In this document: positions 1-64,000 of the stretch, piece after piece
Numbering within the stretch: the stretch's first letter is position 1
Layout of the letters: each line of letters begins with the position of its first letter
From: Streptomyces sp. NBC_01351
GTDB lineage: Bacteria; Actinomycetota; Actinomycetes; Streptomycetales; Streptomycetaceae
DNA: 64,000 nt
Reading direction: 5' to 3'
Assembly (NCBI RefSeq): GCF_036237315.1
Contig: NZ_CP108356.1
Location: forward strand, 2,476,501-2,540,500
Translations under genes and position numbers: made by a program
The notes under the pieces: model-generated
What the model was told of the DNA's origin: nothing
What the model saw: only the letters and a program-made list of their open reading frames with translations
Database searches by the model: none

Positions 1-92
1 GCCGCGGAGTCGATGTCAGCCTCGGACAGCCGGCCTTTGCCGCGCAGGCCCTTGAAGGTATTCGCCAAGCGGTCGGAGAGCGTATCGAACAC
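1..92 (-). CDS. ffh: Signal recognition particle protein Ffh, N-terminal fragment
   Basis: Only the first 30 or so codons lie in the window; the gene runs off the left edge. The start is GTG at 90-92 and the peptide begins VFDTLSDRLANTFKGLRGKG, the usual start of the Ffh N domain. Ffh is the SRP GTPase that binds signal sequences and works with FtsY, whose gene is at 7584-8807. The assignment rests on this short stretch and on its position beside glnD, as I recall from other Streptomyces. Confidence 0.85.
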   Translation of the reverse strand, partial: MFDTLSDRLANTFKGLRGKGRLSEADIDSA

Positions 93-174
93 GGTGGTCG
101 CGATTCCTCGGGTCGGGGGCGGTGTGGTGTCCCCCAGGGTATCGGGCCGCGCCGCCGTCCTGGCCCTGCGGGCG

Positions 175-375
175 GCATTCCCCCACCCCGACCCTTCCCG
201 AAACCGTGGGCTCCGCCCCCAGCTACCGCTGGGGGTACCCCCAGCGCCTCAAACGCCGGCGGGGCTGAAATTGCCCTCTGGGCAATCCAGCCGCGCTGGG
301 CGGACGGCGGCAGCCGAAATCCAGTCCCGCCGGCGTTTGAGGCGCGGGGTCCGGGGCGGAGCCCCGGCAACGGCG
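175..375. repeat. Dispersed Streptomyces-type inverted repeat between ffh and glnD
   Basis: The 290 bases between ffh and glnD hold no gene but contain a perfect 20-bp inverted repeat, 244-263 (GCGCCTCAAACGCCGGCGGG) against 326-345. A smaller stem, TTGCCC at 271-276 with GGGCAA at 280-285, sits inside it. The flanks carry further mirrored GC-rich words (ACCCTTCCCGAAACCG-type and GGGTCCGGGGCGGAGCCCCGG). The same words recur in inverted order inside smc (about 13670-13840) and partly at 61520-61555, so this is a dispersed element. Confidence 0.8.
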
Positions 376-382
376 CCGCAGG

Positions 383-2809
383 CTACGACAGGGCCGCCTG
401 CACGGTCCCGGCCAGGACGAGGGCTGCGGACGGATCCAGGGGCTTGCCCTCCGGGGTGGTCACGTACAGGGTATCCACGGCGTTGGCGCCCAGCGTCGAG
501 ACGTGCGCACTGCGCACCCGCACCCCGCCGGACTCAAGGGCCCGCCCGATCCGGTGCAGCAGACCGACGGCGTCGGGGGCCCGGACCTCCAGGACGGTGG
601 CCAGCGAGGAGACGTCGGCCACGACCGTGACCCGGGGCGGCGGGGGCACCACCCCGCGCCGCCGCGGGTACGCCGCCTCGCGGTCGGCCAGCTTCGCCGG
701 GACGTCGAGCGAGCCGTCCAGCGCGCGGACCAGGTCGGTCCGCAGCCGGGCCGCCTGCGGCAGCGCCCCGTACTCCGCCGCCACCCGCCACCGCAGCACC
801 AGGACCTCGCCCAGCTCGTCCGGGAGCTCCGTGGAGCGCAGGTCCGCCGCCCGTACGGTGAGCCGGTGCAGGGCCAGTACCCCGGCCACCGCGGGAAGGA
901 CCCCGGGCTGGTCGGGGACGGCCACCACCAGTTCCACGCCGACCGCGTCCTCCTCGTGCCGCGCCTGCAGTGCCAGCACCGGTTCGCCCGTGCGCAGGGC
1001 CTCCACGGCGAGGCGTTCCTGCTCGGTCGTCGGGATCTCCGGCTCCACCGCCGCCGGGGCCGTGCCGCGCAGCACGGCGGCGACCCGGGTCACGAGGTCC
1101 GCCACGAGGGAGCCGCGCCAGGCGCTCCACGCGGCCGGTCCTGTGGCGAGGGCGTCCGCCTCCGTGAGGGCGTGCAGGATCTCCAGCGTGCCCACCGACC
1201 CGACGGCCTCGGCGACGGTTCGGACGGTCGCCGGGTCGTCCAGATCCCGCCGGGTCGCGGTGTCGATCAGCAGCAGGTGGTGGCGTACGAGCGCGCCCAG
1301 GACGGCGACGTCCCGCTCGTCGAAGCCGACGCGGGTGGCGACGTCGCGGGCGATGGTCTCGCCGGCCACCGAGTGGTCCCCGGGCCAGCCCTTGCCGATG
1401 TCGTGCAGCAGGGCGGCCATGAGCAGCAGGTCGGGGCGGCCGACCCGGCGGGTGAGGGCCGAGGCGCGCACGGCCGTCTCGATGAGGTGCCGGTCCACCG
1501 TCCAGGTGTGGACGGGGTTGCGCTGGGGGCGGCACCGCACGCGCTCCCAGTCGGGCAGCAGCCGGCCGATCAGGCCCTCCGCCTCCAGCGCCTCCCACAC
1601 GGCCACCGTCGGCTCCCCCGCGCCCAGCAGTGTCACCAGCTGTTCGCGGGCCTCGGCCGGCCACGGCACGGGGAGCGGTTTCGCCTGCACCGCGAGTCGG
1701 CGTACGGCGTGCGGCGAGACGGGAAGGCCCGCCTGCGCGGCGGCCGCGGCGAAGCGGAGCGCCAGCACCGGATCACGGTCGGGGCGTGCGGCCAGGGCCA
1801 GTACGGCCTCGCCGTCGGACTCCACGACCCCGTCGGCGAGCGGTGCCCGCGGGGCGGCGGGGGCGCCCCGGGTGCCGAGCAGCCCGCGGAGCCTGGGGCG
1901 GGCGGAGCGCGCCCGCAGCACCCGGCCGACCTCGCGCCAGGTCACGTCACCGGCGTACGAGACCACGCGCGCGGCCTCGTACACCTCGCGGAGCAGCGCG
2001 TCGGCGTCGAGGAGCCCGAGCTGCGTGGCGACCTGGTCCTGTTCCTGGAGGGAGAGCCGGTCGGTGGCGCGGCCGGTGACGAGGTGGAGGGCGTCGCGGG
2101 CGTCGAGGAGCCTGCGCCGGGCCTGGACGAGGCCTTCGCGGGGGGCGTCGGCCAGCCAGGAGGCGGCGACGGCCCGCAGGGCGGTGATGTCGCGCAGCCC
2201 GCCGCGGGCCTCCTTGAGGTCGGGTTCGAGGAGGAAGCGCAGTTCCCCGGCGCGGTCGGCCCGGTCGCGGCACAGGGCGTGCAGTTGCGGGAGCCTCTTC
2301 GCGGCCTGGTTGCGCCAGTCGGCCAGGACGGAGGTGCGCAGGCCGGCGAGGAGCCCGGCGTCGCCCGCGACGCAGCGGGCGTCGAGCAGCCCGAGGTGCA
2401 CCTTGAGGTCCTCGGCGGCGGTCTTGCGGGCCTCGGCGGGGGTGCGCACCGAGTGGTCCAGGGCGAGGCCGAGGTCCCACACCGGGTACCAGAGGCGGTC
2501 TGCGAGCGCGCCGAGCGCCCGCGGTTCGGCCTTGCCGTCGTGCAGCAGCACCAGGTCGAGGTCGCTGCGCGGGGAGAGTTCGGCCCTGCCGTAGCCGCCG
2601 ACGGCGACCAGGGCGGCGCCGCGTACGCCGGTCTCCCGTACGGCGGTCGCGAACAGGGCGTTCAGCCATGTGTCGGTCAGCCCGGCCAGCGCGGAACGCC
2701 GCGAGGGCCCGGACCGCGACTCCTCCTGGAGGAGTCGCAGCCGGGCCGCGGCGTATCCGCTGGGTCCCGAGTCGGCCGTGTGGTCCGTGGATTCTTCGAC
2801 GCTCGTCAC
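383..2809 (-). CDS. glnD: PII nucleotidyltransferase GlnD
   Basis: 808 residues, GTG start at 2807-2809 with GGAG about 7 bases upstream. It has the family's full domain order: a nucleotidyltransferase motif (GGYGRAELSPRSDLD, residues 71-85), an HD phosphohydrolase motif (LLHDIGKG near residue 466) and two C-terminal ACT domains (around 629 and 740). GlnD modifies and demodifies the PII protein in response to nitrogen status; in Streptomyces the modification is reported to be adenylylation of GlnK. It is the last gene of a leftward amtB-glnK-glnD operon, 52 bp after glnK, and a strong hairpin in that gap may reduce its expression relative to the first two genes. Confidence 0.95.
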   Translation of the reverse strand: MTSVEESTDHTADSGPSGYAAARLRLLQEESRSGPSRRSALAGLTDTWLNALFATAVRETGVRGAALVAVGGYGRAELSPRSDLDLVLLHDGKAEPRALGALADRLWYPVWDLGLALDHSVRTPAEARKTAAEDLKVHLGLLDARCVAGDAGLLAGLRTSVLADWRNQAAKRLPQLHALCRDRADRAGELRFLLEPDLKEARGGLRDITALRAVAASWLADAPREGLVQARRRLLDARDALHLVTGRATDRLSLQEQDQVATQLGLLDADALLREVYEAARVVSYAGDVTWREVGRVLRARSARPRLRGLLGTRGAPAAPRAPLADGVVESDGEAVLALAARPDRDPVLALRFAAAAAQAGLPVSPHAVRRLAVQAKPLPVPWPAEAREQLVTLLGAGEPTVAVWEALEAEGLIGRLLPDWERVRCRPQRNPVHTWTVDRHLIETAVRASALTRRVGRPDLLLMAALLHDIGKGWPGDHSVAGETIARDVATRVGFDERDVAVLGALVRHHLLLIDTATRRDLDDPATVRTVAEAVGSVGTLEILHALTEADALATGPAAWSAWRGSLVADLVTRVAAVLRGTAPAAVEPEIPTTEQERLAVEALRTGEPVLALQARHEEDAVGVELVVAVPDQPGVLPAVAGVLALHRLTVRAADLRSTELPDELGEVLVLRWRVAAEYGALPQAARLRTDLVRALDGSLDVPAKLADREAAYPRRRGVVPPPPRVTVVADVSSLATVLEVRAPDAVGLLHRIGRALESGGVRVRSAHVSTLGANAVDTLYVTTPEGKPLDPSAALVLAGTVQAALS

Positions 2810-2827
2810 CCGGGGGCTCCCGTCAGT

Positions 2828-2861
2828 TAGGACCTGTCCGGTCGGTCAGGCCGGATAGGTC

Positions 2862-2864
<3 letters not shown>
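2828..2864 (-). terminator. Intra-operon hairpin between glnK and glnD
   Basis: A 14-bp stem (TAGGACCTGTCCGG at 2828-2841 with CCGGATAGGTCCTA at 2851-2864, one G-T wobble) has a 9-base loop. On the transcribed strand the stem begins with the TAG stop codon of glnK. No U-run follows, so it looks like a partial terminator or RNA stabiliser rather than a full stop. Confidence 0.6.
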
Positions 2865-4543
<1,679 letters not shown>

Positions 4544-4671
4544 CGGCGTCTCCTCGTCGTCGGTACGTTCGCGTGCGGGCGATCGTGAAAACCTGAGCGG
4601 CGGCGTATGGGAACTGGCCGGTTATTGGCCCTGAGATTCGCGCAGGCCGGTTTCCGGCGGCGCCGCCAGGT

Positions 4672-4707
4672 GTTTCGCACCGATGACGAAGGCGTCCGCG
4701 TTGTTAC
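4672..4707 (-). promoter_or_regulatory. Candidate GlnR binding site upstream of amtB
   Basis: Read on the amtB strand there are four 5-mers in the GlnR a/b pattern: GTAAC (4703-4707), six bases, GACGC (4692-4696), four bases, GTCAT (4683-4687), six bases, GAAAC (4672-4676). The published Streptomyces GlnR box is GTnAC-n6-GAAAC repeated. The second pair fits well; the first b-site and the 4-base middle spacing do not. It lies 130-165 bp upstream of the amtB start, a sensible place for activation. Confidence 0.45.
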
Positions 4708-4799
4708 GACGTGATGAACACGGCAACCATCAATTGAGCAACCACGACGGCGGGCAACCACCTCCGCGAGAGCGGCCGCGGTTTAGCGGCAAGGAACAA

Positions 4800-4876
4800 C
4801 CCGGCCGCGGCAGTACCCGGAGTGTCCTGGCTGGGGGAGCCTGATCGGGCTTCACGGGGTGACTGCCGCGGCCGGG
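4800..4876 (-). repeat. Long-loop inverted repeat downstream of nsdA
   Basis: A perfect 15-bp inverted repeat, CCCGGCCGCGGCAGT at 4800-4814 and ACTGCCGCGGCCGGG at 4862-4876, encloses 47 bases that contain a smaller GGCT/AGCC stem. It lies 25 bp after the nsdA stop and about 260 bp before amtB on the same strand, so it may terminate nsdA transcription. Apart from this and the GlnR candidate I see nothing gene-like in 4544-4901. Confidence 0.55.
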
Positions 4877-4901
4877 GCCTTGGGGGCGGCCGCTCGGGCC
4901 G

Positions 4902-6419
4902 TCAGACGGCCTCCGCGGCTTCGGGGAGCCGCGAGGCGAGGTGGTCGGTGAGGCGGACGATCTCGGCGACGTCCCCGTACTCACGGGCGGCGGTGTCGAC
5001 GGTCTTGCGCAGCCGCGTGTTCACCCGTTCGGACCGCACCTTTCCCGCCACGTCGAGGGCCCGGTCGACGAGGACGGCGGCCTGCTCGGGCTCGCGCTGG
5101 AGCAGGTGCACGGTGGCCATGCCGATGAGGTTGAGGGCGTAGGAGCGCTGGTGCTCCTGGTCCTTCTCGAAGAGCTCGACGGCCCGCTCCATGACGGGTT
5201 CGGCGAGGGAGGCGTACATGGGGCTGCGGCCCGCGACGTAGGCGAGGTCGCGGTACGAGTGGGAGTTCTCGCCGTTCAGTTCGGCCTCGGAGAAGAAGCG
5301 GATCCAGTCGGGCTCGGGCTCGCCCGCGAAGCCGACGTCGCCGAAGGTGTCCTCGGCCATCCGCACGGCCCGCTTGCAGCGACTGGGCTGTCCCATGTTG
5401 GCGTAGGCGCGCGCCTCCATCGCATACAGCATGGCCTGGGTGCGCGGGCCGGCGCAGTCGCGGCTGCCGTACTGCGCGAGGTGGATGAGTTCCAGGGCGT
5501 CCTCGGGGCGGCCCAGGTGGATCATCTGGCGGCTCATGCCGGAGAGGATGTACGAGCCCAGCGGCTTGTCCCCGGCCTCCTTCGCGGCGTGCAGCGCGAG
5601 GACGAAGTACTTCTGGGCGGTGGGGTGCAGGCCGATGTCGTAGCTCATCCAGCCGGCCAGTTCGGCGAGTTCCGCGGCGACCTTGAAGAGCCTCTTCATG
5701 ACGGGCGCCGGGTGGTTCTCCTGGAGCAGGTCGGTGACCTCGTGGAGCTGGCCGACGACGGCCTTGCGGCGCAGTCCGCCCCCGCACTGGGCGTCCCACT
5801 GGCGGAACATGACGGTGGTGGCGTCGAGCAGGTCGAGTTCCGGTTCGGAGAGCCGGGGCGGGCGGTGGCCGCCGAGTGCGCCCGCCGGCCCTCCCCCTCG
5901 CTCCGCTGGGGGGACCCCCACCTCGCGCGGTCCCGGGTCGGCGGCCGGGACCGGTACGAGCCAGCGCTGCATGGGCTCGATGAGGGCGGGGCCGGCGGAG
6001 AGGGCGAGCGAGGTCCCGAGGAAGCCGCGGCGGGCCAGCATGAGGTCGCTGCGGGAGAACTCGCCGAGCAGTTCGACGGTCTGCGGGCCGGCCCAGGGCA
6101 GGTCGACGCCGGAGACGGAGGGGGTCTGGTGGGCGGTGCGCAGGCCGAGCTGTTCGATGGCCACGACGGAGCCGAAGCGCTCGGAGAACAGCTCGGACAG
6201 GATGCGCGGGACGGGCTCGCGGGGCTGTTCGCCGTCGAGCCAGCGGCGCACCCGGGAGGTGTCCGTGCTGATGTGGTGGGCGCCCATCTGGCGGGCCCGG
6301 CGGTTGACCTGGCGGGCGAGTTCGCCCTTGGACCAGCCGCTGCGGACGAACCACGAGGTCAGCTGTTCGTTGCGCACGGCAGCGTCGTCCATCGTTCCGC
6401 TTGCGTCATTGCCGCTCAC
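4902..6419 (-). CDS. nsdA: NsdA-like regulator of differentiation and antibiotic production
   Basis: 505 residues. The N-terminus (residues 10-80) has the look of an XRE-type helix-turn-helix (WSKGELARQVNRRARQ ... STDTSRVRRWLDGEQPR), and the rest is helical with TPR-like repeats. Length, sequence style and position beside amtB match S. coelicolor NsdA (SCO5582 by my recollection), a negative regulator of sporulation and antibiotic synthesis. Residues about 167-177 are encoded by a palindromic GC-rich word that is common between Streptomyces genes and probably form a variable linker. The stop codon lies inside a GGCCGTC-A-GACGGCC palindrome (4897-4911). Confidence 0.8.
   Translation of the reverse strand: MSGNDASGTMDDAAVRNEQLTSWFVRSGWSKGELARQVNRRARQMGAHHISTDTSRVRRWLDGEQPREPVPRILSELFSERFGSVVAIEQLGLRTAHQTPSVSGVDLPWAGPQTVELLGEFSRSDLMLARRGFLGTSLALSAGPALIEPMQRWLVPVPAADPGPREVGVPPAERGGGPAGALGGHRPPRLSEPELDLLDATTVMFRQWDAQCGGGLRRKAVVGQLHEVTDLLQENHPAPVMKRLFKVAAELAELAGWMSYDIGLHPTAQKYFVLALHAAKEAGDKPLGSYILSGMSRQMIHLGRPEDALELIHLAQYGSRDCAGPRTQAMLYAMEARAYANMGQPSRCKRAVRMAEDTFGDVGFAGEPEPDWIRFFSEAELNGENSHSYRDLAYVAGRSPMYASLAEPVMERAVELFEKDQEHQRSYALNLIGMATVHLLQREPEQAAVLVDRALDVAGKVRSERVNTRLRKTVDTAAREYGDVAEIVRLTDHLASRLPEAAEAV
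5891..5920. repeat. Palindromic linker repeat inside nsdA
   Basis: The stretch reads CTCCCCCTCGCTCCGCTGGG followed by GGGACCCCCA; TCCCC and GGGGA mirror each other around CTCGCTCCGCTG. A related word (CTACCGCTGGGGGTACCCCCA style) is present at 224-243 in the intergenic repeat. Here it is translated in frame as a Gly/Pro-rich segment (GVPPAERGGG), which suggests an intergenic-type repeat tolerated in a protein linker. Confidence 0.6.
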
Positions 6420-6565
6420 TGGAACGCCCCCATCCGCTCAGCCTCTTCCACACGAAACCCTGGCCGTGACGCCGGGCGCCACCACGGACCTTCACAGGTC
6501 CTCCACACATTGCCTCCGGCATACCCACGGACGGGCGCGCCTTAGGGGTTCGTGTACCGAAAGTA

Positions 6566-6595
6566 ATCCTACGATCACCCCTCCGGCGAGGTCGA
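6566..6595 (-). promoter_or_regulatory. Predicted nsdA promoter
   Basis: On the minus strand a perfect Streptomyces-type -10 box TAGGAT (6566-6571) follows an 18-bp spacer from TCGACC (6590-6595, 4 of 6 matches to TTGACA). Transcription would start near 6559, leaving about 140 bases of leader before the nsdA ATG. The rest of 6420-6830 carries no gene. On the plus strand TTGACA at 6660-6665 could serve the prim-pol gene, but its -10 partner is poor. Confidence 0.55.
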
Positions 6596-6830
6596 TTCCA
6601 GAAACGCCACCATTCGCCACCCCTTCGAATGAACTCGCCACCGGCCAGGCGCGATTCACTTGACACCGAGGTGAAAACGGATCGGTTGGACTGGAGTGCG
6701 CTCAGGGCGCGCGCGGCGAGGAGTGCGCCGGGCAACCCGGGTCGTACCTCGCGGCGTCCCGCGATGGATCGCCCGCAGCAGGTCCGTCCGCTCTCGTAAC
6801 CACCGGCGCGTCCGACCCGTTGGAGGGGGC

Positions 6831-7505
6831 ATGGGCATGGGCTTCACGATCGGCGGCAGCCGTGGCACCAGGGAGTTCCGCACGGGCGCCCGGCGCCGCG
6901 GCCGGACCTCGGAGTGCACGGCGGTGGCGGAGTACACCGGACTGTGGGGCTGGGACGTGGTCCCCGGCGCGCGGGCCGCGGCGCCCGCCCGCGACTGCTC
7001 CTGCGGGGACTCCCGGTGCGCGGCTCCCGGGGCGCACCCCCTGCCCTTCGCCCCCACGGTCAAGGCCGGGGCCACCCTGGACGAGGTCACCGAGGCCTGG
7101 AGCGAGTACCCGGGCGCGGCGGTACTGCTCCCGGTGGGCCGCTCCTTCGACGTGATCGAGGTGGCCGAGGAGGCCGGGCGGCGGGCGCTGGTGCGGCTGG
7201 AGCGGATGGGCCTGCCGCTGGGCCCGGTGGTGGCGACCCCGGACGGCCGGGCCCAGTTCTTCGTGGCGCCGGGCGCGGCGGCCGAGCTGCCCCAGCTGCT
7301 GTACCGGATGGGCTGGGACGACGCCGACCTCGACCTGCGCGCCCTGGGTGAGGGGGCCCACGTGACGGTCCCGCCCTCCGACCGGGCCGGGCTCGGTCAG
7401 GTGGGCTGGCTGCGGCCGCCCGCGCTGGACAGTGCCGGGGGCCCGCCGCAGGCCCGGCTGCTGCTGGGCACCCTTGCCTACATCTGCCACCGCTTCCGCC
7501 GGTAG
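6831..7505 (+). CDS. Stand-alone prim-pol (bifunctional DNA primase/polymerase) domain protein
   Basis: 224 residues from ATG 6831; ATG 6837 is an equally plausible start, since GGAGG at 6822-6826 lies 4 or 10 bases ahead. It shows the N-terminal cysteine signature of the bifunctional primase/polymerase family (DCSCGDSRCAAPGAHP) and a FDVIEV strand where the family carries catalytic acids. No helicase or primase-associated domain follows, so the protein is a single domain. Its role is unknown; in plasmids and phages the domain makes primers. It is monocistronic, divergent from nsdA and convergent with ftsY. Confidence 0.75.
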   Translation: MGMGFTIGGSRGTREFRTGARRRGRTSECTAVAEYTGLWGWDVVPGARAAAPARDCSCGDSRCAAPGAHPLPFAPTVKAGATLDEVTEAWSEYPGAAVLLPVGRSFDVIEVAEEAGRRALVRLERMGLPLGPVVATPDGRAQFFVAPGAAAELPQLLYRMGWDDADLDLRALGEGAHVTVPPSDRAGLGQVGWLRPPALDSAGGPPQARLLLGTLAYICHRFRR

Positions 7506-7528
7506 GGGGTGTCCGCCCCGCTCACGGC

Positions 7529-7563
7529 AGTGCCCCCGCGTTCGAGGTGAACGCGGGGGCACT
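7529..7563. terminator. Bidirectional terminator between the prim-pol gene and ftsY
   Basis: A perfect 14-bp stem, AGTGCCCCCGCGTT (7529-7542) with AACGCGGGGGCACT (7550-7563) and a 7-base loop, sits between two convergent genes. Confidence 0.85.
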
Positions 7564-7583
7564 GGTGTCCGTACGGGCTGCGC

Positions 7584-8807
7584 TCAGTCGCCGATCAGGG
7601 CGTCCACGAACGCCTCCGGCTCGAACGGGGCCAGGTCGTCCGCACCCTCACCGAGGCCGACGAGCTTGACGGGGACTCCCAGCTCGCGCTGGACGGCGAT
7701 GACGATGCCGCCCTTGGCGGTGCCGTCGAGCTTGGTCAGCACGATGCCGGTGATGTCCACGACCTCGGCGAAGACCCGGGCCTGGGTCAGGCCGTTCTGG
7801 CCGGTGGTGGCGTCGAGGACCAGCAGGATCTCGTCCAGCGGGCCGTGCTTCTCCACGACGCGCTTGACCTTGCCGAGCTCGTCCATGAGGCCGGTCTTGG
7901 TGTGCAGGCGGCCGGCGGTGTCGATGAGCACCACGTCGGCGCCCTCGGCGATGCCCTCCTTGACCGCGTCGTAGGCGATCGAGGCCGGGTCGCCGCCCTC
8001 GGGGCCGCGCACGGTACGGGCGCCAACGCGGTCGCCCCAGGTCTGGAGCTGGTCGGCGGCGGCCGCGCGGAAGGTGTCGGCCGCGCCGAGCACCACGCTG
8101 CGGCCGTCGGCGACGAGCACCCGGGCGAGCTTGCCGGTGGTGGTGGTCTTGCCGGTGCCGTTGACCCCGACGACCATGATCACGCCGGGGGTGTCCTCGC
8201 CGCTCTCCGTCTTCACGGCGCGGTCGAAGTCGGTGCGCAGCAGGGTCAGCAGCTCTTCCTTGAGCAGGGCGCGCAGGTCCGCCGGGGTACGGGTGCCGAG
8301 CACCTTGACCCGCTCGCGGAGCCGGTCGACGAGCTCCTGGGTCGGTACGACACCCACGTCGGCGATGAGCAGGGTCTCCTCGATCTCCTCCCAGGTGTCC
8401 TCGTCGAGGTGCTCCCGGGAGAGCAGCGTGAGCAGCCCCTTGCCGAGGGAGTTCTGGGACCGGGCGAGTCGGGCGCGCAGCCGGACCAGGCGGCCGGCGG
8501 TGGGCTCGGGCACCTCGACCGCGGGCGCGGCCGGGGCCTGCGGCTCCGCGACCGGCACCTCCGCGGGGGCCTCTACGGGCGCCTGCGCCTCGGGGAGGAC
8601 GACCTCCTCGATGGTGCGACGCGGCTCTTCCGCCGTCTCTACGGCGTCCTCCCCCACCTGCGGTTCCGCGGGAGGGGCAGTGATGGTCGGCGTGCTCGAC
8701 GGTGCCGGCGGCGGCAGCTGCTTCTTCTTGCGGCTGCTGACCACGAGCCCGCTGATCGCGCCGACCGCGACCAGGGCGATGACTAGGGCGAGAATGAGGA
8801 TTTCCAT
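7584..8807 (-). CDS. ftsY: Signal recognition particle receptor FtsY
   Basis: 407 residues from the ATG at 8805-8807; upstream in-frame codons are not needed because the protein naturally begins with a membrane segment (MEILILALVIALVAVGAISG). An acidic, Pro/Ala/Glu-rich linker (about residues 30-100) precedes the NG GTPase domain with GVNGTGKTTTTGKLA (P-loop), DTFRAAA, DTAGRLHTK and TKLDGTAKGG. FtsY docks SRP-ribosome complexes at the membrane together with Ffh. Confidence 0.96.
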   Translation of the reverse strand: MEILILALVIALVAVGAISGLVVSSRKKKQLPPPAPSSTPTITAPPAEPQVGEDAVETAEEPRRTIEEVVLPEAQAPVEAPAEVPVAEPQAPAAPAVEVPEPTAGRLVRLRARLARSQNSLGKGLLTLLSREHLDEDTWEEIEETLLIADVGVVPTQELVDRLRERVKVLGTRTPADLRALLKEELLTLLRTDFDRAVKTESGEDTPGVIMVVGVNGTGKTTTTGKLARVLVADGRSVVLGAADTFRAAAADQLQTWGDRVGARTVRGPEGGDPASIAYDAVKEGIAEGADVVLIDTAGRLHTKTGLMDELGKVKRVVEKHGPLDEILLVLDATTGQNGLTQARVFAEVVDITGIVLTKLDGTAKGGIVIAVQRELGVPVKLVGLGEGADDLAPFEPEAFVDALIGD

Positions 8808-8983
8808 AGCTACATCAGTATGCGTGACCTCGCGGACGGCCCCTCGTTTCCCAGGCGGGGCTATTTGCCCCCGCGGGCCGGGCTGGTCCGTCGCCCGGCC
8901 ATATGCCGGCGAGAAGCCCCTCGGGGAGGAGTCACAGCCCGTCCAGTATGCGGACGGAGCGGATACGGCGCGCTGAGCGCCCA

Positions 8984-9022
8984 GGGGCTGTCGCGATCCA
9001 TGCAGTGGGCCGCGACAGCCCC
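8984..9022. repeat. Hairpin in the ftsY upstream region
   Basis: GGGGCTGTCGCG (8984-8995) and CGCGACAGCCCC (9011-9022) form a perfect 12-bp stem with a 15-base loop in the divergent gap between ftsY and the flavin monooxygenase gene. No gene ends here, so it is not an obvious terminator; it may be a leader structure or a repeat remnant. I see no gene in 8808-9154. Confidence 0.6.
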
Positions 9023-9087
9023 TGCCCCTTGCGCTCGTCCCCACCCGCCCCGGTGGAGGAGCCTGCTCCCGCCGGATCCCTGTCCAA

Positions 9088-9102
9088 CTGACGCCACGTC
9101 AG
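9088..9102. promoter_or_regulatory. TetR-type palindrome CTGACG-N3-CGTCAG before the LLM gene
   Basis: A perfect 6-3-6 palindrome, CTGACGCCACGTCAG, ends 52 bp before the LLM start codon, where it could overlap the promoter. An identical half-site pair with a different centre occurs at 22950-22964. Palindromes of this form are typical TetR-family operators, but no regulator is adjacent. Confidence 0.5.
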
Positions 9103-9154
9103 CTAACGTCCCCCTTCGCCCGCCCACCCACATCCGGCGAAGGGGGACTTCTCC

Positions 9155-10141
9155 ATGCCCATCACCGTGGCCCGGTTCAATCTCGTCGACCCGAACGGCA
9201 CCCCCGAGTCCCTCTCCGCCCGCTACAAGGCAGCGCTGGAGATGGCCCGGTACGCGGACGACCGCGGGATCGACACCATCCAGACCGAGGAGCACCACGG
9301 CACCGGCAACAACTGGCTGCCCTCCCCCTTCGCCTTCGCGGGCGCGGTGTTCGGCGCCACCCGCCGGATCGCCGTCACCGTCTCGGCGATCATCGGCCCG
9401 CTGTACGACCCGCTGAAGGTGGCCGAGGACATCGCCGTGCTGGACCTGCTGAGCGGTGGCCGCCTGGTCACCGTCGCGGGCATCGGCTACCGGCCGGAGG
9501 AGTACGAGCAGCACGGCGTGGAGTGGGGCCGGCGCGGGAAGCTCCAGGACGAGCTGCTGGAGACCCTGCTGAAGGCGTGGACCGGCGAGCCGTTCGAGTA
9601 CCGGGGCCGTACGGTACGGGTCACCCCGCGGCCCTTCACCCAGCCGCACCCGCTGCTCCTGGTCGGCGGGAGCTCGGAGGCGGCGGCCCGGCGCGCGGCC
9701 CGGCTGGGGCTGCCGTTCTTCCCCAGCGCGCACCTGCCGGAGCTGGAGGCGTACTACAACGCGAAGCTGGCCGAGTACGGCACGGAGGGCTTCTGCATGA
9801 TGCCCGCGGCCGAGACCCCGCTGCTGCACATCGCGGAGGACCCGGACCGGGCCTGGGCCGAGCACGGCGAGCGCTTCCTGCACGAGGCGGGCATGTACGC
9901 GTCCTGGCAGTCCAAGGACATCCGCAGCGCCGTGCGGTCGGCCGCGCGCTCGGTGGCGGAGCTGCGGGCGGAGGGCGTGTACCGGATCCTCACCCCGGAC
10001 GAGGCCGTCGCGTACGCCCGGGGCGCGGGCGAGGCCGGGAACCTGGTCCTGCACCCGCTGTGCGGCGGGATGCCGATCGACGAGGGCTGGCGCAGCCTGC
10101 ACCTGCTGTGCGAACAGGTACTGCCCCGGCTCAAGGACTGA
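9155..10141 (+). CDS. LLM-class flavin-dependent oxidoreductase
   Basis: 328 residues, ATG with GAAGGGGG 7 bases upstream. The sequence is a luciferase-like TIM-barrel monooxygenase: an N-terminal beta strand (ITVARFNLVDP), the EEHHG segment near residue 48, DLLSGGRLVTVAGIGYRPEEY around residue 100, and a PLLLVGGSSEAAARRAARLG segment. The family uses reduced FMN or F420; the substrate cannot be told from sequence. It is monocistronic, with its stop codon inside a strong terminator stem and a TetR-type palindrome upstream. Confidence 0.85.
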   Translation: MPITVARFNLVDPNGTPESLSARYKAALEMARYADDRGIDTIQTEEHHGTGNNWLPSPFAFAGAVFGATRRIAVTVSAIIGPLYDPLKVAEDIAVLDLLSGGRLVTVAGIGYRPEEYEQHGVEWGRRGKLQDELLETLLKAWTGEPFEYRGRTVRVTPRPFTQPHPLLLVGGSSEAAARRAARLGLPFFPSAHLPELEAYYNAKLAEYGTEGFCMMPAAETPLLHIAEDPDRAWAEHGERFLHEAGMYASWQSKDIRSAVRSAARSVAELRAEGVYRILTPDEAVAYARGAGEAGNLVLHPLCGGMPIDEGWRSLHLLCEQVLPRLKD

Positions 10142-10152
10142 GCCGGGGCAGT
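10120..10152. terminator. Terminator hairpin overlapping the LLM stop codon
   Basis: ACTGCCCCGGCTCA (10120-10133) pairs perfectly with TGAGCCGGGGCAGT (10139-10152) over a 5-base loop. The left arm is coding sequence and the right arm begins with the TGA stop. It can stop transcription in both directions between this gene and glcP. Confidence 0.75.
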
Positions 10153-10182
10153 ATCGAGGAGAAGGGGCGTTGGCGGGGGTGG

Positions 10183-11613
10183 TTACCCCATCTCCTCCAG
10201 CGCCTTGCCCTTGGTCTCCGGCACCCATTTGAGGATGAAGGGGATCGAGAGCAGGGCGAAGAACGTGTAGATCATGTAGGCGCCGGACAGGTTCCAGTCC
10301 GAGAGCGTCGGGAACGAGACGGTGATGACCCAGTTGGCGATCCATTGGGCGGCGGCCGCGACGCCGAGGGCCGCGGCCCGGATGCGGCCCGGGAACATCT
10401 CGCCGAGCAGGACCCAGACCACCACGCCCCAGGACAGGGCGAAGAAGAGGACGAAGCAGTTGGCGGCGACCAGGGCGACGATGCCCTGCGCGTGCGGCAG
10501 GGCGATGTCGTCGCCGACCCCGGACTTGTAGGAGAACGCCCAGGCGGCGAGGCCCAGCGAGATCGCCATGCCGACCGAGCCGATGAGGGCCAGGGGCTTG
10601 CGGCCGATGCGGTCCACGAGCAGCATCGCGATCACCGTGCCGATGATGTTCACCACGGAGGTCTCGAAGGAGTACAGGAACGAGGCGCTCGGGTCGATGC
10701 CGACGGACTGCCACAGCGAGGAGCTGTAGTAGAAGATCACGTTGATGCCGACGAGCTGCTGGAAGACGGACAGGCCGATGCCGATCCAGACGATGGGCAG
10801 GAAGCCGAAGCGGCCGCCGAGCAGGTCCTTGAAGGTGGACTTGTGCTCGGAGCGCATGGCGTGCTCGATCTCGGCGACGCGCCCGTCGAGGTCGATACGG
10901 CTGCCCTCGACCTCGGTGAGGACCTTCCTGGCCTCGGCGTTGCGGCCGACGGAGATGAGGAAGCGCGGCGATTCGGGGATGACGAAGGACATCAGCCCGT
11001 AGAGGACGGCCGGGACGACCATGACCCCGAGCATCCACTGCCAGGCCTCCAGGCCGCCGATCTCGCCGCGCTGGTCTCCGTCGGCGAGGTTGAGGATGCC
11101 CCAGTTGACGAGCTGGGAGACGGCGATGCCGATGACGATGGCGGCCTGCTGGAAGGAGGCGAGCCGGCCGCGGTAGGCGGGCGGGGACACCTCGGCGATG
11201 TAGGCGGGGCCGATGACGGAGGCCATGCCGATGCCGAAGCCACCGATCACACGCCACATGGCGAGGTCCCAGAGGGCGAAGGGGAGGGCCGAGCCGATGG
11301 CGCTCGCCGTGAAGAGGGCGGCGGCGATCTGCATGCAGCGGATGCGACCGATCCGGTCGGCGACGCGGCCGGCGGTGGCGGCGCCGATCGCGCAGCCGAT
11401 CAGCGCGGCGGCGATCACCTGGGCGAGCACCTCGGAGCCGACGTCGAAGCGGTCGCGGATGGCGACGACGGCGCCGTTGATCACCGAGCTGTCGTAGCCG
11501 AAGAGGAATCCGCCCATGGCCGCAGCGGCGGCGATGAAGATGACGCGGCCGAGGTGGTCGGGCCGCGGCGCGGCCGATCCGCCCGACGCCGATGCCTGCT
11601 CTGTGCTGGTCAA
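10183..11613 (-). CDS. glcP: Major facilitator sugar porter, glucose permease GlcP-like
   Basis: 476 residues with twelve hydrophobic segments and sugar-porter signatures: GGFLFGYDSSVINGA in helix 1, GRVADRIGRIRCM between helices 2 and 3, PESPRFL after helix 6 and PETKGKALEEM at the C-terminus. Proton-sugar symport across the cytoplasmic membrane is the family role. S. coelicolor GlcP, its main glucose uptake system, is encoded next to smc by my recollection, which supports glucose as substrate. The upstream region has a promoter and two matching palindromes. Confidence 0.85.
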   Translation of the reverse strand: MTSTEQASASGGSAAPRPDHLGRVIFIAAAAAMGGFLFGYDSSVINGAVVAIRDRFDVGSEVLAQVIAAALIGCAIGAATAGRVADRIGRIRCMQIAAALFTASAIGSALPFALWDLAMWRVIGGFGIGMASVIGPAYIAEVSPPAYRGRLASFQQAAIVIGIAVSQLVNWGILNLADGDQRGEIGGLEAWQWMLGVMVVPAVLYGLMSFVIPESPRFLISVGRNAEARKVLTEVEGSRIDLDGRVAEIEHAMRSEHKSTFKDLLGGRFGFLPIVWIGIGLSVFQQLVGINVIFYYSSSLWQSVGIDPSASFLYSFETSVVNIIGTVIAMLLVDRIGRKPLALIGSVGMAISLGLAAWAFSYKSGVGDDIALPHAQGIVALVAANCFVLFFALSWGVVVWVLLGEMFPGRIRAAALGVAAAAQWIANWVITVSFPTLSDWNLSGAYMIYTFFALLSIPFILKWVPETKGKALEEMG

Positions 11614-11699
11614 GGTGCGCTCCGTGGTGTTTTGTCCGTCCTCTTAGTGGCGCACAGTTCAAGATCGGGCACCACCCGAAGGCGGGAGACAGCGGAGCG

Positions 11700-11727
11700 A
11701 GCTTATGTGTTCATTTTCTGAAGTCAA
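11700..11727 (-). promoter_or_regulatory. Predicted glcP promoter with overlapping operator 1
   Basis: On the minus strand TTGACT (11722-11727), a 16-bp spacer and TAAGCT (11700-11705) form a good vegetative promoter about 85 bp before the glcP start. The imperfect palindrome TTCATTTTCTGAAGTCAA (11710-11727) covers the -35 box and spacer, which is a repressor position. Confidence 0.6.
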
Positions 11728-11772
11728 GACCCGGGGTTCGAGCGCAAAGCGGCAGCATCTGATGCCAACGAC

Positions 11773-11790
11773 TTCACTTCCTGAAGTGAA
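11773..11790. promoter_or_regulatory. Operator-like palindrome 2 upstream of glcP
   Basis: TTCACTTC-CT-GAAGTGAA is a perfect 8-2-8 palindrome that shares its pattern with the glcP promoter element at 11710-11727; the centres are 63 bp apart. It lies just after the smc stop, but the 2-base centre and low GC content make it a poor terminator. Confidence 0.6.
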
Positions 11791-11796
11791 AGCTTC

Positions 11797-14700
11797 TCAG
11801 CGGAGGCGCTGGCTGATGACCTTGGAGACCCCGTCGCCCTGCATCGAGACGCCGTAGAGGGCGTCGGCGACCTCCATCGTCCGCTTCTGATGGGTGATCA
11901 CGATCAGCTGCGAGCTCTCCTGGAGCTCCTCCATGATCCGGATCAGCCGCTGCAGGTTGGTGTCGTCGAGCGCCGCCTCGACCTCGTCCATCACGTAGAA
12001 CGGGCTGGGCCTCGCCTTGAAGATGGAGACCAGCAGCGCGACGGCCGTCAGCGAGCGCTCGCCGCCCGAGAGCAGCGACAGCCGCTTGACCTTCTTGCCC
12101 GGCGGACGCGCCTCCACGTCCACCCCGGTGGCCAGCATGTTGTCGGGATCGGTGAGGATCAACCGGCCCTCGCCACCGGGGAACAGCCGCGAGAACACGC
12201 CCTCGAACTGCCGGGCCGTGTCGTGGTACGCCTCGGTGAAGACCTGCTCGACGCGCGCATCCACCTCCTTCACCACTTGAAGGAGGTCGGCGCGCGTTTT
12301 CCGCAGATCTTCCAGCTGGGTGCTGAGGAACTGGTGCCGCTCCTCCAGCGCCGCGAACTCCTCCAGCGCGAGCGGGTTGACCTTGCCGAGCTGCTGGTAG
12401 GCGCGCTCGGCGGCCCTGAGCCGCTTCTCCTGCTGGGCCCGTACGAAGGGGCCGGGCAGGTTGCGTGGGTGTTCCGGGTCCTCGGGAAGCTCCTCGCCTT
12501 CGGCGGGCGGGGAGGAGGGCACCGGCTGGTCCGGTCCGTACTCCGCGACGAGCCCGGCCGTCTCGATGCCGAACTCCTCCAACGCCCTGGCCTCCAGCGC
12601 CTCGATGCGCAGCCGCTTCTCGGCGCCGAGCACCTCGCCGCGGTGCACCGAGTCGGTGAGCTTGTCGAGCTCACCCTTGAGATCGCGGCCGTGGTTCCTG
12701 GCATCGGCCAGCTCCCGCTCCCGCAGACCCTTGGCGTGTTCGGCAGCGGCGCGCTCCTCCTCTGCCCGGCGCAGCGACACCTCCACGTGCGCGAGCAGCT
12801 GGCGGGAGCCGTCGGCGACGGCGCGGGCCACCCGGGCCTCGTACGCGAGGCGGGCGCGGCGCCGCTCGGCCCGCGCCCGGGCCTCCTCCTCGGCCCTGGC
12901 CGCACGGTCGAGGGAATCGGCCCGGCCTGCCAGCCCCTTGACCCGCTCCTCATGGGTCCTGAGCTGCAGCCGGGCCTCCATCTCGGTCTGCCGGGCGTTG
13001 GCACCGTCGGCCGCGAGCCGGTCCCGTCGGGAGCTGTCGGGCTCCTCCTCTACGGGGATCTCCTCGGCGCTGGCGAGCCGTTCGGCGCACTCCTCCACCT
13101 CGGCCAGCGCCTGCTCCAGCGCGTCCTGCGCCTTGGCGGCGGCGGTGGTGGCGCGCTCCGCTTCGCCGGCGGCCCCCTTCGCCTGCCCGGCGAGCCGCCC
13201 GAGCTGCTGCGCGACCCCGGCGCGGGCCTGTTCGGCGGCCCGCCGCCGAAGGGAGAGCTCCTCGACCAGGGCCGCCGCGTCCTGGCGGCGCGCCTGGGCG
13301 GCCTCCCGCGCCGCGGCGAGCTCCAGGCAGCGCTCGTCCAGCCGGGCCAGCTCCCCCGCCGCCTCGTCGACGGCGGCCTGGACCTCGATCAGGGTGGGCG
13401 CGCCGGCGGAGCCGCCGTGCGCGAGGTGCGCGCCGAGCACGTCCCCGTCGAGGGTCACGGCCACCGCGGCGGGCCGCTCCGCGACGAGCGCCTCGGCGTC
13501 TTCGAGCGTGCCGACCACGAAGTGGTCCCGCAGCACCCACTCAACGGCCCGCCGCACCTCGGCATCCCCGCCGACCAAGGCGGCAGCGGGCACGGCTCCT
13601 CCAGGGGATTCGCCGCCGAGCAGCGCGGCGGGCAGCCCCGCTCCCGCTTCGGCTTCGCCGCCAGGGCCCTGCCCCGGACCCCGCGCCTCAATCGCAGGCG
13701 AGGCTGGAAATGCCGCTGCGCGGAACGTCAGCCCGACGGGAGGGCCTGGGTGCGCCGAGCGCGATTCCAGCCCCTCCGACGTTTGAGGAGCCGGGTCCGG
13801 GACGGAGCCCCGGTTTCGGGAAGGGGCGGGGTGGGGGAAGACTCCCCCTCCCCCAGCCCCAGCCGAGATCGGGCCGGGCCCCGAGCCCTGGCCCGGCAGC
13901 GGCACGGCCGCCGGATCAGCCTGTTCCCGGGTCTGCCCTGCGGCCCCCAGGTCAGGGGCGTGGCTCTGGCCCGGCAGGACCGCGGACGGGGAGGCCGGAC
14001 CCGCAGGAGGCCCGCCCCCGCCCGGCAGGGCGGCCGGCGGGGTGATCAGGAGCGTCGCGCGCCCCGCATCGGCGTCCCGCAGGTGCCGGATGGCCTCGGC
14101 CGCCGCCCCCGGGGAGGCCACGGCCAGCGCATCGGCGGCCGAGCCCAGCGCGGCGGCGACGGCGGCTTCGTGCCCCGGGGTCACCGAGAGCCGCTCGGCG
14201 ACCGGGCCCAGCAGCCCGGCCAGCCGTTCGCGCGCGGCGAGCAGCGCCCCCGTGCCGTCCTTGCGCCGCAGCCCCAGCGCGAGGGCGTCGCGCCGCGCCG
14301 ACACGGCCGCGCGCGAGCGTTCCGCCTCGGAGAGGGCGTCCCGCGCGGCGGACAGCCCCGTCTCCGCGGCCGCCAGCTCCGCCCGGGCCGCCTCGTGCTC
14401 CGCGTCCAGCGAAGGCTCGTCCAGCCCGCCGACCTCCTCCGCCAGGGCCTCGTACTCAGCCTGCGCGGCGCCGGCCCGGCGCTCCGCCTCGTCGCGCGCC
14501 GCGACCAGCCGGTCGATCTCGGCCTGCGCCGCCCCCGCGCGGGAGCGGGCGGCGCCGAGCCGGCCCGTCAGCCGGGCCAGCCCCTCGCGCCGGTCGGCGA
14601 TGGCCCGGGCCGCGTCCCGCAGCCGGCGCTCCTCCTCCGCCAGGGCCCGCTCCAGTTCGCCCCGGTGTTCGGCGGTGTCCTCCAGGGCCCGCGAGGCCGC

Positions 14701-15747
14701 TTCCAGAGCCGCCGTCAGTTCCGCCTCCTGCTCGCGGATCCGCGCGGCCTCCCGCCGCATGTCCTCCGGGTCGCGGCCGCGCCGCTCCTCCTCGGCCGGA
14801 GCCGTCGCGCTCTTGACCCGCGCGTCGGCCAGGGAGGCGGTCCCGCGTACCCGCTCGGCCAGTTGCGACAGCTCGTACCAGGTCTGCTGGGCCCGCTGGA
14901 GCCGCGGGGCCAGCTCCCGCACCGCCGCCTCCAGTGCGGCCTCGCGGCGCAGCGCGTCCGCGAGCTGCGCCTCGGCGGCCTCCTTGCGTTCCTTCAGCGC
15001 CGCCTCGTCGGCGAGCTCGTCGTCGAGCGCGCGGCGCAGCGTGACGAGATCGTCGGCGAGCAGCCGAAGCCGGGCGTCGCGCAGGTCGGCCTGGATCACG
15101 GCCGCCCGGCGGGCCACGGCCGCCTGCCTCCCGAGGGGCTTGAGCTGGCGCCGCAGCTCGTCGCCCAGGTCCTGTACGCGCGCGAGGTTGGCCTGCATCG
15201 CGTCCAGTTTCCGCAGCGCCTTCTCTTTGCGCTTGCGGTGCTTGAGGACTCCGGCCGCCTCCTCGATGAAGGCGCGGCGGCCCATGGGGTCGGCGTGCAG
15301 GACGGAGTCCAGCTGGCCCTGCCCGACGATGACGTGCATCTCGCGGCCGATGCCGGAGTCGGAGAGCAGCTCCTGGATGTCGAGCAGGCGGCAGGTGTCA
15401 CCGTTGATCTGGTACTCGCTGCTGCCGCCGCGGAACATGATCCGGGTGATGGTGACTTCGGCGTAGTCGATGGGCAGCGCGCCGTCGGAGTTGTCGATGG
15501 TCAGCGAGACCTCGGCGCGCCCGAGCGGCGGCCGGCCGGTGGTCCCGGCGAAGATGACGTCTTCCATCTTCCCGCCGCGCAGGGACTTGGCCCCTTGTTC
15601 GCCCATGACCCAGGACAGCGCGTCCACCACATTGGACTTGCCCGAGCCGTTCGGACCCACGACACACGTGATGCCGGGTTCGAAGCGCAGGGTCGTGGCG
15701 GAAGCAAAGGATTTGAAGCCACGCAGGGTCAGGGACTTGAGGTGCAC
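11797..15747 (-). CDS. smc: Chromosome segregation ATPase SMC
   Basis: 1316 residues, about 130 more than usual for the family. The N-terminal head has GPNGSGKSN (Walker A, residues 31-39), and the C-terminal head has LSGGERSL near 1225 and the Walker B FYVMDEVEAALDD near 1249. Two long charged coiled coils flank the hinge. Within the hinge, about residues 568-723 are a Gly/Pro/Ala-rich low-complexity insertion, part of which is translated from the dispersed palindromic repeat seen between other genes. SMC with ScpAB organises replicated origins. The rest of the reading frame is intact, so the protein is probably functional. Confidence 0.95.
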   Translation of the reverse strand: MHLKSLTLRGFKSFASATTLRFEPGITCVVGPNGSGKSNVVDALSWVMGEQGAKSLRGGKMEDVIFAGTTGRPPLGRAEVSLTIDNSDGALPIDYAEVTITRIMFRGGSSEYQINGDTCRLLDIQELLSDSGIGREMHVIVGQGQLDSVLHADPMGRRAFIEEAAGVLKHRKRKEKALRKLDAMQANLARVQDLGDELRRQLKPLGRQAAVARRAAVIQADLRDARLRLLADDLVTLRRALDDELADEAALKERKEAAEAQLADALRREAALEAAVRELAPRLQRAQQTWYELSQLAERVRGTASLADARVKSATAPAEEERRGRDPEDMRREAARIREQEAELTAALEAASRALEDTAEHRGELERALAEEERRLRDAARAIADRREGLARLTGRLGAARSRAGAAQAEIDRLVAARDEAERRAGAAQAEYEALAEEVGGLDEPSLDAEHEAARAELAAAETGLSAARDALSEAERSRAAVSARRDALALGLRRKDGTGALLAARERLAGLLGPVAERLSVTPGHEAAVAAALGSAADALAVASPGAAAEAIRHLRDADAGRATLLITPPAALPGGGGPPAGPASPSAVLPGQSHAPDLGAAGQTREQADPAAVPLPGQGSGPGPISAGAGGGGVFPHPAPSRNRGSVPDPAPQTSEGLESRSAHPGPPVGLTFRAAAFPASPAIEARGPGQGPGGEAEAGAGLPAALLGGESPGGAVPAAALVGGDAEVRRAVEWVLRDHFVVGTLEDAEALVAERPAAVAVTLDGDVLGAHLAHGGSAGAPTLIEVQAAVDEAAGELARLDERCLELAAAREAAQARRQDAAALVEELSLRRRAAEQARAGVAQQLGRLAGQAKGAAGEAERATTAAAKAQDALEQALAEVEECAERLASAEEIPVEEEPDSSRRDRLAADGANARQTEMEARLQLRTHEERVKGLAGRADSLDRAARAEEEARARAERRRARLAYEARVARAVADGSRQLLAHVEVSLRRAEEERAAAEHAKGLRERELADARNHGRDLKGELDKLTDSVHRGEVLGAEKRLRIEALEARALEEFGIETAGLVAEYGPDQPVPSSPPAEGEELPEDPEHPRNLPGPFVRAQQEKRLRAAERAYQQLGKVNPLALEEFAALEERHQFLSTQLEDLRKTRADLLQVVKEVDARVEQVFTEAYHDTARQFEGVFSRLFPGGEGRLILTDPDNMLATGVDVEARPPGKKVKRLSLLSGGERSLTAVALLVSIFKARPSPFYVMDEVEAALDDTNLQRLIRIMEELQESSQLIVITHQKRTMEVADALYGVSMQGDGVSKVISQRLR
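13580..14040 (-). repeat. Insertion in the smc hinge containing the dispersed repeat
   Basis: The stretch encodes a proline- and glycine-rich segment in the middle of the SMC hinge. Its centre (about 13668-13838) contains words shared with the 175-375 intergenic repeat, such as CCCCGGACCCCGCGCCTCAA, a GACGTTTGAGGAGCCGGGTC variant, and a CGGAGCCCCGG word followed by TTTCGGGAAGGG. It stays in frame and has no stop codon. Confidence 0.7.
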
Positions 15748-15888
15748 GCCGCCGGACTCTACCTTTCGCGTTCGGTTTCACCCATGAAGGTGCAGGGCAC
15801 AACTGACGTTAAAGGAATGACCGGGTTCCGCCTGCCCCGACGCATCGGGGCGCGCCGTCTTCCAGGCACGGCGCACTGTGAAAGAAAG

Positions 15889-15910
15889 AAGGGACGCCGG
15901 AGCGTCCCTT
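15889..15910 (-). terminator. Intrinsic terminator after the small coiled-coil gene
   Basis: AAGGGACGC (15889-15897) pairs with GCGTCCCTT (15902-15910) over a 4-base loop. On the minus strand it is followed by TCTTTCTTTC, a pyrimidine tail. It separates the 72-residue gene from smc. Confidence 0.8.
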
Positions 15911-15952
15911 GCAGATCATGCGGGGCTGGAGTCAAGCGACGAGTAGCGCGGA

Positions 15953-16171
15953 TCAGGTGAGCGCAGGCTCCGCCTGGGGTACGTCGATGTCGATGCGGTC
16001 CAGCAGCGAATCTCCGTCGTGCTGGGCGGCGGCCGCGTTCAGCGCGTCATTTTCGGACTGAATCCGTACGAGCTCGGACTCGAGGTCCTGGACGCGCTGC
16101 TGAAGCCGTCGCATCTCGGCGAGGAGTCGCGGATCGGAACCGCCGACGTAACCGAGAAGCGCCTTTGCCAT
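15953..16171 (-). CDS. Small conserved coiled-coil protein upstream of smc
   Basis: 72 residues from the ATG at 16169-16171, chosen because GGAGGA (16181-16186) lies 9 bases upstream; longer readings lack a ribosome site. The sequence MAKALLGYVGGSDPRLLAEM is followed by a heptad-like segment (RRLQQRVQDLESELVRIQSENDAL), predicting a short coiled coil or leucine-zipper-like dimer. I recognise it as a conserved actinobacterial hypothetical protein without known function. It has its own terminator and is separate from smc. Confidence 0.75.
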   Translation of the reverse strand: MAKALLGYVGGSDPRLLAEMRRLQQRVQDLESELVRIQSENDALNAAAAQHDGDSLLDRIDIDVPQAEPALT

Positions 16172-16520
16172 GATGGATGGTCCTCCACACTGAGTGACCG
16201 ACCGAAGCGGTGTGGGTCGTGAGGGAATCGCACCCGCGGATGTCCGACAGCGACCGACAGTCACTGCGCTTACTACTGCCAACACTGCCAAACAGCTCAG
16301 GTGCGCGGGGCTTCCAGCGTCTCACCAAAAAGTTTGACGGTCAACACGATCACGCCCCGTATCGGCGGGCAGCCCAGCGCCCGCAAGGGGCGTGGAGATC
16401 ATCCTCGACTCCGAGCCTTCCACGGATCGCTCCCGTCGGCAACGTCTCGACGAGGAACGTGCAGTTCCGACCGCATGCGGTCACTCCACGGGTGTGTTCA
16501 GTGCATGATCAGTCGATCGG
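16172..16520. other. Gene-free gap between acyP and the small coiled-coil gene
   Basis: About 350 bases with no convincing reading frame, RNA fold or strong promoter pair. On the minus strand TTGACCGTCAAAC near 16330-16342 could contribute a -35 box for the small gene, but I found no good -10 partner. Confidence 0.5.
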
Positions 16521-16802
16521 TCAACGGATCGCGAATCCGTCGTAGCCACCGCGCGGTGTGCCCCAGATCTCTGTCACTCCGTCGACCCTGCCGGGCGTGT
16601 CGGCGGACCGCAGCCAGTCGAGCAGCCGGTGGCAATTCTCACGTTGACCCTCGGCCACCACCTGTACTCGCCCGTCGTCGAGGTTGAGCGCGAAGCCGAC
16701 GACCCCGCCGATCCCCAGAGCGTTCTCCCTGGTGAACCAGCGGAAGCCCACTCCCTGTACACAGCCGCGCACCCAGGCGATCAGACGGACATCTTCATTC
16801 AT
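16521..16802 (-). CDS. acyP: Acylphosphatase
   Basis: 93 residues, the normal length of this ferredoxin-like fold. It has the signature [18 protein letters not shown] with the catalytic arginine (GVGFR), then [13 protein letters not shown], where the family asparagine is kept. The enzyme hydrolyses the carboxyl-phosphate bond of acylphosphates. It stands alone, transcribed toward the small coiled-coil gene. Confidence 0.93.
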
Positions 16803-16938
16803 GCGTGAACGCTAACCGGGCAAACAATTTCGGGGCACATCGCCCCCTGGTGCCATGGCGTACAGTCGCGCACCAATGAGCTCACCCGTTCGGGCGAGCA
16901 AAGGACGATCTTGATCTTATAGGGAAGGAACGAGGCCG

Positions 16939-17817
16939 ATGGGACGCCACCGACTCCCCGCCGCGCCGCGCCCCGGCAGCGCCCGCCGCACCGCCCTGCG
17001 CACCGGCCTGCTGGGGGTCTCGGTGGCCGTGGCCCTCGGTACGGCGGCCGTCACCACCGGCATGGTGCCGGTGGGCGGTTCCTTCCCCTACGTGGGTGTC
17101 AGCGCCTCCGGCGACGCGGGCACGAAGCAGGCCAACGCCAAGGCGCCCACGCCACGCCCCGACAGCGTGACGCAGCCGCTCGGCGGCCTCGCCAACCTGT
17201 CCGGCCGCACCCCGCAGGCCCCGGCCCCCACCCCCGCCGGCAGCACCTCGGCCTCACCGTCGACGAGCCCCTCCGCGTCCCCCTCGCCGAGCGCCTCCCC
17301 CAGCACTTCGCCGAGCCCTTCCGCCTCCGCCTCGACCTCTCCTCCCGCCCCCGCCAAGCCGGCCCCCTCGACCAAGGCTCCGCAGAAGACGACCGCTCCG
17401 GCACCGACCCCCACCCCGACCCCGACCCCGGATGACGGTCACTCCGCCGAGGAGGCGGCCGTGGTGGCGTTGGTGAACCAGGAGCGCGCCCAGGCGGGAT
17501 GCGGTCCGGTGCGGGCGAACCCGCCGCTTGCGGCGCTCGCGGGTGCCTTCAGCAAGGACATGGCCACCCGCAACTTCTTCAGCCACACCGACCCCGACGG
17601 CAACAGCCCCTGGGACCGCGCGGCCAAGGCCGGCATCTCGGGCCTCGGCGGCGAGAACATAGCCCGCGGCCAGGGCGACGCCGAGGCCGTGATGAAGGCC
17701 TGGATGAACAGCCCGGGCCACAAGGCGAACATCCTGAACTGCGAGTTCCGCACCCTGGGCGTCGGCGCCCACTTCGCCGCCGGCGGCCCCTGGTGGACGC
17801 AGAACTTCGGCTTCTAG
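16939..17817 (+). CDS. Secreted CAP (SCP/PR1) domain protein
   Basis: 292 residues. GGAAGG precedes the ATG. An Arg-rich start is followed by a hydrophobic stretch (residues about 24-45), consistent with a signal peptide or anchor. A Ser/Pro/Thr-rich linker spans about residues 85-165. The C-terminal 120 residues form a CAP domain: NQERAQAGC, FFSHTDPDG, GENIARGQGDAEAVMKAWMNSPGHKANIL and a final WWTQNFGF. The domain keeps the conserved histidines and glutamate. The extracellular function is not known. Confidence 0.88.
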   Translation: MGRHRLPAAPRPGSARRTALRTGLLGVSVAVALGTAAVTTGMVPVGGSFPYVGVSASGDAGTKQANAKAPTPRPDSVTQPLGGLANLSGRTPQAPAPTPAGSTSASPSTSPSASPSPSASPSTSPSPSASASTSPPAPAKPAPSTKAPQKTTAPAPTPTPTPTPDDGHSAEEAAVVALVNQERAQAGCGPVRANPPLAALAGAFSKDMATRNFFSHTDPDGNSPWDRAAKAGISGLGGENIARGQGDAEAVMKAWMNSPGHKANILNCEFRTLGVGAHFAAGGPWWTQNFGF

Positions 17818-17839
17818 GGCCCGCCCGAAAGGCAGGCCC
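17817..17839. terminator. Terminator between the CAP gene and the flavodoxin gene
   Basis: GGGCCCGCC (17817-17825) pairs with GGCAGGCCC (17831-17839) with one mismatch and a 5-base loop. A wider CTAGGGCC/GGCCCTAG repeat (17814-17821, 17851-17858) encloses both convergent stop codons. Confidence 0.7.
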
Positions 17840-17854
17840 CAGACCCACCCGGCC

Positions 17855-18460
17855 CTAGAGCGCGGCGAGGGCCGCGCGGCCCGCCACCACGACGCGGGTG
17901 TGTTCGGCGACCCGACGGCCCAGGTGCTCCGCGGTCGCGATGTCGGCCTTGTGCACGGCGTCCGCGCCCTCGTCGGAGTTGGTCTGCGCGGCGGCGCCGG
18001 CGAAGACGCCGAGGCGGTTGAGGTCGTTCTCGGAGGCGGTGCTGGAGTTCCAGCCCGGCTTCAGGCCCAGGTTGACCCAGCTCATGCCGTGCTGCGCGGC
18101 AAGGATCTGGAAGAACTGCAGGGTGTGCAGCTTGTCGCCGCTCTTGGACGCGGAGTTGGTGAAGCCGGCGGCGACCTTGTCCTGCCAGGTGTCGCCGAAC
18201 CAGCGCTTCGAGGTGGCCTCGGCGAAGACGTGGAAGGCGCCGGAGGCGGTGCCCATGTAGGTCGGCGAGCCGAAGACGATCGCGTCGGACCCGTCGAGCA
18301 GCTCCCACTGGGCGTCGTCGATCTCGTCGACCTTGATCAGGTGGACCGTGGCCCCGGCCTCGGCGGCGCCGGTGCGCACGGCCTCCGCGACGACCGCGGT
18401 GTGGCCGTAACCCGAGTGGTAGGCGATCGAGACGACGGGGGCGTGCGTGATACCGGACAA
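17855..18460 (-). CDS. Flavodoxin-fold NAD(P)H quinone reductase family protein
   Basis: 201 residues. The N-terminal flavodoxin phosphate loop (SIAYHSGYGHTAVVAEAV), the GSPTYMGTASGAF segment and the later GFTNSASKSGDKLHTLQ segment place it in the WrbA/flavodoxin-like NAD(P)H oxidoreductase family, which binds FMN. It is divergently transcribed from an HxlR regulator 127 bp away, the common arrangement for redox-responsive reductases. The specific substrate is unknown. Confidence 0.85.
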   Translation of the reverse strand: MSGITHAPVVSIAYHSGYGHTAVVAEAVRTGAAEAGATVHLIKVDEIDDAQWELLDGSDAIVFGSPTYMGTASGAFHVFAEATSKRWFGDTWQDKVAAGFTNSASKSGDKLHTLQFFQILAAQHGMSWVNLGLKPGWNSSTASENDLNRLGVFAGAAAQTNSDEGADAVHKADIATAEHLGRRVAEHTRVVVAGRAALAAL

Positions 18461-18483
18461 GGTGATCTCTCCCTCAAAAAGCT

Positions 18484-18518
18484 TTCTTGTCGCGCCACGA
18501 GGTGCGGTGCGACAAGAA
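18484..18518. promoter_or_regulatory. Operator-like palindromes between the reductase and hxlR-type genes
   Basis: TTCTTGTCGC (18484-18493) and GCGACAAGAA (18509-18518) are a perfect 10-bp inverted repeat with a 15-base centre. Just beyond it lies a second set, CTTTC-A-GAAAG, inside a CTAACT...AGTTAG pair (about 18531-18561). Both lie in the divergent promoter gap, where an HxlR-type autoregulator would bind. Confidence 0.55.
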
Positions 18519-18587
18519 CGAGAAAACCACTAACTTTCAGAAAGCGCAACCCAGCAGTTAGCGCTACCCAGGGGTAGGCTGTTGTTC

Positions 18588-18995
18588 ATGGATGCACCCA
18601 TCGTCTGTACCGAAGCCGCCGATTCCGAACTACCGTTCGATGTCTTCGCGCGCACCTGCCCGTCCCGCGAGACCCTGGAACACGTCACCGGCCGCTGGGG
18701 CAGTCTGACCATAGGCGCCCTGCGCGAGGGCCCGTGCCGGTTCAACGAACTGCGCCGACGCGTGGAGGGCGTGAGCGAGAAGATGCTCTCCCAGACCCTG
18801 CACGCGCTGGAGCGCGACGGCGTGGTCCACCGCGAGGCGCAGCCCACGAACCCGCCCCGCGTCGACTACGAACTGACCCCGCTCGGCGTCGAGGTCGCGG
18901 ACCGGCTCATCTCCCTCATCCACCTCCTGGAGGGGAACATGCCGCAGGTGCTGTCGGCCCGGCAGTTCTACGACGAGACGCGCGGGGGCCGCTGA
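18588..18995 (+). CDS. HxlR-family winged-helix regulator
   Basis: 135 residues from ATG 18588; GGGGTAGG about 9 bases upstream favours this over TTG 18582. The cysteine before the core ([22 protein letters not shown]) and the motif [30 protein letters not shown] are diagnostic of the HxlR family, dimeric regulators that often sense electrophiles or oxidants through that cysteine. It probably controls the divergent quinone-reductase gene. Its 3' end overlaps the convergent mutM gene by 28 bp. Confidence 0.9.
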
Positions 18996-19852
18996 CAGCG
19001 CGGGCAGAAGTAGCTCGACCGGTTCATCCACGGCCGGCGCCGCATCGGCGTACCGCAGCGGCGGCAGGGCTCGTCCTCGCGCCCGTAGGCGTCGAGCGAG
19101 CGGTCGAAGTAGCCCGACTCGCCGTTCACATTGACGTACAGGCTGTCGAAGCTGGTGCCGCCGACCGCGAGGGCGGCGTTCATGACGTCCCGGACGTGGC
19201 CGAGGAGTTCCGCGCTCCGGGGGCGCGTGAGGGTGGCGGTGGGGCGCTCGTAGTGCAGCTTCGCGCGCCACAGCGCCTCGTCGGCGTAGATGTTCCCGAC
19301 CCCGCTGATCAGGGACTGGTCCAGCAGAGCCCGCTTGACGGTGGTCCGCTTGGCGCGCAGCGCCAGGTGGTAGGCCCCCTCGTCGAACAGCGGGTCCAGG
19401 GGGTCGCGCGCGATGTGCGCGATGACGTCGGGCAGCCCGTCGGGGGTGTTCTCGTGCAACGACAGCCCGCCGAAGGTCCGCTGGTCCACGAAGCGCAGCT
19501 CGCTCCCCGCGGCGCCCGCGGCGGAGCCGCTGTCGGAATCAGTGAACCGCACCCTGATCCGCAGGTGCTTCTCGTCCGGGGCGTCCTGCGGCTGCACGAG
19601 CAGCTGCCCGCTCATCCCGAGGTGCCCCAGCACGGACTGGTGGCCGCCCTCAAGGGGAAGCCACAGGTACTTCCCGCGCCGCCGCGGCACCCCGATGGTC
19701 TCCCCCCGCAGCCGCGCCGCGAAGTCCGCGCCGCCGCCCGCGTGGCGCCGTACGGCCCTCGGGTGCAGGACCTCGACCGTCTCCACGGTCCGCCCGGCCA
19801 CCCAGCGCTCCAGCCCCCGCCGGACGACTTCGACCTCGGGCAGCTCGGGCAC
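18968..19852 (-). CDS. mutM: Formamidopyrimidine-DNA glycosylase
   Basis: 294 residues from the GTG at 19850-19852, which puts the catalytic Pro-2/Glu-3 ([16 protein letters not shown]) right after the initiator. Other family features are [24 protein letters not shown] and a C-terminal zinc finger CRRC...CPRC. The enzyme removes 8-oxoguanine and formamidopyrimidines. It is the last gene of the leftward housekeeping run and overlaps the convergent hxlR-type gene by 28 bp, so the two transcripts are complementary at their ends. Confidence 0.96.
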
Positions 19853-19991
19853 GGTGTTCCTCCGGAGGGATCGGATCGGGCTCTCATCGACGAGCGTACT
19901 CACCGGCCCCGCGGGGTCGGTGAAACGGGTCCGCCCCGCCGCCTGCTGCGCAGGTGACGGGGCGGGGCAATCCCGAAGGAAGGGTCGGGCG

Positions 19992-20837
19992 TCAGGCGCC
20001 GGGCGCCGGTTCGGCGGGGTTCGGCGTCCCGCCGTCCTCCGCCTCGGCCGGAGCCGGGGCTTCGGCCGGAGCGGCAGCGGCTGCGGCCTCGGCCGCGATC
20101 CGCTCGTCCGCGGCGGCACGGATCCCGCGCCACGCGGACTCCGCCGCCTGCTGTTCCGCTTCCTTCTTGCTGCGGCCGGTGCCGGTGCCGTACGAGACAC
20201 CACCGACGCGGGCGGCAGCGGTGAAGGTCTTCTCGTGGTCCGGACCGGTCTCGGTGACCAGGTATTCCGGTACGCCAAGACCTTCGGCTGCCGTCAGCTC
20301 CTGGAGACTGGTCTTCCAGTCCAGGCCGGCACCGAGGTTCGAGGACTTCTCGATAAGCGGGTCGAAGAGCCGGTGAACCAGCTCCGAGGCCGCGTCGAGG
20401 CCCTGGTCGAGGTAGACCGCGCCGATCACCGCTTCAAGGGTGTCGGCGAGGATGGAGGCCTTGTCCCGGCCGCCCGTGCCCTCTTCGCCCCGGCCGAGCC
20501 GGATGAAGGAGCCGAGTTCGAGGCCGCGCCCGACCTCCGCAAGTGCGCGTGAGTTGACCACCGCGGCCCGGAGCTTGGCCAGCTGGCCCTCGGGGAGATC
20601 GGGGTGGGTCGTGTACAGCGTGTCCGTGACCACCAGGCCCAGCACGGAGTCCCCGAGGAACTCCAGGCGTTCGTTGGTGGGCAGACCGCCGTTCTCGTAC
20701 GCGTACGAACGGTGGGTCAGTGCACGCACCAGAAGGGCGGACTCGAGTCGATACCCGAGCCGCCCTTCCAGAAGCGTGTGGGACGAGGCCGCGTTGTTAC
20801 TGTCTGCCTGCTTCTCAGCGTTGGACAGCTCAGACAT
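19992..20837 (-). CDS. rnc: Ribonuclease III (AbsB)
   Basis: 281 residues from the ATG at 20835-20837. The RNase III signature [14 protein letters not shown] is at residues 55-68, the second acidic site is in [14 protein letters not shown], and a dsRNA-binding domain ([10 protein letters not shown] ... [13 protein letters not shown]) follows. A 45-residue Ala/Pro/Glu-rich tail is added. In Streptomyces this enzyme is AbsB, needed for antibiotic production as well as rRNA processing. It lies 19 bp after rpmF. Confidence 0.95.
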
Positions 20838-20856
20838 TGCGCCTCTCACCAGCCGC

Positions 20857-21030
20857 TCAGACCTCGAGGACCTGGCGCTTGTTGTAGGTGCCGCAGCTCG
20901 GGCACGCAATGTGCTGGAGCTTCGGCTCCTGGCAACGCTCGCACGAAACCAGGGTGGGGACCGCAGCCTTCCACTGCGACCGGCGGTGGCGCGTGTTGCT
21001 GCGCGACATCTTCCGCTTCGGAACAGCCAC
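20857..21030 (-). CDS. rpmF: Ribosomal protein L32
   Basis: 57 residues from GTG (21028-21030). The sequence [20 protein letters not shown] is typical of L32, and two CxxC pairs (CERC, CPSC) form a zinc ribbon. It starts 2 bp after the DUF177 gene and is followed by rnc after 19 bp, the conserved DUF177-rpmF-rnc arrangement. Confidence 0.96.
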
Positions 21031-21032
21031 GG

Positions 21033-21701
21033 CTACTTCTCCTGCTTCTCGGCGGCGCCCTGAACTCCGTCAGAGGCAGTGCCGCTCATGTTGTCCTTCT
21101 CGTCGTCCTGATCGGTCACGACGAGTCCCTGCAATGCCGCCCAACGGATGTCGACGGCGTCATGGTGGTGGTCCGGGTCGTCGTTCAGGCTGAGCCCGCA
21201 ATCGGGGCACAGTCCGAGACAGTCCTCCCGGCACACCGGCTGCATGGGCAGTGCGAGCACCACCACATCCCGCAGCACGGGTTCGAGGTCGAACAAGCCG
21301 TCCTCGAGGTAGAGCGTGTCCTCGTCGTCCTCGGCGTCGTCGGCCGGCTCCGCCTTCGAGCGGCTCCGGTCGTCGGCGTCAGGGTACGAGAACATCTCCT
21401 GGAAGTCCGCCTTGAGCTCGCGCTCGACGGACTCCAGACACCTTACGCACTCCCCTACGGCCGATGCACGGGCGGTGCCTGTGACAAGCACACCTTCCAT
21501 GACCGACTCGAGGCGGATGCTGAGCTTCAGCGGGGCACCTTCCGGCACTCCGATGACGCCGACGAGACCGAAGTCCGCCGGTGTCGCGATCTCACGGGAC
21601 AGCCGCTGCATGGCACCAGGACGCCGGCCCAACTCGTGCGTGTCGAACACGAGGGGGTTGCGGTGGTCGAGGCGGGTGTTCAGGGCTGTTCCTGCTTTCA
21701 C
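21033..21701 (-). CDS. DUF177 (YceD) family protein
   Basis: 222 residues from GTG 21699-21701. A CTG at 21681-21683, with an AGGA ahead of it, would give the start [17 protein letters not shown] that I remember from relatives, so the true start is uncertain. The family core CVRCLES and the [17 protein letters not shown] cysteine cluster are present, which may bind metal. YceD proteins are almost always encoded next to rpmF and are linked to ribosomal RNA metabolism, but the mechanism is unknown. Confidence 0.85.
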
Positions 21702-21812
21702 GGATCGCTGAAGATCAAAATTTCCGCCACTCAAGGGCAGCATGGATCGCGGTGCATACGCGCGACCGAAGAGCCAGGATACCCGCCGCTTCGCCCTGAG
21801 CCCAATCCGGGT

Positions 21813-22865
21813 TCAGCGCCCCTGCTCGTACTGGCGCAGCTGGTCCAGATTGATCATGCTCGTGTCGAAGAAGCTGGTCTCGTCGAGCGAGGCCTGCTGG
21901 GGCTCGGGCTGCTGCTGGTACGCCGCGTAGGGGTCCGGCTGCTGCGCGACATAGTGCGCGGCGTAAGCCGCTCCGGTGGAGCCGGTGCTTGCACCGGGGT
22001 ACGGGTCCGGCTGCTGCTGGTAGCCGTACGGGTCCTGGTACGCATAGGCGTCCTGCTGCTGCGGCACCGGCTGGTAGCCGTACGTGTCGTACACCGGCTC
22101 CGCCTGCGCCGGGATCGGCACGGCCACCGGGGCCTCCGGCTCGGCCAGGCCGGCCAGGAAGTCCGCGTCGCTCTCCGAGCGGGAGGACCGGCCCCCGGCG
22201 GCCTCCTGGGCGGCCATGTGCGCGCCGAGGTCGTCCGTGGGCACCCGGCCCAGCAGCTTCTGCCGGCCGCGCCCCACGGCCTCCAGGGTCTTGGAGAGCA
22301 CCGCCTCGAAGGTCGCCAGCTTGGTGTCCACGTACGCGTCCGCCTGCTGCCGCTGCGTCTCGGGGTCGTGGCTGCGCTCGGGCGCCTCGGCGTCGGCGTA
22401 GCCGTGCTCGTCCAGCCCCGGGCCGCGGCCCAGCAGCTTCTCCCTGCCCCGGTCCACCGAGCCGATGGTCTTGGTCAGCACGACCTCGAAGTTCGCGAGC
22501 TTGCTGTCGACGTAGTCGTCGGCCTCGGCCCGGATCTCCTCGGCCTCCCGGCGGGCCTCGTCCAGGATCCGGTCCGCCTCGGCCTGGGAGCGGCGCGCGA
22601 TCTCGGTGTCGGAGATCAGCGAGCCGCGCTGGTTGTGGGCGGACTCGATGATCCGCTCCGCCTCCCGGCGGGCCTCCTCGACCATCTGCTCGCGGCCGCC
22701 GATGAGCTCCTGCGCCTGCGCGAGCGAGCCGGGGAGCGCCTGGCGTACCTCTTCGAGCCGGTCGAGCAGCTCGGCGCGGTTGATCACGCAGGAGGCCGAC
22801 ATGGGCATGGACCGGGCGCCGCCGACGGCCGCGACGATCTCGTCGAGCTTCTTCTGCACGTCCAT
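21813..22865 (-). CDS. DivIVA-like coiled-coil protein (SepIVA family)
   Basis: 350 residues from the ATG at 22863-22865. The first 110 residues are a charged coiled coil (LLDRLEEVRQALPGS, QMVEEARREAERIIESA, AEADRILDEARREAEEIRAEA). Residues 116-149 and 176-209 are two copies of a motif of the form DxYVDxKLAxFExVLxKTxxxVxRGRxKLLGR. The C-terminus is a Gln/Tyr/Pro-rich tail ending in an acidic segment (SFFDTSMINLDQLRQYEQGR). By neighbourhood (DUF177, rpmF, rnc, coaD) it matches mycobacterial SepIVA, a septation and tip-growth factor; a similar cytoskeletal role is an inference. Confidence 0.75.
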   Translation of the reverse strand: MDVQKKLDEIVAAVGGARSMPMSASCVINRAELLDRLEEVRQALPGSLAQAQELIGGREQMVEEARREAERIIESAHNQRGSLISDTEIARRSQAEADRILDEARREAEEIRAEADDYVDSKLANFEVVLTKTIGSVDRGREKLLGRGPGLDEHGYADAEAPERSHDPETQRQQADAYVDTKLATFEAVLSKTLEAVGRGRQKLLGRVPTDDLGAHMAAQEAAGGRSSRSESDADFLAGLAEPEAPVAVPIPAQAEPVYDTYGYQPVPQQQDAYAYQDPYGYQQQPDPYPGASTGSTGAAYAAHYVAQQPDPYAAYQQQPEPQQASLDETSFFDTSMINLDQLRQYEQGR

Positions 22866-22949
22866 GGGGGCTCGCACTCTCTCGGCCTCGGGCGGTTCCT
22901 GAGACGGACGCCACGACTGTAAGGCCACCGGGCGGGCGCCCGACACTGA

Positions 22950-22964
22950 CTGACGGCCCGTCAG
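22950..22964. promoter_or_regulatory. Palindrome CTGACG-N3-CGTCAG between coaD and the sepIVA-like gene
   Basis: A perfect 6-3-6 palindrome, CTGACGGCCCGTCAG, lies 84 bp upstream of the sepIVA-like start and 16 bp past the coaD stop. It has the same half-sites as 9088-9102. It could be an operator for the downstream gene or a short weak terminator for coaD. Confidence 0.45.
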
Positions 22965-22980
22965 ACAGCCGGCCTGCGGA

Positions 22981-23478
22981 TCAGCGGTTGCGCAGCCGTT
23001 CCATCAGCGCCGTGTGCACGTGCGCGGGCAACAGGTGGGCGACGTCGCCGCCCCAGGTCGCGACCTCCTTGACCAGCGAGGAGGACAGGAAGCTGTAGGT
23101 GGGGTTGGTCGGGACGAACAGCGTCTCGACGCCCGACAGGCCCATGTTCATCTGGGCCATCTGGAGCTCGTAGTCGAAGTCGCTGACGGCACGCAGGCCC
23201 TTGACGATGGCCGGGATGTCCCGCTGCTTGCAGAAGTCGACGAGCAGCCCGTGGAAGGCCTCGACCTCGATGTTGCCGTAGTCCGCGACCGCCTCGCGGA
23301 TCAGCTCGATCCGCTCCTCGACGGTGAACAGGCCCTTCTTCGACTGGTTGATCATCACGGCGACGTGCACGACGTCGTAGAGCCTGGAGGCGCGTCCGAT
23401 GATGTCGAGGTGTCCGTTGGTGATGGGGTCGAAGGACCCGGGACAGACGGCGCGGCGCAACTGAGCTCCCTCGTTCAT
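22981..23478 (-). CDS. coaD: Phosphopantetheine adenylyltransferase
   Basis: 165 residues, standard for CoaD. It carries PGSFDPITNGHLDI (nucleotidyltransferase HxGH-type motif), KGLRAVSDFDYELQMAQMN and the C-terminal SFLSSSLVKEVA. It transfers AMP to 4'-phosphopantetheine in coenzyme A synthesis. Its start overlaps the rsmD stop by 4 bp, so the two are translationally coupled. Confidence 0.96.
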   Translation of the reverse strand: MNEGAQLRRAVCPGSFDPITNGHLDIIGRASRLYDVVHVAVMINQSKKGLFTVEERIELIREAVADYGNIEVEAFHGLLVDFCKQRDIPAIVKGLRAVSDFDYELQMAQMNMGLSGVETLFVPTNPTYSFLSSSLVKEVATWGGDVAHLLPAHVHTALMERLRNR

Positions 23479-24053
23479 GAGTCTTCGCTGGTGAAGGCGG
23501 CGCGACCGTACCAAAGGGTGCCCTCGCCGTACTTCCGCGACCGGAGCGGCTCGAAGCCCTCGGGCCACGGGAAGGCGCCGCTCCTCGTGCTGCGCTCCAC
23601 GGTGACGAGCGCGTCGTCCGTGAGCCAGCCATTGGACCGGAGTGTGAGGAGGATCTCGCACAGTTCCGCGTGGTCCACGGCGTACGGCGGGTCCAGGAAG
23701 ACGATGTCGTACGGGTCTGCGAGCGCGGCTCCCGCCACGATCTGCTCGGCCTTGCCCGCCCGGAACTCGGCGCCGGGCAGGCCCAGCGTCCTGATGTTGT
23801 CCCGGATCGCCTTGGCCGCCTTGGCGTCGGCCTCGACCAGCAGCGCGTGGGCCGCGCCGCGCGAGAGGGCCTCCAGGCCCACGGCGCCGGAGCCGCCGTA
23901 CAGGTCGAGCACCCGGGCCCCTTCGAGGCCGTGCAGCGACTCCCACGTGGAGAAGAGCCCTTCGCGCATCCGGTCCGAGGTCGGCCGGGTGCCGGTGCCG
24001 GGGGGCACGGCCAGCCGTCGCCCGCCGGCGCTGCCGGCGATCACGCGGGTCAT
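23475..24053 (-). CDS. rsmD: 16S rRNA (guanine-966-N2)-methyltransferase RsmD
   Basis: 192 residues. It begins with the RsmD-type MTRVIAGSAGGRRLAVPPG, followed by RPTSDRMREGLF, the SAM-binding LDLYGGSGAVGLEALSRGA and the catalytic DIVFLDPPY. It methylates the small-subunit rRNA. It lies in an operon with recG upstream (47 bp) and coaD downstream (4-bp overlap). Confidence 0.95.
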   Translation of the reverse strand: MTRVIAGSAGGRRLAVPPGTGTRPTSDRMREGLFSTWESLHGLEGARVLDLYGGSGAVGLEALSRGAAHALLVEADAKAAKAIRDNIRTLGLPGAEFRAGKAEQIVAGAALADPYDIVFLDPPYAVDHAELCEILLTLRSNGWLTDDALVTVERSTRSGAFPWPEGFEPLRSRKYGEGTLWYGRAAFTSEDS

Positions 24054-24100
24054 CTGGGGGTTCCTTCAATCTCCTCGGGGGACAACGAGCACCCCCATTG

Positions 24101-26308
24101 TCAGCCCTTCTCCAGATACTGCTCCCGCTCGGTGTCCAGGAGTGCGTCCAGGGCGGTGCGCAGGCCCGGCAGCCGCTCCAGCTCCGGATCGGCGGCGACC
24201 ACGCGGCCGGCCTCCTCCCGGGCCTGGGCGATGACCTCCTCGTCCTCGATGACGGACAGCACCCGCAGAGAGGAGCGCACCCCGGACTGGGCCTGGCCCA
24301 GCACGTCGCCCTCGCGGCGCTGTTCCAGGTCGATCCGGGAGAGCTCGAAGCCGTCGAGGGTGTCCGCGACGGCGGTCAGCCGGGCCCGGGCTGGGCTCGC
24401 CTCGTGCATCTCGCTGACCAGCAGGCACAGCCCGGGGGCGGAGCCGCGGCCGACGCGGCCGCGCAGCTGGTGGAGTTGGGAGACGCCGAAGCGGTCCGCG
24501 TCCATGATCACCATGACGGTGGAGTTCGGGACGTTCACCCCGACCTCGATCACGGTGGTGGCGACGAGCACCTTGACCTCTCCGGCGGCGAACCGGCGCA
24601 TGACGTCGTCCTTGTCGGCCGGGTCCATGCGGCCGTGCAGCACCTCCACCGACAGTCCGGCGAGCGGTCCGCGCGTGAGCTGCTCGGCGATGTCCAGGAC
24701 GGCGAGCGGCGGCCGCTTCTCGTCCTCGTCCAGCGCGGAGCCCTTCTTCTTCGGCTCCTCCTCGTCGCCGATCCGCGGGCAGACCACGTACGCCTGGTGG
24801 CCGTTCTCCACCTCCTCGCGGACCCGCTCCCAGGCCCGGGCGAGGAAGTGCGGCTTGTCCTTGGCGGGCACCACGTGCGTGGCGATCGGAGAACGCCCGG
24901 CGGGCAGCTGGTCGAGGACGGAGGTCTCCAGGTCGCCGAAGACGGTCATCGCGACGGTGCGCGGGATCGGGGTCGCCGTCATCACCAGCAGGTGCGGGGG
25001 CTGCTTCCCCTTGGACCGCAGCGCGTCGCGCTGCTCCACGCCGAAGCGGTGCTGTTCGTCGACGACGACCAGCCCGAGGTCGTGGAACTGCACCTTGTCC
25101 TCGATCAGGGCGTGCGTGCCGATCACGATCCCGGCCTCGCCGGTGATCAGGTCGAGCAGCGCCTGCCGGCGCGCGGGCATCCCCATCGACCCGGTGAGCA
25201 GCACGACCTTGGTCCCCTGGTCCGAGCCGCCGAGCATGCCTCCTTCGGCCAGCTCGCCCATCATCTCGGTGATGGAGCGGTGGTGCTGCTGGGCGAGCAC
25301 CTCGGTGGGCGCGAGCATCGCGGCCTGCCCCCCGGAGTCCACGACGGTGAGCATGGCGCGCAGAGCCACCATCGTCTTCCCGGATCCGACCTCGCCCTGG
25401 AGGAGGCGGTGCATGGGGTGTTCGGTGGCCAGGTCGTCGAAGATCTCCTTGGAGACCGTCTGCTGGCCCTCGGTGAGGGTGAACGGGAGCTTGGCGTCGA
25501 AGGAGTCGAGCAGGCCGCCGGGGGTGGGGCGGCGGGGGACGGCCGGGAGCTGGGAGTCGGCGTGCCGGCGGCGGGCCAGGGCGACCTGGAGGACGAAGGC
25601 CTCGTCCCACTTCAGGCGCTGGCGGGCGTCCTCGATGTCGGCCTTGGTGGTCGGCCGGTGGATCTTGAGGAGGGCCTCGGTGAGCGGGACCAGTCCGCGC
25701 CCCTCGCGCAGGGCGGGCGGCAGCGGGTCCACGACCTCCTGGGCCCTGGGCAGTACCGCGTCCACGCACTTGGCGATCTTCCAGGACTCCAGCTTCGCGC
25801 AGGCCGGGTAGATCGGGATGAGCTGGCCGGCGAAGGCGGCCGCCGCGTCCCGGTCGGAGGCGTCCGCGCCGAGCGGCTCGTAGGCGGGGTGGGCCAGCTG
25901 GAGCTTGCGGTTGAACATCGAGACCTTGCCCGCGAACATCGCGCGGCTGCCGGGCAGGAGTTCCTTGTGCGGCTTGTGGACCCCGGCGCCGAAGAAGACC
26001 AGCTGGAGGCGGCCGTTGCCGTCGGTGATGGTGACTTCGAGGCGCTTCCCGCCGCCGCGGCTGCCCTGGTACGTCAGCAGCCGGGCGTCGGCGACCTGCG
26101 CGACGACGGTGACGTGCTCGTCGATCTGGTCGGCGAGGTCCGTGAGGGAGGTCAGCTCCCCGCGCTCGGCGTACCGGCGTGGGTAGTGGTGGAGCAGGTC
26201 CAGGGCCGTGTGCAGGCCGAGCTGCTCGGCCAGCACCTTGGCGGTGGCGGGGCCGAGCGTCTTCTTGAGGTCTTCGTCGAGCGCGGGCACGTGTTCATTG
26301 CACACCAT
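24101..26308 (-). CDS. recG: ATP-dependent DNA helicase RecG
   Basis: 735 residues. An N-terminal OB-fold wedge domain (about residues 60-160) is followed by helicase motifs: GEVGSGKTMVALRA (Walker A), VVDEQHRFG (DExH), MTATPIPRT and QLRGRVGRG. RecG remodels stalled forks and Holliday junctions. GTG at 26288-26290 (giving MPALDEDLKKTLG) is an alternative start that fits relatives better than the ATG at 26308; neither has a clear ribosome site. It starts 16 bp after fakA. Confidence 0.95.
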   Translation of the reverse strand: MVCNEHVPALDEDLKKTLGPATAKVLAEQLGLHTALDLLHHYPRRYAERGELTSLTDLADQIDEHVTVVAQVADARLLTYQGSRGGGKRLEVTITDGNGRLQLVFFGAGVHKPHKELLPGSRAMFAGKVSMFNRKLQLAHPAYEPLGADASDRDAAAAFAGQLIPIYPACAKLESWKIAKCVDAVLPRAQEVVDPLPPALREGRGLVPLTEALLKIHRPTTKADIEDARQRLKWDEAFVLQVALARRRHADSQLPAVPRRPTPGGLLDSFDAKLPFTLTEGQQTVSKEIFDDLATEHPMHRLLQGEVGSGKTMVALRAMLTVVDSGGQAAMLAPTEVLAQQHHRSITEMMGELAEGGMLGGSDQGTKVVLLTGSMGMPARRQALLDLITGEAGIVIGTHALIEDKVQFHDLGLVVVDEQHRFGVEQRDALRSKGKQPPHLLVMTATPIPRTVAMTVFGDLETSVLDQLPAGRSPIATHVVPAKDKPHFLARAWERVREEVENGHQAYVVCPRIGDEEEPKKKGSALDEDEKRPPLAVLDIAEQLTRGPLAGLSVEVLHGRMDPADKDDVMRRFAAGEVKVLVATTVIEVGVNVPNSTVMVIMDADRFGVSQLHQLRGRVGRGSAPGLCLLVSEMHEASPARARLTAVADTLDGFELSRIDLEQRREGDVLGQAQSGVRSSLRVLSVIEDEEVIAQAREEAGRVVAADPELERLPGLRTALDALLDTEREQYLEKG

Positions 26309-26324
26309 GGCGCCGACAAGCCCG

Positions 26325-27962
26325 CTATTCCACCCCGATGAGCAGCGGCGCCGAGTAACGGCCGCCCCGGTAGGTGACGGTGTCGACGGCCAGGTGCCCG
26401 TGCTGTACGTACGCCTCCAGGCGCTCGGCCAGCGCGTCCGGCACCTCGGGGCCCAGGACCAGGGTGACGAGTTCGCCGCCGGAGCCGAGCATCCGGTCCA
26501 GGACGGCCTCGGCGGTCTCGGGCAGGCCCGCGCCGATGACGGCGACGTCCCCGTCGATGAGGCCGAGCACGTCGCCGGCCTGGCAGATGCCGGCCGAGGT
26601 GAAGGACTGCCGTTCGGCGACGGCCAGTTCCCCGTAGCGGGTGGCGCCGGCGGCCGCGGTCATGGCGACCACGTCCTCGTCGAAGCTGCCGTCCGCGTCG
26701 TGCACGGCGAGGGCGGCCAGGCTCTGGACTGCCGAGCGGGTGGGGATGACGGCGACCCGTACGCCCTCGGCGCGGGCCCGTTCGGCCGCCGCGGCCGCCA
26801 CCGCCCGCGACTCGGCGCTCCCCGGCAGCAGGACCACCTCACGGGCGTGCGCGCGCCGCACGGCGTCGACGAGTTCGGCGATCTCCGGGACCTCCCCGGC
26901 GCGGGCGAGCACGGTGGTCGCGCCGGCCTCCTCGCACAGTCCGGCCAGTCCCTCGCCGGGGACCACGGCGACCACGGCCCGCTGGGCCCGCTCGCCGCGC
27001 GCCCGGCGCCGTTCGTCGCCGAAGTGCGTGATCCGTATCCGGTAGGGGCGGCCGGCCACGACGCCGGCCTCCACGGCCGCGCCGGGGTCGTCGACGTGGA
27101 CGTGGACGTTCCACAGCGCGTCGCCGCCGACCACCACCAGCGAGTCGCCGAGCCCGTCGAGGCGGGCGCGCAGTTCCTCCACGGCCGCCTCGGTCGCCTC
27201 CAGCAGGTAGACCACCTCGTACGCGGGCCCGGCCTCCTGCGCGCAGGGCTCGGGCGTCTGCGGTACGGGCACGGCCCGGCCGCGTACCGCCTCCTGAACC
27301 GGCTCCTCCCCGGACAGCGCCTGCCACAGGGCTCCCAGTACGGCGACCAGCCCGCAGCCCCCCGCGTCGACCACCCCGGCCCGGCCCAGCTCGGCCAGCT
27401 GCCCGGGGGTCTCGGCGAGGGCGGTACGGGCTCCCTCGTAGGCGGCCCCGGCCACGTCGGCGACGGTCCCCGCGGCGGACTCGGCGGCCTGCCCGGCCCT
27501 CGCCGCCGCGGCGGCGACGGTGAGCATGGTGCCCTCCACCGGGTGCGCGACGGCCTGGTATGCCTCCTCAGCGGCCCGGGTCAGCGCCTGGGCCAGCAGC
27601 CGGCCGGGCCCGCGCTCCCCGGGCTCCTCGCCCAGTACGTCGGCCACGCCGCGCAGCAGCTGCGCCAGGATCGTCCCGGAGTTGCCGCGGGCGCCTATGA
27701 GCGCGCCGTGCGCGTAGGCCCGTACGGCCTCGGCCAGGGAGGTCTGCGCTGTGTCCTGTGTCACCTGCGCGAGGGCGCGGTCGGCCGATTCGGCGGTGAG
27801 GTAGAGGTTGGTGCCGGTGTCCGCGTCGGCGACCGGGTAGACGTTGATCGCGTCGATGTCCTCGCGGGCCCGGCCCAGTGCGGCCAGGGCCAGCGAGCTC
27901 CAGGTGCGCACCGCTTCGGCGTCGAGCTCGTCAGGGGGCTGCGACTGCGGCTCGTGCGGCAC
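26325..27962 (-). CDS. DAK2/DhaL-domain fatty-acid kinase-type protein (FakA/YloV family)
   Basis: 545 residues from the GTG at 27960-27962, fixed by AGGAGGAA 6-7 bases upstream. The N-terminal DhaL domain shows INVYPVADADTGTNLYLT (metal and ATP site), GARGNSGTILAQLLRG and VDAGGCGLVAVL; the C-terminal half matches the FakA-C/DAK1-like part (LPGSAESRAVAAAAAERA ... QAGDVLGLIDGDVAVIG). Relatives in Firmicutes phosphorylate fatty acids handed over by FakB. The substrate here is not established. It is the first gene of the run to recG, rsmD and coaD. Confidence 0.88.
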   Translation of the reverse strand: MPHEPQSQPPDELDAEAVRTWSSLALAALGRAREDIDAINVYPVADADTGTNLYLTAESADRALAQVTQDTAQTSLAEAVRAYAHGALIGARGNSGTILAQLLRGVADVLGEEPGERGPGRLLAQALTRAAEEAYQAVAHPVEGTMLTVAAAAARAGQAAESAAGTVADVAGAAYEGARTALAETPGQLAELGRAGVVDAGGCGLVAVLGALWQALSGEEPVQEAVRGRAVPVPQTPEPCAQEAGPAYEVVYLLEATEAAVEELRARLDGLGDSLVVVGGDALWNVHVHVDDPGAAVEAGVVAGRPYRIRITHFGDERRRARGERAQRAVVAVVPGEGLAGLCEEAGATTVLARAGEVPEIAELVDAVRRAHAREVVLLPGSAESRAVAAAAAERARAEGVRVAVIPTRSAVQSLAALAVHDADGSFDEDVVAMTAAAGATRYGELAVAERQSFTSAGICQAGDVLGLIDGDVAVIGAGLPETAEAVLDRMLGSGGELVTLVLGPEVPDALAERLEAYVQHGHLAVDTVTYRGGRYSAPLLIGVE

Positions 27963-28073
27963 CGGGCGTTCCTCCTTGTGCGGGCCAGGGTTCACCGCAG
28001 GGTAACGAAGGACTGCCGGGACGGCGGGACCGCGGGGCGGGGTCGGCGGCAGCCATGGTAGTTTTCTTGGACG

Positions 28074-28097
28074 GGAGCAGTCGTTGTATGCTGCTCC
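28074..28097. promoter_or_regulatory. Hairpin and possible promoter in the rpmB upstream region
   Basis: GGAGCAG (28074-28080) and CTGCTCC (28091-28097) form a 7-bp stem around a TATGCT box (28087-28092). An ATCCGG/CCGGAT mini-stem follows near 28150-28165. No well-spaced -35 is visible, so the promoter call is weak. Confidence 0.3.
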
Positions 28098-28202
28098 GGT
28101 TGCCCGATGAGAGTCGGGCCATTCTTCCGGCAAACCACTTCAGACTTCTGATCCGGTGCGCCGGATTTCACTGTAATTGCATCTGAAGTTTTGGAGTGAC
28201 CT

Positions 28203-28388
28203 GTGGCTGCCAACTGCGACGTTTGCGCCAAGGGGCCGAGCTTCGGCAACAGCATTTCCCACTCGCACCGCCGCACCTCGCGTCGCTGGAACCCGAACAT
28301 CCAGCGTGTCCGTGCCGTGGTCAATGGGACGCCGAAGCGCCTCAACGCCTGCACCTCGTGCATCAAGGCCGGCAAGGTCTCGCGCTGA
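28203..28388 (+). CDS. rpmB: Ribosomal protein L28
   Basis: 61 residues from GTG 28203. It has the L28 core [22 protein letters not shown] and both CxxC pairs (CDVC, CTSC), so it is the zinc-containing form. It is monocistronic, divergent from fakA and followed by a perfect terminator. Confidence 0.96.
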
Positions 28389-28424
28389 CGCCTTCCGTCG
28401 TAGCGCAGCCCTTCCGGTTGCCAC

Positions 28425-28459
28425 AAAAGGCCGGTTCACCTCTGGTGAACCGGCCTTTT
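28425..28459. terminator. Bidirectional terminator between rpmB and thiD
   Basis: AAAAGGCCGGTTCACC (28425-28440) pairs perfectly with GGTGAACCGGCCTTTT (28444-28459) over a 3-base loop. The flanking A and T runs make it an intrinsic terminator on both strands. Confidence 0.92.
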
Positions 28460-28485
28460 GTCTTGCCCTGAAACCGTCGGCACCC

Positions 28486-29286
28486 TCAGCGCCACTGCCA
28501 GCCGTGGTCCACCGGGCCGATGCCCCCGCCGAGCGGGAAGCCGGCGGTGAGGGCGCCCGTGACGTACCGCTTGGCCTCCGCGACGGCGTCCGGGACGGTC
28601 AGGCCCTTGGCGAGGCCGGCCGCGATGGCGCTGGCGAGGGTGCAGCCGGTGCCGTGGGTGTGCCGGTTGGCGTGCCGGGGGGCGCGCAGCCAGAGTTCCT
28701 CGGTCCCGTCGGTGAGCAGGTCGGCGGCCTCGTCCCCGTGGGCCGCCAGGTGTCCGCCCTTGATGAGCGCCCAGCGGGGGCCGTGGCCGAGGATCGCGTC
28801 GGCGGCCCGCCGCATGTCGTCCTCGCGCTCGACGACGACGCCGGTCAGCTGCGTCACCTCGTCCAGGTTGGGCGTGGCCACGGTGGCCCGGGGCAGCAGC
28901 TCCTGGCGTACGGCGTCCAGCGCGGAGGCGGCGAGCAGCGCGTCCCCGTGCTTGGAGAGGCCGACGGGGTCCACGACGGCCGGGGCGGCCGTGCCGGCCA
29001 GCAGCTCGGCCACGGTCTCCACGAGCACGGTGGAGGAGAGCATCCCGGTCTTCACCGCCTGGACTCCGATGTCGTCCACGACGGCCCTGAACTGGCCCCT
29101 GACGGCCTCGGCGGGCAGTTCCCAGGCACCCCGCACCCCGAGGGAGTTCTGCGCCGTCACGGCGGTCACCACGCTCATGCCGTGGACGCCGAGGGCCAGC
29201 ATGGTCTTGAGGTCGGCCTGGATGCCCGCGCCGCCGCCGGAGTCGGATCCGGCGACGGTCAGGCACAGCGGCGGGGCGACGCTCAC
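28486..29286 (-). CDS. thiD: Hydroxymethylpyrimidine/phosphomethylpyrimidine kinase ThiD
   Basis: 266 residues from GTG 29284-29286, which overlaps the thiL stop as GTGA. Ribokinase-fold signatures are [44 protein letters not shown] and the catalytic [18 protein letters not shown]. It makes the pyrimidine pyrophosphate of thiamine. It is coupled to thiL, and I saw no TPP riboswitch. Confidence 0.95.
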
Positions 29287-30266
29287 GCAGAACCGTCCAG
29301 GACGGCCGGGTCGCCCCCGAAGTGGTCCCAGCCGCCGGTGCTGGTCCACGGGGCGCCGTCCACGGTCACCTGGGGCAGCGCGGAGCGGTTGAGCACCTCT
29401 CCGATGACCTTCCAGCGGGCGGGCAGCTTCACGTCGGGCGGGAAGGTGGCCACGATGGCGTGGTCCTCTCCCCCGGTGAGCACCCACTGCAGCGGGTCCA
29501 CGCCGACGGCCTGACCGATGTCGTGCATCTGGGTCGGGATGTCGACGGCCGCCGTGTGCAGGTCGATGCGCACCTTGCTGGCCTCGGCGATGTGCCCGAG
29601 GTCGGCGATGAGGCCGTCGCTGACGTCGGTCATGGCGGTGGCGCCGAGTCCGGCGGCCGCGGGGCCCGCATGGTACGGCGGCTCGGGGCGCCGGTGCGCC
29701 TCGACGAAGGCCCGCGGGGAGCGGAAGCCGCGCGAGAGCACGGCGAAGCCCGCGGCGGACCAGCCGAGCCAGCCGGTGACGGCGACGACGTCGCCGGGCT
29801 GGGCGCCGGAGCGCAGCACCGGCTCGTGGTTGCGCAGGTCGCCGAGGGCGGTGATGGCGACGGTGATGGTGTCGCCGCGCACGACGTCTCCGCCGACCAC
29901 GGCCGCGCCGGCGACCTGGCACTCGTCGCGGATGCCGTCCATCAGCTCGGTGGGCCAGGTGACCGGCAGCTCGGCCGGGACGACGAGGCCGAGGAGCAGT
30001 GCGGTCGGCACCGCGCCCATGGCGGCGATGTCGGCGAGGTTCTGCGCGGCGGCCTTGCGGCCGACGTCGTAGGCCGTGGACCAGTCGCGCCGGAAGTGCC
30101 GGCCCTCCAGCAGGATGTCGGTGCTCGCCACGACCCGCCGGTCGGGGGCCGACACCACTGCGGCGTCGTCGCCCGGTCCGAGCCGGACCGCCGGGGTGGT
30201 GGTGAGCCGTGAGGTGAGCTCCCTGATCAGCCCGAACTCCCCCAGCTCGCCCACAGTGCCCTTCAT
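29283..30266 (-). CDS. thiL: Thiamine-monophosphate kinase
   Basis: 327 residues. The N-terminal [43 protein letters not shown] and ALGDL motifs and the later [18 protein letters not shown] belong to the AIR-synthase-fold ThiL family. It phosphorylates thiamine monophosphate to the active pyrophosphate. It is the first gene of the thiL-thiD pair, overlapping by 4 bp. Confidence 0.95.
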
Positions 30267-30511
30267 CGCTGTGCCCCTTCTTGCCCAGTCCGCTTGCGGT
30301 CGCGAGCCGTCACAGCTCTGGGTACCGTCAACAGATACGTCAACTTCTGCTCTCCGTACGCCCCGCTGCGCGCGGCGCCGTGGCCTGGGGTCTCCCCTTG
30401 GCGCTCGGCGACGCGGTACCGTGGCGTCCCTTCTTCCCCCGGCCCCTTCGATCGTGTGGGGCCCACCCGAAGGTTAGGGGAAATGATCCTCGTGGCCGCC
30501 CTGGAGGTTCC

Positions 30512-30745
30512 GTGGTACAGGCGTACATCCTTATCCAGACCGAGGTGGGCAAGGCGTCGTTCGTCGCCGAGTCCATCGGCCAGATCCCGGGGGTGATCCA
30601 GGCCGAGGACGTGACGGGCCCGTACGACGTGATCGTGCGCGCCCAGGCCGACACCGTGGACGAGCTCGGCCGCATGGTCGTCGCCAAGGTCCAGCAGGTG
30701 GAGGGGATCACCCGCACCTTGACCTGCCCGGTGGTCCATCTGTAG
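30512..30745 (+). CDS. Lrp/AsnC ligand-binding (RAM) domain protein without DNA-binding domain
   Basis: 77 residues from GTG 30512, with GGAGG 4 bases upstream. The whole protein is the RAM/ACT-like effector domain of Lrp regulators (VQAYILIQTEVGKASFVAES ... GPYDVIVRAQADTVDELGRMV). No helix-turn-helix is encoded upstream in frame, so it cannot bind DNA on its own. Such proteins are thought to bind amino acids or to pair with full-length Lrp proteins. It lies next to a lipoprotein gene. Confidence 0.88.
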   Translation: MVQAYILIQTEVGKASFVAESIGQIPGVIQAEDVTGPYDVIVRAQADTVDELGRMVVAKVQQVEGITRTLTCPVVHL

Positions 30746-30765
30746 CCCCCGTTTACTGTTGGCCG

Positions 30766-31269
30766 GTGATGTCCCTCCACCGCCGGCCCTTCCGTGTCCG
30801 TCCCATGTCCGCCGTGCTCGCCGCGATGGCCTTCGTGGCCCTCTCGGCGTGCTCCCCGGGTGATTCCGAGGCCCGGGTGGACCCGCCGCCCACGCCGCCG
30901 GCCGAAGTCGCGGGGCTCTGTGCAGCGCTGCACGGGGAGCTCCCGGAGACGGTGGCCGGTCTGGCGCGGACCCGGACCGAACCGGAGTCCGCTCTGACCG
31001 CCGCGTGGGGCGGCTCGGCGATCGTACTGCGGTGCGGTATCCCCAAGCCCCCCGCGATGGCGGATCCGAAGCAGGAGGGCGTCAACGTGAACGGAGTCGC
31101 CTGGCTGCTGGAGAAGCTCGACAACGGGGATTTCCGGTTCACCACCGGGCTGCGGCGGGCGTACACGGAGGTCCTGGTCGATAAGGAGCATGCCACGGAC
31201 GCGGGAATGCTCGTCGGCCTGTCCACGGCCGTGGCCAAGGCCGTGCCCGAGGGCGTCTCCTCGTACTGA
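30766..31269 (+). CDS. DUF3515-type lipoprotein
   Basis: 167 residues. A basic N-terminus, hydrophobic core and lipobox (FVALSAC, cysteine near residue 29) indicate a lipid-anchored extracytoplasmic protein. The mature part (LCAALHGELPETVAGL ... AWGGSAIVLRCGI) matches the actinobacterial DUF3515 family; function unknown. It follows the RAM-domain gene by 20 bp. TACTGT at 30754-30759, six bases before GTG 30766, would also allow a leaderless transcript. Confidence 0.8.
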   Translation: MMSLHRRPFRVRPMSAVLAAMAFVALSACSPGDSEARVDPPPTPPAEVAGLCAALHGELPETVAGLARTRTEPESALTAAWGGSAIVLRCGIPKPPAMADPKQEGVNVNGVAWLLEKLDNGDFRFTTGLRRAYTEVLVDKEHATDAGMLVGLSTAVAKAVPEGVSSY

Positions 31270-31297
31270 GGGCCGCGGCCCTCGCTCCCCTCACCCC

Positions 31298-31342
31298 GAC
31301 CGCCCGCCGGCCGGCCCTTTCGGGGCCGGCCGGCGGGCGGTC
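31298..31342. terminator. Very strong bidirectional terminator
   Basis: A perfect 20-bp GC stem (31298-31317 with 31323-31342) and the 5-base loop TTTCG lie between the convergent DUF3515 and ddl genes. Confidence 0.9.
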
Positions 31343-31364
31343 TGCGGTACGGAGCCCGGTGCGG

Positions 31365-32522
31365 CTAGCGCAGTCCGGTGGAGCGGCGCAGGGCCGCCTG
31401 GATCAGGCTGTCCACCAGCTCCGGGTACTCGATGCCCGTCTTCTGCCACATCAGCGGGTACATGGAGATCGGGGTGAAGCCCGGCATCGTGTTGATCTCG
31501 TTGATGACGAACTCGCCGTCCTCGGTGAGGAAGAAGTCGGCGCGCACGAGACCCTCGCAGGACGCGGCGTCGAACGCCTCGATCGCGAGCCGCTGCACTT
31601 CGGCGGTCTGCTCGGGGGTGAGCGGGGCGGGCACGATCCCGGTGGCGGAGTCGATGTACTTCGCCTCGAAGTCGTAGAAGTCGTGGCTGGAGACCGGCGG
31701 GATCTCGGCGGGCGCGCTCGCGCGCGGACCGTCCTCGAACTCCAGCACGCCGCACTCGATCTCGCGGCCGCGCAGCAGCGCCTCCACGATGAACTTCGGG
31801 TCGTGGCGGCGGGCCTCGCGGATCGCCGCGTCGAGGCCGGAGGCGTCGTCGACCTTGGTGATGCCGATCGAGGAGCCGGCCCGGGCGGGCTTGATGAACA
31901 GCGGCCAGCCGTGCTCGGCGGCGAAGTCCGTGATCTTGGCCTTGGCGGCGTCCTGGTCGGCTTCCCACTCGCGGGGGCGGATGGTCACGTACGGGCCGAC
32001 CTTCAGCCCGAAGGAGGTGAACACCCGCTTCATGTAGTCCTTGTCCTGGCCGACGGCCGAGGCCAGGACGCCCGAGCCGACGTACGGGATCCCGGAGAGC
32101 TCCAGGAGGCCCTGGAGGGTGCCGTCCTCGCCGTACGGGCCGTGCAGCACGGGGAAGACGACGTCGACCTCGCCCAGGGCCTTGGGAACGGCGCCCGGCT
32201 CGGTGTAGACGACCTGGCGGCTGGCGGGGTCGACCGAGAGCACGACGGAGCCGTCCTCGGAGTCCGCGAGCTCCTCGACGCTCGGGAGCTGTCGGTCGGC
32301 GATGGCCATCCGGTCGGGCTCGTCGGCGGTGAGCGCCCATCGGCCGTCCGTGGTGATGCCGATGGGCAGCACCTCGTACTTGGACCGGTCGATGGAGCGC
32401 AGCACGGCGCCCGCCGTGACGACCGAGATGGCGTGTTCCGAGCTGCGGCCGCCGAACACGACGGCCACGCGGGGCTTGCGGCCCTGCTGCTCAGGGGTCT
32501 GGGGGAGGTTCTCGCTGCTCAT
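31365..32522 (-). CDS. ddlA: D-alanine--D-alanine ligase
   Basis: 385 residues from ATG 32520-32522; ATG 32546 is an upstream alternative, and both have weak ribosome sites. ATP-grasp signatures: VVFGGRSSEHAISVVTA, VFPVLHGPYGEDGTLQGLLE, FIKPARAGSSIGI and FVINEINTMPGFTPISMYP. It makes the D-Ala-D-Ala dipeptide for peptidoglycan. It is the third gene of plsC-gpsA-ddlA, 39 bp after gpsA. Confidence 0.95.
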   Translation of the reverse strand: MSSENLPQTPEQQGRKPRVAVVFGGRSSEHAISVVTAGAVLRSIDRSKYEVLPIGITTDGRWALTADEPDRMAIADRQLPSVEELADSEDGSVVLSVDPASRQVVYTEPGAVPKALGEVDVVFPVLHGPYGEDGTLQGLLELSGIPYVGSGVLASAVGQDKDYMKRVFTSFGLKVGPYVTIRPREWEADQDAAKAKITDFAAEHGWPLFIKPARAGSSIGITKVDDASGLDAAIREARRHDPKFIVEALLRGREIECGVLEFEDGPRASAPAEIPPVSSHDFYDFEAKYIDSATGIVPAPLTPEQTAEVQRLAIEAFDAASCEGLVRADFFLTEDGEFVINEINTMPGFTPISMYPLMWQKTGIEYPELVDSLIQAALRRSTGLR

Positions 32523-32561
32523 ATCGCCACGAGGGTACCCGCTCATGCGTCCGGAAAGGTG

Positions 32562-33572
32562 TCAGCGACGTTCCGGCTTGGCGCTGCGCCCCATCAGTTC
32601 CTTGAGCGCGACGAGGGTGGGCTTGCCGTGGTGGACGATGTCCACCACGGTGTCGGTGATCGGCATGTCCACGCCGTGGCGGCGGGCCAGATCGGCCACG
32701 GACTGGCAGGACTTGACGCCCTCGGCGGTCTGCTTGGTGACCGCGATGGTCTCCTCCAGGGTCATCCCGCGGCCCAGGTTGGTGCCGAAGGTGTGGTTCC
32801 GGGAGAGCGGTGAGGAGCAGGTGGCGACGAGGTCGCCGAGGCCGGCGAGGCCGGAGAAGGTGAGCGGGTCGGCGCCCATCGCGATGCCCAGGCGGGTCGC
32901 TTCGGCGAGTCCGCGGGTGATGAGCGAGCCCTTGGTGTTGTCTCCGAGGCCCATGCCGTCCGCGATGCCGACGGCGAGGCCGATGACGTTCTTGACGGCG
33001 CCGCCGAGTTCGCAGCCGATGACGTCGGTGCTCGTGTACGGGCGGAAGTACGGGGTGTGGCAGGCGGTCTGGAGGCGCTGGGCCACGGCTTCGTCCACGC
33101 AGGCGACGACGGAGGCGGCGGGCTGCCGGGCGGCGATCTCGCGGGCCAGGTTGGGTCCGGTCACCACGGCGATGCGCTCGGCGGGGACCTTGGCCACCTC
33201 TTCGATGACCTCGCTCATCCGCTTGGCGGTGCCGAGTTCGATGCCCTTCATCAGGGAGACGAGCACGGTGTCCGGGGCCAGCAGGGGCGCCCAGGAGGCG
33301 AGGTTGCCGCGCAGGGTCTGGGACGGGACGGCGAGGACGGTGAAGTCGGCGCCGGCCGCGGCCTCCGCCGGGTCGGTGGTGGCCCGGATGCCCGCGGGGA
33401 GTTCGACGTCGGGGAAGTAGTCCGGGTTGGTCCGGCCGGTGTTGATGGCGTCGACCAGCTCCTGGCGGCGGCCCCACAGGGTCACCTCGCAGCCGGCGTC
33501 GGCGAGCACGATGGCGAAGGCCGTGCCCCAGGAGCCTGTTCCGAAAACGGCCGCCTTCACGGGACGTGTCAC
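32562..33572 (-). CDS. gpsA: Glycerol-3-phosphate dehydrogenase (NAD(P)+)
   Basis: 336 residues from GTG 33570-33572, which overlaps the plsC stop as GTGA. The Rossmann motif is FGTGSWGTAFA (residues 10-20); later motifs are GPNLAREIA, GGAVKNVIGLAVGIADGMGLGDNTKGSLITRGL and the TFSGLAGLGDL segment. It makes sn-glycerol 3-phosphate for phospholipids, which suits its coupling to an acyltransferase. Confidence 0.96.
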   Translation of the reverse strand: MTRPVKAAVFGTGSWGTAFAIVLADAGCEVTLWGRRQELVDAINTGRTNPDYFPDVELPAGIRATTDPAEAAAGADFTVLAVPSQTLRGNLASWAPLLAPDTVLVSLMKGIELGTAKRMSEVIEEVAKVPAERIAVVTGPNLAREIAARQPAASVVACVDEAVAQRLQTACHTPYFRPYTSTDVIGCELGGAVKNVIGLAVGIADGMGLGDNTKGSLITRGLAEATRLGIAMGADPLTFSGLAGLGDLVATCSSPLSRNHTFGTNLGRGMTLEETIAVTKQTAEGVKSCQSVADLARRHGVDMPITDTVVDIVHHGKPTLVALKELMGRSAKPERR

Positions 33573-34321
33573 TTGTTGCCCTCCCCTGCGGCCTTGCGCC
33601 GCTGTTCCGCCCTGGCCTTGCGATGGTCGTACGGCTGCTCGGGCGCGGTTTCGCCGCGCAGTTCCTCCAGCAGCTCGGTGATGGCCGCCATGATGACCTC
33701 CGTGGCCTCCTTGAGTACTTCCGGGGTGGGTTCCCGGTCGTAGTAAGCGGAGAGGTCCACGGGCGGTCCGGCGAGCACCTGGAGGGTTTTGCGCGGGAAC
33801 AGGCTGAGCTTGTTCTCCTTGGCGTAGGGCGGCATCGCGAGGTTCGCGCCCCACTGGGCCACCGGAATGACGGGGGCCTTGGTCAGCAGCGCCACCCGGG
33901 CGGCGCCGGTCTTGCCGGCCATCGGCCAGATGTCGGGATCACGGGTGAGGGTGCCCTCCGGGTAAAAGGCCACGCATTCGCCGCGCTCGATGGCGTCCAC
34001 GGCGGCCCGGAATGCGTCCAGGGCGTTGGTGGACTCCCGGTAGACCGGGATCTGGCCGCTGCCGCGCAGGATCGCACCGACAATGGGCACCTCGAAGAGG
34101 GCCGCCTTGCCGAGCAATCGGGGCACCCGGCCGGTGTTGTACTGGAAGTGCGCGTAGGAGAGCGGGTCCAGATACGAGTTGTGATTGACGGCGGTGATAA
34201 ATCCGCCCTCGGCCGGAATGTGTTCCATTCCCCGCCAGTCCCGCTTGAAGAGCACTACCAGCGGCGGTTTCGCGATGGCCGCCGCAAGGCGGTACCAGAA
34301 GCCGATTCTGCGGCGGGACAC
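33569..34321 (-). CDS. plsC: 1-acyl-sn-glycerol-3-phosphate acyltransferase family protein
   Basis: 250 residues from GTG 34319-34321, chosen because GAGGAAGG lies about 8 bases upstream. The acyltransferase motifs NHNSYLDP (HxxxxD-type) and FYPEGTLTRD are present, and an Arg/Lys-rich tail ends the protein. It acylates lysophosphatidate or a related acceptor at the membrane. It is coupled to gpsA. Confidence 0.93.
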   Translation of the reverse strand: MSRRRIGFWYRLAAAIAKPPLVVLFKRDWRGMEHIPAEGGFITAVNHNSYLDPLSYAHFQYNTGRVPRLLGKAALFEVPIVGAILRGSGQIPVYRESTNALDAFRAAVDAIERGECVAFYPEGTLTRDPDIWPMAGKTGAARVALLTKAPVIPVAQWGANLAMPPYAKENKLSLFPRKTLQVLAGPPVDLSAYYDREPTPEVLKEATEVIMAAITELLEELRGETAPEQPYDHRKARAEQRRKAAGEGNK

Positions 34322-34513
34322 TCGGACACCTTCCTCTAGGACCGGTGCGCGGTTTGGGCACCTCGTCGGGCCGGACAAGTGTGGCCCCATGCCCGGTCTC
34401 TGTCGAGAACACCGTACGCCCCGCTCACGGCGCCCCGCCCCGGGGCCGTCCGGGCGGAAGGTGACAATGGTGGCCGAGCGCGCCGGAGGGAATCCCGAGG
34501 GAAGGGGGCGGCC

Positions 34514-35338
34514 ACGAACGCCGTCTGGAGTCTGGTGGTCCCGCTGAAGCCTCTGGCGGTGGCCAAGAGCCGCCTCGCCACGGCCGTGGGTGCGGCCCGT
34601 CCCGGGCTCGCCCTGGCGTTCGCCCAGGACACCGTCGCGGGGGCGCTGGCCTGCACCGCGGTCGCGGATGTGGTGGTCGTCACGGACGACGCGGCGGCCG
34701 GTGCGGAACTGGCCAGGCTGGGGGCGCGGATCGTCGCGGACGCACCGGGGGCCGGGCTCAACGCGGCGTTGGCCCACGGGGCGCGGGTGGTACGGGCGGG
34801 GCGGCCCGGGGCGGCGGTGGCGGCGATGAACGCCGATCTGCCCGCGTTGCGGCCCCCCGAATTGCTACGCGTGCTCGATACCGCGGCCGCATTTCCCCGG
34901 GCATTTCTGGCGGATGCCGCCGGAATCGGGACGACCTTGCTTTCGGCTGCTCCGGCTGTGGAATTGGCACCCTCGTTCGGGGGGCCGTCGCGGGCCAGGC
35001 ATTCGGCCTCGGGGGCGGTGGAAATCGCGCTGGAGGGCGTCGACAGCGTGCGCCGCGACGTGGACACGGCGGCGGATCTGCGGACCGCCCTTGCCCTTGG
35101 CGTGGGGCTCCACACGGCCCGATACAGTTCCGGTATGCAGGCGACCGCGTACACGTACGACTCCGACACCCGCAGCGGCAGTGTGCTGCTGGACGACGGC
35201 ACCCCGGTGCCCTTCGAGGCAGCGGCCTTCGACGCGGGAGGCCTGCGGATGCTGCGGCCCGGGCAGCGGGTCCGGATCGAGACGGACGGCTCGGGCGCGG
35301 CCCTGCGGATCACCCTGGTCACACTGCAGACCTTCTGA
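34514..35338 (+). CDS. cofC: CofC/FbiD-type guanylyltransferase fused in frame to a cold-shock-like module
   Basis: The first part (WSLVVPLKPLAVAKSRLATA, VVVTDDAAAGAELARLGARIVADAPGAGLNAAL, NADLPALRPPELLRVL) is the CofC/FbiD nucleotidyltransferase of coenzyme F420 synthesis. The frame continues without a stop into a 67-residue module (MQATAYTYDSDTRSGSVLLD ... VRIETDGSGAALRITLVTLQ) that looks like a small cold-shock or S1-like barrel normally encoded alone. The start is a problem: no ATG, GTG or TTG lies at the expected place. GAAGGGGG (34501-34508) is followed by an in-frame ACG at 34514, taken here; ATG 34379 would add an unlikely 45-residue Arg-rich leader, and GTG 34535 would remove part of the first strand. 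Confidence 0.7.
   Translation, partial: TNAVWSLVVPLKPLAVAKSRLATAVGAARPGLALAFAQDTVAGALACTAVADVVVVTDDAAAGAELARLGARIVADAPGAGLNAALAHGARVVRAGRPGAAVAAMNADLPALRPPELLRVLDTAAAFPRAFLADAAGIGTTLLSAAPAVELAPSFGGPSRARHSASGAVEIALEGVDSVRRDVDTAADLRTALALGVGLHTARYSSGMQATAYTYDSDTRSGSVLLDDGTPVPFEAAAFDAGGLRMLRPGQRVRIETDGSGAALRITLVTLQTF
35123..35137 (+). promoter_or_regulatory. Possible internal leaderless promoter for the cold-shock-like module
   Basis: TACAGT (35123-35128) ends exactly six bases before the ATG at 35135-35137 that would start the 67-residue module. This -10 to start spacing is the pattern of leaderless actinobacterial genes. The -35 is poor (TTGGCG at 35097-35102, 20-bp spacer). Confidence 0.35.
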
Positions 35339-35389
35339 GGCCCGCCCTCTCTGTCCCGCCTCTGACCTGCGAGTACGTCACAGCACCGC

Positions 35390-35419
35390 GGGCCGGCTCC
35401 CCCTTTGGGGAACCGGCCC
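35390..35419. terminator. Terminator between the cofC fusion and hupS
   Basis: GGGCCGGCTCCCC (35390-35402) pairs with GGGGAACCGGCCC (35407-35419) with one mismatch and a 4-base loop, between convergent genes. Confidence 0.8.
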
Positions 35420-35439
35420 GGCGTGTGTGACTCGTACCC

Positions 35440-36120
35440 CTACTTCTTGCGGGCGGTCGTCTTCTTCGCGGTGGCCTTGCGCGTCGCCGTCTTCTTGGCG
35501 GGCGCCGTCGTCTTCGCGGTGGCCTTCTTGGCCGCCGGAGCGGTCTTCTTCGCGGTGGCGGTGGTCTTCTTCGCCGCGGGCGTGGCCTTCTTGGCGGTGG
35601 CCGTGGCCTTCTTCGCCGTGGCCGTGGCCTTCTTGGCGGTGGCGGTGCTCTTGACCGCCGCCTTCTTGGCGGTGGCGGTGGCCTTCTTGGCCACCGTCTT
35701 CTTTGCGACCGCGGTCTTTGCCGCGGCCTTCTTGGCGGTGGTGGCCTTCTTCGCGACGGCCTTCTTGACCGTTGCGGAGGCACCGCCGGTGAGGCTGCCC
35801 TTGGGCGCCTTCTTCACCGAGACCTCGCCGCCCTTGGGGAGCTTCTTCGTGCCGCTGACCAGGTCCTTGAAGCCCTGGCCCGCACGGAAGCGGGGCACCG
35901 AGGTCTTCTTGACCCGGACGCGCTCCCCCGTCTGCGGGTTGCGGGCGTAACGGGCCGGCCGGTCGACCTTCTCGAACGAGCCGAAGCCCGTGACCGAGAC
36001 CCGGTCGCCCGCGACGGTAGCGCGGACGATCGCGTCCAGTACCGCGTCGACAGCGTCCGCGGCCTGCTGACGGCCGCCCAGCTTGTCGGCAATCGCTTCT
36101 ACGAGCTGCGCCTTGTTCAC
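35440..36120 (-). CDS. hupS: Two-domain HU-type nucleoid protein HupS
   Basis: 226 residues from GTG 36118-36120. Residues 1-92 are a complete HU fold (NKAQLVEAIADKLG, VTGFGSFEKVDRPARYARNPQTGE). The remaining 130 residues are a Lys/Ala/Thr tail built from repeats of the type AKKATATAKK, like histone H1. In Streptomyces this HU-H1 hybrid compacts spore nucleoids. The tail DNA is correspondingly repetitive (35450-35770). It is monocistronic. Confidence 0.93.
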   Translation of the reverse strand: MNKAQLVEAIADKLGGRQQAADAVDAVLDAIVRATVAGDRVSVTGFGSFEKVDRPARYARNPQTGERVRVKKTSVPRFRAGQGFKDLVSGTKKLPKGGEVSVKKAPKGSLTGGASATVKKAVAKKATTAKKAAAKTAVAKKTVAKKATATAKKAAVKSTATAKKATATAKKATATAKKATPAAKKTTATAKKTAPAAKKATAKTTAPAKKTATRKATAKKTTARKK

Positions 36121-36172
36121 GTCTTCCCCTTCGGAGACTTCGCCAGAACGAATGTGTTCAAGCTTATTTCGC

Positions 36173-36201
36173 ACGTTAGGCGGATATATACCGCAAATCA
36201 A
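36173..36201 (-). promoter_or_regulatory. Predicted hupS promoter with palindromic spacer
   Basis: On the minus strand TTGATT (36196-36201), a 17-bp spacer and TAACGT (36173-36178) form a well-spaced promoter about 53 bp before the GTG. The spacer contains GCGG-ATATATA-CCGC (36180-36194), a near palindrome placed where a repressor or nucleoid protein would block RNA polymerase. Confidence 0.6.
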
Positions 36202-36264
36202 ACACGAAACGGGCTAATCACCCTAGTGCCGCAACGCCGGAGGCGGTTACGGAGTTCCTTCGCA

Positions 36265-36492
36265 TCAGTCGCCTTCAGGGAATCGACCCTCGTCGAGGTC
36301 CTTCATCAACCTGTCCAGGCGCCTTGCCGCATCGGCGAGATCGTGCTTCGCCGTGGCCGTGGCGACCAACAGCTTCCGGGACAGCGCCATCCTTACGCCC
36401 TCCGGGACTTGCAGTGAGCGCACCCTTGTGTGTGCTTCTTTCAAACGGTCGGCGACAAGTTCGTAGAGCTCAAGTTGACTGTCGCGTTCCAT
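36265..36492 (-). CDS. Small helical hypothetical protein
   Basis: 75 residues from ATG 36490-36492. The sequence (MERDSQLELYELVADRLKEA, VRMALSRKLLVATATAKHDLADAARRLDRLMKDLDEG) is charged and strongly helical with no recognisable motif. I recall a conserved Streptomyces protein at this locus but no function. It lies between hupS and leuD with a terminator on its upstream side, so it is probably transcribed alone. Confidence 0.7.
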   Translation of the reverse strand: MERDSQLELYELVADRLKEAHTRVRSLQVPEGVRMALSRKLLVATATAKHDLADAARRLDRLMKDLDEGRFPEGD

Positions 36493-36547
36493 GCACAGAT
36501 TGTGCCATCTGGGGCGAGTTGTCGCCTCACGGGGCCTCAACACACAG

Positions 36548-36579
36548 CTGTGCCCCCCACCATCCGGTGGGGGGCACAG
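36548..36579 (-). terminator. Terminator of the leuCD operon
   Basis: CTGTGCCCCCCACC (36548-36561) pairs perfectly with GGTGGGGGGCACAG (36566-36579) over a 4-base loop, 50 bp after the leuD stop. Confidence 0.85.
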
Positions 36580-36629
36580 TGTTGGCGATGTGATCACCCA
36601 AAGGTGAATAAGCGCTGATCAGGCAGGAA

Positions 36630-37223
36630 TCAGGCCTGAATCGTGCGCGGCTTGTAGGTCGGACGCGCACTTTCGTACGTGGCGATGTCCGCTTCGTTCT
36701 GAAGGGTGAGGGAGATGTCGTCCAGCCCCTCCAGCAGCCGCCAGCGGGCGTTGTCGTCGAGCTCGAACTCCGCTACGACGCCTTCGGCCCGCACCTGGCG
36801 GTCGACCAGGTCGACCGTGATCTCGGCGGTGGGGTCGGCCTCGGTCAGCTTCCACAGCTGCTCGACGGTCTCCTGCGGGAGGACGACGGTCAGCAGGCCG
36901 TTCTTCAGCGAGTTCCCGCGGAAGATGTCGGCGAAGCGGGAGGAGATGACCGTCTTGAAGCCGAAGTTCTGCAGGGCCCAGACGGCGTGCTCGCGCGAGG
37001 AACCCGTACCGAAGTCGGGGCCGGCGACCAGTACGGTCGCGCCTTCGCGCTCCGGGCGGTTCGTGATGAACTCCGGGTCCTTGCGCCAGGCCTCGAAGAG
37101 CCCGTCCTCGAACCCGTCACGGGTGATCTTCTTCAGCCAGTGGGCCGGGATGATCTGGTCGGTGTCGACGTTGCTGCGGCGCAGCGGGACGGCCCGGCCG
37201 GTGTGGGTGGTGAAGGCTTCCAT
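36630..37223 (-). CDS. leuD: 3-isopropylmalate dehydratase small subunit
   Basis: 197 residues, full length. It has the swivel-domain signatures [33 protein letters not shown] and [17 protein letters not shown]. With LeuC it isomerises isopropylmalate in leucine synthesis. It follows leuC by 3 bp. Confidence 0.97.
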
Positions 37224-37226
37224 GGT

Positions 37227-38651
37227 TCAGACTCCGGCGGTCGCGTCGGCGGCGGACAGGTCGGCGGGCGAGGCCAGATGGCCCAGCACCGCGGTGGCCG
37301 CGGCCACCTGCGGGGACACCAGGTGGGTGCGCCCGCCCTTGCCCTGCCGGCCCTCGAAGTTGCGGTTGGAGGTGGACGCGGAGCGCTCACCGGGAGCCAG
37401 TTGGTCGGGGTTCATGCCCAGACACATCGAGCAGCCCGCGTGCCGCCATTCGGCGCCGGCCTCCTTGAAGACCTTGTCCAGGCCCTCTTCCACGGCCTGC
37501 AGGGCGACCCGGACCGAGCCGGGGACGACCAGCATCCGTACGCCGTCGGCGACTTTGCGGCCCTCGATGATCCCCGCGACGGCGCGCAGGTCCTCGATGC
37601 GGCCATTGGTGCAGGAGCCTACGAAGACGGTGTCGACCTTGATGTCGCGCAGCGGCTGCCCGGCGGTCAACCCCATGTACTCCAGGGCCTTTTCGGCGGC
37701 GTGGCGCTCCGAAGCGTCCTCGTACGAAGCCGGGTCGGGGACGTTGGCCGACAGCGGCGCGCCCTGGCCCGGGTTGGTGCCCCAGGTGACGAACGGGGAC
37801 AGCGCGGTGCCGTCGATGACGACCTCCGCGTCGAAGACCGCGTCGTCGTCGGTGCGCAGGGTCCGCCAGTACGCGACGGCCGCGTCCCAGTCCTCGCCCG
37901 TGGGGGCGTGGTCGCGGCCCTGGAGGTAGTCGAAGGTGGTCTGGTCGGGGGCGATCATGCCCGCGCGGGCGCCGGCCTCGATCGACATGTTGCAGATGGT
38001 CATGCGGGCTTCCATCGACAGGTTCTCGATGGCCTCGCCGCGGTATTCCAGGATGTAGCCCTGGCCGCCGCCGGTGCCGATCTTGGCGATGATCGCCAGG
38101 ATCAGGTCCTTGGCGGTGACGCCCTCGGCCAGCGCGCCGGTGACGGTGATCGCCATCGTCTTCGGGCGGGCCAGCGGCAGCGTCTGGGTGGCCAGCACGT
38201 GCTCGACCTGGCTGGTGCCGATACCGAAGGCGAGCGCGCCGAACGCACCGTGGGTGGAGGTGTGCGAGTCACCGCAGACCACGGTGGTGCCGGGCTGGGT
38301 CAGACCCAGCTGCGGTCCCACGACGTGCACGACGCCCTGCTCGACGTCGCCCAGCGAGTGCAGCCGTACACCGAACTCGGCGCAGTTCCTGCGCAGCGTC
38401 TCCAGCTGGGCCCGGGAGACCGGGTCCGCGATCGGCTTGTCGATGTCGATGGTGGGGGTGTTGTGGTCCTCGGTCGCGATGGTGAGGTCGAGGCGTCGGA
38501 CCTTGCGGCCGGCCTGACGCAGACCCTCGAAGGCCTGCGGGCTGGTCACCTCGTGCAGCAGGTGCAGATCAATGAAGAGGAGGTCGGGCTCGCCTTCGGC
38601 GCGCCGGACGACATGGTCGTCCCAGACCTTCTCCGCGAGTGTCCTACCCAT
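37227..38651 (-). CDS. leuC: 3-isopropylmalate dehydratase large subunit
   Basis: 474 residues from ATG 38649-38651 behind GGAGGG. The cysteines for the 4Fe-4S cluster are in VGSCTNGR and [10 protein letters not shown], and [18 protein letters not shown] is the aconitase-type signature. It is the first gene of leuCD, divergent from ndgR. Confidence 0.97.
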
Positions 38652-38801
38652 CGCTTTCCCTCCGGCCGGCCGGTTGTGCCGGCGCTTCATAGAGATCTGT
38701 TGCGCCTGATCGCCCGTACCCCACGTCTGGACGACGGCTCGGACCCAGTGGTTCGTGGACCCGCACATACAGACTCGCTTGTTCTTGGAAAAATTGAACT
38801 T

Positions 38802-38822
38802 GCGTTTCACAGTGTGAGACGC
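38802..38822. promoter_or_regulatory. Predicted NdgR operator in the leuC-ndgR divergent region
   Basis: GCGTTTCACAGTGTGAGACGC is an almost perfect 21-bp palindrome (two mismatched pairs) 12 bp before the ndgR ATG. IclR-family regulators typically bind such sites, and NdgR/AreB of other Streptomyces is known to act on leuCD and on its own gene. Confidence 0.65.
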
Positions 38823-38834
38823 GAATATCGTTTC

Positions 38835-39551
38835 ATGGACAACTCTAGCGGCGTCGGCGTTCTCGACAAGGCAGCTCTGGTATTGAGCGCACTGGAGTCC
38901 GGTCCGGCCACCCTCGCCGGGCTGGTCGCGGCGACAGGGCTCGCACGACCCACGGCACACCGGCTGGCCGTGGCACTGGAACACCACCGGATGGTGGCGA
39001 GGGACATGCAGGGCCGGTTCATCCTCGGACCGCGGCTGGCGGAGCTCGCCGCCGCGGCCGGCGAGGACCGCCTGCTGGCCACGGCGGGACCGGTACTGAC
39101 CCACCTGCGCGACGTGACGGGCGAGAGCGCTCAGCTCTACCGCCGTCAGGGAGACATGCGCATCTGCGTGGCGGCCGCCGAGCGGCTGTCGGGCCTGCGG
39201 GACACCGTCCCGGTGGGCTCCACGCTCCCGATGAAGGCCGGCTCGGCCGCGCAGATCCTGATGGCCTGGGAGGAGCCCGAGCGGCTCCACCGCGGCCTGC
39301 AGGGCGCGCGCTTCACGGCGACGGCGCTCTCGGGCGTACGGCGCCGCGGCTGGGCGCAGTCGATCGGCGAGCGGGAGCCCGGCGTGGCCTCCGTGTCGGC
39401 GCCCGTGCGCGGGCCGTCGAACCGCGTGGTGGCCTCCGTATCGGTCTCCGGGCCGATCGAGCGCCTGACCCGCCACCCGGGCCGGATGCACGCCCAGGCC
39501 GTCATCGACGCGGCCGCCCGTCTGACGGAGGCCCTGCGCCGCTCCGGCTGA
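38835..39551 (+). CDS. ndgR: IclR-family regulator NdgR/AreB
   Basis: 238 residues from ATG 38835. The N-terminal winged helix ([40 protein letters not shown]) is followed by the IclR effector domain ([37 protein letters not shown]). Position opposite leuCD and overall sequence match NdgR of S. coelicolor and AreB of S. clavuligerus, which control leucine genes and respond to amino acid or N-acetylglucosamine conditions. It ends at a strong terminator before the tRNA cluster. Confidence 0.92.
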
Positions 39552-39683
39552 CCTTGCCCCACCTTCCATCCGTTCACCCCCGGGCCCGGGGGCGCGTACG
39601 ACGCCGCACACGTCCGAACACGCGCCTCCGGGCCCGCACTTGTGAGGTGCGTGCGCATGCGACCGCACGCGACCGCATACGAC

Positions 39684-39720
39684 GAAGAGGCCCTCCGCGA
39701 TGAACGCGGAGGGCCTCTTC
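39684..39720. terminator. Bidirectional terminator between ndgR and the tRNA cluster
   Basis: GAAGAGGCCCTCCGCG (39684-39699) pairs perfectly with CGCGGAGGGCCTCTTC (39705-39720) over a 5-base loop. Confidence 0.9.
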
Positions 39721-39727
39721 TGTTGCG

Positions 39728-39800
39728 TACCCCCGACCGGATTCGAACCGGCGCTACCGCCTTGAGAGGGCGGCGTGCTAGGCCGCTACACAACGGGGGC
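39728..39800 (-). tRNA. tRNA-Glu (CTC), copy 1
   Basis: A 73-base cloverleaf without encoded CCA. The anticodon arm is CCGCC-CTCTCAA-GGCGG with anticodon CTC for GAG codons; the T arm is GCCGG-TTCGAAT-CCGGT. It is last of five tRNA genes on the minus strand and has the same sequence as copies 2 and 3. Confidence 0.95.
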
Positions 39801-39814
39801 TTGCAGATACTGCG

Positions 39815-39886
39815 CTGGGCTACCAGGACTCGAACCTAGAACAAAGGAACCAGAAACCTTCGTGTTGCCAATTACACCATAGCCCA
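39815..39886 (-). tRNA. tRNA-Gln (CTG), copy 1
   Basis: A 72-base cloverleaf. The acceptor pairs are TGGGCTA/TAGCCCA and the anticodon loop is TTCTGGT, giving CTG for CAG codons. A T-T mismatch closes the anticodon stem. A DasR-type palindrome lies 5 bases upstream of its 5' end. Confidence 0.94.
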
Positions 39887-39890
39887 AGGG

Positions 39891-39902
39891 TGGTCTAGAC
39901 CA
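39891..39902. promoter_or_regulatory. DasR-type (dre) palindrome inside the tRNA cluster
   Basis: TGGTCTAGACCA is a perfect 12-bp palindrome identical to the core of the Streptomyces DasR consensus (ACTGGTCTAGACCAGT). The outer bases differ (GG and GA instead of AC and GT). It lies in the spacer between tRNA-Glu copy 2 and tRNA-Gln copy 1. Confidence 0.65.
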
Positions 39903-39910
39903 GACCACAG

Positions 39911-39983
39911 TACCCCCGACCGGATTCGAACCGGCGCTACCGCCTTGAGAGGGCGGCGTGCTAGGCCGCTACACAACGGGGGC
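39911..39983 (-). tRNA. tRNA-Glu (CTC), copy 2
   Basis: Sequence identical to copies 1 and 3 by eye, 73 bases, anticodon CTC. Confidence 0.95.
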
Positions 39984-40044
39984 CCTAGCGATCCTGCATC
40001 AAAACTTCCGGGTGCGACCCTGGAGATCTCGCGGGAAGGATCTG

Positions 40045-40117
40045 TACCCCCGACCGGATTCGAACCGGCGCTACCGCCTTGAGAGGGCGGCGTGCTAGGC
40101 CGCTACACAACGGGGGC
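40045..40117 (-). tRNA. tRNA-Glu (CTC), copy 3
   Basis: Sequence identical to copies 1 and 2 by eye, 73 bases, anticodon CTC. On the transcribed strand it follows tRNA-Gln copy 2. Confidence 0.95.
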
Positions 40118-40144
40118 AAAGCACTGCGTTACTACTGCACTGCG

Positions 40145-40216
40145 CTGGGGTACCAGGACTCGAACCTAGAATAAGGGAACCAGAAACCCTCGTGTTGCCA
40201 ATTACACTATACCCCA
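40145..40216 (-). tRNA. tRNA-Gln (CTG), copy 2
   Basis: A 72-base cloverleaf, the first gene of the cluster on the transcribed strand. It differs from copy 1 by paired changes: acceptor TGGGGTA/TACCCCA and anticodon stem AGGG/CCCT, so both copies keep their folds and the CTG anticodon. Confidence 0.94.
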
Positions 40217-40302
40217 CCAAAAGTCAACCCCCTGGGGGGTCTTTCTTTTGAGTGGCGCCTCCGTCCGGCCTTTCGGCCCGCTCCGGCGGCGCAGAAAGAA
40301 CA

Positions 40303-41031
40303 TTACCGGATGCCTGACCGTGCTCCAAAACGGGTATCTGCGGCCAGTAGCTCCGGGAGCTGCTCAAGGCCCTCGATCCGGTGCGCGCCCTCGGGGCCCG
40401 GCCCCCGGCCGCCGTCCCGGTCGAGCCAGCAGGCCAGCAGGCCCGCGTCACGGGCGCCGCGCGCGTCGATCTCGGGCTGGTCCCCCACGTACGCCACCTC
40501 GCCGGGCGGCAGGCCGAGCGCCTCGCAGGCGGCGAGGAAGGCCCGCGCCTCGGGCTTGCTCACGCCGAGCTCGACGGCGCAGATCAGCACCTCGAAGCGG
40601 TCGCGCAGCCCGAGGTCGCGCAGCTTGGGGTCCTGGTTGACGAGGGAGGAGTTGGAGAGCACCCCGTGCCGGTAGTCGGCGGCGAGGGTGTCGAGCACGG
40701 GCACCACATCGGGGAAGACCTTCCACTGCGCCTTGTAGTGCTCGACGTACTTGTCGAACCAGGCGTCGGCCTCGCCGTCGGTCATCGCGGGCTGCTCCAG
40801 GAACTCCCGCACCCGGTCCCGCCGCTGGCCCTGGAAGGTGCCCTCGCCGGCGGCGAAGCGCTCCCAGTGCCGGTCGGTGATCCGCCGCCACAGTGCGAGC
40901 GCCTCGACGGGCGTCCCGTACCGCTCGGCGATGCCCTCGGCTTCCAGCTGTCGCGCGAGCCCCGCGGCGTCGGCCCCGGTGTAGTCGAACAGGGTGTCGT
41001 CGATGTCCCACAGCACGGCACGGATCGGCAT
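40303..41031 (-). CDS. HAD-superfamily hydrolase
   Basis: 242 residues. Motif I is VLWDIDDTLFDYTG (nucleophile and acid aspartates), motif II is GVLSNSS, the lysine is in GVSKPEARAF and motif III is VAYVGDQPEIDARGARDAG. A helical cap lies between I and II, giving a subfamily I phosphatase (phosphoglycolate phosphatase/haloacid dehalogenase-like). The substrate is unknown. It follows the DUF4241 gene by 10 bp. Confidence 0.9.
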   Translation of the reverse strand: MPIRAVLWDIDDTLFDYTGADAAGLARQLEAEGIAERYGTPVEALALWRRITDRHWERFAAGEGTFQGQRRDRVREFLEQPAMTDGEADAWFDKYVEHYKAQWKVFPDVVPVLDTLAADYRHGVLSNSSLVNQDPKLRDLGLRDRFEVLICAVELGVSKPEARAFLAACEALGLPPGEVAYVGDQPEIDARGARDAGLLACWLDRDGGRGPGPEGAHRIEGLEQLPELLAADTRFGARSGIR

Positions 41032-41041
41032 GGGGCCGAGC

Positions 41042-41713
41042 CTACGCCGGGTGCTCGCGCTCGGTGGGCACGACGAAGAAGTCGGTCAGGAAACAGGTGA
41101 TCTCCCCTTCGGCGTCCCGGCCGACCCAGGTCGGGTACGAGCCGTCGCCATGGCCGGACTGGAAGACCGCCACCTGGTGCCCGCCCGGGCCCGTGAGGAC
41201 GTAGGGGCCGGGGTGCCGGAACCCGTCTGCGAGGAACGGAGCGCGCAGCAGCTCCCGGGTGGCCTCGAGGTCGGCGAAGTCCGGCCAGACGGACGCGTCG
41301 TGGAACGCGGCCACGCCGGCGTCCACTCCGTAGCCGTGGAACTGGTCGGGGCCCAGGTCGCCCAGACGCTGGTCACTGGTGAGCGCCGGCTCCCAGGACA
41401 CCGTGGGCACTTCGCTCACCACCAGCCGCACGGCGGCGAGGTCCCGGTAGGGCGACACCTGCATCGCCTCGTCGTGCAGGGACCAGCTGACGATCGCCGC
41501 TTCCAGCCGGTAGCGGCCCGGGGCCACCTGCTCGCGGAATGGGGGGATGCCCTCCCGGCCCAGATGGGCCATGGGGTCGCACGCCACCAGCCGGCCCGTC
41601 GGCAGCGACAGCGTGCCCCCGTCCGCCACCGACAGCGTCGCGAGATCCTCCTCGTCGCGGAAGGCGTTGCCCGGGGTGAAGTGCCAGGAGTAGTCGGGAG
41701 CGGCGAGGGGCAT
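41042..41713 (-). CDS. DUF4241 protein
   Basis: 223 residues from ATG 41711-41713 with GGAAGG upstream. LSLPTGRLVACDPMAHLG, APGRYRLEAAIVSW and FHGYGVDAGVAAFHDAS match the DUF4241 family as I know it. No catalytic motif or signal peptide is visible. It is paired with the HAD hydrolase and separated from gltX by a strong hairpin. Confidence 0.8.
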   Translation of the reverse strand: MPLAAPDYSWHFTPGNAFRDEEDLATLSVADGGTLSLPTGRLVACDPMAHLGREGIPPFREQVAPGRYRLEAAIVSWSLHDEAMQVSPYRDLAAVRLVVSEVPTVSWEPALTSDQRLGDLGPDQFHGYGVDAGVAAFHDASVWPDFADLEATRELLRAPFLADGFRHPGPYVLTGPGGHQVAVFQSGHGDGSYPTWVGRDAEGEITCFLTDFFVVPTEREHPA

Positions 41714-41746
41714 CGCACGGCCTTCCGGATCGCGGGGCGGGTACAC

Positions 41747-41788
41747 CGCAGGGGGCGGCGGCCGGGGGTCCGGCTGCCGCCCCCTGCG
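41747..41788 (-). terminator. Terminator after gltX
   Basis: A 17-bp stem (41747-41763 with 41772-41788, one mismatch) with an 8-base loop lies directly downstream of gltX on its strand and upstream of the DUF4241 gene. Confidence 0.8.
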
Positions 41789-41805
41789 GGGACGTACGGG
41801 TGGGG

Positions 41806-43281
41806 CTACGCGGCGAGCTTCGCCAGGGCCGCGTCGATGCGGGACAGGGAGCGGTCCTTGCCCAGGATCTCCAGGGACTCGAAGAGCGGCAGGCCGACCG
41901 TGCGGCCGGTGACGGCCACGCGGACCGGGGCCTGGGCCTTGCCGAGCTTGAGGCCGTGGGCCTCGCCGGCGGTCAGGACGGCCTGCTTGAGGGACTCCGG
42001 GTCCGACCAGTCGGCGGCGGCGAGGTTCTCGCGCGCCGTGGTCAGCAGGGCCGCGGGCTCGCCCTTCATGGCCTTGTCCCACGAGGCCTGGTCTTCGACC
42101 GGCTCCTTGAGGAACAGGAAGTCGACGTTGGCGGTGATCTCCGAGAGGACGGTCACGCGGGTCTGGGCGTACGGGGCGATCCGCTCCCAGGCCTCGGCGT
42201 CGAACTCCTCGGCTGCCCAGTTGGCGTGCGGGGCCCGGAGCCACGGGGTGCAGGCGTCCGCGAAGGCCTTCGGGTCGAGCAGGCGGATGTGGTCGCCGTT
42301 GATCGACTCGGCCTTCTTGAGGTCGAACCGCGCCGGATTGGCGTTGACGCCGTCGATGTCGAACTTCGACACCATCTCCTCGATCGAGAAGACGTCCTGG
42401 TCCTTGGAGAAGGACCAGCCGAGCAGCGAGAGGTAGTTCAGCAGGCCCTCGGGGAGGAAGCCGCGCTCGCGGTACAGGTTGAGCGAAGCCTCGGGGTCGC
42501 GCTTCGAGAGCTTCTTGTTGCCCTCGCCCATCACGTACGGCAGGTGGCCGAAGGCGGGGGTGGTCTTGGCCACGCCCAGTTCGATCAGTGCCTTGTACAG
42601 GGCGATCTGGCGGGGGGTGGAGGAGAGCAGGTCCTCGCCGCGCAGGACGTGGGTGATCTCCATCAGCGCGTCGTCGACCGGGTTGACCAGCGTGTACAGC
42701 GGGGCGCCGTTGGCCCGGACGATGCCGAAGTCCGGCACGTTGTCCGGGGTGAAGGTGAGCTCGCCGCGGACGAGGTCCGTGAAGGTGATCGGCTCGTCGG
42801 GCATCCGGAAGCGGACGATCGAGGCGCGGTGCTCGCCCTCGTACGCCTCGACCTGCACGGTGGTGAGCTCGCGGCAGTGGCCGTCGTAGCCGGAGGGCTT
42901 GCCGGCGGCGCGGGCGGCCGCGCGGCGCGCGTCGAGCTCCTCGGTGGTGCAGTAGCACTTGTAGGCGTAGCCGCCGTCGAGGAGCCGGCGCGCGACGTCC
43001 TTGTAGATGTCCATGCGCTCGGACTGGCGGTACGGGGCGTGCGGGCCGCCCACCTCGGGGCCCTCGTCCCAGGTGAAGCCGAGCCACTTCAGCGAGTCGA
43101 GCAGCTGGTCGTACGACTCCTCGGAGTCGCGCGCCGCGTCGGTGTCCTCGATGCGGAAGACGAACGTACCGCCGTGGTGGCGGGCGAACGCCCAGTTGAA
43201 GAGGGCCGTGCGGACCAGACCCACGTGGGGGTTGCCGGTCGGGGAGGGACAGAAACGTACGCGGACAGGTCCGTTAACCAC
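41806..43281 (-). CDS. gltX: Glutamyl-tRNA synthetase
   Basis: 491 residues, full length for class Ib GluRS. The HIGH-type motif is [19 protein letters not shown] near residue 12 and the KMSKS-type motif is [11 protein letters not shown] near residue 245. It charges tRNA-Glu and, in organisms that use the amidotransferase route, also tRNA-Gln; both tRNA species are encoded 1.6 kb away. Its start overlaps the FAH-family gene end by 8 bp, so the two are probably cotranscribed. Confidence 0.96.
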
Positions 43282-44062
43282 GCTTGATCACCTTGTTGGT
43301 GAGAGTGCCGATGCCTTCGATGGTGACGGCGACCTCGTCGCCGACGTTGAGGGGGCCGACTCCGGCCGGGGTCCCCGTGAGGATGACGTCGCCCGGGAGC
43401 AGCGTCATGGCCTCGCTGATGTGCACGACCAGGTCCTCGATGGAGCGGACCATGTCGCTGGTGCGGCCGAGCTGGCGTTGTTCGCCGTTGACCGTGCACT
43501 GGATGGTCAGGTCGCTCGGGTCCAGGTCGGTCTCGATCCAGGGGCCGAGGGGGCAGGAGCTGTCGAAGCCCTTGGCCCGGGCCCACTGCTGCTCGCGCTG
43601 CTGGACGTCGCGCGCGGTGACGTCGTTGGCGCAGGTGTAGCCGAGGATGACGTCCTTGACGCGCTCGCGCGGGACCTCGCGGCACATGCGGCCGATGACC
43701 ACGGCGAGCTCCGCCTCGTGGTGGAGGTCCTGGGAGAAGGAGGGGTACGCGATCGGGTCGCCCGGGCCGACCACCGAGGTGGAGGGCTTGAAGAAGGTGA
43801 TGGGGGCGTCCGGGACCGCGTGACCGAGCTCCGCCGCGTGCTCCGCGTAGTTGCGGCCGATGGCCACGACCTTGTTCGGGAGCACGGGCGGCAGCAGCCG
43901 GACCTTGCTCAGCGGGACCTTCGTGCCGGAGAGCTCGAAGTCCGCGAACGGAATGCCCTTGATGATGTCGAGGACGAGCTCCCCCTCGGCGCCGGGGGCT
44001 GCATCGCCCTCGACCACGCCGAAGGCGACATTGCCGTCGATCGAGAACCTGGCGATGCGCAC
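43274..44062 (-). CDS. Fumarylacetoacetate hydrolase family protein
   Basis: 262 residues. The FAH-fold metal site is in [12 protein letters not shown] (Glu residues), and [20 protein letters not shown] and [16 protein letters not shown] are characteristic. Members hydrolyse or decarboxylate acylpyruvates and related diketo acids; the exact substrate is unclear. It is coupled to gltX by an 8-bp overlap, which is conserved in Streptomyces as far as I recall. Confidence 0.9.
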
Positions 44063-44159
44063 GTGTTGCGTCTGCCCCTCTGTATTTCCGCTGGCTGGAG
44101 TCTGCGGGCTCCAGGCTAACGCGGCGGGCAGCGGCGCTTCGCGCTGCTTTGCGCGGCTG

Positions 44160-44348
44160 CTACTGCGCCGGGGTGACGACCGGCGCGTCCATCAGGATCG
44201 TGCGGCGCGGGTTGGCGGTCTGCGTCGGCAGCTCGACGGCGTGCTCCGGGGTGGCCGGGGCCGCCTGCAGCTCCTCGGCGTCCTTGAGGTGCACGAGGGT
44301 GGTGCGGCGGGGGTTGGCTATGTTGCGGAACATCGTCGTCGTCTTCAT
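44160..44348 (-). CDS. 62-residue protein with doubled ANPRRT motif
   Basis: I do not recognise this protein. It starts at ATG 44346-44348 with only a weak GAGG about 13 bases upstream. The sequence contains two copies of one motif, IANPRRTTLVHLKDA near residue 10 and TANPRRTILMDAPV near residue 44, joined by a Glu/Ala/Pro linker (ELQAAPATPEHAVELPTQ). It has no cysteine, signal peptide or membrane segment. A promoter-like pair with an overlapping perfect palindrome lies just upstream, which supports real expression. It may be a short adaptor with two equivalent binding peptides or a precursor peptide; both ideas are inference. Confidence 0.65.
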   Translation of the reverse strand: MKTTTMFRNIANPRRTTLVHLKDAEELQAAPATPEHAVELPTQTANPRRTILMDAPVVTPAQ

Positions 44349-44369
44349 GGGGGTTCAGGCCTCAGCTGG

Positions 44370-44401
44370 TCTGTAGGTGTCGGTTGACTCAGCCGTCAAC
44401 C
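44370..44401 (-). promoter_or_regulatory. Promoter and operator-like palindrome of the 62-residue gene
   Basis: On the minus strand TTGACG (44394-44399), an 18-bp spacer and TACAGA (44370-44375) precede the ATG by 21 bp. GGTTGAC (44382-44388) and GTCAACC (44395-44401) form a perfect 7-6-7 palindrome across the -35 box. Confidence 0.5.
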
Positions 44402-44464
44402 CTGTAAAGGGCAAGGCTAAACATCTAAATCCCTCGCCGAACCGGTAAGTAATGGCCACGGCTA

Positions 44465-44480
44465 TGTGAGTTTGCTCACC
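44465..44480. promoter_or_regulatory. BldD-box-like palindrome upstream of conservon 1
   Basis: TGTGAGTTTGCTCACC contains the inverted repeat GTGAG-TTTG-CTCAC and fits the published BldD pattern AGTGA-N-TCACC with one mismatch. It lies in the 563-bp gap (44349-44911) between the 62-residue gene and cvnA1, which otherwise shows no gene or terminator. Confidence 0.4.
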
Positions 44481-44720
44481 AGGGGACCGGCAATACGGGC
44501 ATAACAGGCAGTCGATTTGACCCGAAGAAACGGACATTGCGCCACTGAATGTTCCATTCCGCTCCTGATCATCTCGACTGGGACACCTTGCCGACCCTTG
44601 CATTTGGGTGATGTAAGTCCGGTTTCTCCCGAAAGGGACTCCACATCGCGTAGCCCGTCTGTCACAAGCCGTCACCGACTCTCCGGGCCGACACGCGCAC
44701 CTTGTTGGAGATCCGCCACT

Positions 44721-44732
44721 GTGCTGGAATTC
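44721..44732 (+). repeat. 12-mer shared by the leaders of both conservons, copy 1
   Basis: GTGCTGGAATTC occurs here, 191 bp before the cvnA1 start, and again at 50387-50398, 53 bp before the cvnA2 start. The surrounding bases differ. Confidence 0.6.
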
Positions 44733-44911
44733 GCGGGACCGCCGCGGGAATCAACCGGCGCGCAGGTGGCGCGACTAGCGCCGAGCGCGGTGGCAACGAG
44801 AGGGAGACGCGCCGGTCACCGACGACCACCATGGGGCCGTTAGTGCCCCACGACTCGACACCGTTCCACCGGTCGCCCGGTGGAACGCCTGGTCCAGAGG
44901 TTGCGACGCTA

Positions 44912-47900
44912 GTGCAGGGACGATTCAAGAGGGATGGCAAGGGGTCTCCCCAGGCCCGCCAGGGCCGTGGGGACACCGCGGCCGAGCAGGAGCCGCGCGG
45001 GACCGACCGTGGCACCTCGCCCCAGCACGCCCAGAACCGCGGGCCGGCTGTCGAAGGCGCGGGCCACGACGCCTCCGCCCCGGTGAAGGCGAAGGGCCGG
45101 GGCAAGTCCGCCGCCAAGGCCGGTCAGACCGAGCAGCAGGACACGGCGATACCGAAGGCCCCCAGTGGGCCCGGTTCCCGTCTCGCCATGCAGAACTGGC
45201 GAATCAGCACGCGACTGGTGTCGCTGCTGACCCTGCCCGTCGTCGCCGCCACCACGCTCGGTGGTTTCCGCATCAACGACTCGCTCAACGACATCGCACA
45301 GCTCGAGCACATGCAGCTGCTGACGACCATGACCCGGCAGGCCACCCACCTGGCCGCCATGCTCCAGGAGGAGCGGGACAGCTCGGCCGGTCCGCTCTCC
45401 ATCAGCAAGGGCAAGAGCAACAGCACGGTCGACGGCAAGCGCCAGGAGACCGACAACGCGGTGAAGGCCTTCAGCGCCGCGGCGGACAAGGTCGACGACG
45501 TCGAGGGCAAGGACGACACCCTCAAGTCGATCCGCAACAACGTCCTGCAGATCGGCCGTCAGATCGCCGGCATCGACGCGGTCCGCAGGCAGGCGTACGC
45601 CAACGGCGCCCAGCAGACCGTCACCGAGTACAACGCGATGATCGTCTCACTGCTCTCCCTCTCCCAGGACATGGCGCAGGCCACGTCCAACCCTGAGATG
45701 ATCAAGCGTACGCGCGCCCTGGCGGCCTTCTCGTCCGCCAAGGAGTACGCCTCCATCCAGCGCGCGATCATCGCCGCCTCGCTCCCCGACAGCCAGGGGA
45801 CCCAGGGCACGCTGAAGGAGAACGACCGCCTCTACGCGCAATCCGCGCAGCGCGCTGAGGGCCAGGCGAAGAAGACCTTCGAACTCGTCTACCAGGGCCG
45901 GTCCGAGGAACTCCTCGCCTCCCTCGGCGACGGCAACCCGGAGATCGGCAAGGCGGACCACTACGCCCGCCGCGTCCTGGGCTCCCCCGAGCAGTTCGCC
46001 AAGGAGACGCAGTACAAGTCCTGGCTCGACTGGTACGACGCCGACGGCACCAAGCTCAACGAGATGGGCAAGATCGAGCTGAGCCTGCTCCAGGACATGG
46101 AGATGAAGGCCCGCGAGCTCAAGCAGGAGTCGCAGCAGGACGCCATCATCAACGGTGCCCTGATCCTCCTCGTGCTCGGTGTCTCCCTCGTCGGCGCATT
46201 CGTCATGGCCCGCTCGATGATCCGCTCGCTGCGCCGCCTCCAGGACACCGCGACCCGCGTCGCCCAGGACCGCCTGCCGGAGCTCGTCAAGCAGCTCTCC
46301 GAGTCCGACCCGCAGGACGTCGACACCTCCGTGGAGTCGGTCGGCGTGCACACCCGCGACGAGATCGGCCAGGTGGCCGCGGCCTTCGACGACGTGCACC
46401 GCGAGGCCGTCCGCCTCGCCGCCGAGCAGGCCCTCCTGCGAGGCAACGTCAACGCGATGTTCACCAACCTCTCGCGCCGTTCGCAGGGCCTCATCCAGCG
46501 CCAGCTCTCGCTCATCTCCGAGCTGGAGTCGCGCGAGGCCGACCCGGACCAGCTGTCCTCGCTCTTCAAGCTCGACCACCTCGCGACCCGCATGCGCCGT
46601 AACGGCGAAAACCTCCTCGTCCTCGCGGGCGAGGAGCCGGGCCGCCGGTGGACCCGCCCCGTCCCGCTCGTCGACGTGCTCCGTGCCGCGGCGTCCGAGG
46701 TGGAGCAGTACGAGCGCATCGAACTGGCCTCGGTGCCCGGCACCGACGTCGCCGGCCGCGTCGTCAACGACCTCGTGCACCTCCTCGCCGAGCTGCTGGA
46801 GAACGCCACCTCGTTCTCCTCCCCGCAGACCAAGGTCAAGGTCACCGGTCACGCGCTGCCCGACGGCCGCGTGCTGGTCGAGATCCACGACACCGGCATC
46901 GGCCTCTCCCCCGAGGACCTCGCCGCGATCAACGAGCGCCTCGCGGCGCCGCCGACCGTGGACGTCTCCGTCTCCCGCCGCATGGGCCTGTTCGTGGTCG
47001 GCCGCCTGTCCCTGCGACACGGCATCCGCATCCAGCTGCGCCCCTCCGACTCGGGCGGTACGACGGCCCTCGTCATGCTGCCGGTGGACGTCGCCCAGGG
47101 CGGCAAGAAGCCGGGTGGTCCGGGAGCTCCAGGCGGTCAGGCTCCGGGCGGCCAGGCTTCGGCCGGTGGCCCCGCGGCTGCCGCGCAGGCCTCCGTTCCC
47201 GGTCCGGGCGCACGTCCGCCCGTGGGCGCCGCTCCGCAGCGCGGCCAGGTCGGCGCGGGCGGTCAGCGTGCCGCGCTGCCGGGTCGCGACGGCTCTGCCG
47301 GCCCGCAGGGTGGTCGGCCCCAGCAGCCGGCCGGACCCGGTGCCCGCCCGCAGCAGGGCGGCCAGGGCGGCTTCGGCGGCGGTGCGCCGACCGGTCCCGC
47401 CGGGCTGACCGGCCAGGGGCAGGGTCAGGGTTCCTTCGGTGGCGGTGCGCCGCTGCCGGGCCGCGGTGCGGCCGGCGCGGGCGCCGGCGCCGCGGGCTTC
47501 GCGGGTGCCGGGCTGTCCGGTGGTCCGCAGGCCCGTCCGACGGCCTCTCCCTCGGGATTCCCGCAGGGCAACGGCTTCGAGCGCCCGCAGCAGCCTCAGC
47601 AGCAGGCCCCGCAAGCGCCTCAGCAGCCGCCGCAGCAGCAGCCCCAGTCGTTCCAGCAGCCTTCCGCCCCCGCGGCGCCGGCTCAGAACGGCCCGCGGCC
47701 GCAGCTGCCGCCGCGTGGCGGTGCTCCCCGTGCGGAGCTTCCCGCCCCGCAGACCGCCAGCTGGGGTGCCGACCAGGCCCGCGGCCACGACGAGCTCTCG
47801 GGCCCCGGCTCCACGGCCGAGTTCGCCCGTCCCGACTTCAACGCCCCGCTCCCCCAGGGGGGCGCCGGCAACAGCACGACCGGCCAGTTCGAGCGTCCGG

Positions 47901-48613
47901 ACGTACGGGGTTACCAGGACCAGTCGACCACCGGCCAGTTCGAGCGCCCGGGCGGTTACCAGCCCCAGCGCCCCGGCGGCCCCGGTGTCGGCGGGTACGC
48001 CCGTCCGCAGCAGGCCCCTCAGCCGCAGCCGCAGCAGGCTCCGCGCCTTCCGCAGGCGCCGCAGCCCGAGGCCCTGCCGCCGGCCCCGAGCCGGGGTGAG
48101 GGTCGCAGCCCCATCTTCGACACGCTGGAGTCGAACTGGTTCCGCGAGGAGGGGCAGCAGCCCGCCCCGCAGGCACCGGCCACGGCGATACCCCAGCAGG
48201 GTCAGCAGCCGCAGCAGCCCGCCCCGCAGCAGCAGCACCAGCTGCCGCAGCGCGGCCAGGACCACGCGGCCGAGCCCGCCGCGGCGACGACCGGCAGCTC
48301 GCCGACCGTCAGCTGGCGCTCCTCTCCGAACGACGAGCTGATGCGGCAGGCCGAGCGCGTGCGCCAGCCCGCCGCCGGCGGCATCACCACCTCGGGGCTG
48401 CCCCGCCGGGTCCCGCGGGCGAACCTCGTGGCCGGTACCGCGCAGCAGCAGGCGGAGGCGCAGCCCGGTCCGCAGGTCTCGCGTTCACCCGACGACGTCC
48501 GCGGCCGTCTGACCAACCTCCGACGGGGTATTCAGCAGGGTCGCCAGGCCGGCAACAGCGGTCCGGCGACCGGCAGTTACCACATCGACCCCACTTATCA
48601 GCAGGAGCGTTAG
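44912..48613 (+). CDS. cvnA1: Conservon sensor-kinase-like protein CvnA (first conservon)
   Basis: 1233 residues from GTG 44912 (AGAGG about 11 bases upstream; start MQGRFKRDGK as I recall for relatives). Layout: about 85 polar residues, a first membrane segment (VSLLTLPVVAATTLGGF), an extracytoplasmic nitrate-sensor-like (NIT) region, a second membrane segment (AIINGALILLVLGVSLVGAFVMA), a HAMP-like linker and a GHKL ATPase domain (LLAELLENATSFSSPQTKV, HDTGIGLSPEDLA, MGLFVVGRL). A roughly 500-residue Pro/Gln/Gly-rich tail follows and ends in a conserved motif (GLPRRVPRANLV, DDVRGRLTNLRRGIQQGR). CvnA proteins act with CvnB-D as a membrane complex resembling eukaryotic G-protein receptors. Confidence 0.93.
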   Translation: MQGRFKRDGKGSPQARQGRGDTAAEQEPRGTDRGTSPQHAQNRGPAVEGAGHDASAPVKAKGRGKSAAKAGQTEQQDTAIPKAPSGPGSRLAMQNWRISTRLVSLLTLPVVAATTLGGFRINDSLNDIAQLEHMQLLTTMTRQATHLAAMLQEERDSSAGPLSISKGKSNSTVDGKRQETDNAVKAFSAAADKVDDVEGKDDTLKSIRNNVLQIGRQIAGIDAVRRQAYANGAQQTVTEYNAMIVSLLSLSQDMAQATSNPEMIKRTRALAAFSSAKEYASIQRAIIAASLPDSQGTQGTLKENDRLYAQSAQRAEGQAKKTFELVYQGRSEELLASLGDGNPEIGKADHYARRVLGSPEQFAKETQYKSWLDWYDADGTKLNEMGKIELSLLQDMEMKARELKQESQQDAIINGALILLVLGVSLVGAFVMARSMIRSLRRLQDTATRVAQDRLPELVKQLSESDPQDVDTSVESVGVHTRDEIGQVAAAFDDVHREAVRLAAEQALLRGNVNAMFTNLSRRSQGLIQRQLSLISELESREADPDQLSSLFKLDHLATRMRRNGENLLVLAGEEPGRRWTRPVPLVDVLRAAASEVEQYERIELASVPGTDVAGRVVNDLVHLLAELLENATSFSSPQTKVKVTGHALPDGRVLVEIHDTGIGLSPEDLAAINERLAAPPTVDVSVSRRMGLFVVGRLSLRHGIRIQLRPSDSGGTTALVMLPVDVAQGGKKPGGPGAPGGQAPGGQASAGGPAAAAQASVPGPGARPPVGAAPQRGQVGAGGQRAALPGRDGSAGPQGGRPQQPAGPGARPQQGGQGGFGGGAPTGPAGLTGQGQGQGSFGGGAPLPGRGAAGAGAGAAGFAGAGLSGGPQARPTASPSGFPQGNGFERPQQPQQQAPQAPQQPPQQQPQSFQQPSAPAAPAQNGPRPQLPPRGGAPRAELPAPQTASWGADQARGHDELSGPGSTAEFARPDFNAPLPQGGAGNSTTGQFERPDVRGYQDQSTTGQFERPGGYQPQRPGGPGVGGYARPQQAPQPQPQQAPRLPQAPQPEALPPAPSRGEGRSPIFDTLESNWFREEGQQPAPQAPATAIPQQGQQPQQPAPQQQHQLPQRGQDHAAEPAAATTGSSPTVSWRSSPNDELMRQAERVRQPAAGGITTSGLPRRVPRANLVAGTAQQQAEAQPGPQVSRSPDDVRGRLTNLRRGIQQGRQAGNSGPATGSYHIDPTYQQER

Positions 48614-49036
48614 TTGAGTTCGATGAGCCAGGCGGCACAGAACCTGAACTGGTTGATCACCAACTTCGTGGACAACACCCCCGGGGTGTCCCACACGGTG
48701 GTGGTCTCCGCCGACGGACTCCTTCTGGCCATGTCCGAAGGTTTCCCCCGCGACCGCGCCGATCAGCTGGCGGCCGTGGCCTCCGGTCTGACCTCGCTGA
48801 CCGCAGGAGCCTCCCGCATCTTCGAGGGCGGCGCCGTCAACCAGACCGTGGTCGAAATGGACCGGGGATTCCTCTTCCTCATGTCCGTCTCGGACGGATC
48901 CTCCCTCGCGGTGCTGGCGCACCCCGATTGCGACATCGGCCTTGTGGGCTACGAGATGGCCCTCCTCGTGGACCGTGCCGGCAGCGTCCTCACCCCGGAC
49001 CTGCGCGCGGAGCTGCAGGGCAGCCTGCTCAGCTGA
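48614..49036 (+). CDS. cvnB1: Roadblock/LC7 protein CvnB (first conservon)
   Basis: 140 residues from TTG 48614, immediately after the cvnA1 stop. This start is chosen because AGGAG at 48602-48606 is 7 bases away, whereas ATG 48623 would be 16 bases away; the second conservon uses GTG at the same place. It is a roadblock/LC7 domain (NLNWLITNFVDNTPGVSHTVVVSADGLLLAMSEGFPRDRA), related to the MglB-type partners of small GTPases. It differs from CvnB of the second conservon at only four residues by hand alignment. Confidence 0.93.
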   Translation: MSSMSQAAQNLNWLITNFVDNTPGVSHTVVVSADGLLLAMSEGFPRDRADQLAAVASGLTSLTAGASRIFEGGAVNQTVVEMDRGFLFLMSVSDGSSLAVLAHPDCDIGLVGYEMALLVDRAGSVLTPDLRAELQGSLLS

Positions 49037-49044
49037 CTTCTCCC

Positions 49045-49075
49045 CTCCCGGCCGGACGGTACTACCGGCCGGGAG
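49045..49075 (+). repeat. Hairpin between cvnB1 and cvnC1
   Basis: CTCCCGGCCGG (49045-49055) pairs perfectly with CCGGCCGGGAG (49065-49075) over a 9-base loop in the 150-bp cvnB1-cvnC1 gap. There is no U-run, so partial attenuation or mRNA protection is more likely than full termination. Confidence 0.6.
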
Positions 49076-49186
49076 ACCGGGGCCCGCGCCCCGGAACCCA
49101 GTACCCCCCAAGGCCGTCATACCGTCCCCCCACCGGCCGCCCCGTCAGACGGCACGCTGACCACTGCTGTCCAGCCCGGAGGATCA

Positions 49187-49579
49187 ATGACCCCGCCCCC
49201 CGCCTATCCCGATGCGTACGGAGATTCGTACTCGGATGGCGACCAGCCGCTGGTGCGTCCGTACGCGATGACCGGCGGCCGGACCCGGCCGCGCTACCAG
49301 CTCGCCATCGAGGCGCTGGTCAGCACCACGGCCGATCCGATGCACCTGTCGGGACTGCTGCCGGAGCACCAGCGCATCTGCACCCTGTGCCGCGAGGTCA
49401 AGTCGGTAGCAGAGGTCTCCGCACTTCTGTCGATGCCGCTCGGTGTCGCCCGGATCCTCGTCGCCGACCTGGCGGAGGCCGGAATGGTGGCCATCCACCA
49501 GCCGGGCAATGGAGAGGCCGGCGGTACGCCGGATGTGACGCTGCTCGAAAGGGTGCTCAGTGGCCTTCGGAACATCTAA
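49187..49579 (+). CDS. cvnC1: DUF742 protein CvnC (first conservon)
   Basis: 130 residues from ATG 49187 behind GGAGG. The DUF742 core (LVRPYAMTGGRTRPRYQLAIEALVSTT, EHQRICTLCREVKSVAEVSALL, VARILVADLAEAGMVAIHQP) is a winged-helix-like fold with a CxxC pair. It lacks the Gln/Pro-rich extension of the second copy. It overlaps cvnD1 by 20 bp. Confidence 0.93.
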   Translation: MTPPPAYPDAYGDSYSDGDQPLVRPYAMTGGRTRPRYQLAIEALVSTTADPMHLSGLLPEHQRICTLCREVKSVAEVSALLSMPLGVARILVADLAEAGMVAIHQPGNGEAGGTPDVTLLERVLSGLRNI

Positions 49580-50147
49580 CGGTGGAGCGGCTCCCGCTCG
49601 CTCCACCACCTCCGCGAAGATCGTGGTGGCGGGCGGCTTCGGCGTGGGCAAGACCACGTTCGTCGGCGCGGTCTCCGAGATCAACCCGCTGCGCACCGAA
49701 GCCGTCATGACCAGCGCCTCCGCCGGAATCGACGACCTCACCCACACCGGTGACAAGACGACCACCACGGTCGCCATGGACTTCGGCCGCATCACGCTCG
49801 ACCAGGACCTGATCCTGTACCTCTTCGGCACGCCGGGCCAGGACCGCTTCTGGTTCATGTGGGACGACCTCGTCCGCGGCGCCATCGGCGCCGTGGTCCT
49901 CGTGGACACCCGCCGCCTGGCGGACTGCTTCCCCGCGGTGGACTACTTCGAGAACAGCGGCCTGCCCTTCGTCGTGGCCCTCAACGGTTTCGAGGGGCAC
50001 CAGCCGTACACGCCGGAGGAGGTGCGCGAGGCCCTCCAGATCGGCCCCGACGCCCCCATCATCACCACCGACGCCCGCCACCGCGCGGACGCCAAGAGCG
50101 CACTCATCACGCTCGTCGAGCACGCGCTCATGGCACGGCTCAAGTAG
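49560..50147 (+). CDS. cvnD1: Conservon small GTPase CvnD (first conservon)
   Basis: 195 residues. The P-loop is GGFGVGKTTFVGA, switch II is LFGTPGQDRFWFMW, and the usual NKxD motif is replaced by ALNGFEG, as in other conservon D proteins related to MglA. It would cycle nucleotide under control of CvnB and CvnA at the membrane. It differs from CvnD of the second conservon at six residues by hand alignment, far less than cvnA or cvnC differ. Confidence 0.94.
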   Translation: MAFGTSNGGAAPARSTTSAKIVVAGGFGVGKTTFVGAVSEINPLRTEAVMTSASAGIDDLTHTGDKTTTTVAMDFGRITLDQDLILYLFGTPGQDRFWFMWDDLVRGAIGAVVLVDTRRLADCFPAVDYFENSGLPFVVALNGFEGHQPYTPEEVREALQIGPDAPIITTDARHRADAKSALITLVEHALMARLK

Positions 50148-50170
50148 CACGGTTTCGGCTTCCGCCCAGA

Positions 50171-50204
50171 GGGGCGGGCTGTGTCCTACGACACGGCCCG
50201 CCCC
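50171..50204. terminator. Terminator of the first conservon
   Basis: GGGGCGGGCTGTGTC (50171-50185) pairs with GACACGGCCCGCCCC (50190-50204) with one G-T pair and a 4-base loop, followed by TTTGG. Confidence 0.85.
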
Positions 50205-50386
50205 TTTGGTTCATAACGTTTCGACAGAGAATTGGCCCCAGTTGGCGACAGGGCGCGTTCGGTTGGTGCCGCTACGCGCACAACTCCCCCTATTTTTGCC
50301 GCAGGAAGGACTTTATGTCCGATTTATGTGGGGCATAAGGCTCTGGGAACGGCCGATTTCAACTGTTTGGAACACGGCCGTTAACC

Positions 50387-50413
50387 GTGCTGGAATTCAA
50401 CGAACTAGCTAGT
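50387..50413 (+). promoter_or_regulatory. Upstream elements of the second conservon
   Basis: GTGCTGGAATTC (50387-50398) repeats the word found before the first conservon. Just after it ACTAGCTAGT (50404-50413) is a perfect palindrome with the CTAG step that is rare in Streptomyces DNA, and CACGG/CCGTG arms flank the left side (about 50372-50388). No standard promoter is clear. Confidence 0.4.
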
Positions 50414-50439
50414 AGTACCGCCGAGAGGTTGTTGGTCGA

Positions 50440-53400
50440 GTGAGGCGAAGCAACGCAAGCCCCGCGGATGAACCCGCGCGCGGCAACTTCACCCCGCCGC
50501 CGCGAGCGTCCGCGTCGCCGGTCGACGTGCCCGTGGCCCCGCCCGTGAGCAGCGGGAGCACCTCCAGGTTCTCCCCGCGCAACTGGCGCGTGCCGACCCG
50601 CCTGAACGCCATCCTGCTCGTGCCCGCCCTCGTCGGGCTGGTCATGGGCGGCTTCCAGGTGAAGGGCTCCGTCGACACCTGGAACGAGGCCAAGGACGCC
50701 GAGAAGATAGCCAGGGTCGTCCAGGCCGCCTCGGAGTACAGCCAGGCGCTGCTCAACGAGCGTGACCTCACCGCCGAGCCGCTGCTGAGCGGCGACAGCA
50801 AGAACGAGATCGTCACCAAGGCCCGCGGGACGACCGACTCGGCCAAGCTGAAGTTCGACCAGTCCGTCAAGGACATCCCCGCGAACCACGGCCTGGAGCG
50901 TCGTCTGGAGCTCTTCCGCGCGGAGGAGCCCAAGCTGGCGAAGGTCCGCGAGACGGCCTACCAGGCGGTCTTGGAGACCCAGAAGAAGAACGTCCAGAAC
51001 GGCCAGCCGGGACCCATCCCGACTGAAGAGGGTTATGTGCTGGTCCAGCACTACCTCATGCAGTTCGCCAACGAGCTCGGTCTCGGTACCGGCAACGTGA
51101 CCTCGTACGGCCGCATGGTCTACGCGATCCAGCTCTCCAAGGCCGCGAACTCGCTGCAGCGTTCCGTCGGTACCCACCTGCTGGTCCGCCCGAGCACGGA
51201 CGAGAACGTCCGCAAGTCGCAGCTCATCGCCTTCTCCTCCTACGCCTACCTCGAGGAAATCGCCATCGGCGAGTACGTCGCGGCGGGCACCGAGGAGGAC
51301 GTGAACCGGCTCAAGGAGGTCATGGCCGAGAAGTCCAAGGCGGGCGAAGCCCGCCTGGCCGAGGCCAAGGCCAAGGCGGAGCAGACCGGCACCAAGTTCG
51401 TGGTGCCGCCGCTCGGGGCCAACGGCTCCCCGCTCGCCGGCATGACCGACGCGATCGCCGGCGGCGCCGACAAGAAGAAGCTGGCCGAGGGCGGCACCAC
51501 GCCCCTGGCCTGGCAGGCCGCCGCCACCGCCAAGTTCGACGGCTACGACACGGTCGAGAAGGAACTCCTCGACAAGGCCATCAAGGACGCCGTCTCGGTC
51601 TCCGAGGAAGCCCGCAACGAGGCCATCACCAACGGCGCCATCGTGGTCGTGGCCCTGCTCGCGGCGTTCATCCTCGCGGGTCTCATGGCCCGCCAGATGG
51701 GCCGCGCGATGCGCCGCCTGCGCTCCGCCGCCTTCGACATCGCCGAGCAGCGCCTGCCCTCGCTCGTCGACCAGCTCTCGCGCACCGACCCGGGCAAGGT
51801 CGACACCCGCGTGCACCCGATCCCGATCGACTCCGCGGACGAGATCGGCGAGGTCGCCCGTGCCTTCGACCAGGTCCACCGCGAGGCGGTCCGGCTCGCC
51901 GCCGAGCAGGCGCTCCTGCGAGGGAACGTCAACGCGATCTTCACGAACCTCTCGATGCGCAACCAGTCGCTGATCGAGGGCCAGCTGACCCTCATCACCG
52001 ACCTGGAGAACAACGAGGCGGACCCGGACCAGCTGGAGAACCTCTTCCGCCTGGACCACCTGGCCACCCGTATGCGCCGCAACGGCGAGAACCTCCTCAT
52101 CCTCGCGGGTGAGGAACCGGGCCGCCGCTGGGACCAGCCGGTCCCCCTCGTCGACGTCCTGCGCGCCGCCTCCTCCGAGGTGGAGCAGTACGAGCGCATC
52201 GAGCTCTCCGGCGTCTCCGACGCCGAGATCCACGGCCAGGCCGTGACCGACCTCGTGCACCTGCTCGCCGAGCTGCTGGAGAACGCCACCACGTTCTCCT
52301 CCCCGCAGACCAAGGTCCGCGTCAACGCGACCCGTCTGCCCGACGGCCGCGTGATGGTCGAGATCCACGACAAGGGCATCGGCCTCACCGCCGAGGACTT
52401 CGCGGACATCAACCACAAGCTCGCCAACCCGCCGACCGTGGACGCCGCGATCTCGCAGCGCATGGGTCTGTTCGTGGTCGGCCGGCTGGCGGACCGCCAC
52501 AGCATCCGCGTCCAGCTGCGCCCCTCGGGCGAGGCGGCCGGAACCACCTCGCTGGTCATGCTCCCGGACGCCATCACTCACGGTGGCGGCGGCGAGGGCA
52601 TCCCGGACGACGACTTCACGGTCTCCTCGATGATCCCGCAGCAGCAGGCCCAGCAGGCCGCCCCGCTGCGCACGGCCGCCGAGCTCGGCTTCGACGACTC
52701 GCGCTACGACCAGCAGGGCTCCGATGGCCGCGACCTCGACCCGGTCGGGCGGTCCCTCGGCCGCGAGGAGCGGCGTGCCGCGCTGGAGGCCCAGGCCCAC
52801 GTCGGCTACCCGCAGGACCAGCAGCGGTACGACGGTCAGCCGGGCCGGCCCGGGCAGCCCCAGCAGGGCTATCCGGAACCTCAGCCTGAACACGGGTACC
52901 AGCCGTACCAGGGCTACGAGCAGCAGCCCGAGCAGGGCTACGACTCCCCCTACGAGGCTCAGCAGCCGCAGCAGGGCTTTGACGCGTACCAGCAGCAGGA
53001 CTACGGCTATGCGGAGTCCGGCTACCAGGCCCCGCAGCCGGCCGAGCAGGCCTACGACGGCGGCTACGAAGCCCAGTCGGAGCAGGCCGAGTGGCCGGAG
53101 CGGAACTCCTACCAGCCGGCGTACGAGCAGGACTACGGGACCGAATCGGAATCCCCTGCCGTACCCGAACAGGCCCCGGAGCGCGTAGGCTTCGACCGTC
53201 CGGGCGCCGCTGCGGACACCGGTCACACGATGACCGGAGCGGGTCTGCCGCGCCGAGGCAGCCAGCAGCAGTGGCAGCCGGCACAGCAGGAAGCGGAGTC
53301 CGCCGGATCCCTCTTCGAGCAGCGGCCGCCGCGTCAGCAGCAGCCCGCCGCGGCGGAGCGGGAGCCGGAAGGCACGGAAGGCAGCAGCGCATGGCGCTCG

Positions 53401-53661
53401 GGCAACGACGAGCGCTGGCAGCAGGCGGCAAAACTCCGTGAGCCGAAGGCGGGCGGGGTCACCCCGTCCGGTCTTCCTCGGCGGGTGCCCAAGGCCAACC
53501 TGGTCGAGGGCGCGGCGGAGACGACCCCGCAGGGAGGCCCCCAGGTCTCCCGCGCCCCGGAGGACGTCCGCGGCAGGTTGAGCAACCTGCGGCGGGGTGT
53601 CCAGCAGGGACGCAACGCGGGTTCCGAGCAGTCAAGTAACAGCTATGACCAGGAGCGTTAG
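50440..53661 (+). CDS. cvnA2: Conservon sensor-kinase-like protein CvnA (second conservon)
   Basis: 1073 residues from GTG 50440. The layout matches CvnA1: membrane segment (NAILLVPALVGLVMGGF), extracytoplasmic NIT-type sensor, second membrane segment (AITNGAIVVVALLAAFILAGLMA), HAMP-like linker, GHKL ATPase (LLAELLENATTFSSPQTKV, HDKGIGLTAEDFA, MGLFVVGRL) and a disordered tail. The tail is rich in Gln/Gly/Tyr (QGYxxQ-type repeats) rather than Pro/Gly, but ends in the same conserved motif (GLPRRVPKANLV, EDVRGRLSNLRRGVQQGR). The sensor region is clearly diverged from CvnA1. Confidence 0.93.
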   Translation: MRRSNASPADEPARGNFTPPPRASASPVDVPVAPPVSSGSTSRFSPRNWRVPTRLNAILLVPALVGLVMGGFQVKGSVDTWNEAKDAEKIARVVQAASEYSQALLNERDLTAEPLLSGDSKNEIVTKARGTTDSAKLKFDQSVKDIPANHGLERRLELFRAEEPKLAKVRETAYQAVLETQKKNVQNGQPGPIPTEEGYVLVQHYLMQFANELGLGTGNVTSYGRMVYAIQLSKAANSLQRSVGTHLLVRPSTDENVRKSQLIAFSSYAYLEEIAIGEYVAAGTEEDVNRLKEVMAEKSKAGEARLAEAKAKAEQTGTKFVVPPLGANGSPLAGMTDAIAGGADKKKLAEGGTTPLAWQAAATAKFDGYDTVEKELLDKAIKDAVSVSEEARNEAITNGAIVVVALLAAFILAGLMARQMGRAMRRLRSAAFDIAEQRLPSLVDQLSRTDPGKVDTRVHPIPIDSADEIGEVARAFDQVHREAVRLAAEQALLRGNVNAIFTNLSMRNQSLIEGQLTLITDLENNEADPDQLENLFRLDHLATRMRRNGENLLILAGEEPGRRWDQPVPLVDVLRAASSEVEQYERIELSGVSDAEIHGQAVTDLVHLLAELLENATTFSSPQTKVRVNATRLPDGRVMVEIHDKGIGLTAEDFADINHKLANPPTVDAAISQRMGLFVVGRLADRHSIRVQLRPSGEAAGTTSLVMLPDAITHGGGGEGIPDDDFTVSSMIPQQQAQQAAPLRTAAELGFDDSRYDQQGSDGRDLDPVGRSLGREERRAALEAQAHVGYPQDQQRYDGQPGRPGQPQQGYPEPQPEHGYQPYQGYEQQPEQGYDSPYEAQQPQQGFDAYQQQDYGYAESGYQAPQPAEQAYDGGYEAQSEQAEWPERNSYQPAYEQDYGTESESPAVPEQAPERVGFDRPGAAADTGHTMTGAGLPRRGSQQQWQPAQQEAESAGSLFEQRPPRQQQPAAAEREPEGTEGSSAWRSGNDERWQQAAKLREPKAGGVTPSGLPRRVPKANLVEGAAETTPQGGPQVSRAPEDVRGRLSNLRRGVQQGRNAGSEQSSNSYDQER

Positions 53662-53662
53662 T

Positions 53663-54085
53663 GTGAGCGCGATGAGCCAGGCGGCGCAGAACCTGAACTG
53701 GTTGATCACCAACTTCGTGGACAACACCCCTGGGGTGTCCCACACGGTGGTGGTCTCCGCCGACGGGCTTCTGCTGGCGATGTCCGACGGATTCCCGCGC
53801 GACCGCGCCGATCAGCTGGCGGCCGTGGCCTCCGGTCTGACCTCGCTGACCGCAGGAGCCTCCCGCATCTTCGAGGGCGGCGCCGTCAACCAGACCGTGG
53901 TCGAAATGGACCGGGGATTCCTCTTCCTCATGTCCGTCTCCGACGGATCCTCCCTCGCAGTGCTGGCGCACCCCGAGTGCGACATCGGCCTCGTGGGCTA
54001 CGAGATGGCCCTCCTCGTGGACCGTGCCGGCAGTGTCCTCACCCCGGACCTGCGCGCGGAGCTGCAGGGAAGTCTTCTCAACTAA
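53663..54085 (+). CDS. cvnB2: Roadblock/LC7 protein CvnB (second conservon)
   Basis: 140 residues from GTG 53663, 1 bp after the cvnA2 stop, with AGGAG 7-8 bases upstream. Roadblock/LC7 fold. It is nearly identical to CvnB of the first conservon in both protein (four differences) and DNA, including the 3' end of the gene. It probably partners the CvnD GTPase. Confidence 0.93.
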   Translation: MSAMSQAAQNLNWLITNFVDNTPGVSHTVVVSADGLLLAMSDGFPRDRADQLAAVASGLTSLTAGASRIFEGGAVNQTVVEMDRGFLFLMSVSDGSSLAVLAHPECDIGLVGYEMALLVDRAGSVLTPDLRAELQGSLLN

Positions 54086-54178
54086 CAGACAGGCAGTGTG
54101 TTTCGCGTCATCGCACCGTAGGGTGCGGTGGCGCGGTTCCACAGGGAGTACTGCGTTCTTGGAGTCGGAGGAGGAAGC

Positions 54179-54706
54179 GTGACAACACCCGGAGGACATC
54201 CTTATGGCGGCGCACACCAGCAGCCGCAGGGTGGGCACGACCAGAACCGCTTCAACTTCCCCTCCGCTCCCAGCCCGTACCAGCAACAGCCTTACGGACA
54301 GCCCCAGCAGCCCGTGATGCCTCCGCAGCCTCCGCGCGCTGCCCGGCAGCCGGCTCCCAAGGCGCACAACCCGCTGGTGCGTCCGTACGCGATGACCGGC
54401 GGCCGTACCCGGCCGCGCTACCAGCTCGCCATCGAGGCGCTGGTCAGTACCACGGCCGATCCCGCGCGGCTGCAAGGGCAGTTGCCCGAGCACCAGCGCA
54501 TCTGCCGCCTGTGCCAGGAGATCAAATCCGTCGCGGAGATCTCGGCACTCCTCTCCATTCCTCTTGGTGTCGCCCGCATCCTCGTCGCCGACCTGGCGGA
54601 GGCGGGACTTGTCGCCATTCACCAGCCCGGCGGCGACGAGTCTGCCGGCGGCCAGCCAGATGTGACACTGCTCGAAAGGGTGCTCAGTGGACTTCGCAAG
54701 CTCTAA
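54179..54706 (+). CDS. cvnC2: DUF742 protein CvnC (second conservon)
   Basis: 175 residues from GTG 54179-54181, set by GGAGGAAGC just upstream. The C-terminal DUF742 core aligns with CvnC of the first conservon (same CxxC: CRLCQE). An N-terminal extension of about 60 residues (YGGAHQQPQGGHDQNRFNF, QQQPYGQPQQPVMPPQPP) is Gln/Pro-rich and absent from the first copy. It overlaps cvnD2 by 20 bp. Confidence 0.93.
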   Translation: MTTPGGHPYGGAHQQPQGGHDQNRFNFPSAPSPYQQQPYGQPQQPVMPPQPPRAARQPAPKAHNPLVRPYAMTGGRTRPRYQLAIEALVSTTADPARLQGQLPEHQRICRLCQEIKSVAEISALLSIPLGVARILVADLAEAGLVAIHQPGGDESAGGQPDVTLLERVLSGLRKL

Positions 54707-55274
54707 CGGCGGAGCGGCTCCCGCTCGCTCCACCACCTCCGCGAAGATCGTGGTGGCGGGCGGCTTCGGCGTGGGCAAGACCACGTTCGTCGGCGCGGTC
54801 TCCGAGATCAACCCGCTGCGCACCGAAGCCGTCATGACCAGCGCCTCCGCCGGAATCGACGACCTCACCCACACCGGTGACAAGACGACCACCACGGTCG
54901 CCATGGACTTCGGCCGCATCACCCTGGACCAGGACCTGATCCTGTACCTCTTCGGTACCCCCGGCCAGGACCGCTTCTGGTTCATGTGGGACGACCTCGT
55001 CCGCGGCGCCATCGGCGCCGTGGTCCTCGTGGACACCCGCCGCCTGGCGGACTGCTTCCCCGCGGTGGACTACTTCGAGAACAGCGGCCTGCCGTTCGTG
55101 ATCGCCCTCAACGGCTTCGACGGCCACCAGCCGTACACGCCGGAGGAGGTGCGCGAGGCCCTCCAGATCGGCCCCGACGCCCCCATCATCACCACCGACG
55201 CCCGCCACCGCGCGGACGCCAAGAGCGCACTCATCACGCTCGTCGAGCACGCGCTCATGGCCCGCCTGCGGTAG
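54687..55274 (+). CDS. cvnD2: Conservon small GTPase CvnD (second conservon)
   Basis: 195 residues with P-loop GGFGVGKTT, GTPGQDRF and no NKxD (ALNGFDG). By eye the DNA after codon 6 is almost the same as in cvnD1, including synonymous positions, which indicates recent gene conversion or strong homogenisation. It is the last gene of the second conservon and is followed by a strong terminator. Confidence 0.94.
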   Translation: MDFASSNGGAAPARSTTSAKIVVAGGFGVGKTTFVGAVSEINPLRTEAVMTSASAGIDDLTHTGDKTTTTVAMDFGRITLDQDLILYLFGTPGQDRFWFMWDDLVRGAIGAVVLVDTRRLADCFPAVDYFENSGLPFVIALNGFDGHQPYTPEEVREALQIGPDAPIITTDARHRADAKSALITLVEHALMARLR

Positions 55275-55293
55275 TTCGGCGGCCGGAACTTGC

Positions 55294-55329
55294 CGAAGGC
55301 CCCCGTGTCGGACGACACGGGGGCCTTCG
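55294..55329. terminator. Terminator of the second conservon
   Basis: CGAAGGCCCCCGTGTC (55294-55309) pairs perfectly with GACACGGGGGCCTTCG (55314-55329) over a 4-base loop. Confidence 0.88.
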
Positions 55330-55378
55330 CGTGCGTGGCGCACGTCGCCCGTGCGGCGTGCCCGTCGGCAAGAACGCG

Positions 55379-55413
55379 GAAGGCCCCGCACCCTTCACGG
55401 GTGCGGGGCCTTC
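55379..55413. terminator. Terminator of the accB-accE operon
   Basis: GAAGGCCCCGCACCC (55379-55393) pairs perfectly with GGGTGCGGGGCCTTC (55399-55413) over a 5-base loop, 15 bp beyond the accE stop on the minus strand. Confidence 0.85.
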
Positions 55414-55428
55414 TCGGCTCTCGGGGGC

Positions 55429-55623
55429 TCAGCCCTGCCAGCTGTGCGGGGCGCGGAAGCCCGGGGTGCGCTCCAGGCGGCGCCAGCCGGCCTGGGAGCG
55501 GGGGGTGGTGACCGTCTCCTCGGGGGTGGCGGCCGCGCGGGCGAGCAGGATCGCGGTGATCGCGGCCAGCTCCTCGGGCTCGGCGTTGCCCTTCTCCACG
55601 CGCAGCATCATGTCGGTGCTCAT
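55429..55623 (-). CDS. accE: Acyl-CoA carboxylase epsilon subunit
   Basis: 64 residues. LRVEKGNAEPEELAAITAIL at the start and a C-terminal Trp/Pro segment (AGWRRLERTPGFRAPHSW) are typical of the small actinobacterial epsilon subunits. These bind and activate the beta carboxyltransferase, and the gene follows accB by 16 bp, matching S. coelicolor accB-accE as I recall it. Confidence 0.9.
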   Translation of the reverse strand: MSTDMMLRVEKGNAEPEELAAITAILLARAAATPEETVTTPRSQAGWRRLERTPGFRAPHSWQG

Positions 55624-55639
55624 CGGTGGCTTCTCTCCT

Positions 55640-57223
55640 CTACTGCGGCGGGTTGCCGTGCTTGCGGGACGGCAGGTCGGCGTGCTTGTTGCGGAGCATC
55701 GCGAGGGCGGACACGAGGGTCTCGCGGGTCTCGGCGGGGTCGATGACGTCGTCGACGAGGCCGCGCTCGGCCGCGTAGTACGGGTGCATCAGCTCGGCCT
55801 TGTACTCCTTGACCATGCGTACGCGCATGGCCTCGGGGTCCTCGGCGTCCGCGATCTGCTTGCGGAAGATGACGTTGGCGGCACCCTCGGCGCCCATCAC
55901 GGCGATCTCGTTGGTGGGCCAGGCGTAGGTGATGTCGGCGCCGATGGACTGGGAGTCCATGACGATGTACGCGCCGCCGTAGGCCTTGCGCAGGATCAGC
56001 GAGATCCGCGGGACGGTGGCGTTGCAGTACGCGTACAGCAGCTTGGCGCCGTGGCGGATGATGCCGCCGTGCTCCTGGTCGACGCCCGGCAGGAAGCCGG
56101 GGACGTCCAGCAGGGTGATGATCGGGATGTTGAAGGCGTCGCAGAGCTGGACGAAGCGCGCCGCCTTCTCCGAGGCGTGGATGTCCAGGACGCCGGCGAG
56201 GTGGCCGGGCTGGTTGGCGACGATGCCGACGACCTGTCCGTCCATCCGGGCCAGGGCGCAGATGATGTTGCGGGCCCAGCGCTCGTGGATCTCCAGGACG
56301 TCGCCCTCGTCGACGAGCTCCTCGATGACCTTGAGCATGTCGTACGGGCGGTTGCCGTCGGCGGGCACCAGGTCCAGCAGGACGTCGCTGCGGCGGTCGG
56401 CCGGGTCGCTCGTCTCGTGGACGGGCGGGTTCTCGCGGTTGTTGGAGGGCAGCATCGAGATGAGGTAGCGGACCTCGGAGATGCAGGTCTCCTCGTCGTC
56501 GTACGCGAAGTGCGCGACGCCCGAGGTCTCGGCGTGCACGTCCGCGCCGCCGAGGCCGTTCTGGGTGATCTCCTCGCCGGTCACCGCGCGCACCACGTCC
56601 GGGCCGGTGATGAACATCTGCGAGGTCTCGCGCACCATGAACACGAAGTCCGTGAGGGCCGGGGAGTACGCGGCTCCGCCGGCGCACGGGCCCAGCATGA
56701 CCGAGATCTGCGGGATGACGCCCGAGGCCTTGGTGTTGCGCTGGAAGATGCCGCCGTAGCCGGCGAGGGCGGAGACGCCCTCCTGGATGCGAGCGCCGGC
56801 GCCGTCGTTCAGGGAGACCAGCGGGGCACCGGCCGCGATGGCCATGTCCATGATCTTGTGGATCTTCGTGGCGTGGGCCTCGCCCAGGGCGCCGCCGAAG
56901 ATGCGGAAGTCGTGTGCGTAGACGAAGACCGTGCGGCCCTCGACCGTGCCCCAGCCGGTGATGACACCGTCGGTGTAGGGCTTCTTCGCCTCCAGGCCGA
57001 AGCCGGTCGCGCGGTGGCGGCGCAGCTGTTCGACCTCCTTGAAGGAACCTTCGTCGAGCAGCAGCGCGATGCGCTCACGGGCGGTGAGCTTGCCCTTGGC
57101 GTGCTGGGTCTCGGTCGCGCGGTCGCTGGGGCCGCGCTTCGCCTGCTCGCGCAGGGAGTGCAGCTCGGCCACGCGCCCGCGGGCGTCCGCCGGCTCGCTC
57201 GGGGTCTGGTCCACAACGGTCAT
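55640..57223 (-). CDS. accB: Acyl-CoA carboxylase carboxyltransferase (beta) subunit
   Basis: 527 residues. Both crotonase-like halves are present: ERIALLLDEGSFKEVEQL, VINGWGTVEGR-like ITGWGTVEGRTVFVYAHDF, GAGARIQEGVSALAGYGGIF and MLGPCAGGAAYSPALTDFVFM in the first; DVPGFLPGVDQEHGGIIRHGAKLLYAY, RKAYGGAYIVM and MGAEGAANVIF in the second. It carboxylates acetyl- and/or propionyl-CoA with a separately encoded biotinylated alpha subunit. By synteny it is the AccB type; specificity is not visible from sequence alone. Confidence 0.9.
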   Translation of the reverse strand: MTVVDQTPSEPADARGRVAELHSLREQAKRGPSDRATETQHAKGKLTARERIALLLDEGSFKEVEQLRRHRATGFGLEAKKPYTDGVITGWGTVEGRTVFVYAHDFRIFGGALGEAHATKIHKIMDMAIAAGAPLVSLNDGAGARIQEGVSALAGYGGIFQRNTKASGVIPQISVMLGPCAGGAAYSPALTDFVFMVRETSQMFITGPDVVRAVTGEEITQNGLGGADVHAETSGVAHFAYDDEETCISEVRYLISMLPSNNRENPPVHETSDPADRRSDVLLDLVPADGNRPYDMLKVIEELVDEGDVLEIHERWARNIICALARMDGQVVGIVANQPGHLAGVLDIHASEKAARFVQLCDAFNIPIITLLDVPGFLPGVDQEHGGIIRHGAKLLYAYCNATVPRISLILRKAYGGAYIVMDSQSIGADITYAWPTNEIAVMGAEGAANVIFRKQIADAEDPEAMRVRMVKEYKAELMHPYYAAERGLVDDVIDPAETRETLVSALAMLRNKHADLPSRKHGNPPQ

Positions 57224-57395
57224 GTACCGACCTTACGAAGCGCGCCATGAAAAACCTCCGTTCATTCCACACAGTCTCCGGAGTCTTCCGCTGTCCGGCC
57301 CGCACAGTACGGCGAAAGGATGCAAGGACTCCACCAGAGGGGACCTTCGCCCTTTGTATGACTTCTACAAAAGGGGCCGACACACCCAGAAGATG

Positions 57396-57424
57396 TTGAA
57401 TTTTGAACGGAATGGACCTAAGGT
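57396..57424 (+). promoter_or_regulatory. Predicted promoter of the yceI-type gene
   Basis: TTGAAT (57396-57401), a 17-bp spacer and TAAGGT (57419-57424) form a well-spaced promoter with a start near 57431, about 55 bp before the ATG. Confidence 0.65.
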
Positions 57425-57439
57425 CGTCCTTGTTGAAGT

Positions 57440-57455
57440 CGTTGAACATTCAACG
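57440..57455. promoter_or_regulatory. MarR-type operator palindrome downstream of the yceI promoter
   Basis: CGTTGAA-CA-TTCAACG is a perfect 7-2-7 palindrome lying about +10 to +25. Further TTGAA words at 57396-57400, 57403-57407 and 57434-57438 surround it. This position would allow repression by a MarR-like protein, but no such gene is adjacent. Confidence 0.6.
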
Positions 57456-57485
57456 GACTCGCTAATCGCAACCAAGGAGCACGTC

Positions 57486-58094
57486 ATGGGTCTCTTCACC
57501 CGCCGCCAGGACACCACCGCCACCACCACCGCCACCCTCCCGGTGGACCCGGCCCTCGCCGCCCTCACCGGCGACTACGCCATCGACCCCTCCCACAGCA
57601 GCATCGGCTTCACCGTCCGCCACGCCATGGTGACGAACGTCCGCGGCGGCTTCGACGCCTTCGAGGGCAGCCTGCACCTGGACGGCAGCGCCCCCGCCCG
57701 CTCCACCGCTTCCATCGACGTGACGATCGGTTCCGTCAGCACCGGCATCGCGGACCGCGACGCCCACCTGCTGGGCAGCGACTTCTTCGACGCCGAGCTC
57801 TTCCCGAAGATGACCTTCCGGTCCACCGAGGCGGCCCAGCTCGGCGGCGACAAGTACCGCATCACCGGCGAGCTGACGATCAAGGACGTCACGCGCCCGC
57901 TCTCCATCGACCTGGAGTTCAACGGCTCGGCCACCGACGTCTACGGCAACGAGCGCGTCGGCTTCGAGGGCTCTGCCGAGATCCTGCGCTCCCAGTGGGG
58001 CCTGACCTGGAACGCCGCGCTGGAGGCCGGCGGCGTGATGGTCAGCGACAAGGTGAAGCTGACCTTCGACATCTCCGCGATCAAGCAGGCCTGA
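57486..58094 (+). CDS. YceI-family protein
   Basis: 202 residues from ATG 57486 behind AAGGAG. The lipocalin-like YceI signature is GDYAIDPSHSSIGFTVRHAMVTNVRGGFDAFEGSL, with later RITGELTIKDVTRPLSIDLEF. Members bind polyisoprenoids or other amphiphiles. There is no signal peptide, so this copy is cytoplasmic. It has its own regulated-looking promoter. Confidence 0.92.
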   Translation: MGLFTRRQDTTATTTATLPVDPALAALTGDYAIDPSHSSIGFTVRHAMVTNVRGGFDAFEGSLHLDGSAPARSTASIDVTIGSVSTGIADRDAHLLGSDFFDAELFPKMTFRSTEAAQLGGDKYRITGELTIKDVTRPLSIDLEFNGSATDVYGNERVGFEGSAEILRSQWGLTWNAALEAGGVMVSDKVKLTFDISAIKQA

Positions 58095-58108
58095 CCGGCG
58101 ATGTCCCG

Positions 58109-58131
58109 GGGGGCGGCTAGAAGCCGCCCCC
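58109..58131. terminator. Terminator between the yceI-type gene and the Gly-rich membrane protein gene
   Basis: GGGGGCGGCT (58109-58118) pairs perfectly with AGCCGCCCCC (58122-58131) over a 3-base loop; the stop codon of the minus-strand gene is inside it. Confidence 0.75.
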
Positions 58132-59472
58132 GCCGTCGAATCCGCCGCCCCCGTCGAATCCGCCACCGCCGCCGAAGTCCCCGCCGCCGAAGTCGGACGG
58201 GTTGAAGTCGGCCCCGGAAACGTCCCCGCCCTCGAAGCCGTTGCCGCCGCCGAAGTCCGCGGCGTAGGCCGGGCTGGACATCATCGAACCGAGCATCGTG
58301 CCCATGAGCAGACCGGGCAGGATGCCGCCGCCGAAGTAGCCGCCGGCCCAGGGACCGTACGCCGGGCCGGCGTCGTAGTAGGGGCGCGGCCCGTGCTCGG
58401 TGTCGACCGTGCGGACCGCCGGGTCCTGACCGTCGCGCACCCGTACGGCGTCCGCCGTGCACACGGGCACGGTACGGGAGGCCCCGCCGGCCGGAGCCCA
58501 GGTGGCGTCCTCGGTGCTCGGCCCGTGCCGGGGGTCGAAGAAGCAGGGCGAACGGCGCTCCGGCAGCGGCTTGCCCTGCCGGCGCGCGTCCAGACGGGCC
58601 AGCGCGAACCGGCCGTCCTCCAGGGCCTGGGTCACGCCCTTGACCTCTTCGGGATACTGAACCGAAGCCATGATCTGCTTGGCCCGCTCGTACGAGTCGA
58701 GCCCCTGCTCGTAATCCTTGCGCATGGCGTCGTCGGCGCCGGGCTCGCCCGGGTGGAAGTCGAGCCGGTCGAGCTCCTCGCCGAAGGCCGTGATGTCCTC
58801 GTCGACGACCACGCCGAGCCTCTCGACGGCCTCGCGCCGCGCCTCTTCCTTCCTCGTGCGGTTGCGCCGCACCAGCGCGTACGCACCGCCACCGCCGATC
58901 GCGGCGACCGCGCCGAGGGTGATCAGCCCGCCGACGGGAACGCCGTCGTCACCGCTCGTGGTACCCCAGGAGGCGGGGGCGCCGCCCTTGGCCTGGTTCA
59001 GGGCCTGGTCCACGAAGTTGTTGAGCTGGGTCGCCGCGTCGACCGGCCCGCCGGTCTTCACGGCCTCGCTGAGGTTGCGCACGGCATTGACCGGCATGAC
59101 GGCCGGGTCGGCCCCGGCGTTGAACCCGTCACCGAGCCTGATCGCGTAGAGGCCGGTGATCCCGGTCTGGGCGCGGACCGCTTCCAGCACCTCGCCCGGC
59201 GGGAACTCGGCGGCGGTCGGCAGCACGGCGACGAACACCGGCTTCCCCGCGTCCTCGATCTTCTTCGCGAGCGCGTCCGCCTCGGCCTTCGGCAACTGTG
59301 CCTCGGCCCGGGGATCGACATAGACGGGCCCCTGCTTGAGGGCCTCCCCGACAGCGGCGACTCCGGTGGCGGCCGCCGCCTGCGGGGCGGCCACCAGGGC
59401 GGTAGCGGAGCCGGCCAGCACCAGACCGGCCAGCAGCGATCCGAAGCGTATGGATATCAGCCTGGTCCTCAT
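58117..59472 (-). CDS. Secreted, membrane-anchored protein with Gly-rich tail
   Basis: 451 residues from ATG 59470-59472. A signal peptide (FGSLLAGLVLAGSATALVAAPQAAAA) is followed by an extracytoplasmic domain (about 40-165; YVDPRAEAQLPKAEADALAKK) that resembles TPM-type domains in outline. A membrane segment (GGLITLGAVAAIGGGGAYALV) precedes a charged region (RRNRTRKEEARREAVERLG) and a helical part. The end is Gly-rich with tandem GGGGFD units. I do not recognise the family with certainty. Confidence 0.7.
   Translation of the reverse strand: MRTRLISIRFGSLLAGLVLAGSATALVAAPQAAAATGVAAVGEALKQGPVYVDPRAEAQLPKAEADALAKKIEDAGKPVFVAVLPTAAEFPPGEVLEAVRAQTGITGLYAIRLGDGFNAGADPAVMPVNAVRNLSEAVKTGGPVDAATQLNNFVDQALNQAKGGAPASWGTTSGDDGVPVGGLITLGAVAAIGGGGAYALVRRNRTRKEEARREAVERLGVVVDEDITAFGEELDRLDFHPGEPGADDAMRKDYEQGLDSYERAKQIMASVQYPEEVKGVTQALEDGRFALARLDARRQGKPLPERRSPCFFDPRHGPSTEDATWAPAGGASRTVPVCTADAVRVRDGQDPAVRTVDTEHGPRPYYDAGPAYGPWAGGYFGGGILPGLLMGTMLGSMMSSPAYAADFGGGNGFEGGDVSGADFNPSDFGGGDFGGGGGFDGGGGFDGGGGF
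58122..58205 (-). repeat. Tandem repeat encoding the GGGGFD tail
   Basis: Repeated units of the CCGCCGCCCCCGTCGAAT type encode FDGGGG and DFGGGG runs at the C-terminus of the membrane protein. Confidence 0.7.
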
Positions 59473-59561
59473 ATCCACGACGCTACCCGAACCGGTCATT
59501 TCCTGTGTGAACAGGACATAAGCCCGTCCGGACCGTACGCGATCCGGCCCGCGCCCTCCGG

Positions 59562-61181
59562 CTACTCGGCCGGTTCCACACCCGCGTGGAGGAGGCCGAA
59601 GGTGAAGGCGTCCTCCAGGGCCTGCCAGGATGCCGCGATCACGTTCTCGGCCACGCCGACCGTGTTCCACTCGCGGCTGCCGTCCGTCGTGGAGATCAGC
59701 ACGCGCGTCGTGGACTCCGTGCCGTGCGTGCCCTCCAGGATGCGGACCTTGTAGTCGATCAGCTCGAACTTGGCCAGCTGGGGGTAGAAGCGCTCCAGGG
59801 CGACCCGCAGCGCACGGTCCAGCGCGTTGACCGGGCCGTTGCCCTCCGCCGTGGCGACGATCCGCTCGCCCTTGGCCCACAGCTTGACCGTGGCCTCGTT
59901 GGCGTGGGTGCCGTCCGGGCGGTCCTCGACGATCGCGCGCCAGGACTCGATGCGGAAGTACTTGCGGGCCCGGCCCTCGGCCTCCGCGCGCAGCAGCAGT
60001 TCGAAGGAGGCGTCGGCCGCCTCGTAGGTGTAGCCCTGGAGCTCGCGCTCCTTGACCCGCTCGACGACCCGGGAGATCAGCGCGCGGTCCCCGCCGAGGT
60101 CGACGCCGAGCTCCTTGCCCTTGAGCTCGATGGAGGCCCGACCGGCCATGTCCGAGACCAGCATCCGCATGGTGTTGCCGACCCGCTCGGGGTCGATGTG
60201 CTGGTAGAGGTCCGGGTCGACCTTGATCGCCGAGGCGTGCAGGCCCGCCTTGTGCGCGAAGGCGGAGACGCCGACGTAGGGCTGGTGCGTGGAGGGGGTG
60301 AGGTTGACGACCTCGGCGATGGCGTGCGAGATCCGGGTCATCTCGGCGAGCGCGCCTTCGGGGAGCACCTTGCGCCCGTACTTGATCTCCAGGGCGGCGA
60401 CGACCGGGAAGAGGTTGGCGTTGCCGACGCGCTCGCCGTAGCCGTTCGCCGTGCACTGGACGTGCGTGGCGCCGGCGTCCACGGCGGCCAGGGTGTTGGC
60501 GACGGCGCAGCCGGTGTCGTCCTGGGCGTGGATGCCGAGGCGGGCGCCGGTGTCGGCGAGGACGGTGGCGACGGTCGCGGTCACCTGGGCGGGGAGCATG
60601 CCGCCGTTGGTGTCGCAGAGGATGACGACGTCGGCGCCGGCCTCGTGGGCGGCGCGTACGACGGACTTCGCGTACTCGGCGTTGGCCCGGTAGCCGTCGA
60701 AGAAGTGCTCGCAATCGACGAAGACGCGGCGGCCCTGTGCGACCAGGTGGGAGACGGTGTCGCGGACCATCTCCAGGTTCTCGTCGAGGGTGGTGCGCAG
60801 GGCCAGCTCGACGTGACGGTCGTGCGACTTGGCGACGAGGGTGATGACCGGGGCGCCGGACTCCAGCAGGGCCCGCACCTGCGGGTCCGTGGCGGCCGAG
60901 CCGCCGGCGCGGCGGGTCGCGCCGAAGGCGACGAGCCGGGCGTTCTTGAAGTCGATCTCGGCGCGGGCACGGGCGAAGAACTCCGTGTCGCGCGGGTTGG
61001 CGCCGGGCCAGCCGCCCTCGATGAAGCCCACTCCGAAGTCGTCCAGGTGCCGGGCGATCGTCAGCTTGTCGGCGACGGTGAGGTTGATGCCCTCGCGCTG
61101 GGCGCCGTCTCGCAGGGTGGTGTCGAAGACGTGGAAGCTGTCGTCGAGGACCGCTGCTGCCGCCTCTGGTGTCGTCGTCAT
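59562..61181 (-). CDS. cimA: (R)-citramalate synthase-type protein
   Basis: 539 residues. DSFHVFDTTLRDGAQREGI is the alpha-isopropylmalate/homocitrate synthase family signature, with the HxH metal motif in LGIHAQDDTGCAVAN and a long C-terminal regulatory domain (FELIDYKVRILEGTHGTESTTRVLISTTDG). The length and the GVGFIEGGWPGANPRDTEFF region fit CimA-type proteins, which condense pyruvate with acetyl-CoA for isoleucine synthesis. An attenuator leader with Ile, Val and Leu codons lies upstream, supporting a branched-chain role. Confidence 0.9.
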   Translation of the reverse strand: MTTTPEAAAAVLDDSFHVFDTTLRDGAQREGINLTVADKLTIARHLDDFGVGFIEGGWPGANPRDTEFFARARAEIDFKNARLVAFGATRRAGGSAATDPQVRALLESGAPVITLVAKSHDRHVELALRTTLDENLEMVRDTVSHLVAQGRRVFVDCEHFFDGYRANAEYAKSVVRAAHEAGADVVILCDTNGGMLPAQVTATVATVLADTGARLGIHAQDDTGCAVANTLAAVDAGATHVQCTANGYGERVGNANLFPVVAALEIKYGRKVLPEGALAEMTRISHAIAEVVNLTPSTHQPYVGVSAFAHKAGLHASAIKVDPDLYQHIDPERVGNTMRMLVSDMAGRASIELKGKELGVDLGGDRALISRVVERVKERELQGYTYEAADASFELLLRAEAEGRARKYFRIESWRAIVEDRPDGTHANEATVKLWAKGERIVATAEGNGPVNALDRALRVALERFYPQLAKFELIDYKVRILEGTHGTESTTRVLISTTDGSREWNTVGVAENVIAASWQALEDAFTFGLLHAGVEPAE

Positions 61182-61286
61182 GCTGATCTGACTCCTGTCG
61201 GATGAGTGGTTCCGGAAACCCGGGATCCACTGCCCCCATCATCGCGCGCGTTCACGTCCCGGCAGGGATGAGGCCGGGAAACGAAA

Positions 61287-61312
61287 AAACCTCTCGCGGG
61301 TGCGAGAGGTTT
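61287..61312 (-). terminator. Attenuator terminator in the cimA leader
   Basis: On the minus strand AAACCTCTCGC, ACCC, GCGAGAGGTTT forms a perfect 11-bp stem followed by further U residues (six T in a row counting the stem end). It lies between the leader peptide and cimA, 106-131 bp before the cimA start. Confidence 0.85.
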
Positions 61313-61332
61313 GCGCGCGGGTCTGGGGCACG

Positions 61333-61374
61333 GTGGCCGCTTCCCGCGAAGGTCTTCCACGGTTCAGCGGCCAC
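61333..61374 (-). promoter_or_regulatory. Pause-type (1:2) hairpin overlapping the leader peptide end
   Basis: AGCGGCCAC (61366-61374) and GTGGCCGCT (61333-61341) form a perfect 9-bp stem; the first arm covers the last codons and stop of the leader peptide. In attenuators this hairpin sets ribosome and polymerase timing. A competing pairing CGCGGG/CCCGCG further along could act as antiterminator. Confidence 0.6.
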
Positions 61375-61405
61375 TGAGGACCGGCGCGCTGCTGGCGATA
61401 ATCAT
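61364..61405 (-). CDS. Leader peptide of the cimA attenuator
   Basis: 13 codons, MIIASSAPVLSGR, from ATG 61403-61405. Two consecutive Ile codons and a Val-Leu pair in so short a peptide match the control-codon logic of branched-chain amino acid attenuators. It is followed in order by a stem overlapping its stop, a 20-base spacer, an intrinsic terminator and cimA. No ribosome site is visible, so leaderless translation is possible. The upstream promoter is not clear. Confidence 0.7.
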   Translation of the reverse strand: MIIASSAPVLSGR

Positions 61406-61509
61406 GAGCTGAGCAGGCACGCTCGCAGTGTGCCATAACGCTCGCCGCTGATGGACGGGGATCTCAGCATGCGGGCAGCCGCGCCGCGCGGTCGGGTGCG
61501 GCGCCGTTG

Positions 61510-61556
61510 CGGGGCGCTGCCCCGGACCCTGCGCCTCAAACGCCGGCGAGGCTATT
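61510..61556. repeat. Partial copy of the dispersed repeat at the tetR 3' end
   Basis: GGGGCGCTGCCCCGGACCCT followed by GCGCCTCAAACGCCGGCGAG repeats the words found at 244-263 and in smc. The stop codon of the TetR-family gene (61552-61554) lies at its edge, so the element directly adjoins the coding end. Confidence 0.65.
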
Positions 61557-62172
61557 CGTGCAGCGTGAGGGCTTCCGTGAGGAATTCGCGGACGTGGTCG
61601 AGGATGTCCTTGCGGTCCACCGTCGGGAGACCGACCGCCAGTTGGATGCTGAAGCCGTCCAGGAGGGCGCGGGTGCGGGCGGCCAGGCGGTCCGGGTCCA
61701 CCGGGCGGAACTCGCCGCGCGAGATGCCCTCCGCGAGCAGGGCCACCAGGTCGCGGTGCCAGGCGCCCTCGATGGCCGCCTGCCGGTCGCGTTCCTCGGG
61801 GCCGGCGTTCTGGGAGCGGTTCCAGACCTCCAGCCACAGCGTCCAGTGCGGGTCGCGGGCCTGCGTGGGCACGTAGAGGTCCACGTACGCCTGCAGGCGC
61901 TCGCTCACCGGGCCGCGCCGGGACAGCAGGGCGCGCCGCGCGGTGCCCAGTTCCGCCTCGCTCCACTCCAGGGTCTGCAGCAGGAGCTCGTCCTTGCTGC
62001 GGAAGTAGTAGAGGAGGTGGCCGCTGCTCATGCCGACCTCGCGGCCCAGACCGGCCATGGTCAGGCCTTCCAGGCCGCGCTCGGCGATCGTGGCCATGGC
62101 GGCGACGAGTACGTCCTCGCGCGGGGGCGCGTTCTTGCGCGCCGCACGTACCGGTACTCCACCCGCCACCAT
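61552..62172 (-). CDS. TetR-family regulator
   Basis: 206 residues. The N-terminal helix-turn-helix is VLVAAMATIAERGLEGLTMAGLGREVGMSSGHLLYYFRSKDELLLQTL; the C-terminal part resembles the BetI-like ligand domain (LYVPTQARDPHWTLWLEVWNRS). It follows the agmatine deiminase gene by 36 bp, probably in one operon with it and ureC, and may control polyamine or urea-nitrogen use. Confidence 0.9.
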   Translation of the reverse strand: MVAGGVPVRAARKNAPPREDVLVAAMATIAERGLEGLTMAGLGREVGMSSGHLLYYFRSKDELLLQTLEWSEAELGTARRALLSRRGPVSERLQAYVDLYVPTQARDPHWTLWLEVWNRSQNAGPEERDRQAAIEGAWHRDLVALLAEGISRGEFRPVDPDRLAARTRALLDGFSIQLAVGLPTVDRKDILDHVREFLTEALTLHE

Positions 62173-62208
62173 GGGCCACTCCTTCGAACGTGTTGCCGTG
62201 GCCGTGGG

Positions 62209-63261
62209 TCAGACCTTCGGCTGCTGCTGGGTGATGCAGTGGATACCGCCACCCCCGGCGAAAATCGTACGTGCGTCGACGAGGGTCACCGTCCGCTCGG
62301 GGAACAATCCGCGGAAGATCTCGGCGGCCTCCTCGTCGCGCGGGTCGTCGAAGGCGCACAGAACGACGCCGTCGTTGCACAGGTAGTGGTTGATGTAGGA
62401 GTAGTCCACCCACTCCCCGTCCTCCTCCAGCACGGTCGGCGCCGGGATCTCCACGACCTCCAGCAGCCGGCCCCGGGCGTCGGTGGACGCGCGCAGGATG
62501 GCCGCGATGGTCTTGCAGCGCTCGTGGTCCGGGTGGGCCGGGTCGGGCTGGGAGTGCACCATGACGACGCCGGGGCGGGCGAAGGCCGCGACGATGTCGA
62601 CGTGGCCCTGCGTGCCGTAGGTGCCGTAGTCGCCGGCCAGGCCGTACGGGAGCCAGATCGCCTTGGTGGTGCCGAGGTGGGCGTGGATCTCCTGCTCGAC
62701 CTGTTCGCGGGTCCAGTCGGGGTTGCGGCCCTTGCCCAGCTGCACGGTGTCGGTGAGGAGCACGGTGCCCTCGCCGTCGACGTGGATGGCGCCGCCCTCG
62801 TTGACGAGCGGGGTGCTGTAGGTGCGGGTGCCGACCACGTCCGAGATGTGCCGGGCGACCTTGGAGTCGTGCTCCCAGCGGGCCCACTCCTGCGCGCCCC
62901 AGCCGTTGAAGGTCCAGTCGACGGCGGCCAGCTCGCCGGCCTCGTTGGTGACGAAGGTCGGGCCGATGTCGCGCATCCAGGCGTCGTCGAGCTCCCGCTC
63001 GACCAGCACCAGTTCGTGGCCGTCGGCCCCTCCGGCGATCGCACGGGCACTGTCCGCGTCACCGGGCGAGACGACGAGGGTCACGGGCTCGTACGAGCGG
63101 ACCGCGCGCGCGACGGCTCCCCAGGCCTCGCGGGCCTCGGCGAGCTCCTGCGCGTTGGTGAAGGTGGGGTTGGGGCTGGGCCAGGCCATCCAGGTGCGCT
63201 CGTGGGGCATCCACTCGGCGGGCATCCGGAATCCGGCGTTCACGGGCTTGTTCGTGGTCAT
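62209..63261 (-). CDS. aguA: Agmatine deiminase family protein
   Basis: 350 residues. The peptidyl-arginine-deiminase fold is shown by PAEWMPHERTWMAWPSPNPTF, DDAWMRDIGPTFVTNEAG, LVNEGGAIHVDGEGTVLLTD and the catalytic cysteine in FAGGGGIHCITQQQP (about residue 342). It converts agmatine to N-carbamoylputrescine plus ammonia. With urease upstream and a TetR gene downstream it suggests nitrogen recovery from guanidino compounds. Confidence 0.9.
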   Translation of the reverse strand: MTTNKPVNAGFRMPAEWMPHERTWMAWPSPNPTFTNAQELAEAREAWGAVARAVRSYEPVTLVVSPGDADSARAIAGGADGHELVLVERELDDAWMRDIGPTFVTNEAGELAAVDWTFNGWGAQEWARWEHDSKVARHISDVVGTRTYSTPLVNEGGAIHVDGEGTVLLTDTVQLGKGRNPDWTREQVEQEIHAHLGTTKAIWLPYGLAGDYGTYGTQGHVDIVAAFARPGVVMVHSQPDPAHPDHERCKTIAAILRASTDARGRLLEVVEIPAPTVLEEDGEWVDYSYINHYLCNDGVVLCAFDDPRDEEAAEIFRGLFPERTVTLVDARTIFAGGGGIHCITQQQPKV

Positions 63262-63282
63262 GACGGGGTCCTTACGGGCTTA

Positions 63283-63313
63283 CAGGCTGTGCCGGCTTGC
63301 AGGCTGTGCCGGC
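63283..63313. repeat. 17-bp tandem repeat between ureC and aguA
   Basis: CAGGCTGTGCCGGC occurs at 63283-63296 and again at 63300-63313, a period of 17 bp. The second copy directly abuts the ureC stop. It fills the intergenic spacer before the aguA ribosome site. Confidence 0.75.
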
Positions 63314-64000
63314 CTACAGGAAGTACAGGCGGTTGAGGGAGACCGATTCGGCCGCTTCGGAGCGCAGCGGTTCCCCGTCGAGGGAGACGAGTCCGCTGCG
63401 CGCGTCCACATCGACCGCGCCCACCCGGGAGTTGAGGAGGAGGTCCTTGGGGCCGATGCCGCGGGTGCCGCGGACGGCGACCCGGCGTCGGCGGGTGGGC
63501 ATCTCGTCGCTGCCGAGGGCCGCCGCGGCGGCCGAGACGAAGGCGACGGAGATGTCGGCGGCCGTGGCCCCGTACGAGCCGAACTGCGGGCCGAGGACCA
63601 GCGGTTCGCAGGTGTCGGTGGCCGCGTTGGGGTCGCCGGTGACCCCGTAGGCCGGGAAGCCGGACTTGAGGACCAGCTGCGGCTTGGCGCCGAAGAACTG
63701 GGGGCGCCACAGCACGATGTCGGCGAGCTTGCCGACCTCGATCGAGCCGATCTCGTGGGCCAGGCCGTGGGCGATGGCCGGGTTGATCGTCAGCTTGGCC
63801 ATGTAGCGCAGGACGCGGGCGTTGTCGTCGCCCTCGCCGTCGCCGGCCAGGCGGCCGAGCTCGCCCTTCATCTTGGCGGCCATGGCGAAGGTGCGGCGGA
63901 TGGTCTCGCCCGCGCGACCCATGCCCTGGGCGTCGGAGGAGGTGATGCCGATCGCGCCCAGGTCGTGCAGTACGTCCTCGGCGCCCATGGTGCCGGCGCG
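63314..64000 (-). CDS. ureC: Urease alpha subunit UreC, C-terminal part
   Basis: 229 codons; the 5' end lies beyond the right edge. RAGTMGAEDVLHDLGAIGIT, SSDAQGMGRAGETIRRTF, TINPAIAHGLAHEIGSIEVG and KLADIVLWRPQFFGAKPQLV belong to the UreC barrel, including the metal-binding aspartate in SSDAQ. The C-terminus ends LNRLYFL instead of the usual RYFLF. The sequence diverges from ordinary UreC, for example GYGVTGDPNAATDT, so it is probably the second, atypical urease of Streptomyces. Confidence 0.9.
   Translation of the reverse strand, partial: RAGTMGAEDVLHDLGAIGITSSDAQGMGRAGETIRRTFAMAAKMKGELGRLAGDGEGDDNARVLRYMAKLTINPAIAHGLAHEIGSIEVGKLADIVLWRPQFFGAKPQLVLKSGFPAYGVTGDPNAATDTCEPLVLGPQFGSYGATAADISVAFVSAAAAALGSDEMPTRRRRVAVRGTRGIGPKDLLLNSRVGAVDVDARSGLVSLDGEPLRSEAAESVSLNRLYFL

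Follow-up and report, generated by a model that had tools for sequence, protein, structure and literature searches.

A candidate isoleucine-specific transcription attenuator upstream of cimA in Streptomyces and much of its class

In Corynebacterium glutamicum, the ilvBNC leader comprises a leader peptide, adjoining antiterminator and terminator hairpins that share the trinucleotide GCC, and a third, anti-antiterminator hairpin (PMC11857589; here and below, statements about published work refer to the available portion of each text). The Mycobacterium tuberculosis ilvB1 leader is described as adopting mutually exclusive folds, such that a ribosome at the stop codon masks the antiterminator and a ribosome stalled at LVVI permits it, and codon replacement abolished induction (PMC13236596). 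The ilvB-II motif is regarded as a uORF attenuator (PMC10272879; PMC11109978). The ilvL leader is reported to be transcribed leaderless in S. lividans (PMC8079986), and altering the codons of the ilvB leader in S. coelicolor reportedly left regulation unchanged (PMC1262725). The citramalate synthase gene, cimA, is absent from the eight leader peptides of the S. lividans RNA-seq study, as far as the available text of that study goes (PMC8079986), and is not mentioned in the available part of Seliverstov et al. 2005 (PMC1262725). Premature 3′ ends have been mapped genome-wide in S. clavuligerus, with citramalate unmentioned in the accessible sections of the main text (PMC8269248), and the accessible sections of PMC2965389, PMC12452182 and PMC13158618 hold nothing on an actinobacterial cimA leader. 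We found no cimA attenuator in the available literature on citramalate and leader attenuation, and a prediction is possible in Lopatovskaya et al. 2010, a paper on attenuation cited in PMC8269248.

Here we describe a putative attenuator upstream of cimA in a 64,000-nt stretch of DNA from Streptomyces sp. NBC_01351 (the window). On the minus strand, the order of elements is a CACACT motif, an ORF starting with GTG, a helix (P1) that encloses a hairpin (P2), a terminator hairpin, a T run and cimA (Table 1). The S. coelicolor cimA is presumably SCO5529. Predicted folding of the 229-nt region is better than that of 200/200 dinucleotide shuffles (z = −5.57). A preliminary description of this DNA, made from the sequence, had proposed a leader-peptide attenuator composed of a 13-codon peptide (MIIASSAPVLSGR, then a stop), a stem over the leader stop, an 11-bp terminator hairpin with a T run after it, and cimA beyond. 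The stem, the hairpin with its T run and the gene are all present, and P1, which is the strongest conserved helix of the region, is absent from that description. A second hairpin, GTGGATCC...GGAACCAC, is predicted at 61206-61230 (minus strand), past the terminator and ahead of the ribosome-binding site of cimA; its sequence is partly conserved in aligned same-genus loci, and it could be a feature of the 5′ mRNA or the marker of a second start. Elsewhere in the window, at 39728-40216 (minus strand), lies a row of five tRNA genes, three of which have identical scores.

Table 1. Features of the cimA leader region, in order of transcription (coordinates are positions within the window)
Feature	Position	Strand	Basis
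−10-like element CACACT, presumed leader promoter	61427..61432	−	CA[G/C/T]ACT conservation; promoter role presumed
18-codon leader peptide ORF opened by GTG and closed by TGA (61366-61364), MPAQLMIIASSAPVLSGR then stop	61364..61420	−	start conservation, translation
Candidate regulatory codons ATT ATC (Ile-Ile)	61397..61402	−	conservation within genus; synonymous forms elsewhere
P1 5′ arm, GCGCGCCGGTC	61379..61389	−	pairs with 61323-61313; identical in 30 aligned loci
P2, hairpin within P1 over leader stop (61374-61366/61341-61333)	61333..61374	−	fold
P1 3′ arm, GACCCGCGCGC, last base touching first terminator-stem base	61313..61323	−	fold, geometry
Intrinsic terminator hairpin, 11 bp, AAACCTCTCGC ACCC GCGAGAGGTTT	61287..61312	−	fold; compensated stem variation
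Terminator U-tract, first three T also paired in stem	61284..61289	−	sequence
cimA, citramalate synthase, 539 aa, presumed regulated gene	59562..61181	−	TIGR00977 637 bits (cut-off 450); ORF

From sequence comparison, the most probable leader start is GTG 61420, which lies in frame with the ATG chosen in the preliminary description and 15 nt before it. A 279-nt DNA query was matched in 37/37 same-genus genomes searched, and 30 of these 37 loci were aligned. The codon at the GTG position is GTG in 28 and ATG in 2 of the 30, whereas the inner ATG is replaced by ACG or GCG in 3. The ORF proposed earlier is present, but its inner ATG was rejected as the start because of these losses. The CACACT motif is separated from the GTG by 6 nt. 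Across the class, 57 of 109 parsed leaders have CA[G/C/T]ACT ahead of their start, with the same 6-nt spacing in 39 of those 57; a looser −10 pattern fits 101/109, a count that is not independent because start choice made use of that pattern. No match to a TTGACA/TATAAT-type promoter was found at the window's leader. Taken at face value, the sequence suggests that the leader is probably translated from a leaderless mRNA, with transcription beginning at or next to GTG 61420.

Downstream of the Ile codons, the reading frame of the leader varies among the 30 same-genus loci. Twenty leaders end in RRAGPQ or KRAGPQ, nine have one base fewer and read SAPV..., and one uses the third frame; each of the three frames has its own nearby stop. 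The Val-Leu pair, to which the preliminary description had assigned a regulatory role, is consequently not conserved and drops out as a sensor for cimA. That GCGCGCCGGTC remains constant despite the shifting frames fits selection on an RNA helix and on a short ORF that has to end there, rather than selection on the peptide tail itself.

The consecutive Ile codons, by contrast with that pair, hold up well. In the same-genus alignment, the first is kept in 30/30 loci, and at the second position 25 loci have Ile and 5 have Met; apart from these five Met codons, no loss of Ile codons or terminator was seen in these close relatives. Outside the genus, the pair is most often written ATTATC (28), ATTATT (24) or ATCATT (20), and this occurrence of several synonymous forms indicates that the amino acid is kept, not one DNA word. 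At least two Ile codons are present in 98/109 parsed leaders. The parser found Ile in 107/109, the two exceptions (L090 and L024) being wrong parses in which Ile is visible by eye, and Ile makes up 241 of 1319 residues across the 107 leaders with Ile. ATT accounts for 146 of the 241 leader Ile codons (109 parsed leaders) in mostly GC-rich genomes, and in such genomes ATC is expected to dominate.

The distribution of the element was assessed with a covariance model (R1) built from 23 loci, 20 of the genus and 3 from other families. R1 has matches in 188/394 class genomes and 78/137 genera (E ≤ 0.1). In the same 394 genomes, cimA (E ≤ 1e-100) is found in 310, including 182 of the 188 with an R1 match (it is absent from 6) and 128 of the 206 without; for this comparison, lists of 148 and 270 non-genus genomes were used and the 40 same-genus genomes were compared by eye. 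Among 76 non-genus loci, hand-picked among the matches listed with repeats of some genera skipped, cimA lies directly downstream in 72 (tblastn). We also inspected 20 cimA upstream regions from unmatched genomes. Six carry an Ile-Ile leader, P1 and a terminator, indicating that R1 undercounts; in the other 14 no Ile-Ile leader was found by script, suggesting that the element is probably not universal. This conservation, which extends beyond the genus across much of the class, supports the earlier proposal of a leader-peptide attenuator for cimA. The response, proposed as one to branched-chain aminoacyl-tRNA, narrows to isoleucine for this gene. We regard the assignment to this class of device, a leader-peptide attenuator of cimA specific for isoleucine, as well supported and very probably correct.

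Stem covariation had been suggested as a check, and it is evident at the level of the class. Pairs 5-9 of P1 are variable and covary; for pair 6, the two bases can pair in 40 of the 42 different arm pairs, compared to at most 31 in shuffles, although such counts are biased toward pairing because P1 was located by maximising it. Single-base shuffles put through the same procedure gave a P1 shuffle rate ≤0.05 in 104/113 loci. Terminator stem pairs likewise show compensated variation, and a terminator lies between leader and gene in 113/115 loci by script, with a hairpin and T run visible by eye in the remaining two (L183 and L184). Within the genus, all 30 aligned loci have the same P1 5′ arm. 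At its base, P1 has four pairs that read GCGC/GCGC in 111/113 loci, a constancy beyond what pairing alone requires. The loci from which R1 was built have GCGC at the P1 foot and hence the model's hits lean toward this sequence, a detection bias that may contribute to the constancy; six loci found without R1 also show the GCGC foot by eye. Several other families lack P2 or have only a small version of it, and it can be considered optional. For this reason, we rejected the stem over the stop codon as the main switch.

Geometry and folding were analyzed in 107 loci, of which 104 precede cimA, two an ACT-like ORF and one an ilvA-like gene. Left out of the 115 were L183 and L184 (no parsed terminator), L068, L093, L119 and L126 (no parsed leader), and L024 and L090 (start wrongly parsed); seven of these eight carry Ile codons by eye, and L119, which precedes ilvB, has Val-Val instead. 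The window's P1 and terminator stem abut without a spacer and without shared bases. When stem pairs that involve the beginning of the U-tract are included, 92 of the 107 loci have a gap of 0 nt between the two helices, 10 a gap of +1, 3 of −1 and 2 of +3. The distance from the first Ile codon of the run to the P1 foot is 11-14 nt in 100/107 loci, and the stop codon lies 0-4 nt before that foot in 49/107 and past it in 58/107. A ribosome covers ∼12-13 nt from the first A-site base to its front edge. The leader, Ile codons, P1, terminator, spacing and conservation can all be read directly from the DNA.

We then folded each RNA with the ribosome masked. With the front edge placed at +13, P1 forms in 105/107 loci when the ribosome is stalled at Ile and in 0/107 when it is at the stop codon; one of the failures, L077, was counted as such owing to misplaced codon choice. 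P1 forms in 106/107 stalled loci at +10 and at +12, in 87/107 at +15 and in 42/107 at +17. Gating of the helix by ribosome position is thus predicted in silico at +10 to +13, is weaker at +15 and is lost at +17. In a related set of 17 leaders with gaps of −1 to +4 nt, P1 exceeds 0.5 in 15 with the ribosome stalled and in none with it at the stop; this set shares L117, L133 and L140 with the 107 loci, and the P1 parser was unsuccessful on L119 and L206.

The best explanation of these data, with a probability of roughly 0.8, is that the element is an isoleucine-specific transcription attenuator of cimA in which P1 would act as antiterminator and isoleucine supply would be the signal. RNA polymerase would begin transcription at GTG 61420 or beside it, with a ribosome engaging the short leader at once. 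With isoleucyl-tRNA plentiful, the ribosome would reach the stop codon and its footprint would lie over the P1 5′ arm; with P1 blocked, the intrinsic terminator would fold and transcription would stop ahead of cimA. When isoleucine is short, the ribosome would stall at Ile-Ile and its front edge would come to rest at the P1 foot, so that P1 could form, termination would be reduced and cimA would be transcribed. With a stable P1 directly under the terminator, the RNA exit channel may have no room for the helix as the final base pairs of the terminator are made. Given the strict geometric gating, and given that only antitermination on stalling is sensible for a biosynthetic gene, we infer that P1 antiterminates by abutment, that is, by lying flush with the terminator without overlap. 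We consider the odds on this step evenly balanced. Coaxial stacking of P1 and the terminator could favour the terminator instead, and five related leaders of ilvB from outside the class, with a gap of 4 nt, run counter to strict abutment.

Under classical attenuation, stalling would instead let an antiterminator form that has bases in common with the terminator, and P1 would merely guide it. This antiterminator could be made of a few basal pairs, the arrangement in C. glutamicum ilvBNC, or could be a pseudoknot or a helix that exists only briefly during transcription. Published attenuators of this pathway are so described, both in C. glutamicum ilvBNC (PMC11857589) and in M. tuberculosis ilvB1 (PMC13236596). 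To look for such an antiterminator, we cut each transcript ahead of the terminator 3′ arm and compared pairing of the 5′ arm with the ribosome stalled versus at the stop. Among E. coli controls, values for the 5′ arm were 0.79 versus 0.02 for trpL and 1.00 versus 0.01 for thrL, and hisL was non-discriminating (0.81 stalled, 0.80 at the stop). Against these, the 5′ arm was held (>0.5) on stalling in 0/107 loci at +10, +12 and +13, considering nested folds only. The earlier attenuator proposal stands, but a base-pair-sharing antiterminator, as the classical sense of the word implies, was sought by ribosome-masked folding and not found at +10 to +13. The 5′ arm was held on stalling in 12/107 loci at +15 and 37/107 at +17, which lends the classical scheme some support, and P1 and the terminator overlap in just 3/107 loci, by one base each. 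With the ribosome at the stop and P1 masked, the 5′ arm was paired upstream in 43/107, the reverse of classical logic. We consider the classical scheme unlikely here. In free RNA, the full terminator forms either way (0.98 stalled, 0.97 at the stop; 107 loci), and P1 and the terminator would then not compete for bases in nested folds. Such compatibility implies that regulation by the attenuator proposed here would need the abutment outlined above or a kinetic effect.

Two other explanations dispense with attenuation by a leader peptide. The hairpins might be a mere terminator for the upstream gene, which has sub-threshold TetR/BetI matches, lies on the same strand and ends at 61552, about 130 nt upstream, with the short ORF a product of chance. 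However, relatives retain the start, the Ile codons and a stop even though they read P1 in different frames, and families across the class retain these features too, making this explanation exceedingly improbable. Hardly more credible is a ligand- or protein-binding leader RNA, such as a riboswitch or T-box, even though the structure is stable and conserved and the GCGC/GCGC foot of P1 is more constant than pairing needs. The conserved single-stranded part of the structure consists of the Ile codons, P2 is absent in several families and the upper part of P1 varies in sequence. At gathering score, Rfam models identified only the window's tRNAs, which lie elsewhere, and one tRNA in 20 related loci, all else being sub-threshold; the T-box covariance model had no match in the window or in those 20 loci.

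Leaders of the same build at other genes serve as a control for the role of the codons, and their sensor codons match the pathway of the gene. Within the class, L119 precedes ilvB (acetolactate synthase) and has Val-Val codons. L140 precedes a threonine-ammonia-lyase-like gene, whose best family matches are below cut-offs, and has one Ile. In L117 and L133, from two genomes of one genus, runs of Ile precede a small ORF with a sub-threshold match to an ACT domain (ACT_4). The window's own genome has a leader of the same build at ilvB, with Ile-Leu-Val-Leu codons; R1 (E ≤ 0.1) finds only the cimA element in this genome and misses the ilvB leader. The encoded peptide is the same as Streptomyces ilvL (MRTRILVLGKRVG, then a stop), and P1 abuts the terminator with a 0-nt gap. 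Because this counterpart has the same build, the S. coelicolor ilvB result noted above counts against our model. A search of the genome for a Trp-leader pattern gave 0 matches. A copy of the terminator precedes an ORF in a genome related to that of the window (L031, genome G012); no leader was recognised there, and a Pfam search of that ORF identified no family.

Of 296 genomes searched in the phylum, R1 matched 29 in all; 17 of these lie outside the class, and 16 of the 17 were examined. Leu-Leu-Leu codons are found in L195 and L203, with leuA directly downstream. Ten leaders with branched-chain codons lie upstream of ilvB (L196-L198, L200-L202, L204-L206 and L208), and all ten ilvB genes were confirmed as members of the acetolactate synthase family. 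In L205 ilvB follows directly, and in the other nine it starts 479-755 nt past the start of the element, so that another reading frame may lie between. L207 has a similar hairpin-terminator and an aminotransferase-like gene, with a leader (MKLTRRSNK, then a stop) that is without a branched-chain run. L199, L209 and L210 look like chance matches. The design may be general in the phylum.

A broader reading is that these leaders represent a distinct kind of Actinomycetota attenuator: a flush hairpin that shares no bases with the terminator, is gated by the front of the ribosome and acts by steric block at the exit channel, as a module in which only the codons have been retuned to serve cimA, an ilvA-like gene, ilvB operons, leuA and an ACT-like gene. 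We offer this reading tentatively, with the odds leaning somewhat against it. The cimA attenuator itself would give the citramalate route, at its committed step, a direct sensor of isoleucine in much of this large class of bacteria. The device would be simple in its RNA design, built from a stop codon, a flush hairpin and a terminator and programmable through its codons, unlike the textbook attenuator. The design predicts how a helix beside a terminator affects termination, and it may help account for the misfit of the Streptomyces ilvB leader with the classical model.

Compared to known systems, the cimA leader resembles Streptomyces ilvL in having a short peptide with branched-chain codons, but ilvL has mixed Ile/Leu/Val codons and serves another gene, and a P1-abutment design is not described for it in the available texts. 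It resembles M. tuberculosis ilvB1 in the roles assigned to ribosomes at the stop and at the sensor codons, whereas gene and codons are different and the folds of ilvB1, unlike those predicted here, are mutually exclusive (PMC13236596). Adjacency of the two hairpins, as in C. glutamicum ilvBNC, is present, but the shared boundary trinucleotide is absent: the cimA-type hairpins touch without sharing in 92/107 loci, and no overlap is larger than the single base seen in three. With E. coli trpL and thrL, the cimA leader has in common the leader codons, the terminator and the logic of ribosome position. The arrangement predicted by folding nevertheless departs both from the classical definition and from C. 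glutamicum base sharing; in trpL and thrL the antiterminator takes the terminator 5′ arm, whereas P1 of the cimA type would leave that arm free and stand flush beside it.
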